Shown here one piece after another: positions 1 to 43,499 of a stretch of DNA of 43,499 nucleotides. The notes under the pieces are model-generated. The model did no database searches. It saw only the letters and a list, made by a program, of their open reading frames with translations, and was not told the DNA's origin. Positions within the stretch are counted from its first letter, which is position 1. Each line of letters opens with the position of its first letter. Made by a program: the position numbers and the translations under genes. Origin of the DNA: a virus; IMG/VR virus record IMGVR_UViG_3300022689_000011, positions 1 through 43,499 of that record, one strand, 5' to 3'.

Positions 1-3000
1 TCGTCTTTCGCTGCGTTGTACACCCCAAGCGCGGTCGAACTTTCCAGCACTTGCGCTTCGGTTTGGCTTGTTAGCGCCCCGTAGAACATTTCAACGGAAA
101 GCACGGTGCCCCGATCAAATACGCCGACAGGCCCCGCCGACAGGGGCGCGGACAATTCGCCTACGCCGTTGCGGAAAGGGTGCAGTACGCTAAACGCGTA
201 CGTGTCGTCGGCTTTCTTGCGGAATACGTTAGCCCCGCCCGGCCACGGGTTAGCGTAAGCTGCGACGCGCGGTTCGTGCGGCTGTGCTTCTTCGCCCGTG
301 AGCAACGGCAGGTCCATAAGGTACAAGCCAATTTGGCCGAACAATCCGACAAGCCCCGGTAGCCTTTCTTCTTCGCCTACGACGGGCAACCGCGACATTT
401 GAGGGTCGAACGCGAAAAACTCTACGTCCATGCTTTCGCCAATGGACACAGAAGTGAGCCGCGCCGTTAGGTCGAACCCGCTAACGCGGAACGTTGCGGC
501 GTCGCCGGGGTCGAAACGGGCCAAGGACGGCGGCAAAACCATCTTGCCCCGTTGGCGTTCGATCCATGCTTGTTGCACCTTACTGTCGGCCAATCCTTGC
601 GCGTAATCCTGCGTAAGATTGACCGGCACTTTGATCTTGTCAACGTTCTGCGAATAGCCGCGCGACGTCTTGCCGTCAACGGACGCTTCGTTAAAGTCGT
701 TGAATTCGTCTACGTACTCGACGGTGATTTTCTGCGGCAAGTCCGTTTCTTGCCCGCGCGTCACTTCGACGCCTACCGGGTTTTGCGGCGTGACGACATA
801 CTTTGCTTCGTCAATCGTCGTAAGCTTCGTATTGGTGCGCAGGATAAACTTAAGCTTGCCTTCGCTTTCGAACGCGTCGAACTGGTAGGCGCTCATAAGC
901 GCCTTGAGGCTATCCCGCAGGGGTTCCGGTTCGTCGATCCTAAAGCCCCTCACAAGGGCACCGGGGCCGTAGAGGCCCGACACGTCGTATTGCCCGTCTG
1001 CCAGCCCTGCACGGCGGCACAGGAAGGCCACAAGCCGGGCTAGGGGGATACTCTCAATGCGCCCGGTCCACCAATGGCCCTTGAACCATAGCGGGCCGTC
1101 TGACCATACCGTGCCGCGCACAGGGTAGTCGGGGAAGGGCCGGGCGTCCCATGTCCATACGAACATATTGTGCCCCTCAACCATCTTGAGGCCGGACCCG
1201 TTGTCAGGCGCGTTATCCCGCCAATACGAATACGTAGCTTCGACGCCGATACGTTGAATAAAGTCGTCGCGCGAACCCGACGAAAAGTAGGGCAAGGCGC
1301 TTTCCGAAGACGACGGGTCGAAGAACACGTTAGGTTGGTTGGTGCCTTTATCGACCGCAGGCACGCCGAATTCAGTAAACCAAATCGGCTTCGAACCGGG
1401 CACCCATGCCGTAGGCGAAGCGTCTTCGACGTGGCCGGGACGGTTATAATGTTGGTTCAACCACCAATCGCGGAACCCCTTGCGGCGGTATACCCAAGGC
1501 TTGCCGTAGGCCCCGTCCGTAATAGGCGTGCGAACTTGGTTCGTACGATCCGCCGAATTGGCGTAGTAGTAATCCCAATACTCGCCCCCTTCGATCTGCG
1601 ATTGCAGGTAGGCAATATCGTATTCGGACGTCGGCCCGTTTACTGCGTCGTAGTCAAGGTGTTGCGTACCGTCGCGCCAATCGGACAAGGGCAAATAGTT
1701 GTCGCAGCCGCAGAAGTCAACGTTGGCGTCGGCCCAAAACGGGTCCAAGTGAAACCACAGGCCGTCGCTTGCGTCGTCTACCCATTCCGACCAATCGCAG
1801 GCGTAGCTTACCTTCGTTGTGGGCATAGCGCCCTTGACGTAGGCCGCAAGTTGCTTGAGCCGCGTAACCGCAGGATACACGCCGGGGGCGCTGCGAACGC
1901 GGGTAAGGCCGGGAAGTTCGGTGCCCACAAGGAACCCGTCTACCCCGCCTGCGGTCGCGCATAGGTCCGCGTAATGCTCAACCATTGCGTCGTATTCGTC
2001 GAAGAACGCGTTGATTTGCGTTGCGGCTGCGGCGGTGTTATTCGGGCTTCCTGCGTATCCGTCTGCGGGGCTGCACGTAATCCGACCGCGCCAAGGCTTC
2101 GCGGGTTGGCCCAACGTAGCTTCGTTGTCGCTGTACGGGTTCGGCAGGGTATTGCCGTCTTGCTGCACCATAAGAATAAACGGATAGAACACGACCCGAA
2201 GACCCTTCGACTTCAAGTGCGCAATGCACGACAGAATAGACGCGTCGCTTGGCGTGCCCCCGTATTCCGGGCGTCCGTCGTCGTCATAGGGCACGACTTG
2301 AGCCGACGCGCGGGTATACCCCGCAACGGTCCAATCGTCCGGCGTAAGCGTCCGGTTGTTTTGGCTTTCGGTGCGCGGGCGCACTTGGCACACGTTCGCG
2401 CGTAGATCGTTCCCGAACCAAGACACGACAAGCAATACGGCGTCAAGGTTGTCTTGCATCCGAATAAGGTTGTCCATTGAATAGACCATATCGGGCAACC
2501 GGAACGCGTTACGCACGTTGTCGGGTTTCGTCGTGTTCGCGCCCGTGACAAGTTGCACGGGTTCGGCCTGATAGATCGTTTCGCCCGACGCAGGAATAAG
2601 GCAAAATGCTTCGCCGGAATTCTGGATATCGTCGGGGTCTTCTGTGTCGAGTGGTACGACAATTTCCGCCGTGAACTGCGGCACGCGATTGCCGAAGTTG
2701 GCAAGTTCCAAGTTTTCGAATACGGCGTAGGCAATGCCGCGATACGCGGGTACGGTGCCCGCACCTTGGACACTCTCAATAAACGGGTCGGGAACCTGCG
2801 TAGGCGAACCGTCGTAGAAACGCACGTTAAGCGTCGATATGTCGATTTCCTTACCGTCTGCCCATAGGCGCGACATGGTAGCTTTGCCGTTGGCTTCGCA
2901 GAAGGCAAGCGCGAAGGATATGGAATAGCTGTACGTTGTGATCGTAGTTGACTGCCCGCCGCCACCTTTGCCGCCCGAAGACTGCGTTTCTTTGGTCACT

Positions 3001-3209
3001 TCCTCTTTGAATTCGGTTGCCCATATGATCTGCCCGCCAAGTCGTTGCCGTCCGAAAAGTTGGACAATGCCCGCGCCTTCTGTAGACGTCGTGAGCCGCG
3101 AACTTGTGAGCCTTGCCCCCTCTTGATTGGTGTTAATGGTAGGCGTCAAAAGATAGGCCACGCCTGCGGCCACGATACCCCCGATAATTGCGACGCCTAG
3201 AGTTGCCAT
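1..3209 (-). CDS. GTA-type TIM-barrel tail protein ('megatron'), N-terminal 1,070 residues; continues at 43400-42770
   Basis: This is the N-terminal part of the central baseplate/tail-tip protein. The ATG at 3207-3209 overlaps the stop of the NlpC/P60 gene (TAATG), and the frame stays open to position 1. Joined across the circular junction to 42770 it has 1,280 codons including the stop (1,279 aa). Residues 1-20 are hydrophobic (GVAIIGGIVAAGVAYLL). A glycoside-hydrolase-like TIM barrel lies at roughly 310-700, including WFTEFGVPAVDKG near residue 607, and is followed by a phage-tail_3-like region. The homologue in the R. capsulatus gene transfer agent forms the cell-contacting tail tip. Gene order DUF2460-DUF2163-P60-megatron is identical to GTAs and to many alphaproteobacterial siphoviruses. 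Whether the barrel still cuts a glycan cannot be told from sequence. Confidence 0.92.
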   Translation of the reverse strand, partial: MATLGVAIIGGIVAAGVAYLLTPTINTNQEGARLTSSRLTTSTEGAGIVQLFGRQRLGGQIIWATEFKEEVTKETQSSGGKGGGGQSTTITTYSYSISFALAFCEANGKATMSRLWADGKEIDISTLNVRFYDGSPTQVPDPFIESVQGAGTVPAYRGIAYAVFENLELANFGNRVPQFTAEIVVPLDTEDPDDIQNSGEAFCLIPASGETIYQAEPVQLVTGANTTKPDNVRNAFRLPDMVYSMDNLIRMQDNLDAVLLVVSWFGNDLRANVCQVRPRTESQNNRTLTPDDWTVAGYTRASAQVVPYDDDGRPEYGGTPSDASILSCIAHLKSKGLRVVFYPFILMVQQDGNTLPNPYSDNEATLGQPAKPWRGRITCSPADGYAGSPNNTAAAATQINAFFDEYDAMVEHYADLCATAGGVDGFLVGTELPGLTRVRSAPGVYPAVTRLKQLAAYVKGAMPTTKVSYACDWSEWVDDASDGLWFHLDPFWADANVDFCGCDNYLPLSDWRDGTQHLDYDAVNGPTSEYDIAYLQSQIEGGEYWDYYYANSADRTNQVRTPITDGAYGKPWVYRRKGFRDWWLNQHYNRPGHVEDASPTAWVPGSKPIWFTEFGVPAVDKGTNQPNVFFDPSSSESALPYFSSGSRDDFIQRIGVEATYSYWRDNAPDNGSGLKMVEGHNMFVWTWDARPFPDYPVRGTVWSDGPLWFKGHWWTGRIESIPLARLVAFLCRRAGLADGQYDVSGLYGPGALVRGFRIDEPEPLRDSLKALMSAYQFDAFESEGKLKFILRTNTKLTTIDEAKYVVTPQNPVGVEVTRGQETDLPQKITVEYVDEFNDFNEASVDGKTSRGYSQNVDKIKVPVNLTQDYAQGLADSKVQQAWIERQRGKMVLPPSLARFDPGDAATFRVSGFDLTARLTSVSIGESMDVEFFAFDPQMSRLPVVGEEERLPGLVGLFGQIGLYLMDLPLLTGEEAQPHEPRVAAYANPWPGGANVFRKKADDTYAFSVLHPFRNGVGELSAPLSAGPVGVFDRGTVLSVEMFYGALTSQTEAQVLESSTALGVYNAAKD

Positions 3210-3667
3210 TATTTGACCCCCGGAAACTTGAACACGCCCGCTACGCGCGAACCCCAAGCCCCAATAGAAGTAACGCAGACATTCCGCCCGGAAACTGCGT
3301 GTACCATTTCAGTTTCGGACACGACGATTGCACAATGCTTTGCCGAAGCCGCGTTCTTTACGCGGAACACCAACACGTCGCCCGGTTTCCATCCTTCGTA
3401 ATCTGTGGCCTCAAGGTACTTGTGCCCTGCGGCCAACAAGCGTTCGTCCTTGTCCACTGTGCCCCAAGCGGGCGAATAGTTCATGGGTTCTTCGGGCACA
3501 CGTCCGGTAACTTCGGTGTAAACGCCACGCAGAAGCCCCAAGCAATCGCACCCGACGCCCTTTACGCTTGCTTGATCGTGGTAGGGCGTGCCCCGCCACG
3601 CTAGAGCCGCGTCTACGATATGTGTACGGTCAGAAGACAAGTGCGCCCCCGTCCTGCCCGTCGCCAC
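3209..3667 (-). CDS. NlpC/P60 family tail peptidase
   Basis: Cell-wall peptidase carried in the tail tip, expected to open the peptidoglycan for DNA entry. The 152-aa product shows the NlpC/P60 pattern: Cys42 in GVGCDCLGL, His111 in AKHCAIVV and His123 in MVHAVSG. Length and motifs match the GTA P60 peptidase. The given start is a GTG (3665-3667) overlapping the upstream DUF2163 gene by 38 bases. Family members usually begin close to the helix RTHIVDAALAW, so a TTG at 3638-3640 is an alternative start. It ends in a TAATG overlap with the megatron gene. Confidence 0.9.
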   Translation of the reverse strand: MATGRTGAHLSSDRTHIVDAALAWRGTPYHDQASVKGVGCDCLGLLRGVYTEVTGRVPEEPMNYSPAWGTVDKDERLLAAGHKYLEATDYEGWKPGDVLVFRVKNAASAKHCAIVVSETEMVHAVSGRNVCVTSIGAWGSRVAGVFKFPGVK

Positions 3668-4529
3668 CCTCTACCGGGTAGTCGGTGATAACGTCTTTGC
3701 CCGGCATGTGTGGGAACCCTTGGAAGTTAAGTATGTTGCCGTATGCTTGACAAGCTGCGGACGTTTGCTTGCACCCTTGTAGTATGTCGAACGTGTCGCC
3801 GGGCTGTACCGCGTTAAGCGTTGGGGTCCACAGGTCGAATTCGTGATTTGATCCGTCCTTTACGTGCGTACGGACGTCGTGTACTGCGTCGGTGTTGTCG
3901 CCGCTAGTCCAAGTCAATCGTCCGCGCGTGTACACGTCGTTAGCCCCCGGCAGTCCGGTAGCCGTGAAACTGCCGTTAGACGCAACCGAAGACACTGTGC
4001 CGGAAAACGTGTAGGTTGCGGCGTTGAGTTTGCACCGGGGCGTGAGTTCCCCGACGTCGCAAAACACAGCGTCGCAAGTGCGATTATAGAACCTGCCCAC
4101 ACGCTGCGTAAGCCGGTGCGCCAAGCTGCGAAGTTCTGCGACAAACTCGACGCCCTTGTGCGTGACTTCGCCAAGGTTGCCGGTAAGCCGGACGGTATAT
4201 TGCGACGTGTCGGCCCAATTGACCCAAAGCACTTCTACAAATGCGTCGTCGTATACGCCCGCGATCAAGTCGCTTTCGGTAATGCGTTCGCTTGAGAATG
4301 CGCTAGTCGCCTCAAGGTTATCGACGGCAAGACCTATCGTTTGGTCTATCCGCGTACCTTCGAAACCGGCTTCGGCCTCAAACAACGTACCGTCAACGGT
4401 AAGGTCGTTGTCGTGTTCTGTGAAGCCCATTACGACGCTATCCTTGCGGGTCAAGCGCCAACAAAAGCACATAGTAGTTGCGCCTTCGTCCAAGTGGTCT
4501 TGTAGTCCTGCCGGAAACGTCTTAGCCAT
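3630..4529 (-). CDS. Baseplate hub protein, DUF2163 / phage BR0599 family
   Basis: A 299-aa homologue of the GTA hub protein that joins the distal tail ring to the megatron. The N-terminal DUF2163 part runs to about residue 165. The C-terminal phage_BR0599 part ends with the hallmark GNILNFQGFPHMPGKD. Cysteines cluster at about 148-166 (RTC..FC..RC) and at 255-264 (GCKQTSAAC). In the GTA hub such cysteines are reported to hold an iron-sulphur cluster; that is transferred from the family, not shown here. The ATG lies 5 bases after the DUF2460 stop. Confidence 0.9.
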   Translation of the reverse strand: MAKTFPAGLQDHLDEGATTMCFCWRLTRKDSVVMGFTEHDNDLTVDGTLFEAEAGFEGTRIDQTIGLAVDNLEATSAFSSERITESDLIAGVYDDAFVEVLWVNWADTSQYTVRLTGNLGEVTHKGVEFVAELRSLAHRLTQRVGRFYNRTCDAVFCDVGELTPRCKLNAATYTFSGTVSSVASNGSFTATGLPGANDVYTRGRLTWTSGDNTDAVHDVRTHVKDGSNHEFDLWTPTLNAVQPGDTFDILQGCKQTSAACQAYGNILNFQGFPHMPGKDVITDYPVEGGDGQDGGALVF

Positions 4530-4534
4530 GCGCT

Positions 4535-5182
4535 CTACACCCGAATTTCGATTACGTCGATTGCGGGCACACTTGCTGCGTCGAATGCGTCTACGCTTAG
4601 TTCCAATTCGTCTGCGTCGAAACGCACAGGTACGTCGAATTCAAACCCTGCCGTGATCTGCACGCCGTTGCCGGGGGCCGCGTCAAATGTGACGATACCC
4701 GTTGTGGTATCGACCGTCCAGCCCGAACCTTGAGCGACGCCACCAAGCCCGATTAGGACCGTGCCCGCGACGGGCTTTTTGATCGGGCGGGAATAGCCCC
4801 CGGCGTTGTCCAGATAGTTCTTGACAAGCTGGAATTCGGTTTGTGCGCCGTCGCCTACGCCAATAGCTTGATCGTCGAATGCGGCGTTAACGCGCCACCC
4901 GCCGTTATGCGACGTAAAGTCGGTCCAATCCTTCCACCGGAACCCGTACAGGGGGCCGCTACGGGCTTCCCAAAAGGCCAAGACGGCTTGGATAGCCTGC
5001 GGGGTTCCCCCAAGCTTCTGCACGCCGATACCGGCGTTGTACTTGCGGCGTGAGTGCGCCCAAATTTGGTTGCGTTCTTCGAACCCCGACTTGAGGCCGA
5101 CAATCTGCGTAAGGCGCTGCGGACCCCCGGTAGAGCCGTAAGAGATTTTGCCGGGAAACTGTATTTCGTGAAAGGCTGGCAT
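4535..5182 (-). CDS. Distal tail protein, DUF2460 family
   Basis: A 215-aa protein of the DUF2460 family, the equivalent of the GTA distal tail protein (Dit-like) that forms the ring under the tail tube. Family signs are the N-terminal FHEIQFPGKISYGSTGGP, the central SGPLYGFRWKDWTDF and the C-terminal IDVIEIRV. It starts in a TAATG overlap with the tape measure gene and is followed after 5 bases by the hub gene, so the three are almost certainly co-translated in fixed ratio. Confidence 0.93.
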   Translation of the reverse strand: MPAFHEIQFPGKISYGSTGGPQRLTQIVGLKSGFEERNQIWAHSRRKYNAGIGVQKLGGTPQAIQAVLAFWEARSGPLYGFRWKDWTDFTSHNGGWRVNAAFDDQAIGVGDGAQTEFQLVKNYLDNAGGYSRPIKKPVAGTVLIGLGGVAQGSGWTVDTTTGIVTFDAAPGNGVQITAGFEFDVPVRFDADELELSVDAFDAASVPAIDVIEIRV

Positions 5183-7869
5183 TACAAGTTCCTTTGTCCG
5201 CGCTGCACCATGCGGGCTTGTCGCGCCCCGGCCTGCGTTTCAGAGATACGGACCTTGGTATTGGGGTCGTTGCTCTTTACTTGGACTACGAAGCGGTTTT
5301 CGTTGTTGACTGTGGTATTGCCGATCTTGGCAGGCTGCGACGGTGCCCGGAAAGGCCGTACCGCCCCGCCGTCCGCGAATTGCGGCACTGCCCGCGTCGG
5401 TTCGCGGTTGTCGTTGATTGCTTGAAGCAACGGCAGGTATTGGGCGGTTGCCCGCGCGTTGACGACGAATTCGCCGTTGGAAAGCCGCGCAAGTATCTTG
5501 TCGTCGCGCGGCCCGCCCGGTCCCGATACGCGGCCCCCGTCTGCGAACTGTACGGCCTGTAGCGACGCCACAATGCTTGCCCCTTGGGCTGCGATAATCG
5601 CGTAGTTGGCGATTTTCTGTGCCGGGGTAAGTGCGGTCGGGTCCGCAAGAACGGCTGCGGCGGCTTGCTGGATTTTGATAATGCTTTCGGCAATGGCGAA
5701 GCCCTTGGACACGATAAACAGGGCCTTGTACGCGGCGCTTTGTTCGCCCGCAAGACCCGCCGCCATTTGCGCCAAACTGTCAAACGTAGCCCCCGCCGCC
5801 TGTAGAATGTCGGTATTGCGGGTAACTTCGATCTGCCGTATTTCTTCGGCTGCGGCGCGGTTAATCTCGACGACACGCGCGGCGGCTTCTTCTTCGGCAA
5901 TAATGCGATTGTTAAGCGCCTCTTGCACGATATCCAAGCGCTCTTGTTCCCGCGCCCGCACTTCGTCAAGTTCGGCTTCGTAGGCAAAAGACGTGCCCAC
6001 AAGTTCTTGGTCGAGTTGCCGCAGGTCGCGCACAAGTTCTTGGTACGCTTCGGCTTCCTGCCGTGCTTCCCGTGCCCGCGACGCTACGCTACCGCCGCTA
6101 CCGCCGCGCGACGCCCGCGCTTCGGCTTCGCGGTCTGCGGCGTTCAACCGTATACGTTCTTGGTTGAGCCGTTCGGTTTCTGCGGCGGCGTCACCGATCA
6201 AGCGCACCTGTTGTTCAAGGTACGCGATTTCCCCCGGCCCCGCGCCGTCGCGCAATACCTCTTGTTCTGCCCGCGCCCGTTCTTCGGCAAGTGCCCGTGC
6301 CCGGCCTACGGGGTCTGTGCGGAATTCAAGGTTGATTTCCGCTACGCGTAGATCGTTGATACCCGCCGACCGCAGTTGGTCAAGGGCTGCGATAGCGTTG
6401 CGAATTTCTGCCGTGACACTGCGTACGTCGTCACGCATGGCAAGGGCCGCGTTACCGCCATTGGCGAACGCTTGGCGGGCCGTGCCTTCGAAGTCAATCA
6501 ATGTGGGAATAAGCCCTTGGTCAACTTCGATACCCAATTGCTCAAGCAACACGCGGAATTCTTGGCTTTCGCGTGCGGCTTCTTCGAACGTTTTGGCGTC
6601 GCGCAAGTCTTGATACGCGGCCAACACGCGACGGGCGTTGGCTTCGGTCAAGTCGAGTTCGCCAAGCTGTACTTCGATAATGCGGTTAAGGTTGTTGAAT
6701 TCTTGCCCCGCCGCCGAAAGCCCTGCGGTAATGCGGTTAAAGTTGGCTTCACCCGACAGGCCGACCCGATCAAGGGTTTCGCGGAAATTTTCGGCGGCTG
6801 CGGCTAGGCGCTCTTGATCGTCGCCCGCCTCAAGATACTGCCGGTAGGCGTCGGACACGGCAACAAGTTGGTCTTCGGTAAGGCCAAGCGTCAACAGAAT
6901 ACCGCGTGCGTTCTGTTGGTATATTTGGTTTACGTTGTCGATACCGCGTACGGTGCGCAAGATGCTTTGCGAAAATTCGTCTTGTTCGATTGCGGTAAGT
7001 GCGGTCTGCAACGCGTTAAGCGCCTGTTGTTGGCGCAAGCGCTCAAGGGCGTCAACGAAGTTCTGCACTTCTGACGCATTGCCGCCGTATTCTTCGGCAA
7101 GTTCGACCAACGGTTGACGGGCAAGGCGGGACGCTTCCCGAAGGTCGTACACAGCGTCCGCAAGTTCTTCTGTGGCCTTCGAAGCGTCTTCGGACCCGTC
7201 GAGAATGCCGGGCAGAAGGTAAGAGATAAGCGGGATACCGATAGCAAGTACAACACCAATCGCAGCCCCGACCGCGCCGAACGCCCCGGCCATTTGCGGC
7301 AACTGTTGACCAAGCACGACGCTAGTACGCGTGCCCATTTGCATTTGTACGATAATGTCTTGAAGCTGAAAGCTTGTTTGCTGAATAGCGCCGCGCACTG
7401 CCCGGCTATTCCGCGTAAGAATGTTCTGCGCAACGGCGGCACGCTGCGTCGCAGAAGCTTGCCGGTCTTTGGCCGCAGCAAGACGAAGCGAAGCCGCTTC
7501 TTCGTTCACAAGGGCAGTACGCGCACGCGCTGCGGCGTTCGTCGCGTTTTCCGTCGCAATCGCCGTGCGCTGTTGTTCGGTCGCTAGGCGCTGCGCAGAT
7601 ACCGCCGCCGTTGCGTTTGCCGTTGCTTCGCGGCTGCGGGCCGTGACAAGCCGCGCCGAAGCTGCGGTTTGCCGGGCCTGTGCCGTCGTAAGCTTGGCCG
7701 AAGCCGTCGCCAGTTTGTCGAGTGATCCGACCCCAAGGCTATTGAGGCTTCCTTGCACCCTGTCAAGCGCCGCGTCGGCCTTAAGTGCCGCCGCAGCCAT
7801 GTCTTTTAGCTTACGCGTAGGCGCGGTCGAAACTTGGTCCGTAATGATAATGTCGATACGTTCGGCCAC
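5182..7869 (-). CDS. Tail tape measure protein
   Basis: An 895-aa protein that sets tail length and fills the tail lumen. The first 190 residues are Ala/Thr/Arg-rich coiled coil (repeated AxxRxxTAxxR heptads). A hydrophobic helix lies at about 193-223 (AIGVVLAIGIPLISYLLPG). A long second coiled coil follows, and near the C-terminus comes the motif FADGGRVSGPGG...DDKILARLSNGEFVVNA, seen in many tape measure proteins. At about 1.5 angstrom per residue, the rule known from lambda, the tail would be about 130 nm. The start is GTG at 7867-7869, 5 bases after the preceding gene. Confidence 0.95.
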   Translation of the reverse strand: MAERIDIIITDQVSTAPTRKLKDMAAAALKADAALDRVQGSLNSLGVGSLDKLATASAKLTTAQARQTAASARLVTARSREATANATAAVSAQRLATEQQRTAIATENATNAAARARTALVNEEAASLRLAAAKDRQASATQRAAVAQNILTRNSRAVRGAIQQTSFQLQDIIVQMQMGTRTSVVLGQQLPQMAGAFGAVGAAIGVVLAIGIPLISYLLPGILDGSEDASKATEELADAVYDLREASRLARQPLVELAEEYGGNASEVQNFVDALERLRQQQALNALQTALTAIEQDEFSQSILRTVRGIDNVNQIYQQNARGILLTLGLTEDQLVAVSDAYRQYLEAGDDQERLAAAAENFRETLDRVGLSGEANFNRITAGLSAAGQEFNNLNRIIEVQLGELDLTEANARRVLAAYQDLRDAKTFEEAARESQEFRVLLEQLGIEVDQGLIPTLIDFEGTARQAFANGGNAALAMRDDVRSVTAEIRNAIAALDQLRSAGINDLRVAEINLEFRTDPVGRARALAEERARAEQEVLRDGAGPGEIAYLEQQVRLIGDAAAETERLNQERIRLNAADREAEARASRGGSGGSVASRAREARQEAEAYQELVRDLRQLDQELVGTSFAYEAELDEVRAREQERLDIVQEALNNRIIAEEEAAARVVEINRAAAEEIRQIEVTRNTDILQAAGATFDSLAQMAAGLAGEQSAAYKALFIVSKGFAIAESIIKIQQAAAAVLADPTALTPAQKIANYAIIAAQGASIVASLQAVQFADGGRVSGPGGPRDDKILARLSNGEFVVNARATAQYLPLLQAINDNREPTRAVPQFADGGAVRPFRAPSQPAKIGNTTVNNENRFVVQVKSNDPNTKVRISETQAGARQARMVQRGQRNL

Positions 7870-7874
7870 TGCCC

Positions 7875-8303
7875 CTAACCCCTTGTTTGTTCCTTGACGT
7901 AGTTACGGCCCAACAATACCGCCGCGTCTACGAAGGCCCCCGGATGCTGTGCAGACGACCCGGCGTTAAGCCTTAGTATATACTCGACAACGTTTGAAAT
8001 GTAAATGTCGTCGCCCGGCTCTTTGCGGGCCAACATGGCTTCGCCCTGCCGTAGCGCGGCTTCTGCACTTGCCCCGCGCGTGCTTCCAAATACGCCGGGA
8101 AAATACGGCCCGATTTCTTCGGATACTTGCAAATTGAGTGAGACTTGCCAGTTGGACAACGCGTTAGTCGTGTCTACGGGGGTATCGTAAACCAAAGAGC
8201 GCAGCACTACACGCGCCGCGCCCTTAGCAAGTTCGTTGCCGGTGTCTTCGACCTTATCCGCTTCGTCGTAAAGGCGTTGTGCTAAGGATCGAAGCGTAGC
8301 CAT
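7875..8303 (-). CDS. HK97 gp10-like putative tail completion/minor tail protein
   Basis: A 142-aa protein. The segment DTPVDTTNALSNWQVSLN resembles the PVDTGxLRxSW signature of the HK97 gp10/neck protein superfamily. Its place between the tail chaperone and the tape measure is unusual, as gp10-like genes normally lie before the tube gene, so the name rests on the motif only. The start overlaps the stop of the frameshift product (TAATG). Confidence 0.6.
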   Translation of the reverse strand: MATLRSLAQRLYDEADKVEDTGNELAKGAARVVLRSLVYDTPVDTTNALSNWQVSLNLQVSEEIGPYFPGVFGSTRGASAEAALRQGEAMLARKEPGDDIYISNVVEYILRLNAGSSAQHPGAFVDAAVLLGRNYVKEQTRG

Positions 8304-9066
8304 TATGCGCGTTTCCGTTTCTTGTGCAGTTGCTTTAGATACGCGTTATCAGCTTCCCTTACGTAATACGCTAGGCTTTCTTCTGTGAACCCGTATCGGT
8401 CTGCGTATGCAACTATGCTAGACCACGGAATAGGTTGTAGGTCCGCAAGGCTGCGTTCGGTGTCTAGGTCAAAGAACGCCGTCAAGTACACGTCAAGGTG
8501 CGGCGGCAATTCCGGCTTGTCGGTAAACGTTTCGGGAACTTCGCCCCCGAAACGCTTGATCTGTTTTAGTACGGTACTTTCTGCGTCGTTGTCCGTATCG
8601 GCTTCGTGCAGAAGTACCGCTACTATTTTCCCGCGTCTTCTTTCGCCGCCCCGCTCTGATAGTTGGACGTACGAATTGCCTTCGCGCGAAGAAGGTTGCA
8701 CAGGTCGGCCCAATCGGGGTTTCCGATATATTCCTTGGCCGCTTCGGCGCTGTACTCGACATTCACGCCGTCGTCTGCGGGCTGGAAGTTGCGCCAATCC
8801 AGCAAGACCCCTTCAAGGAACAAATCAACGTCGAATTGGTCGTACAGGTCGTCGGGCAGGTCTTCGACGCGTGCGACGTCATGTTCGGACAAGTACCGGG
8901 CAGTGACTTCGGCCACGGCGCGGGAAAAGCGCTTGTTTTGGCTTGAGTTCCGCCCAAGCAAGAAACCGGGCACGGTCTTGTCGAGATTGGGGCTTTCGGG
9001 GAAGTTGAACCATACGCCTTCGTTGGCAAGGTTCGTGTCGGCCTTGAAGCGACTTGCGAGTGTCAT
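8303..9066 (-). CDS. Tail assembly chaperone, -1 frameshift fusion (gpGT-like), about 254 aa
   Basis: After a -1 shift on GGGAAAA the reading continues ...DAGK-IVAVLLHEADTDNDAES... to the stop at 8303, giving 254 aa with a 107-residue extension. The extension (RSLADLQPIPWSSIVAYADRYGF...KRKRA) begins no plausible gene by itself: the open frame upstream of the junction is a low-complexity Arg-rich shadow of the short form. This is the lambda G/GT arrangement, in which the T part contacts the tail tube protein. Confidence 0.8.
8571..8632 (-). promoter_or_regulatory. Programmed -1 frameshift site: slippery GGGAAAA plus stem-loop
   Basis: Slippery heptamer G GGA AAA at 8632-8626, in the zero frame of the short chaperone, followed directly by TAG. 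After a 5-nt spacer a stem starts at 8620: 8608-8620 pairs with 8571-8584 (13 bp, one bulged A, one G-U pair) around a 23-nt loop. Lambda uses GGGAAAG for the same genes. Heptamer, spacing and stem together make this a textbook signal. Confidence 0.85.
8623..9066 (-). CDS. Tail assembly chaperone, short form (gpG-like)
   Basis: A 147-aa product lying just upstream of the tape measure region, the position of lambda gpG. Its last codons are GCG GGA AAA TAG, which contain the slippery heptamer GGGAAAA directly before the stop (see the site at 8571-8632). Most ribosomes should end here; a minority shift -1 and make the long form. The start at 9064-9066 has the ribosome site AGAAGGATACC. By family role it coats the tape measure protein during tail assembly and is not in the virion. 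Confidence 0.85.
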   Translation of the reverse strand: MTLASRFKADTNLANEGVWFNFPESPNLDKTVPGFLLGRNSSQNKRFSRAVAEVTARYLSEHDVARVEDLPDDLYDQFDVDLFLEGVLLDWRNFQPADDGVNVEYSAEAAKEYIGNPDWADLCNLLRAKAIRTSNYQSGAAKEDAGK

Positions 9067-9089
9067 TCTTTGGTATCCTTCTGTTGCGT

Positions 9090-9120
9090 GTCTAGGGGGC
9101 TGTGGGTAAGCCCCCTAGAC
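9090..9120 (-). repeat. Perfect 12-bp hairpin after the tail tube gene
   Basis: Arms 9090-9101 (GTCTAGGGGGCT) and 9109-9120 are exact reverse complements with a 7-nt loop. It fills the gap between the tail tube stop (9128) and the chaperone start (9066). No T-run follows on either strand, so it is not a classical intrinsic terminator. It may be an mRNA 3'-end stabiliser or partial attenuator that keeps tube protein high and chaperone low. Confidence 0.6.
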
Positions 9121-9127
9121 GTTAGCC

Positions 9128-10687
9128 TTATTCTGCGGGCATTGCAACGTCCGGCAGGTACGGGAATTCCGTAAACGACATGGTGTAGCCGGTCGGGCTT
9201 TCCGCGCCGTTGATTTCAAGCGGGAACGTGATCGGTTGGCCTTTCTCGACGACAAGTCGGCCCCCGGCGCTTCCCGCGTACGGAATGTCGTACACGATAC
9301 CTTCGTTTTCGCGGGCAAGAATTGCGTTGTAGCCGATATCCTTGTTGTTGCGAATGGCCTTGACGCTTTCAACGGTCGTAAAGTACGCCGTTACGGAACC
9401 GCCGCCGACGAAGTTGCCCACAGTGATATCGAAGCCGCCGAATTCCCCGACCCCTTCGACTGCGGACGCGTTGTTGTTGATCGTGAACGACGCTTCGGAC
9501 GCGTAACCAAACATGCCGGTAGGCGACAGGGTGGACGCGTCAAGGATCGTCGCAGCAAGCCGCCATACGGCCTTGGACGTGTTGTAGGGCTTCGCCTTGG
9601 GGTAGGCAACGTGCGTGCCCGCCTTGCGCCCCTCAAGCCCCGTACGCGCTTCGTTGTCAAGCGCCACGTAGCCGAAGTCAAGCATGTGCTTGTCTTTCGT
9701 CGGAATGTTGGCCGTGAGTTCGTTTGCGACCGCGCCCTTGAGGTATTCGGACTGCGTGCCGTCGTCGTCTTCGCCCAACGTCCGTTCGACGTGGTACGTG
9801 CGGCACTTGATAAGCGACGGGTCGTCTTCGTTGCGGATATACCGACCGAAGAAAACGCGAATGCTCTTGCTTGCGCCCGCGTTCGTTGCCAGCGTGCCGC
9901 CCGTCCATGCAACGTCGTCAAGCACGACGTTGTTGTTGTCCTTCGACAACACGCGACCGTATCCGTAGCCGTTGGCAAAGCGGTTGGCCGCGTCGTCGCC
10001 GCCAATAAAAATCCATTCGCCAACTTGGATATCGCAGTTGAACCAACCGCCCGCAGCGCTGTTGAGCGTGGCCGTACCGCCCGACACGGTAAGCGACATA
10101 TCGTCGGCACCAAACGCGAAGCCGACTTGCTGAATACGCGCGGCGGCGGGCGGGGCGGCTTCTGCGACGGTAGCAATGTCGGTCGTCAACAGGCCAGCCG
10201 CAGCCGCAGACACGGTGCCGACCCCGTTGTTGGCCGCGTCGGTGAACCCGGACGCAAGAACGATTGCGCCTACGGCAAAGGCGTCAAGTCCCGACGCGGC
10301 GTCGTATTCGCCGGAATTTGCCCCGCCGCCTACGCCGGTAATTGCAATCGCGGTTCCGTTGAAAGGCGCGGTATCGACCTTTTCGTGCGCGTCCGCGAAA
10401 AAGAAGCCTTGCATGTCGCGGGCAAGTGCGTTCTTGGCGTCGATATTGTAGCCGCCTGCGGCTTCGACGCCGGTTGCGGTGCCGCGTTGGTTTTGGCGCG
10501 ACGCGTTGATTTCGTCGGCTGCAACGTACGTCACGTCGCCCCCGAAGTCGCTGTACGAATTCACGCCCCGGTCGTACCACGTCGGCGTACCGGGGTTGCC
10601 GTTTTCGCCGGGCAGGTACTTCGGTTCCGCTTCTTCTGCGACCGAAACGCCCGTAACGTTGCTGTTGATCGTCTTCTTACCTGCCAT
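9128..10687 (-). CDS. Major tail tube protein
   Basis: A 519-aa protein in the tube position (after the terminator-like gene, before the chaperones). N-terminal GVSVAEEAEPKYLPGE...PTWYDRGVNSYSDFGGD and C-terminal ESPTGYTMSFTEFPYLP are typical of siphovirus tube proteins of the Phage_tube_2 kind. It is long for a tube protein (often 150-350 aa). The middle third (about 110-290) is Ala/Gly-rich with immunoglobulin-like beta character and may be a surface insertion. It should be among the most expressed proteins and is followed by a strong hairpin. Confidence 0.8.
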   Translation of the reverse strand: MAGKKTINSNVTGVSVAEEAEPKYLPGENGNPGTPTWYDRGVNSYSDFGGDVTYVAADEINASRQNQRGTATGVEAAGGYNIDAKNALARDMQGFFFADAHEKVDTAPFNGTAIAITGVGGGANSGEYDAASGLDAFAVGAIVLASGFTDAANNGVGTVSAAAAGLLTTDIATVAEAAPPAAARIQQVGFAFGADDMSLTVSGGTATLNSAAGGWFNCDIQVGEWIFIGGDDAANRFANGYGYGRVLSKDNNNVVLDDVAWTGGTLATNAGASKSIRVFFGRYIRNEDDPSLIKCRTYHVERTLGEDDDGTQSEYLKGAVANELTANIPTKDKHMLDFGYVALDNEARTGLEGRKAGTHVAYPKAKPYNTSKAVWRLAATILDASTLSPTGMFGYASEASFTINNNASAVEGVGEFGGFDITVGNFVGGGSVTAYFTTVESVKAIRNNKDIGYNAILARENEGIVYDIPYAGSAGGRLVVEKGQPITFPLEINGAESPTGYTMSFTEFPYLPDVAMPAE

Positions 10688-10700
10688 TGTCTCTACTCCG

Positions 10701-11141
10701 CTAGGTGTTGTCTTCGTAGTCGTATTCTACTGTGACGTTGAATTGATAATACTTGTTGCCAACCGGCGCTTCGCGCATGGTTTCGTATTCGAAACATACT
10801 TCGCCGCCCGTACGGCGGTACGCGTCCCGAATTGCTGCGGCCAATGTTTCGGCCCTGTCGTAGTCGCGCGGGTCGGTCTTCGGCGCGAAAACTTGAATAG
10901 TAAGAACCCCTTGCGTGCGATAGTGCTTTTCGCCGCTTGCGTCTTGGCCCAAGGACTGTTGCCCTTCGATAACGTTACGGCGCGAGCCGCGCACCCAAAT
11001 TCGGTTCGCCTTGCGCTTCTTCGACGCGTAGCCCATGCGTTCGCTTTCGGGCACGTAGCCGCAAATAGCCGTGCCTTGCGCGTCAAGCACGGCCTGCGCA
11101 ATTCCGTACATGATTGCAGAAGCTTCGACGTACGTCGTCAT
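10701..11141 (-). CDS. Putative tail terminator protein
   Basis: A 146-aa protein directly before the tail tube gene, the usual place of the tail terminator (lambda gpU-like). Seen: N-terminal helix YVEASAIMYGIAQAVLDA, a basic middle (KKRKANRIWVRGSRRNV) and beta strands at the end (YYQFNVTVEYDYED), consistent with the alpha/beta terminator fold. It follows the previous gene without a gap. The call is mainly by position and size. Confidence 0.6.
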   Translation of the reverse strand: MTTYVEASAIMYGIAQAVLDAQGTAICGYVPESERMGYASKKRKANRIWVRGSRRNVIEGQQSLGQDASGEKHYRTQGVLTIQVFAPKTDPRDYDRAETLAAAIRDAYRRTGGEVCFEYETMREAPVGNKYYQFNVTVEYDYEDNT

Positions 11142-11540
11142 TTAGCCTTCCTCAACTGCGTTGAAAAACAGGGTCCACAAGATAACTTCGCCATTAGGCG
11201 CGAACGGGCGTGCTTCGTAAACCGTGCGCAAAAGTTCGGTGCCGGTTTCGTCGTAAATTTCGTCGTCTGTGCGCGGCGTGAATGGGGCTTGCCCCATTAG
11301 GCCATAGTCTGCCCCGATCACGATATCGGACCCGGCAAGCTGTTGCAGGTACGCCCGGTTCTGCCGGTTGTCGGGCAGGTAGACGACCGACACGGGCACG
11401 TCCGCAGGCACAGGGGCCGCAGGGGCGGCGACAAGCCCGTTGGACGGCACCACGACGCCAGACGACCGCCACAGGCACGCGCGACCCTTGGCGGCGATCT
11501 GGCGCTTGGCCGAAGCTATCTGCCGGTCGTAAACCCCCAT
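11142..11540 (-). CDS. Putative head-tail joining protein (stopper/neck)
   Basis: A 132-aa protein in the connector cluster. The N-terminal basic helix (MGVYDRQIASAKRQIAAKGRACLWR) followed by a beta-rich part fits small neck proteins that close the portal after packaging. No catalytic motif is seen. The ATG is 4 bases after the preceding gene and its stop abuts the next start. Confidence 0.5.
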   Translation of the reverse strand: MGVYDRQIASAKRQIAAKGRACLWRSSGVVVPSNGLVAAPAAPVPADVPVSVVYLPDNRQNRAYLQQLAGSDIVIGADYGLMGQAPFTPRTDDEIYDETGTELLRTVYEARPFAPNGEVILWTLFFNAVEEG

Positions 11541-11544
11541 GCCC

Positions 11545-12057
11545 CTACACCCTCACGACACGCAGCCCAAGGCCCTGCCCACATGCAGAGTACAAGGGCG
11601 ACAAGAGCGCTTCGACTGCGGGCATGATCGGGGTATTGCCCGGCCCGCCGCCGTGCTTGTCGCTGTACTTCGTGGTCAAAGGTCCGGTCGTGTCTTCGAT
11701 AATAAACCCTTCGGTACGCGTCGGCGTGAGTTCGACGCCTGCGTGTTGTTCCATGATAAGGCGACACTGCGCTTGCACAAGTACGACAGGGATTGCGTCG
11801 GCGGCAATCTCTACGCAATCGACCTTGACCCCCGTACGGGGGAATTGCAGCGCTTGGGCGGGGTCGGCCTTGTCGCCTTGATACCGACCCCGCTGCGCCT
11901 CTAGGAAGTCCATAGCTTTGTGCGCCTGCGCCTCAACAACGCTATCGTCCGCACTCAAGGTAACGCCACGCGACAACGCATACGCCCGGATACCAACAAG
12001 CGTTTCGTAGCTATTCGCGTTCGCTACCCCCGAACCGTCTTCGACGATAAGTGCCAT
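11545..12057 (-). CDS. Head-tail adaptor, 'DnaT-like' connector family
   Basis: A 170-aa protein. The opening MALIVEDGSGVANANSYETLVGIRAYALSRG is the signature of the family often annotated as putative DnaT-like ssDNA-binding protein; in phages it sits between capsid and tail genes and is taken to be the portal adaptor. A helical bundle follows (VVEAQAHKAMDFLEAQRGRYQG). The DnaT label comes from weak similarity and should not be read as a replication role here. Confidence 0.75.
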   Translation of the reverse strand: MALIVEDGSGVANANSYETLVGIRAYALSRGVTLSADDSVVEAQAHKAMDFLEAQRGRYQGDKADPAQALQFPRTGVKVDCVEIAADAIPVVLVQAQCRLIMEQHAGVELTPTRTEGFIIEDTTGPLTTKYSDKHGGGPGNTPIMPAVEALLSPLYSACGQGLGLRVVRV

Positions 12058-12078
12058 GTAACTTCCCTTCGACGTTCG

Positions 12079-12582
12079 TTACGCGTTCGGCTTCCAATCG
12101 GCGGCCTTCGACGCGGCCTTTTGCGCTGCGTCGGGCTTGGCCGGGCCTTTGTCGGCAACCTTCTTCGCGTTTTCGGCGGCGGCTGTGGCGTCCGCTTCCT
12201 TCTTCGCGGCGGCGGCGGCTTCCTTGTCGGCCTTTTCCTTGGCGGCTTTCGCTTCGGCTTCGGCAGACTTCGCCATGTCTTCGGCGCTGGCAACCTTCGA
12301 CGCGTGTTGCTTTTCGGCTTCGGCCTTGAAATGCGCTTCGCGTTTCTCGACGAATTCCTTGATTGCCTTTTCGGCAGGCGGGTACGCTTCCTTGTAGCGC
12401 TTCGGCGTCGCGTCACCGAACCAACCGTCGGCCTTTTCCAGCGAACCCGACGTCGGAACAAGCCGCGCGTTGCGGAACACGACCTTGCACGGCGACAGAC
12501 GGTCGGCGGCAAGTTGGTCGTCGGGCGAAGGCATGGTGCCGTCGATAAAGTACAGAATGTACGGGTACTTGAGCATGGACAT
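12079..12582 (-). CDS. Hypothetical protein with Ala/Lys/Glu-rich coiled-coil tail, next to capsid gene
   Basis: A 167-aa protein. Residues 1-75 look folded (YPYILYFIDGTMPSPDDQL...). Residues 78-167 are almost only A, K, E and D in heptad-like order, predicting a long charged helix. Its position right after the major capsid gene and a terminator suggests a head or connector role (minor capsid or head-tail protein), but I do not recognise a family. Confidence 0.7.
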   Translation of the reverse strand: MSMLKYPYILYFIDGTMPSPDDQLAADRLSPCKVVFRNARLVPTSGSLEKADGWFGDATPKRYKEAYPPAEKAIKEFVEKREAHFKAEAEKQHASKVASAEDMAKSAEAEAKAAKEKADKEAAAAAKKEADATAAAENAKKVADKGPAKPDAAQKAASKAADWKPNA

Positions 12583-12607
12583 TTATACGATCCTTTTCCT
12601 TGGTGTG

Positions 12608-12638
12608 AAAAGGGCGGCGACGATACCGCCGCCGCCCT
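12608..12638 (-). terminator. Hairpin with short T-run after major capsid gene
   Basis: Arms 12611-12619 and 12630-12638 (AGGGCGGCG/CGCCGCCCT, 9 bp) around a 10-nt loop, followed on the minus strand by TTT. It lies between the capsid stop (12665) and the next start (12582). The T-run is weak, so partial termination that raises capsid over connector expression is likely. Confidence 0.6.
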
Positions 12639-12664
12639 AGCGTTCGACCTTCGACGGGAAAGCC

Positions 12665-13630
12665 TTAGTTCGTGTTGCAGAGAACGCCCATCATGTCCTT
12701 GTCGGACGTGGCGTAGCGGTCCCAATTGGTCGCCGTCGCAAGGGCGGCGTCGTTGGGCGACTTGCCCCCGTTCGTCTTGTCCCATGCGAAGCCCTTGAGG
12801 CCAAGATTGTACGACCATTCGGCCTGCATGGTGCGGCCAATGTTTTCGTCGCCGTTCGTGGTCTCAACGTTCTGGTCGAAGTCGTCGTTTTGATCGACCA
12901 TGATTGCGCCGGGAACAAGCCCCAACGTGTGATAGACGTTCGGCGCACCTGCGGTAATCAGGCCCGGCGCGTCGGTCACGATGAACACGCGCCCGAACGG
13001 GTCTGCGATCACGTTGACGGTGCCGTACACGAACAACCGTTCGGAGTTGGTCAGGGCGTTGTCGTAGAAGTTCGTCATGGGCGTGCTGTGGGCAATCCAC
13101 GCGACGATATCATTCATACGATCCCCGAACTTGCCTGCGGCGAAGTTGAGTTGCTTCGACGTGAGCGTGTCGGGCGACGCCCCGGTGCCGTCATGGACAA
13201 GCCCGCCGATCTGGCCCAAGGCCGCGACAGACGCGGTAATGCCCGTGTTGAGCATGTCCGCAAGCATGTCCTGCGCAAGCTGTTGACCAAGCGCGGCCCC
13301 GGCTTCTTCGGGGTTGCGCTGTATCCACCGGAACTGCGACGGGTCCATTTCGACGGGCGGCGTGCCTGCGGCCACCTTCACCGACGTATCGACAAGGTGC
13401 GCCAGATTGACGGCGGCAACCGCGCCGGAACCGTAGACGTTGCGCCGACGAACAAGGCCGGAAACCTTGCCCCAAAACGCGCGGTCGGAGTAGTCGCCTT
13501 GGTGCGCCTGCGTCGAAAGCACGATGGTATTGCGCGACGCGTTGTTGAACAGGTCGATTTGTTGGGCCAGCACTTCGGTAAACGCGTCGTACGTGTATTC
13601 CGAAAACACTGCAAGATCGGAGATTGCCAT
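12665..13630 (-). CDS. Major capsid protein
   Basis: A 321-aa protein immediately after the scaffold gene and before the connector cluster. It has features of HK97-fold coat proteins: N-terminal helix around FTEVLAQQIDLFNNASRNTIVLS, central P-domain-like HSTPMTNFYDNAL, and strands FGRVFIVTDAPGLI and NVYHTLGLVPGAIMVD. No protease gene is seen nearby, so maturation probably does not need capsid cleavage. The ATG at 13628-13630 lies 12 bases after the scaffold stop. Confidence 0.88.
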   Translation of the reverse strand: MAISDLAVFSEYTYDAFTEVLAQQIDLFNNASRNTIVLSTQAHQGDYSDRAFWGKVSGLVRRRNVYGSGAVAAVNLAHLVDTSVKVAAGTPPVEMDPSQFRWIQRNPEEAGAALGQQLAQDMLADMLNTGITASVAALGQIGGLVHDGTGASPDTLTSKQLNFAAGKFGDRMNDIVAWIAHSTPMTNFYDNALTNSERLFVYGTVNVIADPFGRVFIVTDAPGLITAGAPNVYHTLGLVPGAIMVDQNDDFDQNVETTNGDENIGRTMQAEWSYNLGLKGFAWDKTNGGKSPNDAALATATNWDRYATSDKDMMGVLCNTN

Positions 13631-13642
13631 TGTGAAAGTTCC

Positions 13643-14377
13643 TTATTCCGCTGCGGCTTCTTTTCTGGCGGCAATCTGCGCGGCAAGGTCTTTCGGGGGA
13701 AGACTTGAGAGCGGGGCAGGCTGGTCGCCGGTTTGCGTCTGTTGCGTCCCGGCACCGCCGATCCGCCCCTTGGTTTGCGAGGGGGCACCGCCGCCACTCG
13801 CCTTACTTGCCCGGATGATAGGGGCAAAATCCTTGTTGTCAACAAGTTCTTTCTTGAACGCGTCAAGATCGGACTTGGACGGCTGGCCCTGTGCGTCGAG
13901 TACGACAGTTTCGGGGGTATGGCCTTCGGCCCAATCCCCGATATCGGCCTTGAGCCGCGAACGAATGTGCGGCTTGATAAGCGCGGGCGACGTGCTGATT
14001 TCGCCCGCAAGCGCCGCCGCCTGTGCGTCAACCAATTGGTCGGTAACGTAGGCCGTCGCGCGGTCAAGCTTCGCCTGCACTTCGGCAACGGCGTCGTCTT
14101 TGTCCTTTTTCCACTTCGCTTCCAGCTTTTCGATATCGCCGGACTTCTTCGCGTCGTTTTCGTCGAGTTCGGCCAACTTGTCTTCGGCTTCTTTGGCCCG
14201 GCGTTCGGCTTCCCGCCGTTCCTGCACGGCACGATCCTTCGCGCGGCGAAGTGCGCCGGTGTCTTCTTCGCCGTCAACGTCCAAGACGTATTCGCCGTCT
14301 TTCTCGACGTATTCGGCTTGGATATCCCCCGACAGTTTGTCGAATTCGGCTTTGGTGATTTTGCGCTTAAGGGCCAT
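13643..14377 (-). CDS. Capsid scaffolding protein
   Basis: About 244 aa, starting MALKRKITKAEFDKLSGDIQAEY. The ATG at 14375-14377 is chosen because a good site (GAGGAAG) precedes it; the open frame extends to 14401 with no such site. Residues about 42-110 form a highly charged coiled coil (RREAERRAKEAEDKLAEL...). The C-terminal third is flexible and Gly/Gln-rich and ends in a basic helix (LAAQIAARKEAAAE), as in scaffolds that bind coat protein through a C-terminal helix. It sits between minor head and coat genes. Confidence 0.85.
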   Translation of the reverse strand: MALKRKITKAEFDKLSGDIQAEYVEKDGEYVLDVDGEEDTGALRRAKDRAVQERREAERRAKEAEDKLAELDENDAKKSGDIEKLEAKWKKDKDDAVAEVQAKLDRATAYVTDQLVDAQAAALAGEISTSPALIKPHIRSRLKADIGDWAEGHTPETVVLDAQGQPSKSDLDAFKKELVDNKDFAPIIRASKASGGGAPSQTKGRIGGAGTQQTQTGDQPAPLSSLPPKDLAAQIAARKEAAAE

Positions 14378-14395
14378 TTGTTCGCTTCCTCTTTT

Positions 14396-14429
14396 GGGCA
14401 CCGCCCGGTTTAGTAGGGCACCGCCCTAC
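14396..14429 (-). repeat. Two tandem GGGCACCGCCC mini-hairpins before the scaffold gene
   Basis: GGGC-ACC-GCCC at 14396-14406 and GTAGGGC-ACC-GCCCTAC at 14413-14429. Both have the loop ACC and share an 11-base identity. They lie between the minor head stop (14426) and the scaffold ribosome site. No T-run follows, so a role in RNA stability or translation of the scaffold gene is more likely than termination. Confidence 0.5.
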
Positions 14430-15472
14430 GTTGCTGTAATCAGATTGAACTTACCCGCGAACTGTGCGCGGGTCAATTGGTTGCGTGAACGGAAACGCGC
14501 CATTGACGCGGCATTCGCACGCCCGGCCCGAAGGTCACGCGCCCGGCGCACGCCCAATATGTCGTTTTGCACGGCCACGGGCTGTCGCTGTATCCATGTG
14601 TAGAAGGTGTCCGCGTAGGCATTCCCCGTCGCGCCCTTTGATATCGGGATAGCACGCGACCGGCAACGGTAGTGCGCCGGGGGCAACGGCCCCTTGCCGT
14701 AGGTGTAGTGTTGGCCGTCGCGGAAACGGCAGATATCAGACGTGCGAGTGTCAAGCACGGCAACCCATTCGTACTTGTCGAAGAATACGGACGCGATTGC
14801 GGCCTGTACGCGGCTACTAACATGCTGTACAATTGTACGAAGGACCGACGACCCATTGCGAACTAAACGCGCCGTAAGCCCGTCACGAAACCGCTTCTTA
14901 CGCGTGCCGAATACTTCGGCCAAAAGTTCGGTAAGCGTCCAACCGTTCGCGTACCCGCGCGACACAAGTTGCAGAATAGAGTTAGTCGAGTAGCCCAAGT
15001 ATTGCTTGAGCAATGCCACAGGGGTTAGCCCGGTAGCGGGGTCGGGGGCGTTCGATACGCTTGCCCACATTCGGTCGTATCCGGTGCGCGTGTTGGCTAG
15101 GGCGGCAAGCCCGATCAATGGTACGCCGATACCTGCGGCGTACGCCGCTTCCACCGACTGCCCGGTGATTAGCGACATGATCCCGGTTTGCATCTTGCTT
15201 TCGGCTTCTGCAAAGCGCTCAAGTTCGGTAAGCATTTGCCGCAAGTACGCGTCGTTACTGTCTAGCAGGATTTCCCGCAGCGTGCCGATAAGCCGATTAA
15301 GTTGCTTCTTCGATAGTTCGTTGAGCCGCGAAACCTGCGTACTGTACAGCGCCGACGACAAGCGCGTATAGAGCCGCCGCATAACGGGGTCTAGCGACGC
15401 GTCCATGCCGTCTTTGTACCCTTCAAGATAAACTTGGTGACGGGTAAAGGCGTCGTACAGCGATACGGGCAT
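14426..15472 (-). CDS. Minor head protein, phage Mu F-like (SPP1 gp7-like)
   Basis: A 348-aa protein. The C-terminal region has the Mu F-like signature: VLDTRTSDICRFRDGQHY...GPLPPAHYRCRSRAIPI, with Asp, Cys, Pro-Pro-x-His and Cys-Arg-Ser in order (about 241-280). The N-terminal half is helical. It starts in a TAATG overlap with the portal gene, the standard order portal-minor head-scaffold-coat. Such proteins sit inside the head near the portal. Confidence 0.9.
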   Translation of the reverse strand: MPVSLYDAFTRHQVYLEGYKDGMDASLDPVMRRLYTRLSSALYSTQVSRLNELSKKQLNRLIGTLREILLDSNDAYLRQMLTELERFAEAESKMQTGIMSLITGQSVEAAYAAGIGVPLIGLAALANTRTGYDRMWASVSNAPDPATGLTPVALLKQYLGYSTNSILQLVSRGYANGWTLTELLAEVFGTRKKRFRDGLTARLVRNGSSVLRTIVQHVSSRVQAAIASVFFDKYEWVAVLDTRTSDICRFRDGQHYTYGKGPLPPAHYRCRSRAIPISKGATGNAYADTFYTWIQRQPVAVQNDILGVRRARDLRAGRANAASMARFRSRNQLTRAQFAGKFNLITAT

Positions 15473-16974
15473 TATTCGTCGCCTGTGTCGTCGGGACTAT
15501 CCGGGTCAGCTTCGGGGTTTTCTTCGTCTTCAAGCCCCGGCCCGCCGTTGTGCCCCATCATGTCAACTTCGTCTTTGATTTCTTCGCGGGCTTCTTCGTC
15601 GTCGAGTGTTGCGACGCCCGACTTGCGCATTGCGGCCCGCATTTCGCTAAACGTGATAGCGCCTTGCTGCCATTCTGCGACAAGCTGTTGCCGTTCCTGC
15701 GACGACATGCGGGCAAGGGTAAAGTCGGTGTTGAGTTCGTAGACGATATCCGCGCCGTCGCCCAATCCGATAAACCGGGCGCACACTTCAAGGCCGAACT
15801 TGATTGCCGCCGACACGTTCTTTGCAACACTCGACAGGGTTGACGTTTCGGTGTTGTGTTCGATACCGGCTTCGGTAGCCGTGCGCTGCACTTGCTTTTG
15901 CTCAACAAGCTTTGCGCCAAGTGCGACCATTTGGCGTTCCTTGTGTTCCATCGCTTCAAACGGCATGGTGTTCGCCGCCGCTTGGAACATAGCCGCTTTG
16001 CCGCCTTCGGGTAGCGGGATTGCGCCGCGCGACCCGATACGGACTTCGCCCTTAAGCACGTTGTCAACCCATTCTTGCGTAAGCCCGGCAAGGGTTAGGG
16101 TCGGTTGTCCGGTGATAAACGCGCTTTCTTCGTAGTCGGCGCTATTGTGATAGTGCCCGATATTGATTGCGGCAAGGTCCAGCAACGGCGCGTGGTCAAC
16201 TTCGCTGTCGTTGTTTTCGGACCCGATAAACGTAAACGGGATATATTCGAAGGTTTCCCCCGCTGCGTCTGTCGGCACGATTTGTTCGCCGTACGGCGAT
16301 CCGTCGCGGTAAAGCTGCACGGTGTACACGCCGTCAACAAGGCGCAACACGCGGTATTGCTTTTCTTGCTTTGTCTCAAACCCGTCGTCTTCTTTGTCGT
16401 ACATTTCGACAAGCACGACAAGCGTAAGGTGCGTTTCGTTGCCGACCTTGTGCGTACGCCAGTTGATAACCGAAAACGCGTCGTAGATCGTGAGCGTAGG
16501 CCGCACGTCGTCTACTTCGGCACGCGTCACGCCGCCTTCGGTCTGCGGGTAGTCGGCAAGCAATCCGGCACGCCCCAACGACAGGGTATGGCGGCACGCC
16601 TTCTTCGCAAGCTGCGTCAAGGTAAGCCCGGCCCCGTCCGCGTCTTCTGACACGACGTCAAGTCCTGTGGGCAATTCTTCGACAGGATCACGGGCGAACA
16701 CTTCCCCCGTTAGGCCGCTCAACGTGCGCCCCGTCACGTTGTAGAACACGGCGCGTTCCTTGTACGCGTCGTACCGTGCTTGGTTTTCTTCGCTTTCGTC
16801 CGACGCATTCGGGCGCGGTAGGTACTTGTCGCCCTTTCGCTTAACGACCGATTGTCCTGCGACGCAATCGACGATCATTTGATAATCGGCTTTGCGGTCG
16901 CGCAATTCGCGCCGTTCGAAGCCGACGTTTACTTTCGTAGACCGCGACGTAACTGTGTTCGGTTTCTTTGCCAT
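15472..16974 (-). CDS. Portal protein, DUF4055 family
   Basis: A 500-aa protein of the DUF4055 portal family. Typical segments are FYNVTGRTLSGLTGEVFARDP near residue 80, DYEESAFITGQPTLTLAG near 280 and AIEHKERQMVALGAKLVEQ-type sequence near 335. The last 50 residues are acidic and disordered and hold MMGHNGGPGLEDE. It forms the dodecameric channel for DNA. The ATG lies 9 bases after the terminase stop. Confidence 0.93.
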   Translation of the reverse strand: MAKKPNTVTSRSTKVNVGFERRELRDRKADYQMIVDCVAGQSVVKRKGDKYLPRPNASDESEENQARYDAYKERAVFYNVTGRTLSGLTGEVFARDPVEELPTGLDVVSEDADGAGLTLTQLAKKACRHTLSLGRAGLLADYPQTEGGVTRAEVDDVRPTLTIYDAFSVINWRTHKVGNETHLTLVVLVEMYDKEDDGFETKQEKQYRVLRLVDGVYTVQLYRDGSPYGEQIVPTDAAGETFEYIPFTFIGSENNDSEVDHAPLLDLAAINIGHYHNSADYEESAFITGQPTLTLAGLTQEWVDNVLKGEVRIGSRGAIPLPEGGKAAMFQAAANTMPFEAMEHKERQMVALGAKLVEQKQVQRTATEAGIEHNTETSTLSSVAKNVSAAIKFGLEVCARFIGLGDGADIVYELNTDFTLARMSSQERQQLVAEWQQGAITFSEMRAAMRKSGVATLDDEEAREEIKDEVDMMGHNGGPGLEDEENPEADPDSPDDTGDE

Positions 16975-16983
16975 GTTCTGCCC

Positions 16984-18564
16984 CTACATTGCGAAGCTTG
17001 TTTTGATCTTTTCCGCCGCGCGGTTGTTCCCTTTAAGAACGCGGTAACGCACCACGTCGTAGGGGTGGTCTTCTGCGTCGGTATCTACGTCGTCTAGTTC
17101 GTCTTCGTCACGCGGCAACGATGGAATAATCGTAATCGACGCGACGCAGTTATTCATAAAGTAGATAGCCGGGCCTTCTTTCCTTATAGCCGCCTCAAGC
17201 CTATCGCGCAATAGCTGAAACCCGATCTTGCGCGAACCCTTCGACTTGTCGCTACGCGTCCAGCGCACGCCCTTACTCGCCATTTTCTTTTCGATAGTAT
17301 CAACGTCGCTTTCGCGCGTTTCACCAATTTGATTGTCCGCAGGCCCCGGCGCGGGTTGCTTCGCAATCCATTCGTTTTCCATAAGCTTTATTTCGCGCTC
17401 AATAATACCTTGCGCAACGTCAATAGACGAAAGCTTTAGGCCCTGATTTGTGCCAATAGTTTTCGTCCCGTACCATTCGGCAATTTGAATAAGCGTGCCG
17501 CGTGGCGGGCAAAACGTAGAGCCGTCCGGCAACTCGACTTCTTCGCCGTTAGCTTCTGCGAACCATGCGACCGAAAAAGGGTGCGACGAACCCCAATCAA
17601 AGCCCCGATCAATGCGCCAATCTTCGGGCACGGGGAACCGGGGCAGTACGTGAATGTTACTATTCCACAGGTCGTCGAATGCGCCACCCGCGTTAACGTC
17701 CCAAGACCCTTTAAGCCAAGCTTCCCGCAAATTCGGGTCGCGGATTTGCTCAAGTTCTGCGACGTATTCAGGCGGCAAGTAAATGTTTTCCCGGTAGCTA
17801 CCGAAGATAGCAACTTGCTTCTTAACAACGATTTCGTCTTGCTGCGTCTGCGGGTTGAATACCGCGACTTCGGTACGCACAACCTGCCCGTTTTTCGCAG
17901 GCGTGATAAACCGCATTTTAACCCAATTGTGCCCCGGCCCGTTCGGGTTGGTCGTTGAGAACACTTCAAGCGGGATAGGGGGCAGGGGCTTGCCGTCCGG
18001 TGTAGCGTACGACCCGTCCTTGTTCTTCGGCGTATCCCGTTCGGGACTAAACGAAGAACGGTTCGTAGACATCATTTTGTCGTAGAGTTCGGACGTAGGA
18101 TACTTCGTAAGTTCGTTCCACCCCAAGAACGGGTATTCGTGACCATGAAAGTTATCGTAGTCGTGCGGCTTCTTTGCGTGGCGCAACAAGAGTTCTTCGC
18201 CGGTCGGCCATACCCATTTATATTCCGAAGCCCCCGACAGGAACTTAGCCCCGTCACCGAACTGTAGAAAGAAGCGTTTAGACTGCGCAACCAAGTCCGC
18301 AAGGTTCTTAAACTCACGGTCGAAAATCACGCCACGCCAATACGACCCGTACCCCATGCCCACACGCTTACGGAACCGCATAAGCTGCGTGATCGTCTTA
18401 CCCGGCCCGCGTGCGCCGTGGTATAGCGTGTGGTGGCAACGTGTGTCGAGTGCGATAGCCTGCGACGATCCGGGAATTGGTTCCCATATCGCGTCGTAGC
18501 CTAGTTCGGCTACCTTGGCCCGCGTAAGCGCTTCTTCGATTAAGCTTTGGTCATGTAGCGTCAT
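16984..18564 (-). CDS. terL: Terminase large subunit
   Basis: About 526 aa; DNA-packaging ATPase and nuclease. Walker A GARGPGKT lies near residue 50. The Walker B region reads YPFLGWNELTKYP, with Asn where Asp is usual and the catalytic Glu kept. The RNase H-like nuclease begins at WRIDRGFDWGSSHPFSVAWF near residue 325. I chose ATG 18562-18564 (MTLHDQSL), which overlaps the small subunit by 14 bases; an upstream TTG at 18586-18588 would add 8 residues. Terminase_6-type family. Confidence 0.93.
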   Translation of the reverse strand: MTLHDQSLIEEALTRAKVAELGYDAIWEPIPGSSQAIALDTRCHHTLYHGARGPGKTITQLMRFRKRVGMGYGSYWRGVIFDREFKNLADLVAQSKRFFLQFGDGAKFLSGASEYKWVWPTGEELLLRHAKKPHDYDNFHGHEYPFLGWNELTKYPTSELYDKMMSTNRSSFSPERDTPKNKDGSYATPDGKPLPPIPLEVFSTTNPNGPGHNWVKMRFITPAKNGQVVRTEVAVFNPQTQQDEIVVKKQVAIFGSYRENIYLPPEYVAELEQIRDPNLREAWLKGSWDVNAGGAFDDLWNSNIHVLPRFPVPEDWRIDRGFDWGSSHPFSVAWFAEANGEEVELPDGSTFCPPRGTLIQIAEWYGTKTIGTNQGLKLSSIDVAQGIIEREIKLMENEWIAKQPAPGPADNQIGETRESDVDTIEKKMASKGVRWTRSDKSKGSRKIGFQLLRDRLEAAIRKEGPAIYFMNNCVASITIIPSLPRDEDELDDVDTDAEDHPYDVVRYRVLKGNNRAAEKIKTSFAM

Positions 18565-19003
18565 TGATAAGCCGGGCCTGTTGTTCAAGGGCTGCGGCTT
18601 CCCATTCGTCGTCTGACCCGTAGTTCTGCACGACCATAACCTTGCGGTTGTCTATGTACGTGTTACCGCCTTCGCCAGCGTCGCCGTCCAGCATCTTGCG
18701 CAGCAACTCAAGGCCCTTGAATGCGGTTTCGTGATCGTGACAAAGCTGCACGCGACGCCATGTTTCGCGCTTAAGGTCGTTGGACGTCGGCACCCCGGCT
18801 TGGTCGATTTCGGCTTCGGACATGCCGTCGATATAGGCAAGCACTTCGGGGTCGTTGGGCCAATCCCGCGACGCCGCTAGTGCCCCGGCTGTGTCGGCAC
18901 CGAAGACGTCGAGTGCAGCCGCGAAGGGGTCGCGGTCTGCCCGGCCTATCAGGGCGGCGGCGTAAGCTTCCTTGGTGGGGGTTATGGGGGCTAGGGCGTT
19001 CAT
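18551..19003 (-). CDS. terS: Terminase small subunit (putative)
   Basis: A 150-aa protein directly upstream of and overlapping the large subunit. The N-terminal region has helix-turn-helix-like segments (AYIDGMSEAEIDQAGVPTSNDLKRETWRRVQ) and the C-terminal tail is acidic. Position and size fit the DNA-recognising terminase subunit; sequence alone is weakly diagnostic. The upstream 40 bases hold a 6-bp inverted repeat (GAACGT 19022-19027, ACGTTC 19039-19044). Confidence 0.75.
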   Translation of the reverse strand: MNALAPITPTKEAYAAALIGRADRDPFAAALDVFGADTAGALAASRDWPNDPEVLAYIDGMSEAEIDQAGVPTSNDLKRETWRRVQLCHDHETAFKGLELLRKMLDGDAGEGGNTYIDNRKVMVVQNYGSDDEWEAAALEQQARLINDAT

Positions 19004-19043
19004 ACCCTAAGCATATACGCGGAACGTGCGATTATGCAACGTT

Positions 19044-19379
19044 CTATTTGCTTGCGACCGCCTGTAGCACTGCGTCAAGCCGGGCGTTGGTTTCGCGGCG
19101 CTCTTGCTGCATTTCCGCGCGTAGTTCGGTCACGCCCTTTTCTATGCGCTGTAGGTGGCCGTCAAGATCGGTACGCCGCACGAACTGGTCGTGCATTTCG
19201 TCACGGGTGCGATTGATCCGCTCATGCAACTTGTCGTCGCCGTCGTTGCTTTCCTTCAAGGCGGCTTCGTGGTTGCGATGTATCATGTTGGTAATTGCCC
19301 TGTCACGCGCGATCACAGCCCCTACAACGGCTATGAGTATGCCCGCGAACCCTATTACGACCGACCATTCTACGACCAT
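19044..19379 (-). CDS. Small membrane-anchored coiled-coil protein
   Basis: A 111-aa protein starting MVVEWSVVIGFAG (ATG 19377-19379; the open frame reaches 19424 without a good start). Residues 5-27 form one transmembrane helix. The remainder is a charged coiled coil (HERINRTRDEMHDQFVRR...LRAEMQQERRETNARL). It is the first gene behind the promoter at 19442-19470, between lysis and packaging genes. It resembles XhlA/Rz-type accessory lysis proteins in layout, but I cannot name a family. Confidence 0.7.
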   Translation of the reverse strand: MVVEWSVVIGFAGILIAVVGAVIARDRAITNMIHRNHEAALKESNDGDDKLHERINRTRDEMHDQFVRRTDLDGHLQRIEKGVTELRAEMQQERRETNARLDAVLQAVASK

Positions 19380-19441
19380 GCTGCCTGCCCCATATTCTAC
19401 GCAACTTTTGGTTGACCATAGCAAGGGCTTGCGGTCAGCAC

Positions 19442-19470
19442 AAGATATAGCGCGATTAACCTTTTGTCAA
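19442..19470 (-). promoter_or_regulatory. Sigma70-like promoter for the packaging/structural operon
   Basis: On the minus strand TTGACA (19470-19465), 17-nt spacer, TATCTT (19447-19442). It overlaps the end of the o-spanin gene and points into 19379, terS, terL and the whole head/tail operon. A perfect -35 and a 4/6 -10 in GC-rich DNA make it the best promoter in the late region. Confidence 0.65.
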
Positions 19471-19471
19471 C

Positions 19472-19723
19472 CTAGCCTTCGGGGCACCCTTCGTCGTATT
19501 TCACGGTGACGTTTTCCGTTGCAAGCACAACGGCGTCGGTGCCTTCCTCAAGCACCACGTCAACCAACGCGTCGATAGGTTCGCGCAACCCGTCGCATAC
19601 GGCGTTGGCGACAACTTCGGTGCCGTCGTCGAGTTTCACAACCGGGTTAACGGTCGCGGTTGGATTGTCGGTTGCGCAGCCGATCACGGGCGTTGTCAGC
19701 AACAGTATCAACAGGGGTCGCAC
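19472..19723 (-). CDS. o-spanin-like lipoprotein (Rz1-like)
   Basis: An 83-aa protein with a lipoprotein signal: MRPLLILLLTTPVIGC, lipobox VIGC with Cys16 as the mature N-terminus, giving a 68-residue outer-membrane lipoprotein. Its first 77 bases overlap the end of the i-spanin gene in another frame, the classical Rz/Rz1 arrangement. With the i-spanin it should fuse inner and outer membranes at the last step of lysis, which implies a diderm host. Confidence 0.8.
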   Translation of the reverse strand: MRPLLILLLTTPVIGCATDNPTATVNPVVKLDDGTEVVANAVCDGLREPIDALVDVVLEEGTDAVVLATENVTVKYDEGCPEG

Positions 19724-19898
19724 GGTCGATTTCCTTTCGTTCCTTGACGTATTCTTTCATAGCGTCGTTTTCGATTTCGGTACGCGTGGTCTTTTCGGCG
19801 TCCTTGCGCACTTTCCGGGTATAGCCGAAGAACGCGGCCACAAGGCCAAGCGCACCGACGATATAGGGCAGGAAGTCACCAAGCAAAGCGCCGATCAT
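19647..19898 (-). CDS. i-spanin-like protein (Rz-like)
   Basis: An 83-aa protein starting MIGALLGDFLPYIVGAL at 19896-19898 in an ATGA overlap with the holin gene. One transmembrane helix (about 8-25) is followed by a charged periplasmic coiled coil (RKVRKDAEKTTRTEIENDAMKEYVKERKEI). Size, topology and overlap with the lipoprotein gene identify it as the inner-membrane spanin. The open frame extends upstream inside the holin gene, but no start there is as good. Confidence 0.8.
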   Translation of the reverse strand: MIGALLGDFLPYIVGALGLVAAFFGYTRKVRKDAEKTTRTEIENDAMKEYVKERKEIDRATPVDTVADNARDRLRNRQSNRDR

Positions 19899-20113
19899 TG
19901 GCCCGCGTCCTTCTGACCAAGGGGCGTCGTGGTCAGCTTGCGCAACCACATATTGCCAAGGTTGACAATGATCGTAGCGACGACCCCGGCGATAGCGGCC
20001 TGTTGATCGGTCAAGCCCAAATCCCCAACGTATTGCAGCACGACCCCGGCAAGCATCACAAGAATGCTTACCAAGTTGAAAAGGATCGTGCGCCAACCCT
20101 TAAAGCGTTTCAT
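19895..20113 (-). CDS. Holin
   Basis: A 72-aa protein, MKRFKGWRTILFNLVSILVM..., ATG 20111-20113. Two transmembrane helices (about 9-29 and 42-62) and a polar tail. The GWRTILFN start is common in small phage holins. It lies directly after the endolysin gene and before the spanins, and forms the membrane holes that time lysis. Confidence 0.85.
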   Translation of the reverse strand: MKRFKGWRTILFNLVSILVMLAGVVLQYVGDLGLTDQQAAIAGVVATIIVNLGNMWLRKLTTTPLGQKDAGQ

Positions 20114-20127
20114 AGCGTATTCCCCTG

Positions 20128-20961
20128 TCACAGACGCGCGAATTGCGCGTGCATCCAATCGAAGTCCCGTGCGCGGCCAAGGCTCAAGGCCCCCGCCGCT
20201 TCGACGATCCGCCAATAGGCTTCGTATTCCTTGCGGGCCAACCGGGCGCGGGTACGGTTCCAACGAAGTTGATTGTTCGCCGGGTCGATATCCCATGCGA
20301 TACCCCAACTGTGGGTAGACCACGAAGACCCGCCCCGCATCTTGCGAACGTTGAGGCACCCGCCCCAAAGATCAAGGCCAAGCTTGGTCACGTCGTCGCC
20401 GTATTCTTCGTATACGCGCGTGAACACGCCAAGCATTGCGTCGTGTACTTTTTCGTGGCACTGCGTCGTCTTGACCTTGGCCTTGACGTCCCATGCAAGG
20501 CGCATGGGATACGGAAACGTCAACCGCGTTTGGTTGGTGCCCACAGCCCCGTAGAACCGCATCAAGTCTTTCTGTCGGGGCCAATCCGACTTCGCCTTGT
20601 CGGCCTTCGTATCGACGCGGAACACGTCGGCGTCGCGGCCCAAGTCTTCGCGCTTGCCGTGGTTGCGTTCGTATTCCCAACCGTTGAAAGCTTCGGCGGT
20701 GTTGTGTCCAACGTAGCCGTCGATTTCGCCCGGCTCATGCCCGGCGAAGTGCAAGACCAACTGTGCGGCGATTGCCAGCTTGCGGGCGTCTGTCAGCTTC
20801 CCGCCCGGAATGCGCGACGGGTGGTTGCCCATGATCTTTTCGGCGGCTTCGTGCGTCTTGGGGCCAATGTCGCCGTCGATTTTCCCCCCGTAGTACCCGG
20901 CTGCGGCGAACAAGCGTTGGTAGTCGCGTGCGGAAAGGGCGAAGGGGTTATCGAAGGGCAT
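20128..20961 (-). CDS. Endolysin, peptidoglycan-binding plus M15 peptidase
   Basis: A 277-aa protein. It has two N-terminal repeats of peptidoglycan-binding type (about 8-45 with GGKIDGDIGPKTHEA, and 62-98 with GEIDGYVGHNTAEAF). The C-terminal M15 D-Ala-D-Ala peptidase core has STHSWGIAWDID near residue 215 (His and Asp zinc ligands) and DWMHAQF near 270 (third ligand His). No signal peptide is seen, so export depends on the holin. A promoter (21005-21032) and a terminator of the upstream gene lie just before it. Confidence 0.92.
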   Translation of the reverse strand: MPFDNPFALSARDYQRLFAAAGYYGGKIDGDIGPKTHEAAEKIMGNHPSRIPGGKLTDARKLAIAAQLVLHFAGHEPGEIDGYVGHNTAEAFNGWEYERNHGKREDLGRDADVFRVDTKADKAKSDWPRQKDLMRFYGAVGTNQTRLTFPYPMRLAWDVKAKVKTTQCHEKVHDAMLGVFTRVYEEYGDDVTKLGLDLWGGCLNVRKMRGGSSWSTHSWGIAWDIDPANNQLRWNRTRARLARKEYEAYWRIVEAAGALSLGRARDFDWMHAQFARL

Positions 20962-21004
20962 GTGTCACCTATGGGCTAGAGCGCCGACAGGGCGCGTTAC
21001 AGGC

Positions 21005-21032
21005 ACCATATACGATCTTGCCCGTTTGTCAA
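21005..21032 (-). promoter_or_regulatory. Sigma70-like promoter for the lysis cassette
   Basis: Minus strand TTGACA (21032-21027), 16-nt spacer, TATGGT (21010-21005), ending about 45 bases before the endolysin start. It lies right behind the terminator of the preceding gene. Confidence 0.6.
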
Positions 21033-21066
21033 AGGAAAGGGGCGCAAGCCGTAGCCTACGCCCCTT
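21033..21066 (-). terminator. Intrinsic terminator after the 214-aa gene
   Basis: Minus strand AAGGGGCG (21066-21059), 14-nt loop, CGCCCCTT (21044-21037), then TCCTTT. It separates the 21099-21743 gene from the lysis promoter directly downstream. Confidence 0.65.
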
Positions 21067-21098
21067 GGCCCCGGCGAGGGGCATAACCCGGTTAGGGG

Positions 21099-21743
21099 TT
21101 ATTCTTCGCCGCCGTCGTCGTCGCCGTCTTCGGTCGGGTCGATACGCCAGACGCGGGCACCTTCGACGCCGTTTTCGGTCACGCTGCGAACAATGAACTT
21201 GCGTTCGTAGTCGTAGGCGTCCACTTCGACGGGCACCATCGTGCCGACTTCGACGCCGCGTTCGGCGGCAAGCGCTTCGTCGGCCTTGCGGTTGATCGTG
21301 CGCGTACCGTTCTTGGTGGCATAGCGCTTCGACGCCGACGACACGGTGCTTGCCAGCGACTTGCCGGGGTTCGGCATGTCTTCGGTAGCGGGCACGAAGA
21401 ACGAACCGCCAACGGGCAGGTCGTCAAACGGGTACTTCGACGTGGCCGACCCGGCGCGGCGGATCGTCGGAACCGGAATGCCGGTGTCGATCTTGAATTC
21501 GGACGCCGGGGCTTCGGCGGCGGTTTCGGCGGGGGTGTTCATGGTGTTGATCCCTTCGGGTGTTGCGCGGACGGCGGGATTGCCTTGCGCGTCGGTGATT
21601 TCGTTGTTGCACTCGACCATGCCCGCGTCAAGCAAAATCTGCACGCTCTTGACGGACATATGCACGTAGCCGGTGTCGGGGTTCTGCGTTGCTTCGACGA
21701 TCTTGCCAAGCTTCGCCATTTGGTTTGCGGAAAGTTGCGACAT
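21099..21743 (-). CDS. Hypothetical protein, 214 aa
   Basis: I do not recognise a characterised function. The N-terminus (1-65) looks helix-turn-helix-like (LSANQMAKLGKIVEAT...GYVHMSVKSVQILLDAGMVE). A linker rich in Ala, Glu and Thr follows. The region from about 104 (YPFDDLPVGGSFFVP) is a short domain seen in many phage proteins, where it often follows a DNA-binding part. The C-terminus is strongly acidic (DPTEDGDDDGGEE). It has its own promoter (21780-21808), an AAAGGATACC ribosome site and its own terminator, so it is a single-gene unit. Confidence 0.8.
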   Translation of the reverse strand: MSQLSANQMAKLGKIVEATQNPDTGYVHMSVKSVQILLDAGMVECNNEITDAQGNPAVRATPEGINTMNTPAETAAEAPASEFKIDTGIPVPTIRRAGSATSKYPFDDLPVGGSFFVPATEDMPNPGKSLASTVSSASKRYATKNGTRTINRKADEALAAERGVEVGTMVPVEVDAYDYERKFIVRSVTENGVEGARVWRIDPTEDGDDDGGEE

Positions 21744-21779
21744 GGTGTGGTATCCTTTCGGTTCGCAGTTGGTGACACG

Positions 21780-21808
21780 AAGTTATTGCGTGCGTCGGGC
21801 CGTGTCAA
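21780..21808 (-). promoter_or_regulatory. Sigma70-like promoter for the 214-aa gene
   Basis: Minus strand TTGACA (21808-21803), 17-nt spacer, TAACTT (21785-21780). It overlaps the stop codon of the 78-aa membrane protein gene; the -10 is the weakest of the set. Confidence 0.5.
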
Positions 21809-22041
21809 TACCCTACGACGATTTTTGCGACAATATATACGGGAAGTCCGTAAGACAGTGCGAAGACGACTGCCAGCCCGATCTTGCCGACGATCTTGTG
21901 TAGCGCACGACGCCAAGGCGGCATAAGCGCCAAGTGCATTTCGTGTACGCGGTTGGCCTGCGCTGCGGTGTTCCACTTGCCGTACGCCTCTTGTTCGCGC
22001 AAGATTGCTTCGGCTTCCTTAAGTGCTTGGCGGGCGTGCAT
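21805..22041 (-). CDS. Small membrane protein, 78 aa
   Basis: The N-terminal 45 residues form a charged helix (ARQALKEAEAILREQEAYGKW). One C-terminal transmembrane segment lies at about 53-75 (IGLAVVFALSYGLPVYIVAKI). It starts one base after the stop of the 79-aa gene, so the two are coupled. No family recognised. Confidence 0.7.
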   Translation of the reverse strand: MHARQALKEAEAILREQEAYGKWNTAAQANRVHEMHLALMPPWRRALHKIVGKIGLAVVFALSYGLPVYIVAKIVVGY

Positions 22042-22042
22042 C

Positions 22043-22282
22043 TTACCAACCCCCTTTATGGTCGTAGCATTCTTCGGTGATACGTTCTTCGTCGGCGGCT
22101 GTCATGCGCTTGTAAACCCATTCGGGGCGTTTCTTGCACGTCTTGCCGCCGACTGCAACGATAGACCATTCGTCTACGTCGTCAATGCCGCCGCCGACGT
22201 CCCGGTTGTCGTACCCTGTAGTCGAAAACTCGACGGTGACAGGCAGGCCCCCAAGTACGGTCGTATCGAATTCGTATGCCAT
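22043..22282 (-). CDS. Hypothetical protein, 79 aa
   Basis: Begins MAYEFDTTVLGGLPVTVEFSTT, a beta-rich start, and ends in a charged helical part with two Cys (TCKK, EECYDHKGGW). First gene behind the promoter at 22307-22335, with ribosome site GAAAGGATACG. No function recognised; soluble and cytoplasmic by composition. Confidence 0.7.
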   Translation of the reverse strand: MAYEFDTTVLGGLPVTVEFSTTGYDNRDVGGGIDDVDEWSIVAVGGKTCKKRPEWVYKRMTAADEERITEECYDHKGGW

Positions 22283-22306
22283 TGTCGTATCCTTTCTGTT
22301 GATACG

Positions 22307-22335
22307 AATATAGCTACGTTACCCGGCTACGTCAA
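22307..22335 (-). promoter_or_regulatory. Sigma70-like promoter for the 79-aa and 78-aa genes
   Basis: Minus strand TTGACG (22335-22330), 17-nt spacer, TATATT (22312-22307). It partly overlaps the end of the proline-rich protein gene. Confidence 0.65.
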
Positions 22336-22594
22336 CCCCTTCGGACACTTTTTCTTCGCCGCCTTCGGGCGTCGGGTCCGGTTCCGGCTTCGGCGGTTCC
22401 TTCGGCGGCATGTCGTCTTCGGGCGGCGGGTAGCGCTTCGCTAGTTGGTGCAACGTAAGGCCAAGGTCGGTTGCCTTGAGTTCAACCACGTTGAACCGTT
22501 CCGGCGTAGGCCCGGCCTGTGACTTTTCCGGGCGCTGCGGGCCGGATACAGGGCAGTATTTGCCCGCAAAGTTCTTTTCGTACCAAAACCACAT
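22319..22594 (-). CDS. Small proline-rich protein, 91 aa
   Basis: Starts MWFWYEKNFAGKYCPVSG (ATG 22592-22594, four bases after the MazG-like stop; the longer open frame upstream lies inside that gene). The N-terminal 50 residues may fold. From about 60 the chain is Pro/Glu/Lys-rich (PPPEDDMPPKEPPKPEPDPTP) and disordered. Unknown function. Confidence 0.65.
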   Translation of the reverse strand: MWFWYEKNFAGKYCPVSGPQRPEKSQAGPTPERFNVVELKATDLGLTLHQLAKRYPPPEDDMPPKEPPKPEPDPTPEGGEEKVSEGVDVAG

Positions 22595-22598
22595 GGCT

Positions 22599-23063
22599 TT
22601 ACCTTTCGTCGCCGGAACCCTGCAACACGTCGCGTTCGCCACGGTCGCACAGCTTGGCAAGATTGCCCCCGGCTGCGTCGGAAAGACGTATGCCAAGTTC
22701 GTTGCAGATCGAAGACAGATACCACAGTTGGTCGCCAACTTCCTTGACGATCAACGCGTAGCGTTCGGGCGTGAGTTGGCCGGTAGCGCACAGATTGTTC
22801 GGCCCGTGTTCGCCACTGTGCGCGTTGACAGAAAACATAAGCGCGTCGTCGCGCATGGCCTTGCCCACATGCTCTGCCAGTTCGCCCGCTTCGCCGTTAA
22901 GCTTGAGCGCACAATACAGCAACCCAAGCGCGGAACCTTGGCCGGGGTAGACTGCGGACTTGGTTGCGATTTCTTGGTAGTAGTCAAGCAAGTTGCGCCC
23001 GTGATTGGTGAACAAGCCCCAATGTTCGACGTCCTGCCGTGTAATACGGTTAATCGGTGCCAT
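22599..23063 (-). CDS. MazG-like nucleotide pyrophosphohydrolase
   Basis: A 154-aa protein of the all-alpha NTP pyrophosphatase fold. Metal-binding motif ExxExxE at Glu58, Glu61 and Glu64 (LNGEAGELAEHV) and the second pair Glu108 and Asp111 (IVKEVGDQLWYL). Such enzymes hydrolyse (d)NTPs or, as proposed for phage MazG, affect ppGpp or modified nucleotide pools. The start at 23061-23063 overlaps the 84-aa gene by 14 bases. Confidence 0.88.
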   Translation of the reverse strand: MAPINRITRQDVEHWGLFTNHGRNLLDYYQEIATKSAVYPGQGSALGLLYCALKLNGEAGELAEHVGKAMRDDALMFSVNAHSGEHGPNNLCATGQLTPERYALIVKEVGDQLWYLSSICNELGIRLSDAAGGNLAKLCDRGERDVLQGSGDER

Positions 23064-23304
23064 TGGCCTTTCCTTTCATCTTGTCTTGTTTCATGGCCGT
23101 AAACGGGCACACTTCGCGTTCAAGTGCGTTGAGTGCCCGCCACAGTTCGTTGCGCCAAGGCTTCGTAGAGCGCAAAGCCCTGTCGTGCGCTTCTTCGTCT
23201 TCGATCACTTCCCCGCCTTCGGGGTCTACGATATAGAAACCCTTTGTAAGTCGTTCGCGGAACTTGTCAAAGGCTTTTTCGTTGTTGCTGCGTTCGTCGG
23301 TCAT
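23050..23304 (-). CDS. Hypothetical protein, 84 aa
   Basis: Charged helical protein (NEKAFDKFRERLTKGFYIVDPEGGEVIEDEEAHDRAL). Starts in an ATGA overlap with the VRR-NUC gene and overlaps the MazG-like gene at its end, so it is part of this tightly packed operon. No family recognised. Confidence 0.65.
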   Translation of the reverse strand: MTDERSNNEKAFDKFRERLTKGFYIVDPEGGEVIEDEEAHDRALRSTKPWRNELWRALNALEREVCPFTAMKQDKMKGKANGTD

Positions 23305-23861
23305 GTCTCAAACCGTACGTCTACGCCGTAATACGCCATAACTATATTTGCAGCTTCGCGCCACGAATACGCGACGCGCACGCAGTAGCCTTGAGCGCGT
23401 ACGGCTTCTGCGAAGTCGATTTGCGCTTGAGACATGCCGCCTTCTTTGTGCGTCTTGCGGTTGGGTTCCTTGAATTCGACGTATAGGCCCATATACCAAT
23501 ACGTTTGTTCGGGCACCATTGCCCCGCCTTCTAGCGCCTCTACGTGCGCAGGTACGACGTAGGGCTTGGGCACGGGCAAGAACGTGTCGAGTACCCCGGC
23601 CTTGACGCCTTCGGCCTTAAGCTTCGCCGCCGTGATCTTGTCCCGTGCGCCGCCGTTGGGGATAGCATGGAACAAGTGAAGTTCGGGCATTGGTGCGACG
23701 GCCTGTGCGATTTCCGCGTGATTGGCAGGAAGGGGCTTGCCCGTTTCCGCCATGATCTTCGCCCCTTCGAAGCCGTTGTACGCCGCAAGGGCCAGCCATG
23801 CGAAGAAGGCGCGTTGGTGTGCGTGTTCGGTATCGGTCTTTGCGAGTTGGTCGGGGGTCAT
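23301..23861 (-). CDS. VRR-NUC domain nuclease
   Basis: A 186-aa protein with the virus-type replication-repair nuclease fold: HAIPNGGARDKITAAKLKAEGVKAGVLD (about 77-104) with the catalytic Asp, VEFK (about 141-144) with Glu and Lys of the PD-(D/E)xK core, and a C-terminal QIDFAEAVRAQGYCVRVAYSW helix-strand. Stand-alone VRR-NUC proteins of phages cut branched DNA, so a role in clearing recombination intermediates before packaging is likely. Confidence 0.9.
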   Translation of the reverse strand: MTPDQLAKTDTEHAHQRAFFAWLALAAYNGFEGAKIMAETGKPLPANHAEIAQAVAPMPELHLFHAIPNGGARDKITAAKLKAEGVKAGVLDTFLPVPKPYVVPAHVEALEGGAMVPEQTYWYMGLYVEFKEPNRKTHKEGGMSQAQIDFAEAVRAQGYCVRVAYSWREAANIVMAYYGVDVRFET

Positions 23862-23870
23862 GTCGGTATC

Positions 23871-24098
23871 CTAGTTCATGGGCAGGGGTTCAATGGTGAC
23901 GGGACGCACCGCGCCTTCGCCGCCCGTTACGTTCAACAGCGCGTCTTGCAACACTTCGTCGGGGGCGTTGTTGGGCATAAGCATGTGCCCGTACGATCCG
24001 ACGTATATTGCGTTGATATACGCTTCGCGTTCGGTTGGCGCAACCGTGCGGGCGTCCGGTTCCCCGTTGTGGTTGATATACGCGTACGCAACAGTCAT
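23871..24098 (-). CDS. Hypothetical protein, 75 aa
   Basis: Starts MTVAYAYINHNGEPDARTV at 24096-24098 in an ATGA overlap with the preceding gene. Mixed alpha/beta composition, no Cys, no membrane segment. Function unknown. Confidence 0.65.
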   Translation of the reverse strand: MTVAYAYINHNGEPDARTVAPTEREAYINAIYVGSYGHMLMPNNAPDEVLQDALLNVTGGEGAVRPVTIEPLPMN

Positions 24099-24331
24099 TC
24101 GCCAAATTCCTTGTCGTCTTCTACGACGTGCATAAGCTTGTGGATATGGCGTTGCAGTAACCACAGCACGTCGGGGCCGTTAGCGATACTCGACACAAAG
24201 ACTTCGTTGCCTTGCTTGTCGGTGCCGATCACTACGACGGTTTCCATTTGCCCTATGCAGTCGGCAAGCGTGCGGTCGGGGTCGCCGTTAAGGCGCGTGA
24301 TAAAGGGGCCATTAATTACGTTGTCTGTCAT
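24095..24331 (-). CDS. Hypothetical protein, 78 aa
   Basis: Starts MTDNVINGPFITRLNGD (ATG 24329-24331), overlapping the end of the zinc-knuckle gene by 20 bases and the next gene by ATGA. Contains VVVIGTDKQGNEVFVSSIANGPDVLWLLQRHIHKLM, a strand-strand-helix pattern. Function unknown. Confidence 0.65.
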   Translation of the reverse strand: MTDNVINGPFITRLNGDPDRTLADCIGQMETVVVIGTDKQGNEVFVSSIANGPDVLWLLQRHIHKLMHVVEDDKEFGE

Positions 24332-24512
24332 GTAGCGTAACACCCTTCTTACCTGTGGGCCACGCTTTAGGGCACGCGTCCCGATTGTGGCTATTAGACC
24401 CGCAATAACTACAACGAAGGGCGTTGCGGTTGCCTTGGCCGTTAGCTGTTTTGGGGCAATGGTTGGTATCGTGCATATACGATCCACAATAGCCGCACCG
24501 CTTAAATGCCAT
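24312..24512 (-). CDS. Double CCHC zinc-knuckle protein, 66 aa
   Basis: Two copies of the C-x2-C-x4-H-x4-C knuckle, at residues 6-19 (CGYCGSYMHDTNHC) and 34-47 (CSYCGSNSHNRDAC), each followed by P-K. The rest is short and basic. Zinc knuckles of this exact spacing bind single-stranded nucleic acid in retroviral nucleocapsids and cellular CNBP-type proteins. In a phage it may act as an RNA or ssDNA chaperone or antitermination-type factor; that is inference. Ribosome site GAAAGGATAT. Confidence 0.85.
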   Translation of the reverse strand: MAFKRCGYCGSYMHDTNHCPKTANGQGNRNALRCSYCGSNSHNRDACPKAWPTGKKGVTLHDRQRN

Positions 24513-24524
24513 GATATATCCTTT

Positions 24525-25319
24525 CTAGTGTCCTGCGAATACTACGGGTTTCGGCGTGTAGAAGCACACGCCACAATTGCCGCAGTGTTTCGAACGCTTC
24601 CCGGTATCCATTGCGTCGCGTTGTTCGGGGCACACTACGGCGTCACCCATGAACCGCAATTCGGTCGGAAAGTCAACCCCAAAACTTCCCCATTCGCCCG
24701 TGGTATCGCTTGTGCGGATAAGGAAGCGGTCGGGCAACGCGTCGCGTACACGGGCGATACCCGCGCCGATCTTCGTTGACGTCGGCCAAGCCGTGAACCC
24801 GAATAGGGTTAGGTTGTCGTACGTGTCGAGTAGTTCGACCCATAGCTTGAGGTACGACCACGAATAAAAATCGCCCGATATGTGCAGCCGTATGACTACG
24901 TGCCAATCTTCGGCGCACACTTGCGCGACGTTTCGCCGCAAGGCTTGTTCAAGGGCCTTGCCGTGTCGCCAACGCTTAAGCAACGGCATGTTGTTCGTGT
25001 AGCAATCCCGCCAATGTGGGCAGGTTGCCGGGCACGTTTCCCGTTCGATCAACGACAGGGCGTACATACGCGCACCCTTGAGCCGCCCAACAAGCACGTC
25101 GCCGCCGATCTTGCGTTGATTGCGCCCGTCCGTAAGTACGAAGTCGTCGGGCTGCGGGTCGTGTATCGTCGTCGGGTAGATCGTCGTACGCGCGTCGCGC
25201 CCTACGACCTTAGACGCTGTGCCCGTAGGCGGTATAGTGTGCTTGATCCGCCTACGATCTTTGACTTTGGCCCTTGCCGCTTCGGCCCGTGCGTGTTGCT
25301 TTGTGTTCACCTTATCCAT
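24525..25319 (-). CDS. gp88-like protein (PF17338 type)
   Basis: About 264 aa (ATG 25317-25319, 8-base overlap with the upstream gene). Central segment with CPATCPHWRDCYTNNM, then RLHISGDFYSWSYLKLWVELLD, FGFTAWPTSTKIG and a C-terminal CPEQ...KHCGNCGVCF. This is the pattern of the 'gene product 88' family of actinobacteriophages and other phages. The function of that family is not established. The two Cys clusters (ERETCPATCPHWRDC and HCGNCGVC) suggest bound metal, and some relation to radical-SAM-like proteins has been suspected; I cannot confirm it. Confidence 0.75.
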   Translation of the reverse strand: MDKVNTKQHARAEAARAKVKDRRRIKHTIPPTGTASKVVGRDARTTIYPTTIHDPQPDDFVLTDGRNQRKIGGDVLVGRLKGARMYALSLIERETCPATCPHWRDCYTNNMPLLKRWRHGKALEQALRRNVAQVCAEDWHVVIRLHISGDFYSWSYLKLWVELLDTYDNLTLFGFTAWPTSTKIGAGIARVRDALPDRFLIRTSDTTGEWGSFGVDFPTELRFMGDAVVCPEQRDAMDTGKRSKHCGNCGVCFYTPKPVVFAGH

Positions 25320-25635
25320 CGGCCTCAACTTCGAAGGCCGTTACCAGACTACCCGGCAACAGGGCTAGGCGGCGTAGCTTGCGTACCCCAAGGGCAGTAA
25401 GCGCCGACCGTATTTCGTTCATGGTGGCACGCTTCGACGCGCCCTTGTCCGTTGACCCCGACACGCTCAATTCGGCGTACCCGTTGTGGTGTTGGATCAA
25501 GACGACGTGAACGTTACGCCGCCGAAACGGCAACCGCGCTGCGAAGATAGACGCAACTTCTTTCGTCGCGTGCTTCCATGCTTGGTCTTCGGCGTCTGTG
25601 TCGCGGTAACGCGATAGCTTGTCGGTCGGTATCAT
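25312..25635 (-). CDS. Hypothetical protein, 107 aa
   Basis: Starts MIPTDKLSRYRDTDAEDQAWKHA (ATG 25633-25635, ATGA overlap with the tiny membrane gene). The helical N-terminus, the basic strand-rich middle (RRRNVHVVLIQHHNGYAELSVSGS) and the alternation to the end suggest an alpha/beta domain. Function unknown. Confidence 0.65.
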   Translation of the reverse strand: MIPTDKLSRYRDTDAEDQAWKHATKEVASIFAARLPFRRRNVHVVLIQHHNGYAELSVSGSTDKGASKRATMNEIRSALTALGVRKLRRLALLPGSLVTAFEVEADG

Positions 25636-25748
25636 GCCGGACCCCCTTTGGCTTTGTGCATCATGCGAACCACGATAACACATGCGACGACGAAGGCAAG
25701 AGCGAATACGCCCAAGCCTGCGATTATCCATACGACGGGAATACACAT
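25632..25748 (-). CDS. Tiny single-pass membrane protein, 38 aa
   Basis: MCIPVVWIIAGLGVFALAFV..., start 25746-25748, stop 25632-25634. One transmembrane helix (about 5-27) and a short basic tail (RMMHKAKGGPA). It fits exactly between the mini-A stop (25753) and the next start, with which it overlaps by ATGA, which argues it is real. Function unknown. Confidence 0.65.
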   Translation of the reverse strand: MCIPVVWIIAGLGVFALAFVVACVIVVRMMHKAKGGPA

Positions 25749-25752
25749 AGGC

Positions 25753-26652
25753 TTAGTCCCGCTCTTGTTCGTCGCGCTGTGCTTGCGCGATCACGCTGCG
25801 CAACACGGCCTTGTCTGCGCTCAACAGGTCTTCGCGCACCTGCCACAAGTCTTCGTCCTTGTAGTCGTCGATTGTGTCTTGAATGAGCCGACGCATTACG
25901 CGCGGTTCCAGCGCGTCGAGTTCCCAACTTTCGTAGCCGTGTTCGGCCACGTATTCTGGTGCCCGGCTGTCGGTAAGCTTGGCGGGGTTGGGCGGCGGGC
26001 TGTACTGCAACACTTGATCCATGTTCAAAGCGATACGGCGTACCTCTACGTCACCTTCTGCGAACATGCACAGGCGCTTTTCGTTGTCGCGCGTCATGTC
26101 AATGCCGGACGGGTCATGGTCGCCAAGATGGATTACGACCGTATGGTAGCCGCGTAGGTGATAATCGGCCATGCGCTTGCCTGCGGCGTAAAGTTCGGAC
26201 TGCGATACGTAGCCCCGACACGCGAAGTAATCGACGTCGTTTTCGCTGCACACGCGGTCGATAACGCCAAGCAAGGCGTCTTTCTCAATCCACACTTCTA
26301 CGCGGGTTTCTTGGTTTTCCCACATATCAATGCTGTACCGCGACGCCAGACCGCGAAGTGCGTTGGACGGGCTGTACGAATTGCGACGGCCACGCAAGAA
26401 CCGCGTACGGTCTTCGATTGCGTCCCAATCCACCATGCCGCCTAGCCGGGCCTTCGATATGGTGTCGCCCAACGCGTCGTAGTTGCGTTGTTTGTTTTCC
26501 ATAAGGCCACGGGCGACAAACTGGTAGTAGAGTTGCCGAAGTGTGAGGGTCAGGCCGTCCGCTTGGTATTCCGCGATAATCGCGTTGGCTTGGTCGATAC
26601 GCTTGAGCGACACAGGCCGGAACGGCTGCGGTTCGAAACATTCATAGGGCAT
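25753..26652 (-). CDS. Topoisomerase VI A / Spo11-like protein (Topo mini-A type)
   Basis: A 299-aa protein with the two-part core of type IIB topoisomerase A subunits. The 5Y-CAP-like winged helix holds TLRQLYYQFVARGL: Arg39 and the adjacent Tyr42/Tyr43, candidates for the nucleophile. The Toprim domain has Glu123 (WIEKDAL) and the DxD-type GDHDPSGID (Asp178, Asp180, Asp185). It is much shorter than Topo VI A (about 360-390 aa), and no B subunit or GHKL ATPase is seen in the genome, as described for Topo mini-A proteins of mobile elements. It may nick or relax DNA, or act as a nuclease. Own promoter at 26683-26711. Confidence 0.8.
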   Translation of the reverse strand: MPYECFEPQPFRPVSLKRIDQANAIIAEYQADGLTLTLRQLYYQFVARGLMENKQRNYDALGDTISKARLGGMVDWDAIEDRTRFLRGRRNSYSPSNALRGLASRYSIDMWENQETRVEVWIEKDALLGVIDRVCSENDVDYFACRGYVSQSELYAAGKRMADYHLRGYHTVVIHLGDHDPSGIDMTRDNEKRLCMFAEGDVEVRRIALNMDQVLQYSPPPNPAKLTDSRAPEYVAEHGYESWELDALEPRVMRRLIQDTIDDYKDEDLWQVREDLLSADKAVLRSVIAQAQRDEQERD

Positions 26653-26682
26653 TGGTGGTATCCTTCTGCGTTGAGTGCGTCC

Positions 26683-26711
26683 GGTATACCTAATCGGGCA
26701 AGTCCTGTCAA
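26683..26711 (-). promoter_or_regulatory. Sigma70-like promoter for the mini-A operon
   Basis: Minus strand TTGACA (26711-26706), 17-nt spacer, TATACC (26688-26683), about 30 bases before the start at 26652. It overlaps the end of the OmpR-type gene. Confidence 0.65.
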
Positions 26712-27337
26712 GACCTACTTTTGCCGCTTCCTTCGGGGGCGTCTTCGTAGCCGTCTTCGCCTTCGCGGATTAGCTGGTAGCCCATGCCCTGTATCGTGGC
26801 GATACGTACACCCTTAAGCTTCGGGCGCACATGCGACAAATGAACGTCAAGTACCTTTGTGGCGGGCATTTCGTCGGTGCTGCGGTCGTCGTAGAGCCGC
26901 CGCATAAGCCCTTCCTTGCTCAACGTGCGATTGGGCGCACGATCAAGGGCAAGTACGAACTTGGCTTCGATCATGGTTAGGCCGTGCCTGCGCATGGTCA
27001 ACAGAAGCCCCGCAGCGTCCGACGCTGTGACGTACTCTAGTTTCTCAACCGCGTCGGCTTCTTCGTCAACTTCTGCGACGCTATGGTAGCGGTCGCCGTC
27101 TACCTCAATCAAGCTGTCGAGTAGCAGGCGTAGGCATTGCTTGGCAGATCGGGCAGGCCAGCCCCTACGCTTTTCGAATACCTCAATTGGCATTTCGTCT
27201 ACGATCAATTCCCGCAGCACACGAAAGAGCGACGGGGAAAGCTTGAAGTCGTACGGGCGACGACTGAATTTGTACGCCGCCAATACTTGTTGATCGGTTA
27301 GAGAACCGCGTTTCTTAAGTGCGTACACTACCTGCAC
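26708..27337 (-). CDS. Transcription factor with OmpR/PhoB-type winged helix, no receiver domain
   Basis: A 209-aa protein. The C-terminal half (about 112-195) reads as an OmpR/PhoB effector domain: LTMIEAKFVLALDRAPNRTLSKEGLM, then the recognition-helix region ATKVLDVHLSHVRPKL and the closing strand IATIQGMGYQLI. The N-terminal half looks like a second winged helix (SLFRVLRELIVDEMPIEVFEKR...AKQCLRLLLDSLIEV) in place of a phospho-receiver. The start is GTG 27335-27337. It is a likely regulator of phage or host genes; the cell-cycle regulator CtrA of alphaproteobacteria has a similar effector domain. Targets unknown. Confidence 0.78.
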   Translation of the reverse strand: MQVVYALKKRGSLTDQQVLAAYKFSRRPYDFKLSPSLFRVLRELIVDEMPIEVFEKRRGWPARSAKQCLRLLLDSLIEVDGDRYHSVAEVDEEADAVEKLEYVTASDAAGLLLTMRRHGLTMIEAKFVLALDRAPNRTLSKEGLMRRLYDDRSTDEMPATKVLDVHLSHVRPKLKGVRIATIQGMGYQLIREGEDGYEDAPEGSGKSRS

Positions 27338-27361
27338 AATATCGCCTTTCGGGGAAGGGGG

Positions 27362-27634
27362 CTATTCGCCCCCGGCTTCGTTTAACGGTACTGTAACGGA
27401 CCCGCCCAATTCGCGCAAGGCGTGTGCGATACGTGCTTTGACAATATCGCGCTTGCTGGCCTTGTTGACCATTGCGTGCGCAAGGGTCAGTTCGGCGCGG
27501 GCGTTGAACGTCCGTTCGGCTTCGTCTTCGCGTACCAATTCCATGATCCCTGCGGCGATATCGCCCGACTGCGGAACCCCGCAGGCGTGCAACACGCTTT
27601 CGATACGTTCGGCAAGGGTGCTGTCGCGTGCCAT
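27362..27634 (-). CDS. Hypothetical protein, 90 aa
   Basis: Starts MARDSTLAERIESVLHACG (ATG 27632-27634), 1 base after the stop of the 141-aa gene. Mostly helical; ends EAGGE. No known domain. Confidence 0.65.
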   Translation of the reverse strand: MARDSTLAERIESVLHACGVPQSGDIAAGIMELVREDEAERTFNARAELTLAHAMVNKASKRDIVKARIAHALRELGGSVTVPLNEAGGE

Positions 27635-27635
27635 G

Positions 27636-28061
27636 TCAGCCCCCTTTCTTCGGATCGTTGATACCGACGACGCCCGCGTAGTCTTCGCCCCATGTGAGGC
27701 CACGCGCGTTGCAATAGTCGTCGAGTGCGGCACCGGCCCCGGTGAAGCCTTGGCCCTTGGCCCAACACAACGCCGCTTCGACGGCGGGTTCGCGCTGCGT
27801 GAGTTCGCGCAACAGCTTGGTACGCTGTGCAGGCTTCAAGGTCGCATGGATCGTACGCGACATGGTGCGGGTGCTTCCTTCGGGCGTGTACGTTTCCGAC
27901 AGGGCAATTTCGGTCCATGCGTCGGGGTTCGGCCCTGTGCCGTCGTAGTCCTTGATACGCACTTCGCACGTACTGTCTTCGACTTGGTGCCGGTACTTGT
28001 TGTACGGTACGTGGTCGCGCACGATGGTACGGAATTCGGGCATGTGTGCGGGTTGTTTCAT
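27636..28061 (-). CDS. Hypothetical protein, 141 aa
   Basis: Starts MKQPAHMPEFRTIVRDHVPYNKY (ATG 28059-28061) behind a strong promoter and ribosome site GAAGGATAG. N-terminal beta-rich half (VEDSTCEVRIKDYDG), C-terminal helices (ARGLTWGEDYAGVVGINDPKKGG). No function recognised. Confidence 0.68.
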   Translation of the reverse strand: MKQPAHMPEFRTIVRDHVPYNKYRHQVEDSTCEVRIKDYDGTGPNPDAWTEIALSETYTPEGSTRTMSRTIHATLKPAQRTKLLRELTQREPAVEAALCWAKGQGFTGAGAALDDYCNARGLTWGEDYAGVVGINDPKKGG

Positions 28062-28089
28062 TGGTCTATCCTTCGTTGCTGATATACGT

Positions 28090-28118
28090 AATATAGGGCC
28101 GGACCTATCCCATGTCAA
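28090..28118 (-). promoter_or_regulatory. Sigma70-like promoter for the 141-aa/90-aa/OmpR-type operon
   Basis: Minus strand TTGACA (28118-28113), 17-nt spacer, TATATT (28095-28090). Closest to the E. coli consensus of all units here. Confidence 0.7.
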
Positions 28119-28473
28119 GCCCTACTTTGTGAAGCTGCGCAATTACTTCGGGCGGTAACTTCGCTGCAATGTGCAGTATGGGCCGCAGGCTGTGTACGTC
28201 GCTAGAGCGCGTCGAGTTACATAGGCGGCACGCACACGCTAGGTTGTAGTGCCCGTCTGTGCCGCCTAGAGACTTGGGCAAGATATGCTCTACGCTTGCC
28301 ATAGAGCGACGTAGGCGCTTGCCGGAATGGCGCGTGCCTAGTTCGATCCCAAGTACCCTGCGGGCTTCGGTCTTCGTGATAACGGCGGGGTGCCAAGTCC
28401 AATCGCCGCACCACAAGCACCGTTGTTCTTGCTGCCACCAACGGCGCAAGCCTACGTGTTTAACCTTCGCCAT
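28105..28473 (-). CDS. HNH endonuclease
   Basis: A 122-aa protein. Zinc Cys pairs CLWC (19-22) and CRLC (about 82-85). HNH core SVEHILPKSLGGTDGHYNLACACRLCNSTRSS with His63 as catalytic base and Asn77. Free-standing HNH proteins of phages act as homing enzymes or, when next to the terminase, in packaging; here it is far from the terminase, so homing or host-DNA cutting are open. Starts 4 bases after the preceding gene. Confidence 0.88.
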   Translation of the reverse strand: MAKVKHVGLRRWWQQEQRCLWCGDWTWHPAVITKTEARRVLGIELGTRHSGKRLRRSMASVEHILPKSLGGTDGHYNLACACRLCNSTRSSDVHSLRPILHIAAKLPPEVIAQLHKVGLDMG

Positions 28474-28477
28474 ACGC

Positions 28478-29017
28478 CTACCGCCTATCCGGGTCGCTAT
28501 ACACGCGCCGCCCGGTGTTCTGCACGCGCTTAAACACCGCTTCGTTGTGGCGTTCGTCTACGACAATGTTGTAAGCCGCGCCGATAATGTTAGACGCCAC
28601 GCGGTCAAACGCCGACCCGCCGATACTTGGGTTGGGGCGCACGTCAAGCATACGGATTTCGTCTACCGTGACGCGCAAGCATTCGTCTACGTCTAGGCGG
28701 CATACCATGTCGCACAAATAGGCCAAGCCCGGTTGGGTTACGTGGTCCGCAGTGTGCCGCAAGGGCGCGGCCCTTTGTGCCATTACGCGTTGTTCGATCA
28801 CTGCGTAATCTACGTCCGCAAGCGGGTTTTCCGCAAAACGCCCGGTACGCGTGCCGCCGATATACTGCACTTCGGGCACATTATGCGTAAAGCGCCCCGT
28901 AGGCGAAACCGTGTCGAACGCCTGCGGCATTTTGTGCGGCGATACGGCTTGCCTAAGCATTCGGTCGCGTTCCTCTTGCGACATAGCCGCCCATTGCTCT
29001 TTGGTGATTTGTGCCAT
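28478..29017 (-). CDS. Hypothetical protein, 179 aa
   Basis: The N-terminus MAQITKEQWAAMSQEERDRML is a charged helix. A central part with PEVQYIGGTRTGRFAENPLADVDYAVIEQR, then helical segments. No motif that I can tie to a family. Lies between the 77-aa gene and the HNH gene in one operon behind the promoter at 29304-29332. Confidence 0.7.
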   Translation of the reverse strand: MAQITKEQWAAMSQEERDRMLRQAVSPHKMPQAFDTVSPTGRFTHNVPEVQYIGGTRTGRFAENPLADVDYAVIEQRVMAQRAAPLRHTADHVTQPGLAYLCDMVCRLDVDECLRVTVDEIRMLDVRPNPSIGGSAFDRVASNIIGAAYNIVVDERHNEAVFKRVQNTGRRVYSDPDRR

Positions 29018-29041
29018 GTGGTGTTCCTTCCTTGCCCACAG

Positions 29042-29275
29042 TTAGTCGAGTACCTGCATTTCGTCGAGATAGGCCACGACGTCGCGCAAGAGTGCGCCCG
29101 AACGGTAGCGAACTTCGACGGTAACGCGCGACATACCTGCGGCGCTGTACACGCTAACCATGTCGCTTGCGTTGTGTTCGGCGGCAATGTTGTCAAGCCC
29201 TTGTTGCAGGCGCGGACGTGCGCGTTGGTATTCTGCGCTATTGCCGTTCAAGTTCAAGTGAATGCTGGTAGTCAT
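29042..29275 (-). CDS. Hypothetical protein, 77 aa
   Basis: MTTSIHLNLNGNSAEYQRARPRL..., alternating strand and helix (SIHLNLN, VSVYSAAGMSRVTVEVRY). First gene behind the promoter at 29304-29332, with ribosome site GAAGGAACC. Function unknown. Confidence 0.65.
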   Translation of the reverse strand: MTTSIHLNLNGNSAEYQRARPRLQQGLDNIAAEHNASDMVSVYSAAGMSRVTVEVRYRSGALLRDVVAYLDEMQVLD

Positions 29276-29303
29276 GTTCGGTTCCTTCGTTGTCTACGTT
29301 ACC

Positions 29304-29332
29304 TAGATAGCACCTACGTTCGCCTACGTCAA
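29304..29332 (-). promoter_or_regulatory. Sigma70-like promoter leaving the AT-rich island
   Basis: Minus strand TTGACG (29332-29327), 17-nt spacer, TATCTA (29309-29304). It lies at the left edge of the AT-rich region and drives the leftward operon that starts at 29275. Confidence 0.65.
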
Positions 29333-29419
29333 CCCCTACGACGGATAAATAGCGTTATAGTTCTGCTATACAAACCACTATACCAAATAATGTAATAATA
29401 TCAGATAGATAAGAGATAT

Positions 29420-29446
29420 ATATAGTAAATATAGTAAATATAGTAT
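29420..29446. repeat. Three tandem 9-bp repeats ATATAGTAA
   Basis: Units at 29420-29428, 29429-29437 and 29438-29446 (last base T). The reverse complement of two units recurs at 29523-29540. Confidence 0.8.
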
Positions 29447-29522
29447 TTCTTTCTTACTTTCCATCGTAGTTACCTGTCGTATTTACGGTCGCACGACCCC
29501 GACCCCTCTTATGTCCGAAACC

Positions 29523-29540
29523 ACTATATTTACTATATTT
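29523..29540. repeat. Inverted copy of the tandem repeat (18 bp, perfect)
   Basis: Exact reverse complement of 29427-29444, separated by 78 bases. It could form a cruciform or bind a dimeric protein. Confidence 0.8.
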
Positions 29541-29625
29541 CCCTCAACCCATTGAAAACAAAGGGAAAATAGCGTATAGAGGCCACTATATCTTGCTAAA
29601 CTGTTGATATCTAATGCACATTTCA

Positions 29626-29683
29626 GATACGAAAAAAGCCCGCGCCATATATCCTAGTTACATGGATACGATAGCGCGAGCCT
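29626..29683 (-). terminator. Strong intrinsic terminator after the 101-aa gene
   Basis: Minus strand AGGCTCGCGC (29683-29674) pairs with GCGCGGGCTT (29645-29636) over 10 bp with two G-U pairs. The loop can extend the stem by TATCC/GGATA. TTTTTT follows (29637-29632). This ends the leftward transcript that carries the HTH, PrimPol and following small genes, before the AT-rich island. Confidence 0.82.
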
Positions 29684-29706
29684 GTCTTGTGCGGCGATAC
29701 GAACAA

Positions 29707-30012
29707 TCAACCGCTCTCAAGATCGAATTGCGCACGTAAAGCAAGCTGGCGCATGTATTCGTCGTAACCTTCGGTAGTTGAGGCTTGGCACAACGCAATG
29801 TGCGTCACGCTTTCGCGGGCTGTCATGTGGGAAATGATCGCACGCACGCGCAACCACTCTTGGGCCTTGAGACGGGCGGCGTGCATACTGTCGGCGTGTT
29901 CGATCACGCGCCCGGAACACAGCACGGCGGCTTCCCCGTGTACGCGGTCGATAGTGAAGCTTGCGAACGTCTTGAGTGCCCAAGCGTTGTTGACGTTTAC
30001 GTTGATTTGCAT
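29707..30012 (-). CDS. Hypothetical protein, 101 aa
   Basis: Starts MQINVNVNNAWALKTFASFTID (ATG 30010-30012, ribosome site GAAAGGA). Beta strands at the start, then helix (HAARLKAQEWLRVRAIISHM). No family recognised. Last gene before the strong terminator. Confidence 0.68.
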   Translation of the reverse strand: MQINVNVNNAWALKTFASFTIDRVHGEAAVLCSGRVIEHADSMHAARLKAQEWLRVRAIISHMTARESVTHIALCQASTTEGYDEYMRQLALRAQFDLESG

Positions 30013-30080
30013 AGCATAGTCCTTTCGTTTGCTGCCCACACTCTAGCGGACAGACCTTAAGACTTCGTGAATGTGCGGAA

Positions 30081-30260
30081 CTAAAGTGGGTTTATGTCTT
30101 GTTCGTCTAGTTCATATGTAGACGGCCTACCATCGCACCACCACAGGACAAGATATATTGCGTGGGTCATATTCCGCGCTAAGATAATTCGATCTATCAT
30201 AGCGGGTATGTCCCCGGCAATTATTACGTGCTGGCCTAGTTCATATTTTGGTTTTATCAT
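30081..30260 (-). CDS. Small protein, 59 aa, coupled to PrimPol gene
   Basis: MIKPKYELGQHVIIAGDIPAM..., start 30258-30260, stop TAG 30081-30083. Its ATG overlaps the PrimPol TGA (ATGA). The pattern YxLGxxVxIxGDIPAxI...YxVxWWCDG..STYELDEQDI looks like a compact beta-barrel seen as a small protein in many phages. It is short enough to be missed by usual length cut-offs. Confidence 0.72.
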   Translation of the reverse strand: MIKPKYELGQHVIIAGDIPAMIDRIILARNMTHAIYLVLWWCDGRPSTYELDEQDINPL

Positions 30261-32701
30261 TTCTCTATAAACCTTGTTGGGTTCGACACGACGAACGCAC
30301 GGCCCGACTTGTTGTAGCGTGCGGCTAGATCGGCCTTGCCCATTTCGATTATGTCGCCGTCGTCGATAAGCGATTGCATGGTGCGCTTAATGGCGTTGGT
30401 CGCGCCTAGACGATCATTGCGGAACGCGGCTAGGCTGGTAAGGCGGCGCTGCACGTATGCCAGCGACACAACATGGTCGCGGTGCATGGGGCGTTCGATC
30501 TTGTACTTGGCAAGGTCTTCGTAGGGCAATTGCAGGTATTGCAGCGTGACCCGGATAAAGTCGGATACTTGGCGGGTTTCTTCGCTTGTGCGCCCGACGT
30601 TGCCGCTATCGAATTTCTGCATAACGCCTTCGATATCTCGACGTACGATATTGAACGCCCATTCGCCTATGTCGCGGGTTATGCGCGGGTTGTCGGGGTC
30701 AACGCCTACGGCCACTAGGGCGGCAAGCTTGAGCGTCTTAAGGTGCGCCCGGTTCCACAGTTGCCGCCCGGCTTCGCGTTGGTCGGCCATGTTTATTTGC
30801 GCGTCTGCGTAAGTGTCAACGTATTGCTTGTTGCCTAGAAACTCAAACGCGGCTTGGTCTGCGTACTCGACGTTGCGCGTAATGTTGTGCGAGTTCATGG
30901 ACGAAGCGTTGTGGCATAGTGCGGCGAAACGCTGCATAAGTTCGACGCTAGGCCGTACGGTCGAATGGTCGTCGTTCATTTCGGGGCGACGCCCGTTGTA
31001 TTCGATCACAAGCAAGCGCGGCAAGAGGCCGTCCGCGATAAGCCCTTCGTCAAGGTTCGCGTAGTAGCTTTCGGGCGTGCTTTCGCCTAGCAGGGTAAAC
31101 GCAGGGCTTTGCACTTCTTCGGTGTTCTTCGTCGTGTCGCTGTACGCGGTCGGGCGCAATACGTCGCCTTGGCCGCTCTTGCCGAATAGATCAAGCAACA
31201 CCTTCTTAAGCATGATTTCCGACGACGACGCGCGGGGATGCGCTAGGCGCTGCATTGCAAGCCCGAATTCGCCTACGATAGACACGAAGCTACGCGACTT
31301 GGCAAAGCACTTTAGCAGGGCTTGCCCGCTTGAGATTTCCGCAGGCCCGATATACTCCGAAAGGTTCGGCAGTACGTTCGGCATGTTGCCTTCGTGCCAA
31401 TCGCCGGATTGGGCGAACGTCATAAACTTGTTGATACCCGACGCCATAGCTTCTTTGCCTGTACCTGTCGGGGCCAGTAACAACACGTATTGGTTAAGTC
31501 CGGTGTTGGACACGTTGTAAGCGCGACCGCAGATACCGGCCAACAATCCGATTGCCCCGGCTAGGGCGATTTCAGGCACCGGGCGCGGGGCGCTGCGGTA
31601 GATATAGTCGGCAATCTCGCCTAGCAGGCCGGGCGGCATGGGTATAGCGGTCGTGTCGGGGCGCTTGACCGGGGGCGTATGCTTGGGCTGCGGTTGGGCG
31701 TACTGCACGGGCTGGTAGAGGCCCGGCGCAGTCACACTAGCAGGCAAGAAAGCCAAGTTGCCTTCGGGGGTATGCGGGGCTTCTGCGGCCCGCTTAAGCG
31801 CTTCCTCTAGTTCGTTGTTGAACCCGTCAAGGTCAATTGGCGGCAACATGCGGTCGAACGCGCGGTTAATCGTGTAGTTGAGATACCCGGTACGCTTGGC
31901 CTTGTCGCGGACACCTAAGCCCGATCTGCGGAATAGCCGCATGATCTGCGTACGGTTTTGCGTGTAGAAGGCTAGGAAGTTCATAAGGGCTTGGTCGGCT
32001 TCGGACTGCGACGGGTAATCGTTCTGCCATTCGCCCCGCAACAGCTTATCGAACTTGTCGCGGTTTTCCGCGCTCAAGCCCTTCGCAATAACTTCGTCGT
32101 CGCTGTACTTTTCGGTTAGGTCGCCGCCGTACACTTCGACGTTTGCGCCCCCGCCTAGTTCTTGGTACAGGGTTTCGACAAGGGCTTGTTGCTCAACGAT
32201 AGGCGCGTTGCGGTATACGTTGCCGGTCATGGTGAAAAACCGGCCTTCGCTGTATTGCTCAATAGCGTCGCGCTTACGCCCGCCCGGCGCTTTGCCCCGG
32301 CAAATCAGGTGCAGCCCGCGACCGCTAGGCGAGAATTCCGCGTAGGTTCCGAACTTGTCAAAGATGCGGCGTTGCACTTCGGCAATGCGCTGCGGGTCTT
32401 TGCGTACGTACGATCCATCCGGGTACGTTTCGTACGGGTCGTCAAGGTCGATACCTGTAAAGGGGTCGTTTTCGGTAAACACGAAGCCCGCGCCGTCCCA
32501 AAACCCCGATTTGAGCGCTTGCACGATAGTGTCGAACGTGGCCCATGTCTGCGGATTGGTCACGCTTGCGTGCTGGCCCGTATGGGGGCTGTAGGGAACC
32601 TTCGTAGGCTTCGGACTGTCTTTGTCTTCGTACCGCCACACGACCCATTGTGGGTAAGCTTTAAGGTCGTCGGGTACGCTATGTAGCGTATCAAATGTCA
32701 A
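30257..32701 (-). CDS. Primase-polymerase fused to DUF3987-type helicase
   Basis: An 814-aa replication protein. The N-terminal AEP/PrimPol domain has Asp85-x-Asp87 (TGIDLDDPY), SPSGRGLHL (125-132) with the His of motif II, and EQYSEGRFFTMTG (148-160). The middle (about 340-360) is a Pro-rich linker. The C-terminal superfamily helicase of DUF3987 kind has Walker A APTGTGKE near 413 and VGEFGLAMQ as a Walker B-like Glu. Such fusions prime and unwind. The start is a TTG (32699-32701) preceded by GGGGAAAAG, overlapping the HTH gene by 11 bases. It is encoded opposite to the polymerase operon. Confidence 0.88.
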   Translation of the reverse strand: MTFDTLHSVPDDLKAYPQWVVWRYEDKDSPKPTKVPYSPHTGQHASVTNPQTWATFDTIVQALKSGFWDGAGFVFTENDPFTGIDLDDPYETYPDGSYVRKDPQRIAEVQRRIFDKFGTYAEFSPSGRGLHLICRGKAPGGRKRDAIEQYSEGRFFTMTGNVYRNAPIVEQQALVETLYQELGGGANVEVYGGDLTEKYSDDEVIAKGLSAENRDKFDKLLRGEWQNDYPSQSEADQALMNFLAFYTQNRTQIMRLFRRSGLGVRDKAKRTGYLNYTINRAFDRMLPPIDLDGFNNELEEALKRAAEAPHTPEGNLAFLPASVTAPGLYQPVQYAQPQPKHTPPVKRPDTTAIPMPPGLLGEIADYIYRSAPRPVPEIALAGAIGLLAGICGRAYNVSNTGLNQYVLLLAPTGTGKEAMASGINKFMTFAQSGDWHEGNMPNVLPNLSEYIGPAEISSGQALLKCFAKSRSFVSIVGEFGLAMQRLAHPRASSSEIMLKKVLLDLFGKSGQGDVLRPTAYSDTTKNTEEVQSPAFTLLGESTPESYYANLDEGLIADGLLPRLLVIEYNGRRPEMNDDHSTVRPSVELMQRFAALCHNASSMNSHNITRNVEYADQAAFEFLGNKQYVDTYADAQINMADQREAGRQLWNRAHLKTLKLAALVAVGVDPDNPRITRDIGEWAFNIVRRDIEGVMQKFDSGNVGRTSEETRQVSDFIRVTLQYLQLPYEDLAKYKIERPMHRDHVVSLAYVQRRLTSLAAFRNDRLGATNAIKRTMQSLIDDGDIIEMGKADLAARYNKSGRAFVVSNPTRFIEK

Positions 32702-32894
32702 GGCTTTTCCCCATCAAAAACGTGTACAGGGCTTCGACCTTAGACACGCCGGGGTCTTCGATTGACCCCGCCGCGAATTGCTGTATCCATCGTGCGGACA
32801 CGCCGCATTCTTCGGCAATAACTTCGTACGTGAGAATGCGGGGCCGGGCGGCTAGGGCTTCCCTAGTCCTTGTGGCAAGAACGGATGCAGACAC
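32691..32894 (-). CDS. Small helix-turn-helix protein, 67 aa (Cro/CI-like)
   Basis: The helix-turn-helix reads LTYEVIAEECGVSARWIQQFAAGSI (about 21-45), as in small Cro-like regulators or excisionase-type proteins. The start is GTG 32892-32894 with site AGAAGG. It sits at the divergent promoter region and probably controls it: the palindrome at 32956-32978 is a possible operator. Confidence 0.75.
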   Translation of the reverse strand: MSASVLATRTREALAARPRILTYEVIAEECGVSARWIQQFAAGSIEDPGVSKVEALYTFLMGKSLDI

Positions 32895-32955
32895 AAGATA
32901 AGCCTTCTGGTTGTGTTGGGTTCGGCCTCTAGGCGTAAACCACTAAATAATGTAG

Positions 32956-33002
32956 GTCAACCACATTTTTGAGTTGACACGGCACACAGGAATGTCTAGG
33001 TT
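32956..33002 (+). promoter_or_regulatory. Rightward promoter of the replication operon with overlapping palindrome
   Basis: TTGACA (32974-32979), 17-nt spacer, TAGGTT (32997-33002), 44 bases before the first plus-strand gene. GTCAAC (32956-32961) and GTTGAC (32973-32978) form an inverted repeat over the -35. The left arm read on the minus strand gives TTGACC, a possible -35 for the leftward transcript, so one protein could control both directions. Confidence 0.6.
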
Positions 33003-33045
33003 GCTTCGTAGCCAAACGGCTAATCTATCAACGAAGGATACCAAC

Positions 33046-33510
33046 ATGAACACCGCACACAACACCGCAGGCGTCGGCCACAACAACCCGCCGAAGCCCT
33101 TTGCGGAAATGTCCCGCGACGAACAACTTTTGGCTTGGGACGCGACCAAGAAACAACTTGACGCGCTCAAGGAACAAGAAATGGCGATGCGCAAGCACAT
33201 CGTCGAAGGCGCACAACAGGGCATTGACCCCGAACAAGTCGGCACGCAAAACGTCGAACTTGGCAACGGGTGGAAACTCAAGGCCGTAATTTCCGACGCG
33301 TACGTGCTGGACACCGACAACGACAAGGTTGACGCCGTGCTTGACCAGTTGGAAGACTGGCAGGCCGACCGCCTTGTGAAGTGGACGGGTAGCCTGTCCA
33401 AGCGTGAGTACGACGCCCTTGACCCCGAAGACCGGGCGAAGGTCGATACTGTCGTGACGATCAAGCGCAAAGCCCCTACGCTGTCGCTTGTCGCCCCCAA
33501 GGGCGCGTAA
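33046..33510 (+). CDS. Early protein with GHNNPP N-terminus, 154 aa
   Basis: MNTAHNTAGVGHNNPPKPFAEMSRDEQLLAWDA..., ATG 33046-33048 behind GAAGGATACC. The N-terminal GVGHNNPP is a recurring motif of alphaproteobacterial phage proteins. A coiled coil at about 28-58 and a beta-rich domain with NGWKLKAVISDAYVLD follow. First gene of the rightward operon, so an early function is likely; the exact role is unknown. Confidence 0.75.
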   Translation: MNTAHNTAGVGHNNPPKPFAEMSRDEQLLAWDATKKQLDALKEQEMAMRKHIVEGAQQGIDPEQVGTQNVELGNGWKLKAVISDAYVLDTDNDKVDAVLDQLEDWQADRLVKWTGSLSKREYDALDPEDRAKVDTVVTIKRKAPTLSLVAPKGA

Positions 33511-33524
33511 CCCACCAACAGAAT

Positions 33525-33599
33525 TCCCGCCCAATCGGTTGAAGTGAAGGCCGCAGCGCCGACTTACCGGACGGCAAAGCCGCATAGGATTGGGCGGGG
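33525..33599 (+). ncRNA. Structured RNA element between early genes
   Basis: CCCGCCCAATC (33526-33536) pairs perfectly with GATTGGGCGGG (33588-33598), extendable by a U-G pair. The 51-nt interior contains a further small hairpin (GCCG...CGGC near 33558-33574). No T-run follows, and the ribosome site of the next gene (AAAGGA 33604-33609) lies just outside. It may be a cis-regulatory leader or processed small RNA; no known class recognised. Confidence 0.45.
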
Positions 33600-33616
33600 A
33601 TACAAAGGAACACAGC

Positions 33617-33883
33617 ATGGCACCAAAAGCTTACCCTATTCCTGCCCACATTGTAGCGCCGGGACCGCGACGTGACGGGCACGTACTGCAAATCCAGTTG
33701 GACGGCGAAAACCCGCCGTACGCTTGGGCCGAAGTCAACACCGAAGAAGGTTGGGGCGTACGCTACGTCACAAACGAAACCGGACGATTGCAGCCCAACC
33801 CCGACAAACCCGACGAATACCTTATGGAACGCGTCGAAGGCGAGTTCGCCGCTATTTGGGTCCAAGGGAACCGGGGCGCATGA
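33617..33883 (+). CDS. Hypothetical protein, 88 aa
   Basis: MAPKAYPIPAHIVAPGPRRDGH..., ATG 33617-33619 with AAAGGA 7 bases upstream (an earlier TTG at 33590 is inside the RNA stem and less likely). Compact beta-rich composition (HVLQIQLDGENPPYAWAEVN). Ends in an ATGA overlap with the next gene. Unknown function. Confidence 0.68.
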   Translation: MAPKAYPIPAHIVAPGPRRDGHVLQIQLDGENPPYAWAEVNTEEGWGVRYVTNETGRLQPNPDKPDEYLMERVEGEFAAIWVQGNRGA

Positions 33884-34209
33884 CGGACCTTATGCACCCG
33901 CAAGTATCCCCGTCGCCCGGCGCACGCACTGCCCGTCCGTTCGACGCCGTTGAGGTTGACGAACACGTTGATTGCGACCGGATTTGGGCTACGATCTTGC
34001 AAGCCCGCGACGATCTTGAGCGGTACGAAGACGCCGCAAAACAACGCGTTACCGACGCAGAACAAGGCGAATGGGACGCACGCGCAGCACTTGAGGCCGA
34101 CCCGCCGCGCGATCTTGAGGAAATAGAAGCGGCGTTCAACGACCTTGTTGCCAGCGGGTACAAGCGTAAGAAGTTCGAACGGCTACGCCGCGCAATCCAA
34201 GGAAGCTAA
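33880..34209 (+). CDS. Hypothetical protein, 109 aa, coiled-coil
   Basis: MTDLMHPQVSPSPGARTARPF..., then a long acidic helix (DRIWATILQARDDLERYEDAAKQRVTDAEQGEW) and a basic C-terminal helix (YKRKKFERLRRAIQGS). ATGA overlap upstream, 3 bases before the Sak4-like gene. Unknown function; perhaps a partner of the recombination proteins. Confidence 0.66.
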   Translation: MTDLMHPQVSPSPGARTARPFDAVEVDEHVDCDRIWATILQARDDLERYEDAAKQRVTDAEQGEWDARAALEADPPRDLEEIEAAFNDLVASGYKRKKFERLRRAIQGS

Positions 34210-34212
34210 CAC

Positions 34213-34923
34213 ATGCAAATGTCGCAACTACGGCCCGCATACGCGATCGCACAACAATACGGCGTCAAGTCGCTGGCCTATGGCGGGCCGGGGTCGGGCA
34301 AGACGCCGTTGATTAAGACCGCGCCCCGCCCCGTAGTGTGCGCCTGCGAACCGGGTATGCTTTCCCTGCGCGATTGGGACGGCCCCGTGTGGGAAGCGTT
34401 CACGCCTGCGGCAATCGACGAATTCTTTGCATGGGTTTTCGGGTCCAACGAAGTGCATAACTTCGATACTATTTGTATCGACAGTGTGTCGCAAATGGCC
34501 GAAACGTACTTGGGCAAAGCACTTGTCACGCACAAGCACGGCCTCAAGGCTTACGGCGAAATGTCCGACAAGGTTATGCGGCACCTTGGCATGTCTGACA
34601 ACGGACAGGGCCAGCCGTGCGGCTTGTACTACCTGCAACAGAAGCACGTATACCTTGTCGCAAAGCAAATGCTATCGCAGGAAGGGGGCGGCATTACAAA
34701 GAAGCGCCCATACTTTCCCGGCAACGAACTTAACGTAAAGGTGCCACACCTTTACGACGAAATCTTGCATATCGGGGTAATGCAAATCCCCGGTGTTGCA
34801 GGGCAACAGCGTGCTATTCGTACGCTGGAAACGCTGGAAGTTACCGCCCGTGATCGGTCGGGGCGTCTGGCAGAGTGTGAGCCGTGCGACTTGGGCGCAT
34901 TGTTCGCAAAGTGCATGTCCTAA
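34213..34923 (+). CDS. Sak4-like RecA-fold ATPase (single-strand annealing)
   Basis: A 236-aa protein. Walker A GGPGSGKT (24-31), Walker B FDTICIDSVS with Asp90, and the core follows the phage nucleotide-binding AAA_24/Sak4 family. Sak4 proteins bind ssDNA and promote annealing, usually together with an SSB encoded next to them, as here. It lacks a RecA C-terminal domain. Lies between the small early genes and the DUF669 gene. Confidence 0.85.
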   Translation: MQMSQLRPAYAIAQQYGVKSLAYGGPGSGKTPLIKTAPRPVVCACEPGMLSLRDWDGPVWEAFTPAAIDEFFAWVFGSNEVHNFDTICIDSVSQMAETYLGKALVTHKHGLKAYGEMSDKVMRHLGMSDNGQGQPCGLYYLQQKHVYLVAKQMLSQEGGGITKKRPYFPGNELNVKVPHLYDEILHIGVMQIPGVAGQQRAIRTLETLEVTARDRSGRLAECEPCDLGALFAKCMS

Positions 34924-34939
34924 CAGAAAGGCGAATGAC

Positions 34940-35737
34940 ATGGTACAATTCAACTTTGACGCGACGCAGGTTGCGCCGTCTACGGGCTACGAACCGTTGC
35001 CCGAAGGCTGGTACAACGTCGCAATCTCCGAAAGCGAAATCAAGCCGACCAAGGACAAGGAAGGCGCGTACTTGCAGCTTACGGCGAAGGTGCTGGACGG
35101 GCCGCAAATGGGCAAGGTCGTGTTTATCCGGCTCAACGTCCAGAACAAGAACCAACAGGCTGTGGATATCGCGTACGGCGAACTTTCCGCAATCTGTCAC
35201 GTCACGGGCGTGTATCATGTGCAGGAAAGCACGCAGCTTCACAATATCCCCTTCCAACTGCGTGTGATCGTCAAGCCCGGCGACAACGGCCCTATGAACG
35301 AAGTCAAGGGCTACAAGGACGCCCAAGGCAACGATCCGGGCAAGGCCGGTGGCGGCGCGACGCAGGGCCAGCCGCAGAACTTCGGCGCGGGCCAGCCCGC
35401 AGGCAACGGAATGCAGGGCCAGCCGCCGCAGGGGGCACAACAGCCCGCAGGCGGTTGGGGGCAGGGCCAGCCCCCGGAACAGGGCCAGCAACCGGCACAG
35501 CCGCCCGCAGGGCAGGGGCAATGGGGCCAGCCGCCCCAAGGCCAGCAACAGCCCCCGCAAGGGCAGGGTCAGGGCGTCCAGCCGGGCCAGCAACCGGCCT
35601 TCGGGGGCGGTGCGCCCGCTCAACAGGCCGCGCCCCCGCAGGGCCAGCCGCAAGGGCAGGGCGGGTGGACACAGCCCGCACAGGGCCAGCCCGCGCAAGG
35701 CGGGGCACCTTGGGGGCAGACGCAGCCCGCACAGTGA
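34940..35737 (+). CDS. DUF669-type ssDNA-binding protein with long Q/P/G-rich tail
   Basis: 265 aa, ATG 34940-34942. Residues 1 to about 130 match the DUF669 family (QFNFDATQVAPSTGYEPLPEGWYNV...IKPTKDKEGAYLQLTAKVLDG...NIPFQLRVIVKPGDN), an OB-like ssDNA-binding fold. Residues 131-265 consist almost only of Gly, Gln, Pro and Ala, with many GQ, PPQG and QQP units and Trp at intervals, ending WGQTQPAQ. It is the partner of the Sak4-like protein. The tail is far longer than the usual acidic-tip linker of SSBs. A strong terminator follows. Confidence 0.85.
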   Translation: MVQFNFDATQVAPSTGYEPLPEGWYNVAISESEIKPTKDKEGAYLQLTAKVLDGPQMGKVVFIRLNVQNKNQQAVDIAYGELSAICHVTGVYHVQESTQLHNIPFQLRVIVKPGDNGPMNEVKGYKDAQGNDPGKAGGGATQGQPQNFGAGQPAGNGMQGQPPQGAQQPAGGWGQGQPPEQGQQPAQPPAGQGQWGQPPQGQQQPPQGQGQGVQPGQQPAFGGGAPAQQAAPPQGQPQGQGGWTQPAQGQPAQGGAPWGQTQPAQ

Positions 35738-35754
35738 CGGACCCTACGCGACGT

Positions 35755-35783
35755 ATACGGGGGCCGCGTGCCCCCGTATTTTC
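35755..35783 (+). terminator. Intrinsic terminator inside the replication operon
   Basis: ATACGGGGGC (35755-35764) pairs with GCCCCCGTAT (35770-35779), 10 bp with a 5-nt loop, followed by TTTCT. It is placed after the SSB gene and should raise its expression over the nuclease, helicase and polymerase genes that follow by read-through. Confidence 0.8.
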
Positions 35784-35797
35784 TAGCGGGGTCTTTC

Positions 35798-35935
35798 ATG
35801 GAACACTTGCGAAACATTCTCACGTCGCACCAACTAGAGAAACTTAAGAAGAAAGCCCGACAACATGGACAAGCTACCAATCGACACAGACGTACCCGTG
35901 CCAAGCGACGCACGTACAAGCGCAAAAGAAGGTAG
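35798..35935 (+). CDS. Possible tiny basic protein, 45 aa, overlapping the nuclease start
   Basis: MEHLRNILTSHQLEKLKKKARQ..., stop 35933-35935. It starts just after the terminator with GCGGGG 8-9 bases upstream, and about 40% of the residues are Lys or Arg. The last 71 bases overlap the nuclease gene in another frame. It could be a real nucleic-acid-binding peptide or leader, or chance; coding potential cannot be settled by eye. Confidence 0.35.
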   Translation: MEHLRNILTSHQLEKLKKKARQHGQATNRHRRTRAKRRTYKRKRR

Positions 35936-36818
35936 CGGCGACGCGTTGTCCGCCCCCGGTGCAAGGGCGCAGCTTGCCCGCCGTATCAAAGAGGATATCG
36001 ACGAATTTTGCCGAACCACTTACGACGGCGGGCACCGACGCCACTTGGGCGCGTCACAAATCGGGCACGAATGTTCCCGCTATCTTTGGTACGTTTTCCG
36101 TTGGGTTCAAGCCCCGACGTTTGACGGACGTATGCAAAGGCTTTTCAATCGCGGGCACCGCGAAGAAGCACGCTTTATCGAATGGCTTGAGGGTATCGGC
36201 GCACAGGTCGTCGAGTTCCAACCGGACGCAGACGGAAACGCCAACAAGGGCGAACAACAATACCGCGTCAAGGGTGTACTTGGTCACTTCGGCGGGTCGC
36301 TTGACGGCCAAATAAAGTTGCCGGAACGCTACGGCGTAGACTTCGGCATGTTGTCGGAATTCAAGACCAAGGGCACGGGGGCGGGGTTCACAAAGCTATG
36401 TGAAAAGGGCGTAAGGATCGTCGCCCCGCAGCACTTCGACCAAATGTGCGTATACGGTCGCGCGTATGGGTACAAGTACGCGCTCTATATGGCTATCAAC
36501 AAGAATGACGATAGCTTGCACGTCGAGATTGTCGAACTTGATTGGAAGCGCGGCGAACAACTTGAGCGCAAAGCCGCCGACGTCATTACGTCGCAGGTTC
36601 CCCCGGCAAAGCTTTCGCAAAGTCCGGCGTTTCAGGCGTGCAAATGGTGCGACTTTTCGGACATATGCCACAACGAAAAGGCGGTAGAAAAGAACTGCCG
36701 TAGCTGCGTATCGGCGTCACCAACCGAAGACGGGCAGTGGTTTTGCGCGACGTATCAGGGCGTAATCCCTGCCGAATTCATCCCGCAAGGATGCGATAGC
36801 TATAGCCCGATTGCATAA
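35865..36818 (+). CDS. PD-(D/E)xK nuclease, Cas4/RecB-like with Fe-S cysteines
   Basis: A 317-aa protein. GASQIGHECSRYLWY (62-76) holds the N-terminal Cys70. Active site: Asp147 (GSLDGQI), Glu165 and Lys167 (SEFKTKG). C-terminal Cys259, Cys262 and Cys268 (CKWCDFSDIC) complete the one-plus-three cysteine pattern that binds 4Fe-4S in Cas4 and AddB. A further four-Cys tail follows (278, 281, 294, 310). Likely a 5'-3' resecting exonuclease supplying ssDNA to the Sak4/SSB pair. The stop overlaps the helicase start (TAATG). Confidence 0.87.
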   Translation: MDKLPIDTDVPVPSDARTSAKEGSGDALSAPGARAQLARRIKEDIDEFCRTTYDGGHRRHLGASQIGHECSRYLWYVFRWVQAPTFDGRMQRLFNRGHREEARFIEWLEGIGAQVVEFQPDADGNANKGEQQYRVKGVLGHFGGSLDGQIKLPERYGVDFGMLSEFKTKGTGAGFTKLCEKGVRIVAPQHFDQMCVYGRAYGYKYALYMAINKNDDSLHVEIVELDWKRGEQLERKAADVITSQVPPAKLSQSPAFQACKWCDFSDICHNEKAVEKNCRSCVSASPTEDGQWFCATYQGVIPAEFIPQGCDSYSPIA

Positions 36819-38443
36819 TGTTCGATCTGCGTTGGTATCAAGACGAAGCTATAGACAGTATCTTTCGGTACTTTGGAAACAATGCCGGAAACCCTGTTGT
36901 AGCTTTGCCCACAGGCACAGGCAAGTCGCTAGTGATCGGCGGTTTTCAACAACGCGCCTTGAGTATGTACCCGACGCAGCGTTTCATTAACCTAACTCAC
37001 GTCAGAGAGTTGGTCGAACAAAACGCCCGCAAAATGGTTTCAATGTGGCCGGGCGCACCTGTCGGCGTGAATAGCGCGGGCCTCAAGCAACGCGACGTAA
37101 TACAGGCAATCATATTTGCCGGTATCGCGTCTATCGCCAAGAACCCCCATGCGCTAGGGCACCGCGATCTAGCCATAATCGACGAATGCCACTTGGTAAG
37201 TCCCAACGGCGAAACCACGTACCGCAAAGTGATCGAAGCGCTACGGGAAATTAACCCGTATATGAAAGTCGTAGGCTTGACGGCCACGCCCTACCGCTTG
37301 GGGCAAGGCATGATTACAGACGGCGGGCTATTCACCGACGTATGCTACGATCTTACGGACATAAACGGGTTTGCCCGATTGCTTGCCGAAGGCTACCTAG
37401 CGCCCCTGTACCCGCGTCCGACGCGAACCGAATTGGACGTATCGAATGTGGGCATGTCCAACGGCGACTTCGCCAAGAACCAACTACAAGCCGCAGTCAA
37501 CGACAACCAAACGACGTACAAAGCGCTAGTTGAATTATGCGAAGCCGGTTGGGACCGCCGCGCTTGGCTTGTGTTCGCGTCTGGCGTCGAACATGCCGAC
37601 ATAATCGCGTCCATGCTCAACAGCTTTGGAATACCTACCGCAGCCGTACACCAAGGCACAAAGAACCGCGACGAAGTTATACGGGCGTACAAGCGTGGCG
37701 AACTTCGGTGCCTAGTCAACAACAACGTATTGACGACAGGCTTTGACTACCCGCCTATTGATCTAATCGGCATGTTGCGTCCGACAGTATCGCCCGGATT
37801 ATGGGTGCAGATGTTGGGCCGGGGCACGCGCCCTTGGTCGGGCGGCTATATCGACGTAGGCGACGGCACACAAGTGTATATGCCCGACCCGAAGCACGAT
37901 TGCCTTGTACTCGACTTCGCAGGCAATACGAAGCGGCTTGGACCGATCAACGACCCGCACATACCTAAAGCGCGGAAAGGGGCACCGGGCGACGCCCCTG
38001 TGCGTATCTGCGACACATGCGGAACGTACAACCACGCGTCCGCGACCGTGTGCATGTGCTGCGGGGCAGAGTTCCCGCGTAGCGAAAACATATCGTCGAA
38101 GCCTTCGGACGCCGAACTAATGCGAAGCGACGCGCCCGTTGTCGAATACTTCGACGTAACGAAGGTGATATACAGCAAACACGAAAGCCGAAAAGGTAAC
38201 ACAAGCCTAAAGGCGAGTTACTACATAGCGGGCGGAATACAGCGCTACAGCGAATGGGTACACTTTGAGATAGGCGGGCTACCCGGAAAGCGGGCGCGGG
38301 ATTGGTGGCGACAACGGCACGATAGCGAACCGCCGAACACGGTAGACGACGCGCTTATGTTCGTGTCAGAACTTCGCACGCCGCGCCGTATTCGCGTATG
38401 GACTAACAAGCAATATCCAGAGGTACTAAGCTATGAGTATTGA
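36818..38443 (+). CDS. DECH-box superfamily 2 helicase with zinc ribbon
   Basis: A 541-aa protein. Q-like RWYQDEAIDSI, Walker A PTGTGKS (31-37), DECH (122-125), TATPYR (about 154), and motif VI QMLGRGTRPW (about 329). At about 397-418 a four-Cys ribbon, CDTCG...CMCCG. The C-terminal domain (about 450-541) carries a WWRQRHDS..P motif seen in phage helicases of this type. Likely the replicative or repair DNA translocase of the operon. Overlaps the nuclease and the 74-aa gene at its ends. Confidence 0.88.
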   Translation: MFDLRWYQDEAIDSIFRYFGNNAGNPVVALPTGTGKSLVIGGFQQRALSMYPTQRFINLTHVRELVEQNARKMVSMWPGAPVGVNSAGLKQRDVIQAIIFAGIASIAKNPHALGHRDLAIIDECHLVSPNGETTYRKVIEALREINPYMKVVGLTATPYRLGQGMITDGGLFTDVCYDLTDINGFARLLAEGYLAPLYPRPTRTELDVSNVGMSNGDFAKNQLQAAVNDNQTTYKALVELCEAGWDRRAWLVFASGVEHADIIASMLNSFGIPTAAVHQGTKNRDEVIRAYKRGELRCLVNNNVLTTGFDYPPIDLIGMLRPTVSPGLWVQMLGRGTRPWSGGYIDVGDGTQVYMPDPKHDCLVLDFAGNTKRLGPINDPHIPKARKGAPGDAPVRICDTCGTYNHASATVCMCCGAEFPRSENISSKPSDAELMRSDAPVVEYFDVTKVIYSKHESRKGNTSLKASYYIAGGIQRYSEWVHFEIGGLPGKRARDWWRQRHDSEPPNTVDDALMFVSELRTPRRIRVWTNKQYPEVLSYEY

Positions 38444-38657
38444 CACAGAAAACGGACGCGTAGTCGCCGTCGCACAGTTGACAACGCTTTTGACGAAGCG
38501 TATACGCGAAGAACTTGACAGAAGCACAAGGACGTGCTTAAACTGTCTACACTTCGACGAACCGAACGAAGTATGCAGACAGTACAACAATCAACGCCCG
38601 CCCGCCCGGATTATCGCTTTGGGCTGCGACGGGCACGAAGACGAAATACCGTTCTAG
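38433..38657 (+). CDS. Small four-Cys protein, 74 aa
   Basis: The N-terminal helix is followed by CLNCLHFDEPNEVC and GCDGHEDEIPF: C-x2-C-x8-C-x17-C, most likely a zinc site. The same spacing and the ending G-C-D recur in the C-terminal tail of the nuclease (278-317). Starts inside the end of the helicase gene (ATG 38433-38435). Function unknown; perhaps a DNA- or protein-docking module. Confidence 0.75.
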   Translation: MSIDTENGRVVAVAQLTTLLTKRIREELDRSTRTCLNCLHFDEPNEVCRQYNNQRPPARIIALGCDGHEDEIPF

Positions 38658-38666
38658 GGGGTCAAT

Positions 38667-39677
38667 ATGGCACCGCGCAAGCGCACAGCAAAAGAGAAAG
38701 AGCCGAAGCTATCCTTGGCCGTAGCGCTTGATTTTATCAAGGTCGCTCAGTCGGACAAGCTAGGCGACATTATCAACAAGTCGCACTGTCGCATAGCCCA
38801 AGGCTACGCCGTCGCGTCTGACAACGTGATTACCGCAGGCCACCCGGTAGAAGAAGACGTGAACGTGTGCCCACAGACGTTCCGGCTACTCGACGCGATC
38901 AAGCGGTGCAAAAAGGCTGTGTCGATTACGCAGCTTGACGCCGAACAACTGGTAATCAAGTCGGGCAATTTCCGGGCGGTTATCCCGTGCTTGAACCCCG
39001 CAGCGTTGCCGTACTCTACGCCCGATCTGCGGGCGGGTACGATTAGCGACGTTATCCGCGAAGGCTTCGAAATGCTCAACCCGCTTGTGTCAGGCACCGG
39101 GGCAACTACCGTCGAAGCAAGCTTGTTGCTCAACAACAATAGCATGATTGCAACCGACCGTACGGTTATGGTCGAATTCTGGCACGGCATTAACCTACCG
39201 GACGGCCTAGCCATACCAAAGCAAGCCGTAACGGCCCTGTGCAGGATCAAGCAACCGCTTGTGGGCATTGGCGTGTCCGACCGATCTGTGACATTCCATT
39301 ACGACAACGGGGCGTGGTTCAAAACGCAGCTTTACGCCGAACCTTGGCCCGACGTGTCGAGTATTATCAACGGCGGCGATCCGTACAACACGCCCGACGT
39401 TCCCCCGGCTTTCTTCGAAGCTGTAGAGGCCGTCGCAGGGCACAGCCGTGACGGGGCTATATACACCAAGGACGGCCACCTAGCGTCGCACCATAGCGAC
39501 GCCGCAGGGGCTACCTACGCGCTCAAGGGCGTGCCGCCCGGTCTGTGCTACGGGGCTAAGGGTCTTTTGTCTGTGAAGGCGATAGCTACCCGGTTCGACT
39601 TCGTAGGGAACGGGCGCGGGATATCGTATTTCTTTGGCGACAACACGCGCGGCGCAATTGTGCAAAGGTCCGGTTAA
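38667..39677 (+). CDS. Sliding-clamp-like protein (DNA polymerase beta-clamp fold, putative)
   Basis: A 336-aa protein directly before the DNA polymerase gene. The basic N-terminus (PRKRTAKEKEPK) is followed by a repeating strand-helix pattern reminiscent of beta clamps: NVCPQTFRLLDAIKRCKKAVSITQLDAEQLVIKSGNFRAVIPCL, and later IPKQAVTALCRIKQPLVGIGVSDRSVTFHYDN. Length (about 340-370 in bacterial DnaN) and position agree. If right, the phage brings its own processivity factor. The alternative is an unrelated polymerase accessory protein. Confidence 0.65.
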   Translation: MAPRKRTAKEKEPKLSLAVALDFIKVAQSDKLGDIINKSHCRIAQGYAVASDNVITAGHPVEEDVNVCPQTFRLLDAIKRCKKAVSITQLDAEQLVIKSGNFRAVIPCLNPAALPYSTPDLRAGTISDVIREGFEMLNPLVSGTGATTVEASLLLNNNSMIATDRTVMVEFWHGINLPDGLAIPKQAVTALCRIKQPLVGIGVSDRSVTFHYDNGAWFKTQLYAEPWPDVSSIINGGDPYNTPDVPPAFFEAVEAVAGHSRDGAIYTKDGHLASHHSDAAGATYALKGVPPGLCYGAKGLLSVKAIATRFDFVGNGRGISYFFGDNTRGAIVQRSG

Positions 39678-39678
39678 C

Positions 39679-41691
39679 GTGTTCTTTGACGACGTAGAAC
39701 TTGTGCCGCGCAAGCGGGCTGCACTTGGGGTACTGCCCCCGGTGCCTGCTACCGGCTGGACCCGTCCAACGGAATTCCCTAACCTATCCGCCGCAGTTGT
39801 CTTAGCAATTGACGTCGAGACAAAGGAAACCGACTTTGCGAACGGCCCCGGTTGGGCTAGAGGCAAGGGACATATCGTAGGCGTGTCGTTGGCCGCAGAA
39901 GCCGCAGACGGGCAACGCGGCAAGTGGTACTTTCCCGTGAGGCACGAAGTAGAGGGGCACGATAACCTTGACCCGCGCGGGGTATTTGGATTTTGTCGTG
40001 ACGCTTTCCACACGCCTATACCGAAAGTGTTTGCAAACGGCCTGTACGATCTTGGTTGGCTAACGACCGAAGACATTTACGTGCAAGGCGAGCTGCACGA
40101 CGTACAGTTTGCCGAAGCGCTTATCGACGAAGAAGCGTTTGTTGGGCTAGACCACCTAAGCCGAAAGTATCTTGGGGTCGGCAAAACAACCGATCTTATG
40201 TACGAATGGCAACGACAGGCTTACCCGAATACGCCGAAGTCGGAACGGCGCGGCGATATCTACCGAACACCCCCGCGACTTGTCGGGCATTACGCCGAAG
40301 ACGACGCCGACCAACCGTTGAGCATTATTAAGTATCAGCGCGAAGAAATGTGGCGACAGGGGCTAGGCACTGTGTACCGCCTAGAGTGCGATCTAATGCC
40401 CCTGCTAGTGCGTATGCGCCTTGAAGGCGTAAGCGTCGATATACCGACCGCGCAGCGCTTGTACGACGACATGCAAGGCGAGATAGGCGAGTTGTTCGCC
40501 CGCATTAAGTCTGAATACGGTTACGGCATTTCTAGCACGCACAGCACACAGCTAGGGGCACTGTTTAAGCACGTAGGTATCGAAACGCCTAAGACCGAAG
40601 CGGGCAACCCAAGCGTGCAGAAAGAGTGGTTAGCCGCGCTTGACCACCCGTTAGGCGAACTTGTCCGCGATCTACGCGAACGCGAAAAGCTGTGCGGTAC
40701 GTTTATCAAGTCCTACATTCTCGACAAGAACGTAGGCGGCAAGATATTTCCGCAGTTTCACCCGCTCAAGGGCGACGAAAACGGAACTATGGTAGGCCGC
40801 TTCGCGTCGAGTGACCCCAATTTGCAAAACATTCCGTCGCGCACCAAACTAGGCAAACGCGTACGCGAATGCTTCGTGCCCGATCCGGGGCATAGCCATT
40901 GGCTTAAGCTGGACTACTCGCAAATTCACTATCGTATCCTTGCGCACTACGCCGTAGGGCCGGGGTCCGACGAACTGCGGGAACGCTACCGCAACGATAA
41001 GAAGACGGATTACCACCAAGACGTACTTGAGGCCGTAGCCCCGCTAATGGGTTGGGACACGTCCGACGACAAGCACAACGCATTCGTGCGCCGTCCGATC
41101 AAAAACGTTAACTTCGGCCTATTGTACGGGCAATCGCTTAAATCGCTAATGCTCAAGACGGCGGCATACTTTGGCGGCGCGTTTACAGAAGCACAGGCCA
41201 AAGGGTTCTTCGAAGCGTACTTTAAGGGCGCACCCTACGTCAAACCGACAATGAAAATGATAGGCGAAGAAGTGCAGCTATACGGCTACACAACTTCGGT
41301 ACTTGGTCGGCGGTGCCGGTTTAATCTGTGGGAACCTGCCATGTGGGGCGAATGGGGGCCAGCCCTGCCACACGACCAAGCCCTTGCCGAATATGGTTCA
41401 TGGATCAAACGCGCGTATGAGTATCGCGGGGTTAACTACAAGTTTCAATCAAGTGAACCCGACATTATGAAAACGGGTATGCTCAAGTGCCTGCGTAGCG
41501 GGGTCTTCGACTATACCGGCGTGCCCCGGCTAACGGTTCACGACGAACTTGACTTTAGCGTGCGCGACGATAGCCCGCAAATGCGCGAAGCGTTTGAGTT
41601 CATTCAACATACGATGGAAGGGGCCGTAGAACTGCGCGTACCTGTATTCGTAGACGCCGAACGCGGCCCCTCTTGGGGCAAGGTCGATTAG
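39679..41691 (+). CDS. Family A DNA polymerase with 3'-5' exonuclease
   Basis: 670 aa from GTG 39679-39681 (2 bases after the clamp-like stop). Exonuclease: Asp45-x-Glu47 (AIDVET), FANGLYDLGWL, and YAEDDADQP. Polymerase: motif A KLDYSQIHYRILAH with Asp412, motif B RRPIKNVNFGLLYGQ, motif C VHDELDF. No 5'-3' exonuclease domain. At the place of the conserved Glu after DYSQI (E. coli Glu710) there is His417. Replicative polymerase of the phage; last gene of the operon, 23 bases before the convergent tail genes. Confidence 0.95.
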   Translation: MFFDDVELVPRKRAALGVLPPVPATGWTRPTEFPNLSAAVVLAIDVETKETDFANGPGWARGKGHIVGVSLAAEAADGQRGKWYFPVRHEVEGHDNLDPRGVFGFCRDAFHTPIPKVFANGLYDLGWLTTEDIYVQGELHDVQFAEALIDEEAFVGLDHLSRKYLGVGKTTDLMYEWQRQAYPNTPKSERRGDIYRTPPRLVGHYAEDDADQPLSIIKYQREEMWRQGLGTVYRLECDLMPLLVRMRLEGVSVDIPTAQRLYDDMQGEIGELFARIKSEYGYGISSTHSTQLGALFKHVGIETPKTEAGNPSVQKEWLAALDHPLGELVRDLREREKLCGTFIKSYILDKNVGGKIFPQFHPLKGDENGTMVGRFASSDPNLQNIPSRTKLGKRVRECFVPDPGHSHWLKLDYSQIHYRILAHYAVGPGSDELRERYRNDKKTDYHQDVLEAVAPLMGWDTSDDKHNAFVRRPIKNVNFGLLYGQSLKSLMLKTAAYFGGAFTEAQAKGFFEAYFKGAPYVKPTMKMIGEEVQLYGYTTSVLGRRCRFNLWEPAMWGEWGPALPHDQALAEYGSWIKRAYEYRGVNYKFQSSEPDIMKTGMLKCLRSGVFDYTGVPRLTVHDELDFSVRDDSPQMREAFEFIQHTMEGAVELRVPVFVDAERGPSWGKVD

Positions 41692-41712
41692 GGGCCTTGA
41701 TCGGGCAAGCCC
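41692..41712. terminator. Weak bidirectional hairpin at the convergent gene ends
   Basis: GGGC-C-TTG (41692-41699) can pair with CAAGCCC (41706-41712), 7 bp with one bulge and a 6-nt loop. It is the only structure in the 23-base gap between polymerase and fibre gene. No T-run, so efficiency is doubtful. Confidence 0.35.
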
Positions 41713-41714
41713 TA

Positions 41715-42770
41715 TTACCATTGCTCTACGATCAAAATGCCGTCGCCGTCCAGCATTGTAATCACGCCCGCAACGCCAGCCTGTACAGACTGAATAGTGA
41801 TAACGTCCGAAGCGGCAACATCAACCCATCGCGTGATATAGCTTGTTCCGTCGAACGTGCCATTCCCGCGCATATAGCTTGATTGGCCCGCGCCGGGAAG
41901 TGCAGTACCATTGACCGCGACGGCGAGTGCGAACGCGCCGCGTTGTACGGTACTTGTGCCGCGTACGGACGCAGTTACGCGCACGCGTCCAGCTTTGTTG
42001 CATTGAACGCCATTACCGCTTCGCGTAAACCATGCAATATCTCGCACGTCTTCTACGCCGTTTAGCGGCACGTCTGTGTAAGAAGCTGTGTTGATATCTG
42101 TTGTAGTGTCGTTGTTCCGAAGTTGACATATATTCGGCGCACCGCCACCATTCGGAAAAGACACGCGGCCCGTAGCTTCGTCCGCGACAAGCGCCGTATT
42201 GAACCCGGCACCAACCTTAAGCGTAAAGTCGTTGTTGCCAAGCAATCCCATAAGGGCTTTTGCCGCGAAGCCTTGCTTAAAGCTAAAGCTTGCGTCGTCG
42301 CCCGCGCCGTCCTTGTTGAACGTAGCGTCAATAGAGCCGCCCGAATTGAAAAGCATATTTGTGCCGTAGAAGGCAAACTTGTTTGTACCGTCTGGCGTAG
42401 CGCCGCCGACGCCCAATTGATCGAACGTATTTTCGACAGGGGCGACGTCCCAACCGCCGTTGTAGCGGTAGAACAAGTCTTCGTCCTGTGCGTATACCAA
42501 CCACCCGGCAAGCGGCGTGTAGAATACCCAAGCTGTGCCGTCGTAGTATGCAACGTTATCGTCTTGGCCTGCCCACACGCCAGAAGCGCCGGACCCGACC
42601 GTGTATACGTCGCCTGCGTTCGGGCCGTTTGGTGGCACCGAAAGTCCGACGTCGATAGCCGAAAGCTGCACAAGTGCGTCGTACGCCTTGATTGCCTTGT
42701 TGACGGTTACGTGTTTTTGCGCTTGGCTTGCGTCGAGATAATCAAGGGCCAGTTTTGCCGATTTTGCCAT
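41715..42770 (-). CDS. Tail fibre / receptor-binding protein with DUF2793 domain
   Basis: A 351-aa protein. Residues 1-110 are a DUF2793 domain (LALDYLDASQAQKHVTVNKAIKAYDALVQL...GDVYTVGSGASGVWAGQDD...WVFYTPLAGWLVYAQDE), common at the tail tips of alphaproteobacterial phages and GTAs. The remaining 240 residues are beta-rich, with a C-terminal C1q/TNF-like jelly-roll pattern (GRVRVTASVRG...GDGILIVEQW). Last gene of the leftward late operon, coupled to the megatron by TAATG. Likely host-range determinant. Confidence 0.85.
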   Translation of the reverse strand: MAKSAKLALDYLDASQAQKHVTVNKAIKAYDALVQLSAIDVGLSVPPNGPNAGDVYTVGSGASGVWAGQDDNVAYYDGTAWVFYTPLAGWLVYAQDEDLFYRYNGGWDVAPVENTFDQLGVGGATPDGTNKFAFYGTNMLFNSGGSIDATFNKDGAGDDASFSFKQGFAAKALMGLLGNNDFTLKVGAGFNTALVADEATGRVSFPNGGGAPNICQLRNNDTTTDINTASYTDVPLNGVEDVRDIAWFTRSGNGVQCNKAGRVRVTASVRGTSTVQRGAFALAVAVNGTALPGAGQSSYMRGNGTFDGTSYITRWVDVAASDVITIQSVQAGVAGVITMLDGDGILIVEQW

Positions 42771-43499
42771 TATGTCACCTGTGTTACTGCGTACGTGCCC
42801 GACCGTTTGATACCGTACCCGCCGAAGTACGAACCAAATTGCGCCACGTCAAGGGTTAGCGTTGTTTGCGTGCTGCCAAAATCGGCGGTTTGATCTGCGG
42901 CGGTATATACGTATTCGGGCGAAGTAACTTCGACCGTGCGTACGATGCTTGCGCCGTCGTAAATCTCAAGCCGGTATTTCTCGACTTCTTCGTTAAGCGG
43001 GATTTCTTCTAGTTCCCAACTGTCGCCACCGAAGCGCGTTCGCCGTATCCAACTAACAGTAAGGTCTTGGTTACTGCCATTCTGCGACAGTTGAACTTGC
43101 ACAGGCGAGTACGGGCGAAGTCCGACCCGCTTGCCTTCAAACGTGGTTTCTTTGTACGTATCGTCGTCTACCGAATAGCGCGACGGCCCGTACCGATACG
43201 TGTTTTCGACGCCCGCTTGTTCGAAAGACACGTTGAGCGCGGTAAGTAAGTTCGGCTCAAGCACAACAACCGGGGCACCTGTGGGCACGTCGGGTTCGCC
43301 CATTGCGTGTTCGGTGCCAAGCTGGCCCCGCAGCAACGCGCTAACGTTATACGTGCCGTCCGGCTGTAGATCGGCGTTGGCAAATTGCACAACTTCCCAT
43401 TCGTCTTTCGCTGCGTTGTACACCCCAAGCGCGGTCGAACTTTCCAGCACTTGCGCTTCGGTTTGGCTTGTTAGCGCCCCGTAGAACATTTCAACGGAA
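42770..43499 (-). CDS. GTA-type TIM-barrel tail protein, C-terminal part (same gene as 1-3209)
   Basis: This is the C-terminal end of the megatron. Bases 43401-43499 duplicate 1-99, so only 42770-43400 is unique sequence. The frame matches: (3209 + 631)/3 is a whole number, and the residues read in the overlap are the same from either end. The stop TAA overlaps the ATG of the DUF2793 gene (TAATG), so the fibre gene is coupled to it. This stretch is beta-rich and lacks cysteines; in GTA megatrons the C-terminus carries small beta domains that hold fibres. An automatic caller on the linear contig would call a false start at 43489 here. Confidence 0.9.
   Translation of the reverse strand, partial: SVEMFYGALTSQTEAQVLESSTALGVYNAAKDEWEVVQFANADLQPDGTYNVSALLRGQLGTEHAMGEPDVPTGAPVVVLEPNLLTALNVSFEQAGVENTYRYGPSRYSVDDDTYKETTFEGKRVGLRPYSPVQVQLSQNGSNQDLTVSWIRRTRFGGDSWELEEIPLNEEVEKYRLEIYDGASIVRTVEVTSPEYVYTAADQTADFGSTQTTLTLDVAQFGSYFGGYGIKRSGTYAVTQVT
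43401..43499. repeat. 99-base terminal redundancy (copy of 1-99)
   Basis: Identical to positions 1-99. It lies inside the megatron coding sequence, and removing one copy restores one continuous 1,279-aa frame. The length of 99 equals a common assembly k-mer, so this marks a circular contig rather than a packaged terminal repeat. Confidence 0.95.

Follow-up and report, generated by a model that had tools for sequence, protein, structure and literature searches.

Programmed frameshifting in phage tail chaperones is already textbook knowledge. In phage lambda, the genes follow the order tail tube, G, T and tape measure, and ribosomes slip by -1 at G GGA AAG, close to the end of G, as reported in PMC5009743 and as we verified on the sequence, in agreement with the comparison drawn in a preliminary description of the DNA studied here. 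The same article gives a 30:1 ratio for lambda together with the roles of G and GT, and 6-7% was measured for two tail chaperone genes (PMC3711429). The stop codon lies 15 nt after the heptamer in lambda, and the mean heptamer-to-stop distance is 26 nt in SEA-PHAGES and 36 nt in the Xu phages (PMC10274946). Adjacency is in print for Loki, where the stop directly follows AAAAAAC (PMC5313236), and, through an identical motif, for IME_AB3. In the available part of the literature searched on phage tail-chaperone frameshifts, which did not cover Xu, Hendrix and Duda 2004, we found no family-wide statement of stop adjacency. Regarding the heptamers, AAAAAAC and GGGAAAC are described as low-efficiency in E. 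coli, and GGGAAAA appears twice, in a list of inefficient motifs taken from earlier studies and among the more efficient ones (PMC4066793).

Here we analysed the virus contig IMGVR_UViG_3300022689_000011 over its whole 43,499 bases (the window). It is an ordinary and convincing case of lambda-type frameshifting in tail chaperones, with the same succession of tail tube, G, T and tape measure genes and a slip site near the end of G. Unlike lambda, the window carries GGGAAAA followed at once by tandem stops, and a Neck1 gene is present between T and the tape measure gene. The novelty is small and consists of the family-wide conservation of the adjacent stop with its codon-usage signature, a covarying stem and a single instance of GGGAAAA.

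Anatomy of the G-T junction

The tail-chaperone junction is encoded on the minus strand, to which all coordinates below refer; the preliminary description gave the correct coordinates, leaving the strand unstated. Gene G, the zero-frame tail assembly chaperone, spans 8623-9066 and comprises 147 codons plus a TAG stop (phrog_313, E 2.7e-20; phrog_8233, E 2.7e-15). Its 3' end reads GCG GGA AAA TAG TAG, so that the slippery heptamer G GGA AAA (8626-8632) is in the X XXY YYZ frame and is directly followed by two zero-frame stops (8620-8625), TAG at 8625-8623 and TAG at 8622-8620. The 5-nt spacer TAGTA (8625-8621) leads to a 13-bp stem with one bulged A, in which the 5' arm (8620-8608) pairs with the 3' arm (8584-8571, carrying the bulge); sequence, folding and covariation all point to this stem. 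In the minimum-energy fold, UAGUA is paired too, and the helix can extend back to the heptamer. The -1 frame, T, runs from 8626 to 8303 for 107 codons plus TAA and would be read only after the slip. It matches Pfam PF23812 Phage_TAC_18 (E 4.9e-20; 71.9 bits against a cut-off of 27) as well as phrog_3817, and its TAA overlaps the ATG of the next gene (TAATG, 8303). Each of these elements, from the in-frame heptamer and immediate TAG to the spacer, stem, frame length and TAATG overlap, had been proposed beforehand and was found in place.

The predicted products are G, of 147 aa, and G-T, of 254 aa. The predicted residues at the junction are …DAGK|IVAV…, and a trypsin cut falls exactly on it; the predicted Glu-C peptide across the junction is DAGKIVAVLLHE. 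Among the 7671 codons of the 20 window ORFs, only three in-frame XXXAAAN/XXXTTTN heptamers were counted, one of which coincides with the last sense codons of G. phrog_8233 covers G at profile positions 9-140 and T at 139-251; since a single profile spans both, G and T are head-to-tail parts of one family.

The neighbouring genes have the identities expected from lambda-type loci, with two overlapping frames between the tail tube and tape measure genes and Neck1 intervening. The upstream gene (9128-10687) encodes the tail tube protein (PF18906, E 1.8e-13). This protein is 519 aa long and matches the 266-position Pfam model nearly end to end, and therefore likely carries a large insertion. The next gene (7875-8303), whose ATG overlaps the TAA of T, encodes an HK97-gp10-like tail completion/Neck1 protein (phrog_169, E 5.8e-28). 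It is followed by the tape measure gene (5182-7869; phrog_25241, E 9.9e-50), whose product is the presumed client of the chaperones. Neck1 thus separates T from the tape measure gene, with which the chaperone region has no direct contact; the same arrangement is annotated in Kakheti25 and Loki.

The heptamer and its adjacent stop among relatives

We collected 24 phage records and 70 IMG/VR loci, the latter selected by T homology, independently of heptamer or stop. An in-frame heptamer was present near the end of G in 23 of the 24 phage records. These 23 records, the 70 IMG/VR loci and the window make 94 loci, or 80 distinct loci once 14 duplicates are removed. The remaining record, Lana, was found through G alone and was excluded from the counts; its G-like gene ends without a heptamer, and its annotation contains no T-like gene. 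A first scan of viral contigs with the G protein as query returned no relative, and the T profile matched nothing in the bacterial genomes scanned, so that no prophage copy was seen. Of the named phages found, Paracoccus phage vB_PmaS-R3 is the closest, and T identity to the window falls as low as 26%.

GenBank already gives a frameshift or a joined G-T in Kakheti25, KL1, RcRudolph, Sonora, phiCbK and Loki. In four other records (L002, L007, L008 and L012), T is entered as a gene in its own right whose start lies downstream of the junction, which cuts off conserved T residues. The PSV3 annotation places a reverse-strand gene over the tail tube region and splits the chaperone G into two overlapping pieces.

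Exactly one in-frame XXXYYYZ heptamer was found in every one of the 80 distinct loci. Relatives lacking it had been named as the outcome that would speak against a frameshift; none occurs in this set, Lana being the one record without it. The heptamer is AAAAAAC in 59 loci, GGGAAAC in 20 and GGGAAAA in the window alone. The stop is the very next codon in 72/80 loci (54 AAAAAAC, 17 GGGAAAC and the GGGAAAA of the window), as TAA in 56, TGA in 13 and TAG in 3, and a tandem stop pair is present in 13/80. One sense codon precedes the stop in five further loci, all with AAAAAAC; within the close clade of the window, the stop is displaced by one codon in 3 of 9. In the last three loci, the Mesyanzhinovviridae M6, CN2 and Sonora, all GGGAAAC, the stop lies 30-39 nt further on. 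These three phages keep GGGAAAC, then read TCT, and their G is 10-13 codons longer; they either lost the adjacent stop or never acquired it. An immediately adjacent stop had been called unusual: this holds against lambda and against the mean distances cited above from PMC10274946, and fails within the group itself.

Adjacency of the stop leaves a trace in the overlapping frame. The letters of the stop fall within the first two -1 codons, so that a first Leu must be encoded by CTA (or CTG) and the next -1 codon must begin with A (or with G after CTA). CTA was found at 59 of 79 Leu sites, against 7.1 expected from each locus's own Leu usage, and ATA at 15 of the 34 sites with Ile as second codon, against 8.0 expected; the loci are related, and these counts are not independent events, though T identity goes down to 26%. 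Because the otherwise rare Leu codon CTA is in such excess, and because a constraint on the peptide alone would not demand CTA, we read this bias as selection on the stop, which seems, from sequence comparison, to be selected rather than merely tolerated.

The downstream stem

The stem was assessed on an ungapped alignment of the nine closest phages, in which it is conserved. RNAalifold recovered the pairing of 8620-8608 with 8584-8571 unaided. In this stem, as first proposed, 89.7% of the cells are paired, 8 cells are changed on both sides and the covariation is 0.368, each of these values being reached by 1/500 shuffles; slid versions gave covariations of 0.154 or less. An alternative pairing behaved similarly (88.9% paired, 8 both-side cells, covariation 0.333, 0/500 shuffles; at most 0.167 for slid versions). 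For the number of pairs with both sides changed, no excess over shuffles was seen (94/500 in both pairings), nor for pair types (295/500 and 254/500 for the two pairings).

Folding was compared with synonymous recodings of the same peptide. The window site has a z of -2.84, with 2/300 recodings as low, and the mean z is -2.35 for the nine closest phages and -1.27 for all 80 loci; seven control positions gave values from -0.79 to +0.13. Raw folding energy alone does not set the window stem apart, since 366 of the 4344 sixty-nt segments of the strand fold at least as well. Across the 80 loci, a helix of at least 9 bp starts at the right place in 32 (9.3 expected) and one of at least 11 bp in 20 (2.8 expected), and we therefore rejected a universal stem. 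In Titanvirus-like and several Septimatrevirus loci, no stem above chance was detected (RcTitan, z +1.2). Sequence comparison thus indicates a real stem in the window's clade, where it covaries a few nt after the heptamer, and in some other loci, and its absence in many.

An upstream Shine-Dalgarno-like stimulator, as in dnaX, was also considered and rejected: relative to synonymous recoding there was no excess (mean z -0.16; 4/80 below -1.64). The purine run before the heptamer has G at -11 in 74/80 loci and A at -10 in 80/80.

Slippage, termination and known systems

Taken together, the homology of both frames, the conservation of the heptamer, the covariation of the stem and the lack of a start heading the second frame uphold the programmed -1 frameshift first proposed for this gene: the sequence evidence makes it almost certain that the locus encodes a short G and a long G-T tail assembly chaperone in the manner of lambda. 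After GGA AAA, most ribosomes would end translation at the UAG that follows, and a minority would slip back one base on GGGAAAA and continue into T, helped by the hairpin 5 nt downstream, which would pause the ribosome. Ribosomes that do not shift would meet the stop as their next codon and terminate at once, so that slippage and termination may be in competition at one ribosome position. By analogy with lambda, we infer that G binds the tape measure protein, that T recruits the tail tube protein and that the ratio of the two products matters.

Alternatively, most slips might take place once translocation has brought UAG into the A site and left tRNALys on AAA in the P site; the release factor would then be in direct competition with slippage. 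This termination-coupled slippage is a sub-model of the frameshift above and yields the same protein; consequently, slipping before UAG enters the A site and slipping while awaiting RF1 are indistinguishable, and the anatomy does not separate it from A/P-site slippage. The position of the stop, at the next codon in most loci and one codon further in five, and the CTA excess are in its favour, as is the finding that a stop placed after the HIV heptamer lowered frameshifting in bacteria, that added release factor lowered it further and that RF2 abolished it (PMC4373837). Yet in that HIV work the adjacent stop lowers, and does not raise, shifting, and the GGGAAAC of the three Mesyanzhinovviridae loci has no stop next to it. 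We regard it as a real possibility that falls short of being the probable course. Competition with the release factor, suggested in the preliminary description, is plausible by analogy with such cases.

Production of T by reinitiation or from an independent start, without any frameshift, is very improbable. An ATG, GTG or TTG does occur within the first 12 -1 codons in 55/80 loci, and several GenBank records give T as a separate gene, but inspection of the window revealed none of these codons in its first 12 -1 codons. Related phages with an independent start had also been named beforehand as an outcome against a frameshift, but start positions are not shared, the commonest first one (TTG at the fifth codon) being found in 23/80 loci, and the alignment shows T homology beginning at the first residue after the slip, with L1, V4 and L5 conserved, so that conserved residues lie before any start. 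Reinitiation would also leave the heptamer of all 80 loci unexplained.

A change of frame by transcriptional slippage on the A run would suit the six A of AAAAAAC, in 59/80 loci, but the run is only four A long in the window and three in the 20 GGGAAAC loci. Runs of three or four A are generally too short for polymerase slippage, and this route appears even more remote than reinitiation. A reading as two ordinary genes that overlap, with heptamer and stem arising by chance, is favoured only by the commonness of such raw folding energies in this strand; it was already disfavoured and has next to no probability given the rarity of in-frame heptamers in the window, their conservation in 80/80 loci and the covariation.

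Conservation of the stop in 72/80 diverged loci by way of a rare Leu codon suggests that termination is part of the signal. We tentatively propose, as a rather doubtful extension of the lambda-type frameshift, that the stop is a selected component of the tail-chaperone signal in a large group of siphophages and in the jumbo phage phiCbK, where a weak heptamer (AAAAAAC or GGGAAAC) and an immediate stop would let competition between slippage and termination set the chaperone ratio, which might then track host release-factor activity. These loci constitute a natural set of -1 sites for tests of release-factor competition in bacteria, with ready contrasts in the distance to the stop (0, 3 or 30-39 nt), in its identity (UAG, UAA or UGA) and in the heptamer (GGGAAAA, AAAAAAC or GGGAAAC).

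Among known systems, Paracoccus phage vB_PmaS-R3 resembles the window in T (59% identity) and G (39%), in its tandem stop and in the position of its stem, and differs in reading AAAAAAC TAA TAG, hence in heptamer and first stop; its GenBank record has T as a gene of its own, with a start beyond the junction. Loki gp12/gp13, from an Acinetobacter phage, and Kakheti25 gp18/gp19, from a Pseudomonas phage, have a homologous T region and a heptamer directly at the stop, but with AAAAAAC in place of GGGAAAA, TAA as first stop and low identity (45% in T for Kakheti25). Barley yellow dwarf virus and Rous sarcoma virus are RNA viruses of eukaryotes, and their proteins are unrelated to tail chaperones. 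Their -1 sites share with the window a heptamer directly followed by a stop (PMC4373837). Finally, the release-factor-sensing frameshift of prfB is in the +1 direction, in contrast to the -1 shift of the window, where only the adjacency of the stop was observed.

Follow-up and report, generated by a model that had tools for sequence, protein, structure and literature searches.

A predicted Topo Mini-A, kin of Topo VI A and Spo11 without a B subunit, in a siphophage-like genome

Type IIB relatives and the identity of the gene

Reviews divide the type IIB topoisomerases into Topo VI, Topo VIII and Mini-A and trace the Mini-A family to Takahashi et al. 2020, NAR Genom Bioinform lqz021 (PMC8185306, PMC8084294, PMC7614492, PMC11302465). 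Topo VI is an A2B2 complex with a GHKL ATPase as its B subunit. In Top6A of M. mazei, the active site is formed by R102, Y106, E202, D254 and D256, and a clasp joins R102 to E342 (PMC13040014). Topo VIII is a type IIB kind found on mobile elements (PMC8185306) and contains a GHKL/transducer part, mostly fused in one protein (PMC8185306, PMC7614492). Spo11 is eukaryotic and has meiotic partners of the TOP6BL/Rec102 type. The Mini-A example given in one review is that of Pseudomonas phage NP1 (PMC7614492).

The window analysed here is the whole 43,499-nt stretch of a viral record (IMGVR_UViG_3300022689_000011), which is siphophage-like, with tail, tape-measure, head, portal, terminase and endolysin genes. 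A sequence-only reading had proposed a Topo mini-A gene at 25753-26652, and the ORF has exactly these coordinates (Table 1). Its strand, absent from that reading, is the minus strand, on which the frame is intact, starts with ATG and is preceded by AGAAGGA; the plus-strand reading is interrupted by stops. Residues 4-296 of the product align with the 'DNA topoisomerase' profile phrog_6247, while Pfam and NCBIfam gave no significant match. Relatives were retrieved by tblastn from 73 phage and 41 plasmid records, and pattern scans located at least 548 viral loci and at least 200 loci in cellular genomes, the latter with an alignment as query; a single-sequence query returned none. Considering the phrog_6247 match together with these phage records and viral and genomic loci, this is a real gene rather than a frame open by chance. 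A phylum name was available for 78 of the genome loci, which are distributed over 16 phyla, two of them archaeal.

The NP1 Mini-A is 47% identical to the window protein over residues 11-273, and a further relative (E 3e-19) was deposited as 'Topo Mini-A' on the 8.8-kb plasmid P-7H_11 of an uncultured archaeon. Homology to these two named proteins identifies the window protein as a Mini-A, in agreement with the name first given to it. It is of the same length class as the NP1 protein, has the same motifs and is likewise encoded on a mobile element, although the phage lineage differs. The sequence and structural traits by which the family is recognised were found: a winged helix with a tyrosine and a preceding arginine, a Toprim glutamate and DxD, truncation, no B subunit in the record and a mobile element as carrier. 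Judged by homology, it is thus an ordinary member of an already published family, the B-less kin of Topo VI A and Spo11. Our literature search found no report of DNA cleavage or topoisomerase activity for any Mini-A.

A distant branch (25-30% identity), labelled 'hypothetical protein', is encoded on some 30 plasmids of Streptomyces, including several linear ones, and also on Kitasatospora and Rubrobacter plasmids (L318-L322, L327). Those members of the branch that were aligned retain Arg39, Tyr43, Glu123 and DxD. In another IMG/VR phage record (L002:7838-8915), the Mini-A match extends over two adjacent in-frame ORFs with just one stop codon between them; recoding of the stop, breakage of the gene or an error could each account for this. 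The match is also in two pieces, gp26 and gp27, in Roseobacter phage RDJL Phi 1 (HM151342.1 14469-15274), whereas it is in one piece in RDJL Phi 2.

Table 1. Coordinates of the Mini-A gene, its predicted functional regions and other genes of the window
Feature	Coordinates	Strand	Details
Topo Mini-A gene	25753..26652	minus	299 aa; phrog_6247 E 3.7e-105; tblastn to NP1 Mini-A 2e-68; model pLDDT 93
SWELDAL, residues 242-248: Glu244 and Asp246, possible Top6A E342 counterpart	25909..25929	minus	both 170/170
Toprim region, ~residues 116-206	26035..26307	minus	model: strands and helices alternating; best PDB match Top6A
DHDPSG, residues 178-183: Asp178 and Asp180, predicted metal ligands	26104..26121	minus	170/170; Top6A D254/D256
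Glu123, predicted metal ligand	26284..26286	minus	170/170; Top6A E202 by motif order
Winged-helix (5Y-CAP-like) region, ~residues 13-84	26401..26616	minus	model helices 13-30, 38-47, 55-70; weak PF04406
TLRQLYYQ, residues 37-44: Arg39 and predicted nucleophile Tyr43	26521..26544	minus	R39/Y43 170/170, Y42 166/170
NrS-1-like primase	30257-32701	minus	814 aa
Sak4-like annealing protein	34213-34923	plus	
SSB (DUF669)	34793-35737	plus	
Cas4-domain exonuclease	35865-36818	plus	
Helicase	36818-38443	plus	
Processivity factor	38667-39677		
DNA polymerase A	39634-41691		

Fold and active site

An AlphaFold2 model built from 84 family members was confident (mean pLDDT 93.2, pTM 0.87) and consisted of a winged helix and a Toprim domain, the arrangement that had been set beforehand as the structural check on the sequence-only reading. 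Its top structural match among 350,542 PDB chains was M. mazei Top6A (9o7o_A; E 1.2e-3, probability 0.99, 304 columns). The TM-score to this chain was low (0.32), and a different inter-domain angle may be the reason. The BFVD viral structure library gave no informative match to the model, and sequence searches of the PDB gave no relevant one. The N-terminal Topo VI A profile PF04406 aligned at 26455-26580 with an E-value of 0.0024, under its cut-off. In hhalign comparisons, Mini-A scored 25.7 against 48 archaeal Topo VI A sequences (24.5 for the winged helix alone), compared with 12.9 (11.5) when the sequences were reversed and no more than 21.8 (17.8) with any of 47 other families from the neighbourhoods; a broader Mini-A profile narrowed the margin (19.8 vs 15.9). 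Kinship with Topo VI A at the level of sequence is therefore modest, and the link is carried mainly by the fold and the order of the motifs.

This order is the same in both proteins: R39, Y43, E123, D178 and D180 of Mini-A follow one another as do R102, Y106, E202, D254 and D256 of Top6A, that is, a winged helix with R-x-x-Y-Y and then a Toprim glutamate and DxD. The spacings of +96, +148, +150 and +236 from the tyrosine are present in most of the archaeal Topo VI A sequences used. The motif and the residues singled out from the sequence were confirmed, the five residues being invariant in all 170 Mini-A sequences. The earlier proposal had left the catalytic tyrosine as Tyr42 or Tyr43. Y106 of Top6A is the second tyrosine in STLRELYY, and position 42 is phenylalanine in four of the 170 sequences; among more remote members, from plasmids and archaea, it varies between Y, F, W and A, with R39, Y43, E123 and DxD kept. 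The Top6A numbering (R102, Y106) and the substitutions at position 42 therefore make Tyr43 the predicted nucleophile and set Tyr42 aside. The segment SWELDAL, located after the Toprim region, resembles KAEQQAF around Top6A E342; an assignment of E244 as the counterpart of this clasp residue was not secure, as the Streptomyces plasmid members have QAEAL.

Absence of a B subunit and accessory status of the gene

As had been claimed, the window protein is shorter than Topo VI A, since the archaeal sequences are mostly of about 360-373 residues; compared with Top6A, some 60-70 residues are lacking. The claim that no ATPase B subunit is encoded also stood within the record, possibly incomplete, in which neither HATPase_c nor Topo-VIb transducer profiles found a match while positive controls did. 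The locus thus differs from Topo VI in the defining B subunit, and from Topo VIII, likewise a type IIB kind of mobile elements, in that the 299-residue protein contains no GHKL part and none is encoded in the record. Spo11 serves here as a mechanistic model only, and no partner of the TOP6BL/Rec102 type is seen in the phage. Mini-A might still pair with a protein of the host, for instance a GHKL subunit, beyond the reach of record-based searches.

No recurring neighbour of Mini-A was detected across about 150 loci. Among adjacent co-directional genes, no PHROG family occurred in more than two members downstream (97 loci) or in more than three upstream (84 loci), and blastp clustering of the neighbours revealed no common one. 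Mini-A lies outside any fixed operon, and gene linkage points to no encoded partner. The gene upstream of it in the window (26708-27337, minus strand) encodes an OmpR-type C-terminal DNA-binding domain (Trans_reg_C, 2.7e-9) and a DUF6456 match with no recognised receiver domain, which is unusual for a phage.

In a set of 38 phages related by their terminase, full-length Mini-A was present in four, and one more had a weak partial match. In the window and in three of the four related carriers, the gene is located between the primase and a DUF7303 gene, together with other genes that differ between phages; the related phages without Mini-A have other small genes there. Within this lineage the gene counts as accessory, although no variation was seen at its catalytic residues in the sequences examined. 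As most of the related phages lack it, it is not a core replication enzyme. No other topoisomerase that might replace it was recognised by eye in the ORF lists of five phages without Mini-A.

Elsewhere in the window, the Sak4-like protein, SSB, Cas4-domain exonuclease and helicase form a compact recombination/replication block (34213-38443, plus strand). The primase matches the helix bundle of NrS-1 polymerase (4.6e-11) and weakly DUF3987, and the phage also has a family A DNA polymerase. The phage had been described as of a lytic type. A search for tyrosine integrases found no match in the record, possibly a fragment; this part of the description stands only as far as that class of integrases is concerned.

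Possible roles in the phage

We consider it fairly probable that Mini-A, like its kin Topo VI A and Spo11 but with no B subunit, nicks or cuts phage DNA in replication or recombination, and the replication and recombination genes elsewhere in the phage favour this reading. Most likely, by analogy, it would be a homodimer that works without ATP and introduces nicks or cuts via 5'-phosphotyrosyl links, a predicted chemistry that it would share with Spo11. SPO11 dimers alone cut DNA in vitro through hybrid active sites and are also able to reseal nicks (PMC11922746, PMC11922745); a dimer of Mini-A would thus be expected to nick and cut DNA, and perhaps to relax it, with no need of ATP. Two copies would clamp a bent DNA duplex, and Tyr43 of each winged helix would attack the backbone beside a metal held by Glu123, Asp178 and Asp180 in the Toprim domain of the other copy. 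The outcome would be either a nick or a double-strand break with staggered ends, the protein being attached at the 5' ends, and resealing might follow. With no ATPase, there would be no ATP-gated strand passage; during replication or recombination, phage DNA would either be relaxed by swivelling at the nicks or receive breaks. The family, the fold, the invariant residues and the failure to find a B subunit or fixed partner come from the present analysis, and the dimer, the chemistry and the ATP-independence are taken over from Spo11 and Top6A. We infer the chemistry strongly and the biological role, replication or recombination, weakly.

A narrower version of the same explanation is a Spo11-like start of recombination, in which Mini-A would introduce programmed breaks into the phage DNA, the Cas4-like exonuclease would resect the ends and Sak4 would pair them, leading to recombination-dependent replication. 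The window phage has the genes for this (Sak4, SSB, the Cas4-domain exonuclease and a helicase), and in NP1 Mini-A is followed directly by Sak4, with a Cas4 exonuclease and a helicase nearby. However, Sak4, the one annealing protein counted, was clear in only nine of the 50 viral records with Mini-A (15 at E 0.001). Conversely, 29 of the 38 related phages have Sak4 and only four have Mini-A (five with the weak match), one related phage carries Mini-A without Sak4, and Mini-A has no fixed neighbour. The figures of 9/50 and of 29/38 against 4/38 led us to reject a coupling of Mini-A and Sak4 as a general rule, and the recombination starter itself appears unlikely to us.

Alternatively, Mini-A could be the cutting half of an enzyme whose ATPase half, for example GyrB or ParE, is supplied by the host, which would permit true strand passage. 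In favour of this, the record encodes no ATPase, yet conservation of the A-type active site is complete. Nevertheless, with hosts in 16 phyla the partner would need to be very widely conserved, and type IIA and IIB subunits are not known to mix; we regard a borrowed ATPase as improbable.

We give no more credence to Mini-A as a weapon, a JetD-like nuclease directed against plasmids, competing phages or host DNA, although the nuclease or anti-plasmid role had been suggested from the sequence. An accessory gene in a variable stretch is where weapons are often found, and JetD (Wadjet/MksG), GajA and Top6A have a Toprim nuclease core in common (PMC13040014). The suggestion was not borne out by any profile, neighbour or structural match: the window protein had no match in Pfam or PADLOC, JetD_C and Wadjet profiles matched none of the 84 members, no Jet partners, or recurring neighbours of any kind, were seen at Mini-A loci and no JetD chain was among the best 50 structural matches. 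Moreover, plasmids themselves carry Mini-A, and the nucleophilic tyrosine never varies, although a nuclease working by metal-dependent hydrolysis would have no need of it.

Similarly improbable is a replication starter, with Mini-A nicking an origin and Tyr43 on the 5' end, the job of a rolling-circle Rep done with a Spo11-type active site; in two small Mini-A plasmids, the 8.8-kb archaeal one and one of Paenibacillus durus, no replication initiator was recognised among the other proteins scanned, a scan confined to initiators in Pfam and to part of the small ORFs. The Paenibacillus durus plasmid, circular and of 15151 bp (NZ_CP009289.1, L325), carries Mini-A (53% identity) and, as filamentous phages do, a Zot-domain gene, which has no relative near Mini-A in other loci.

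Mini-A was described in 2020, and the reviews consulted give it no established role (PMC8185306, PMC7614492, PMC8084294, PMC11302465). Tyr43, rather than Tyr42, is now pinpointed as the residue to mutate, and the related phages without the gene provide a natural comparison for its role. If the favoured explanation, a B-less type IIB cutter acting on DNA in phages, is true, Mini-A would be a natural minimal Spo11.
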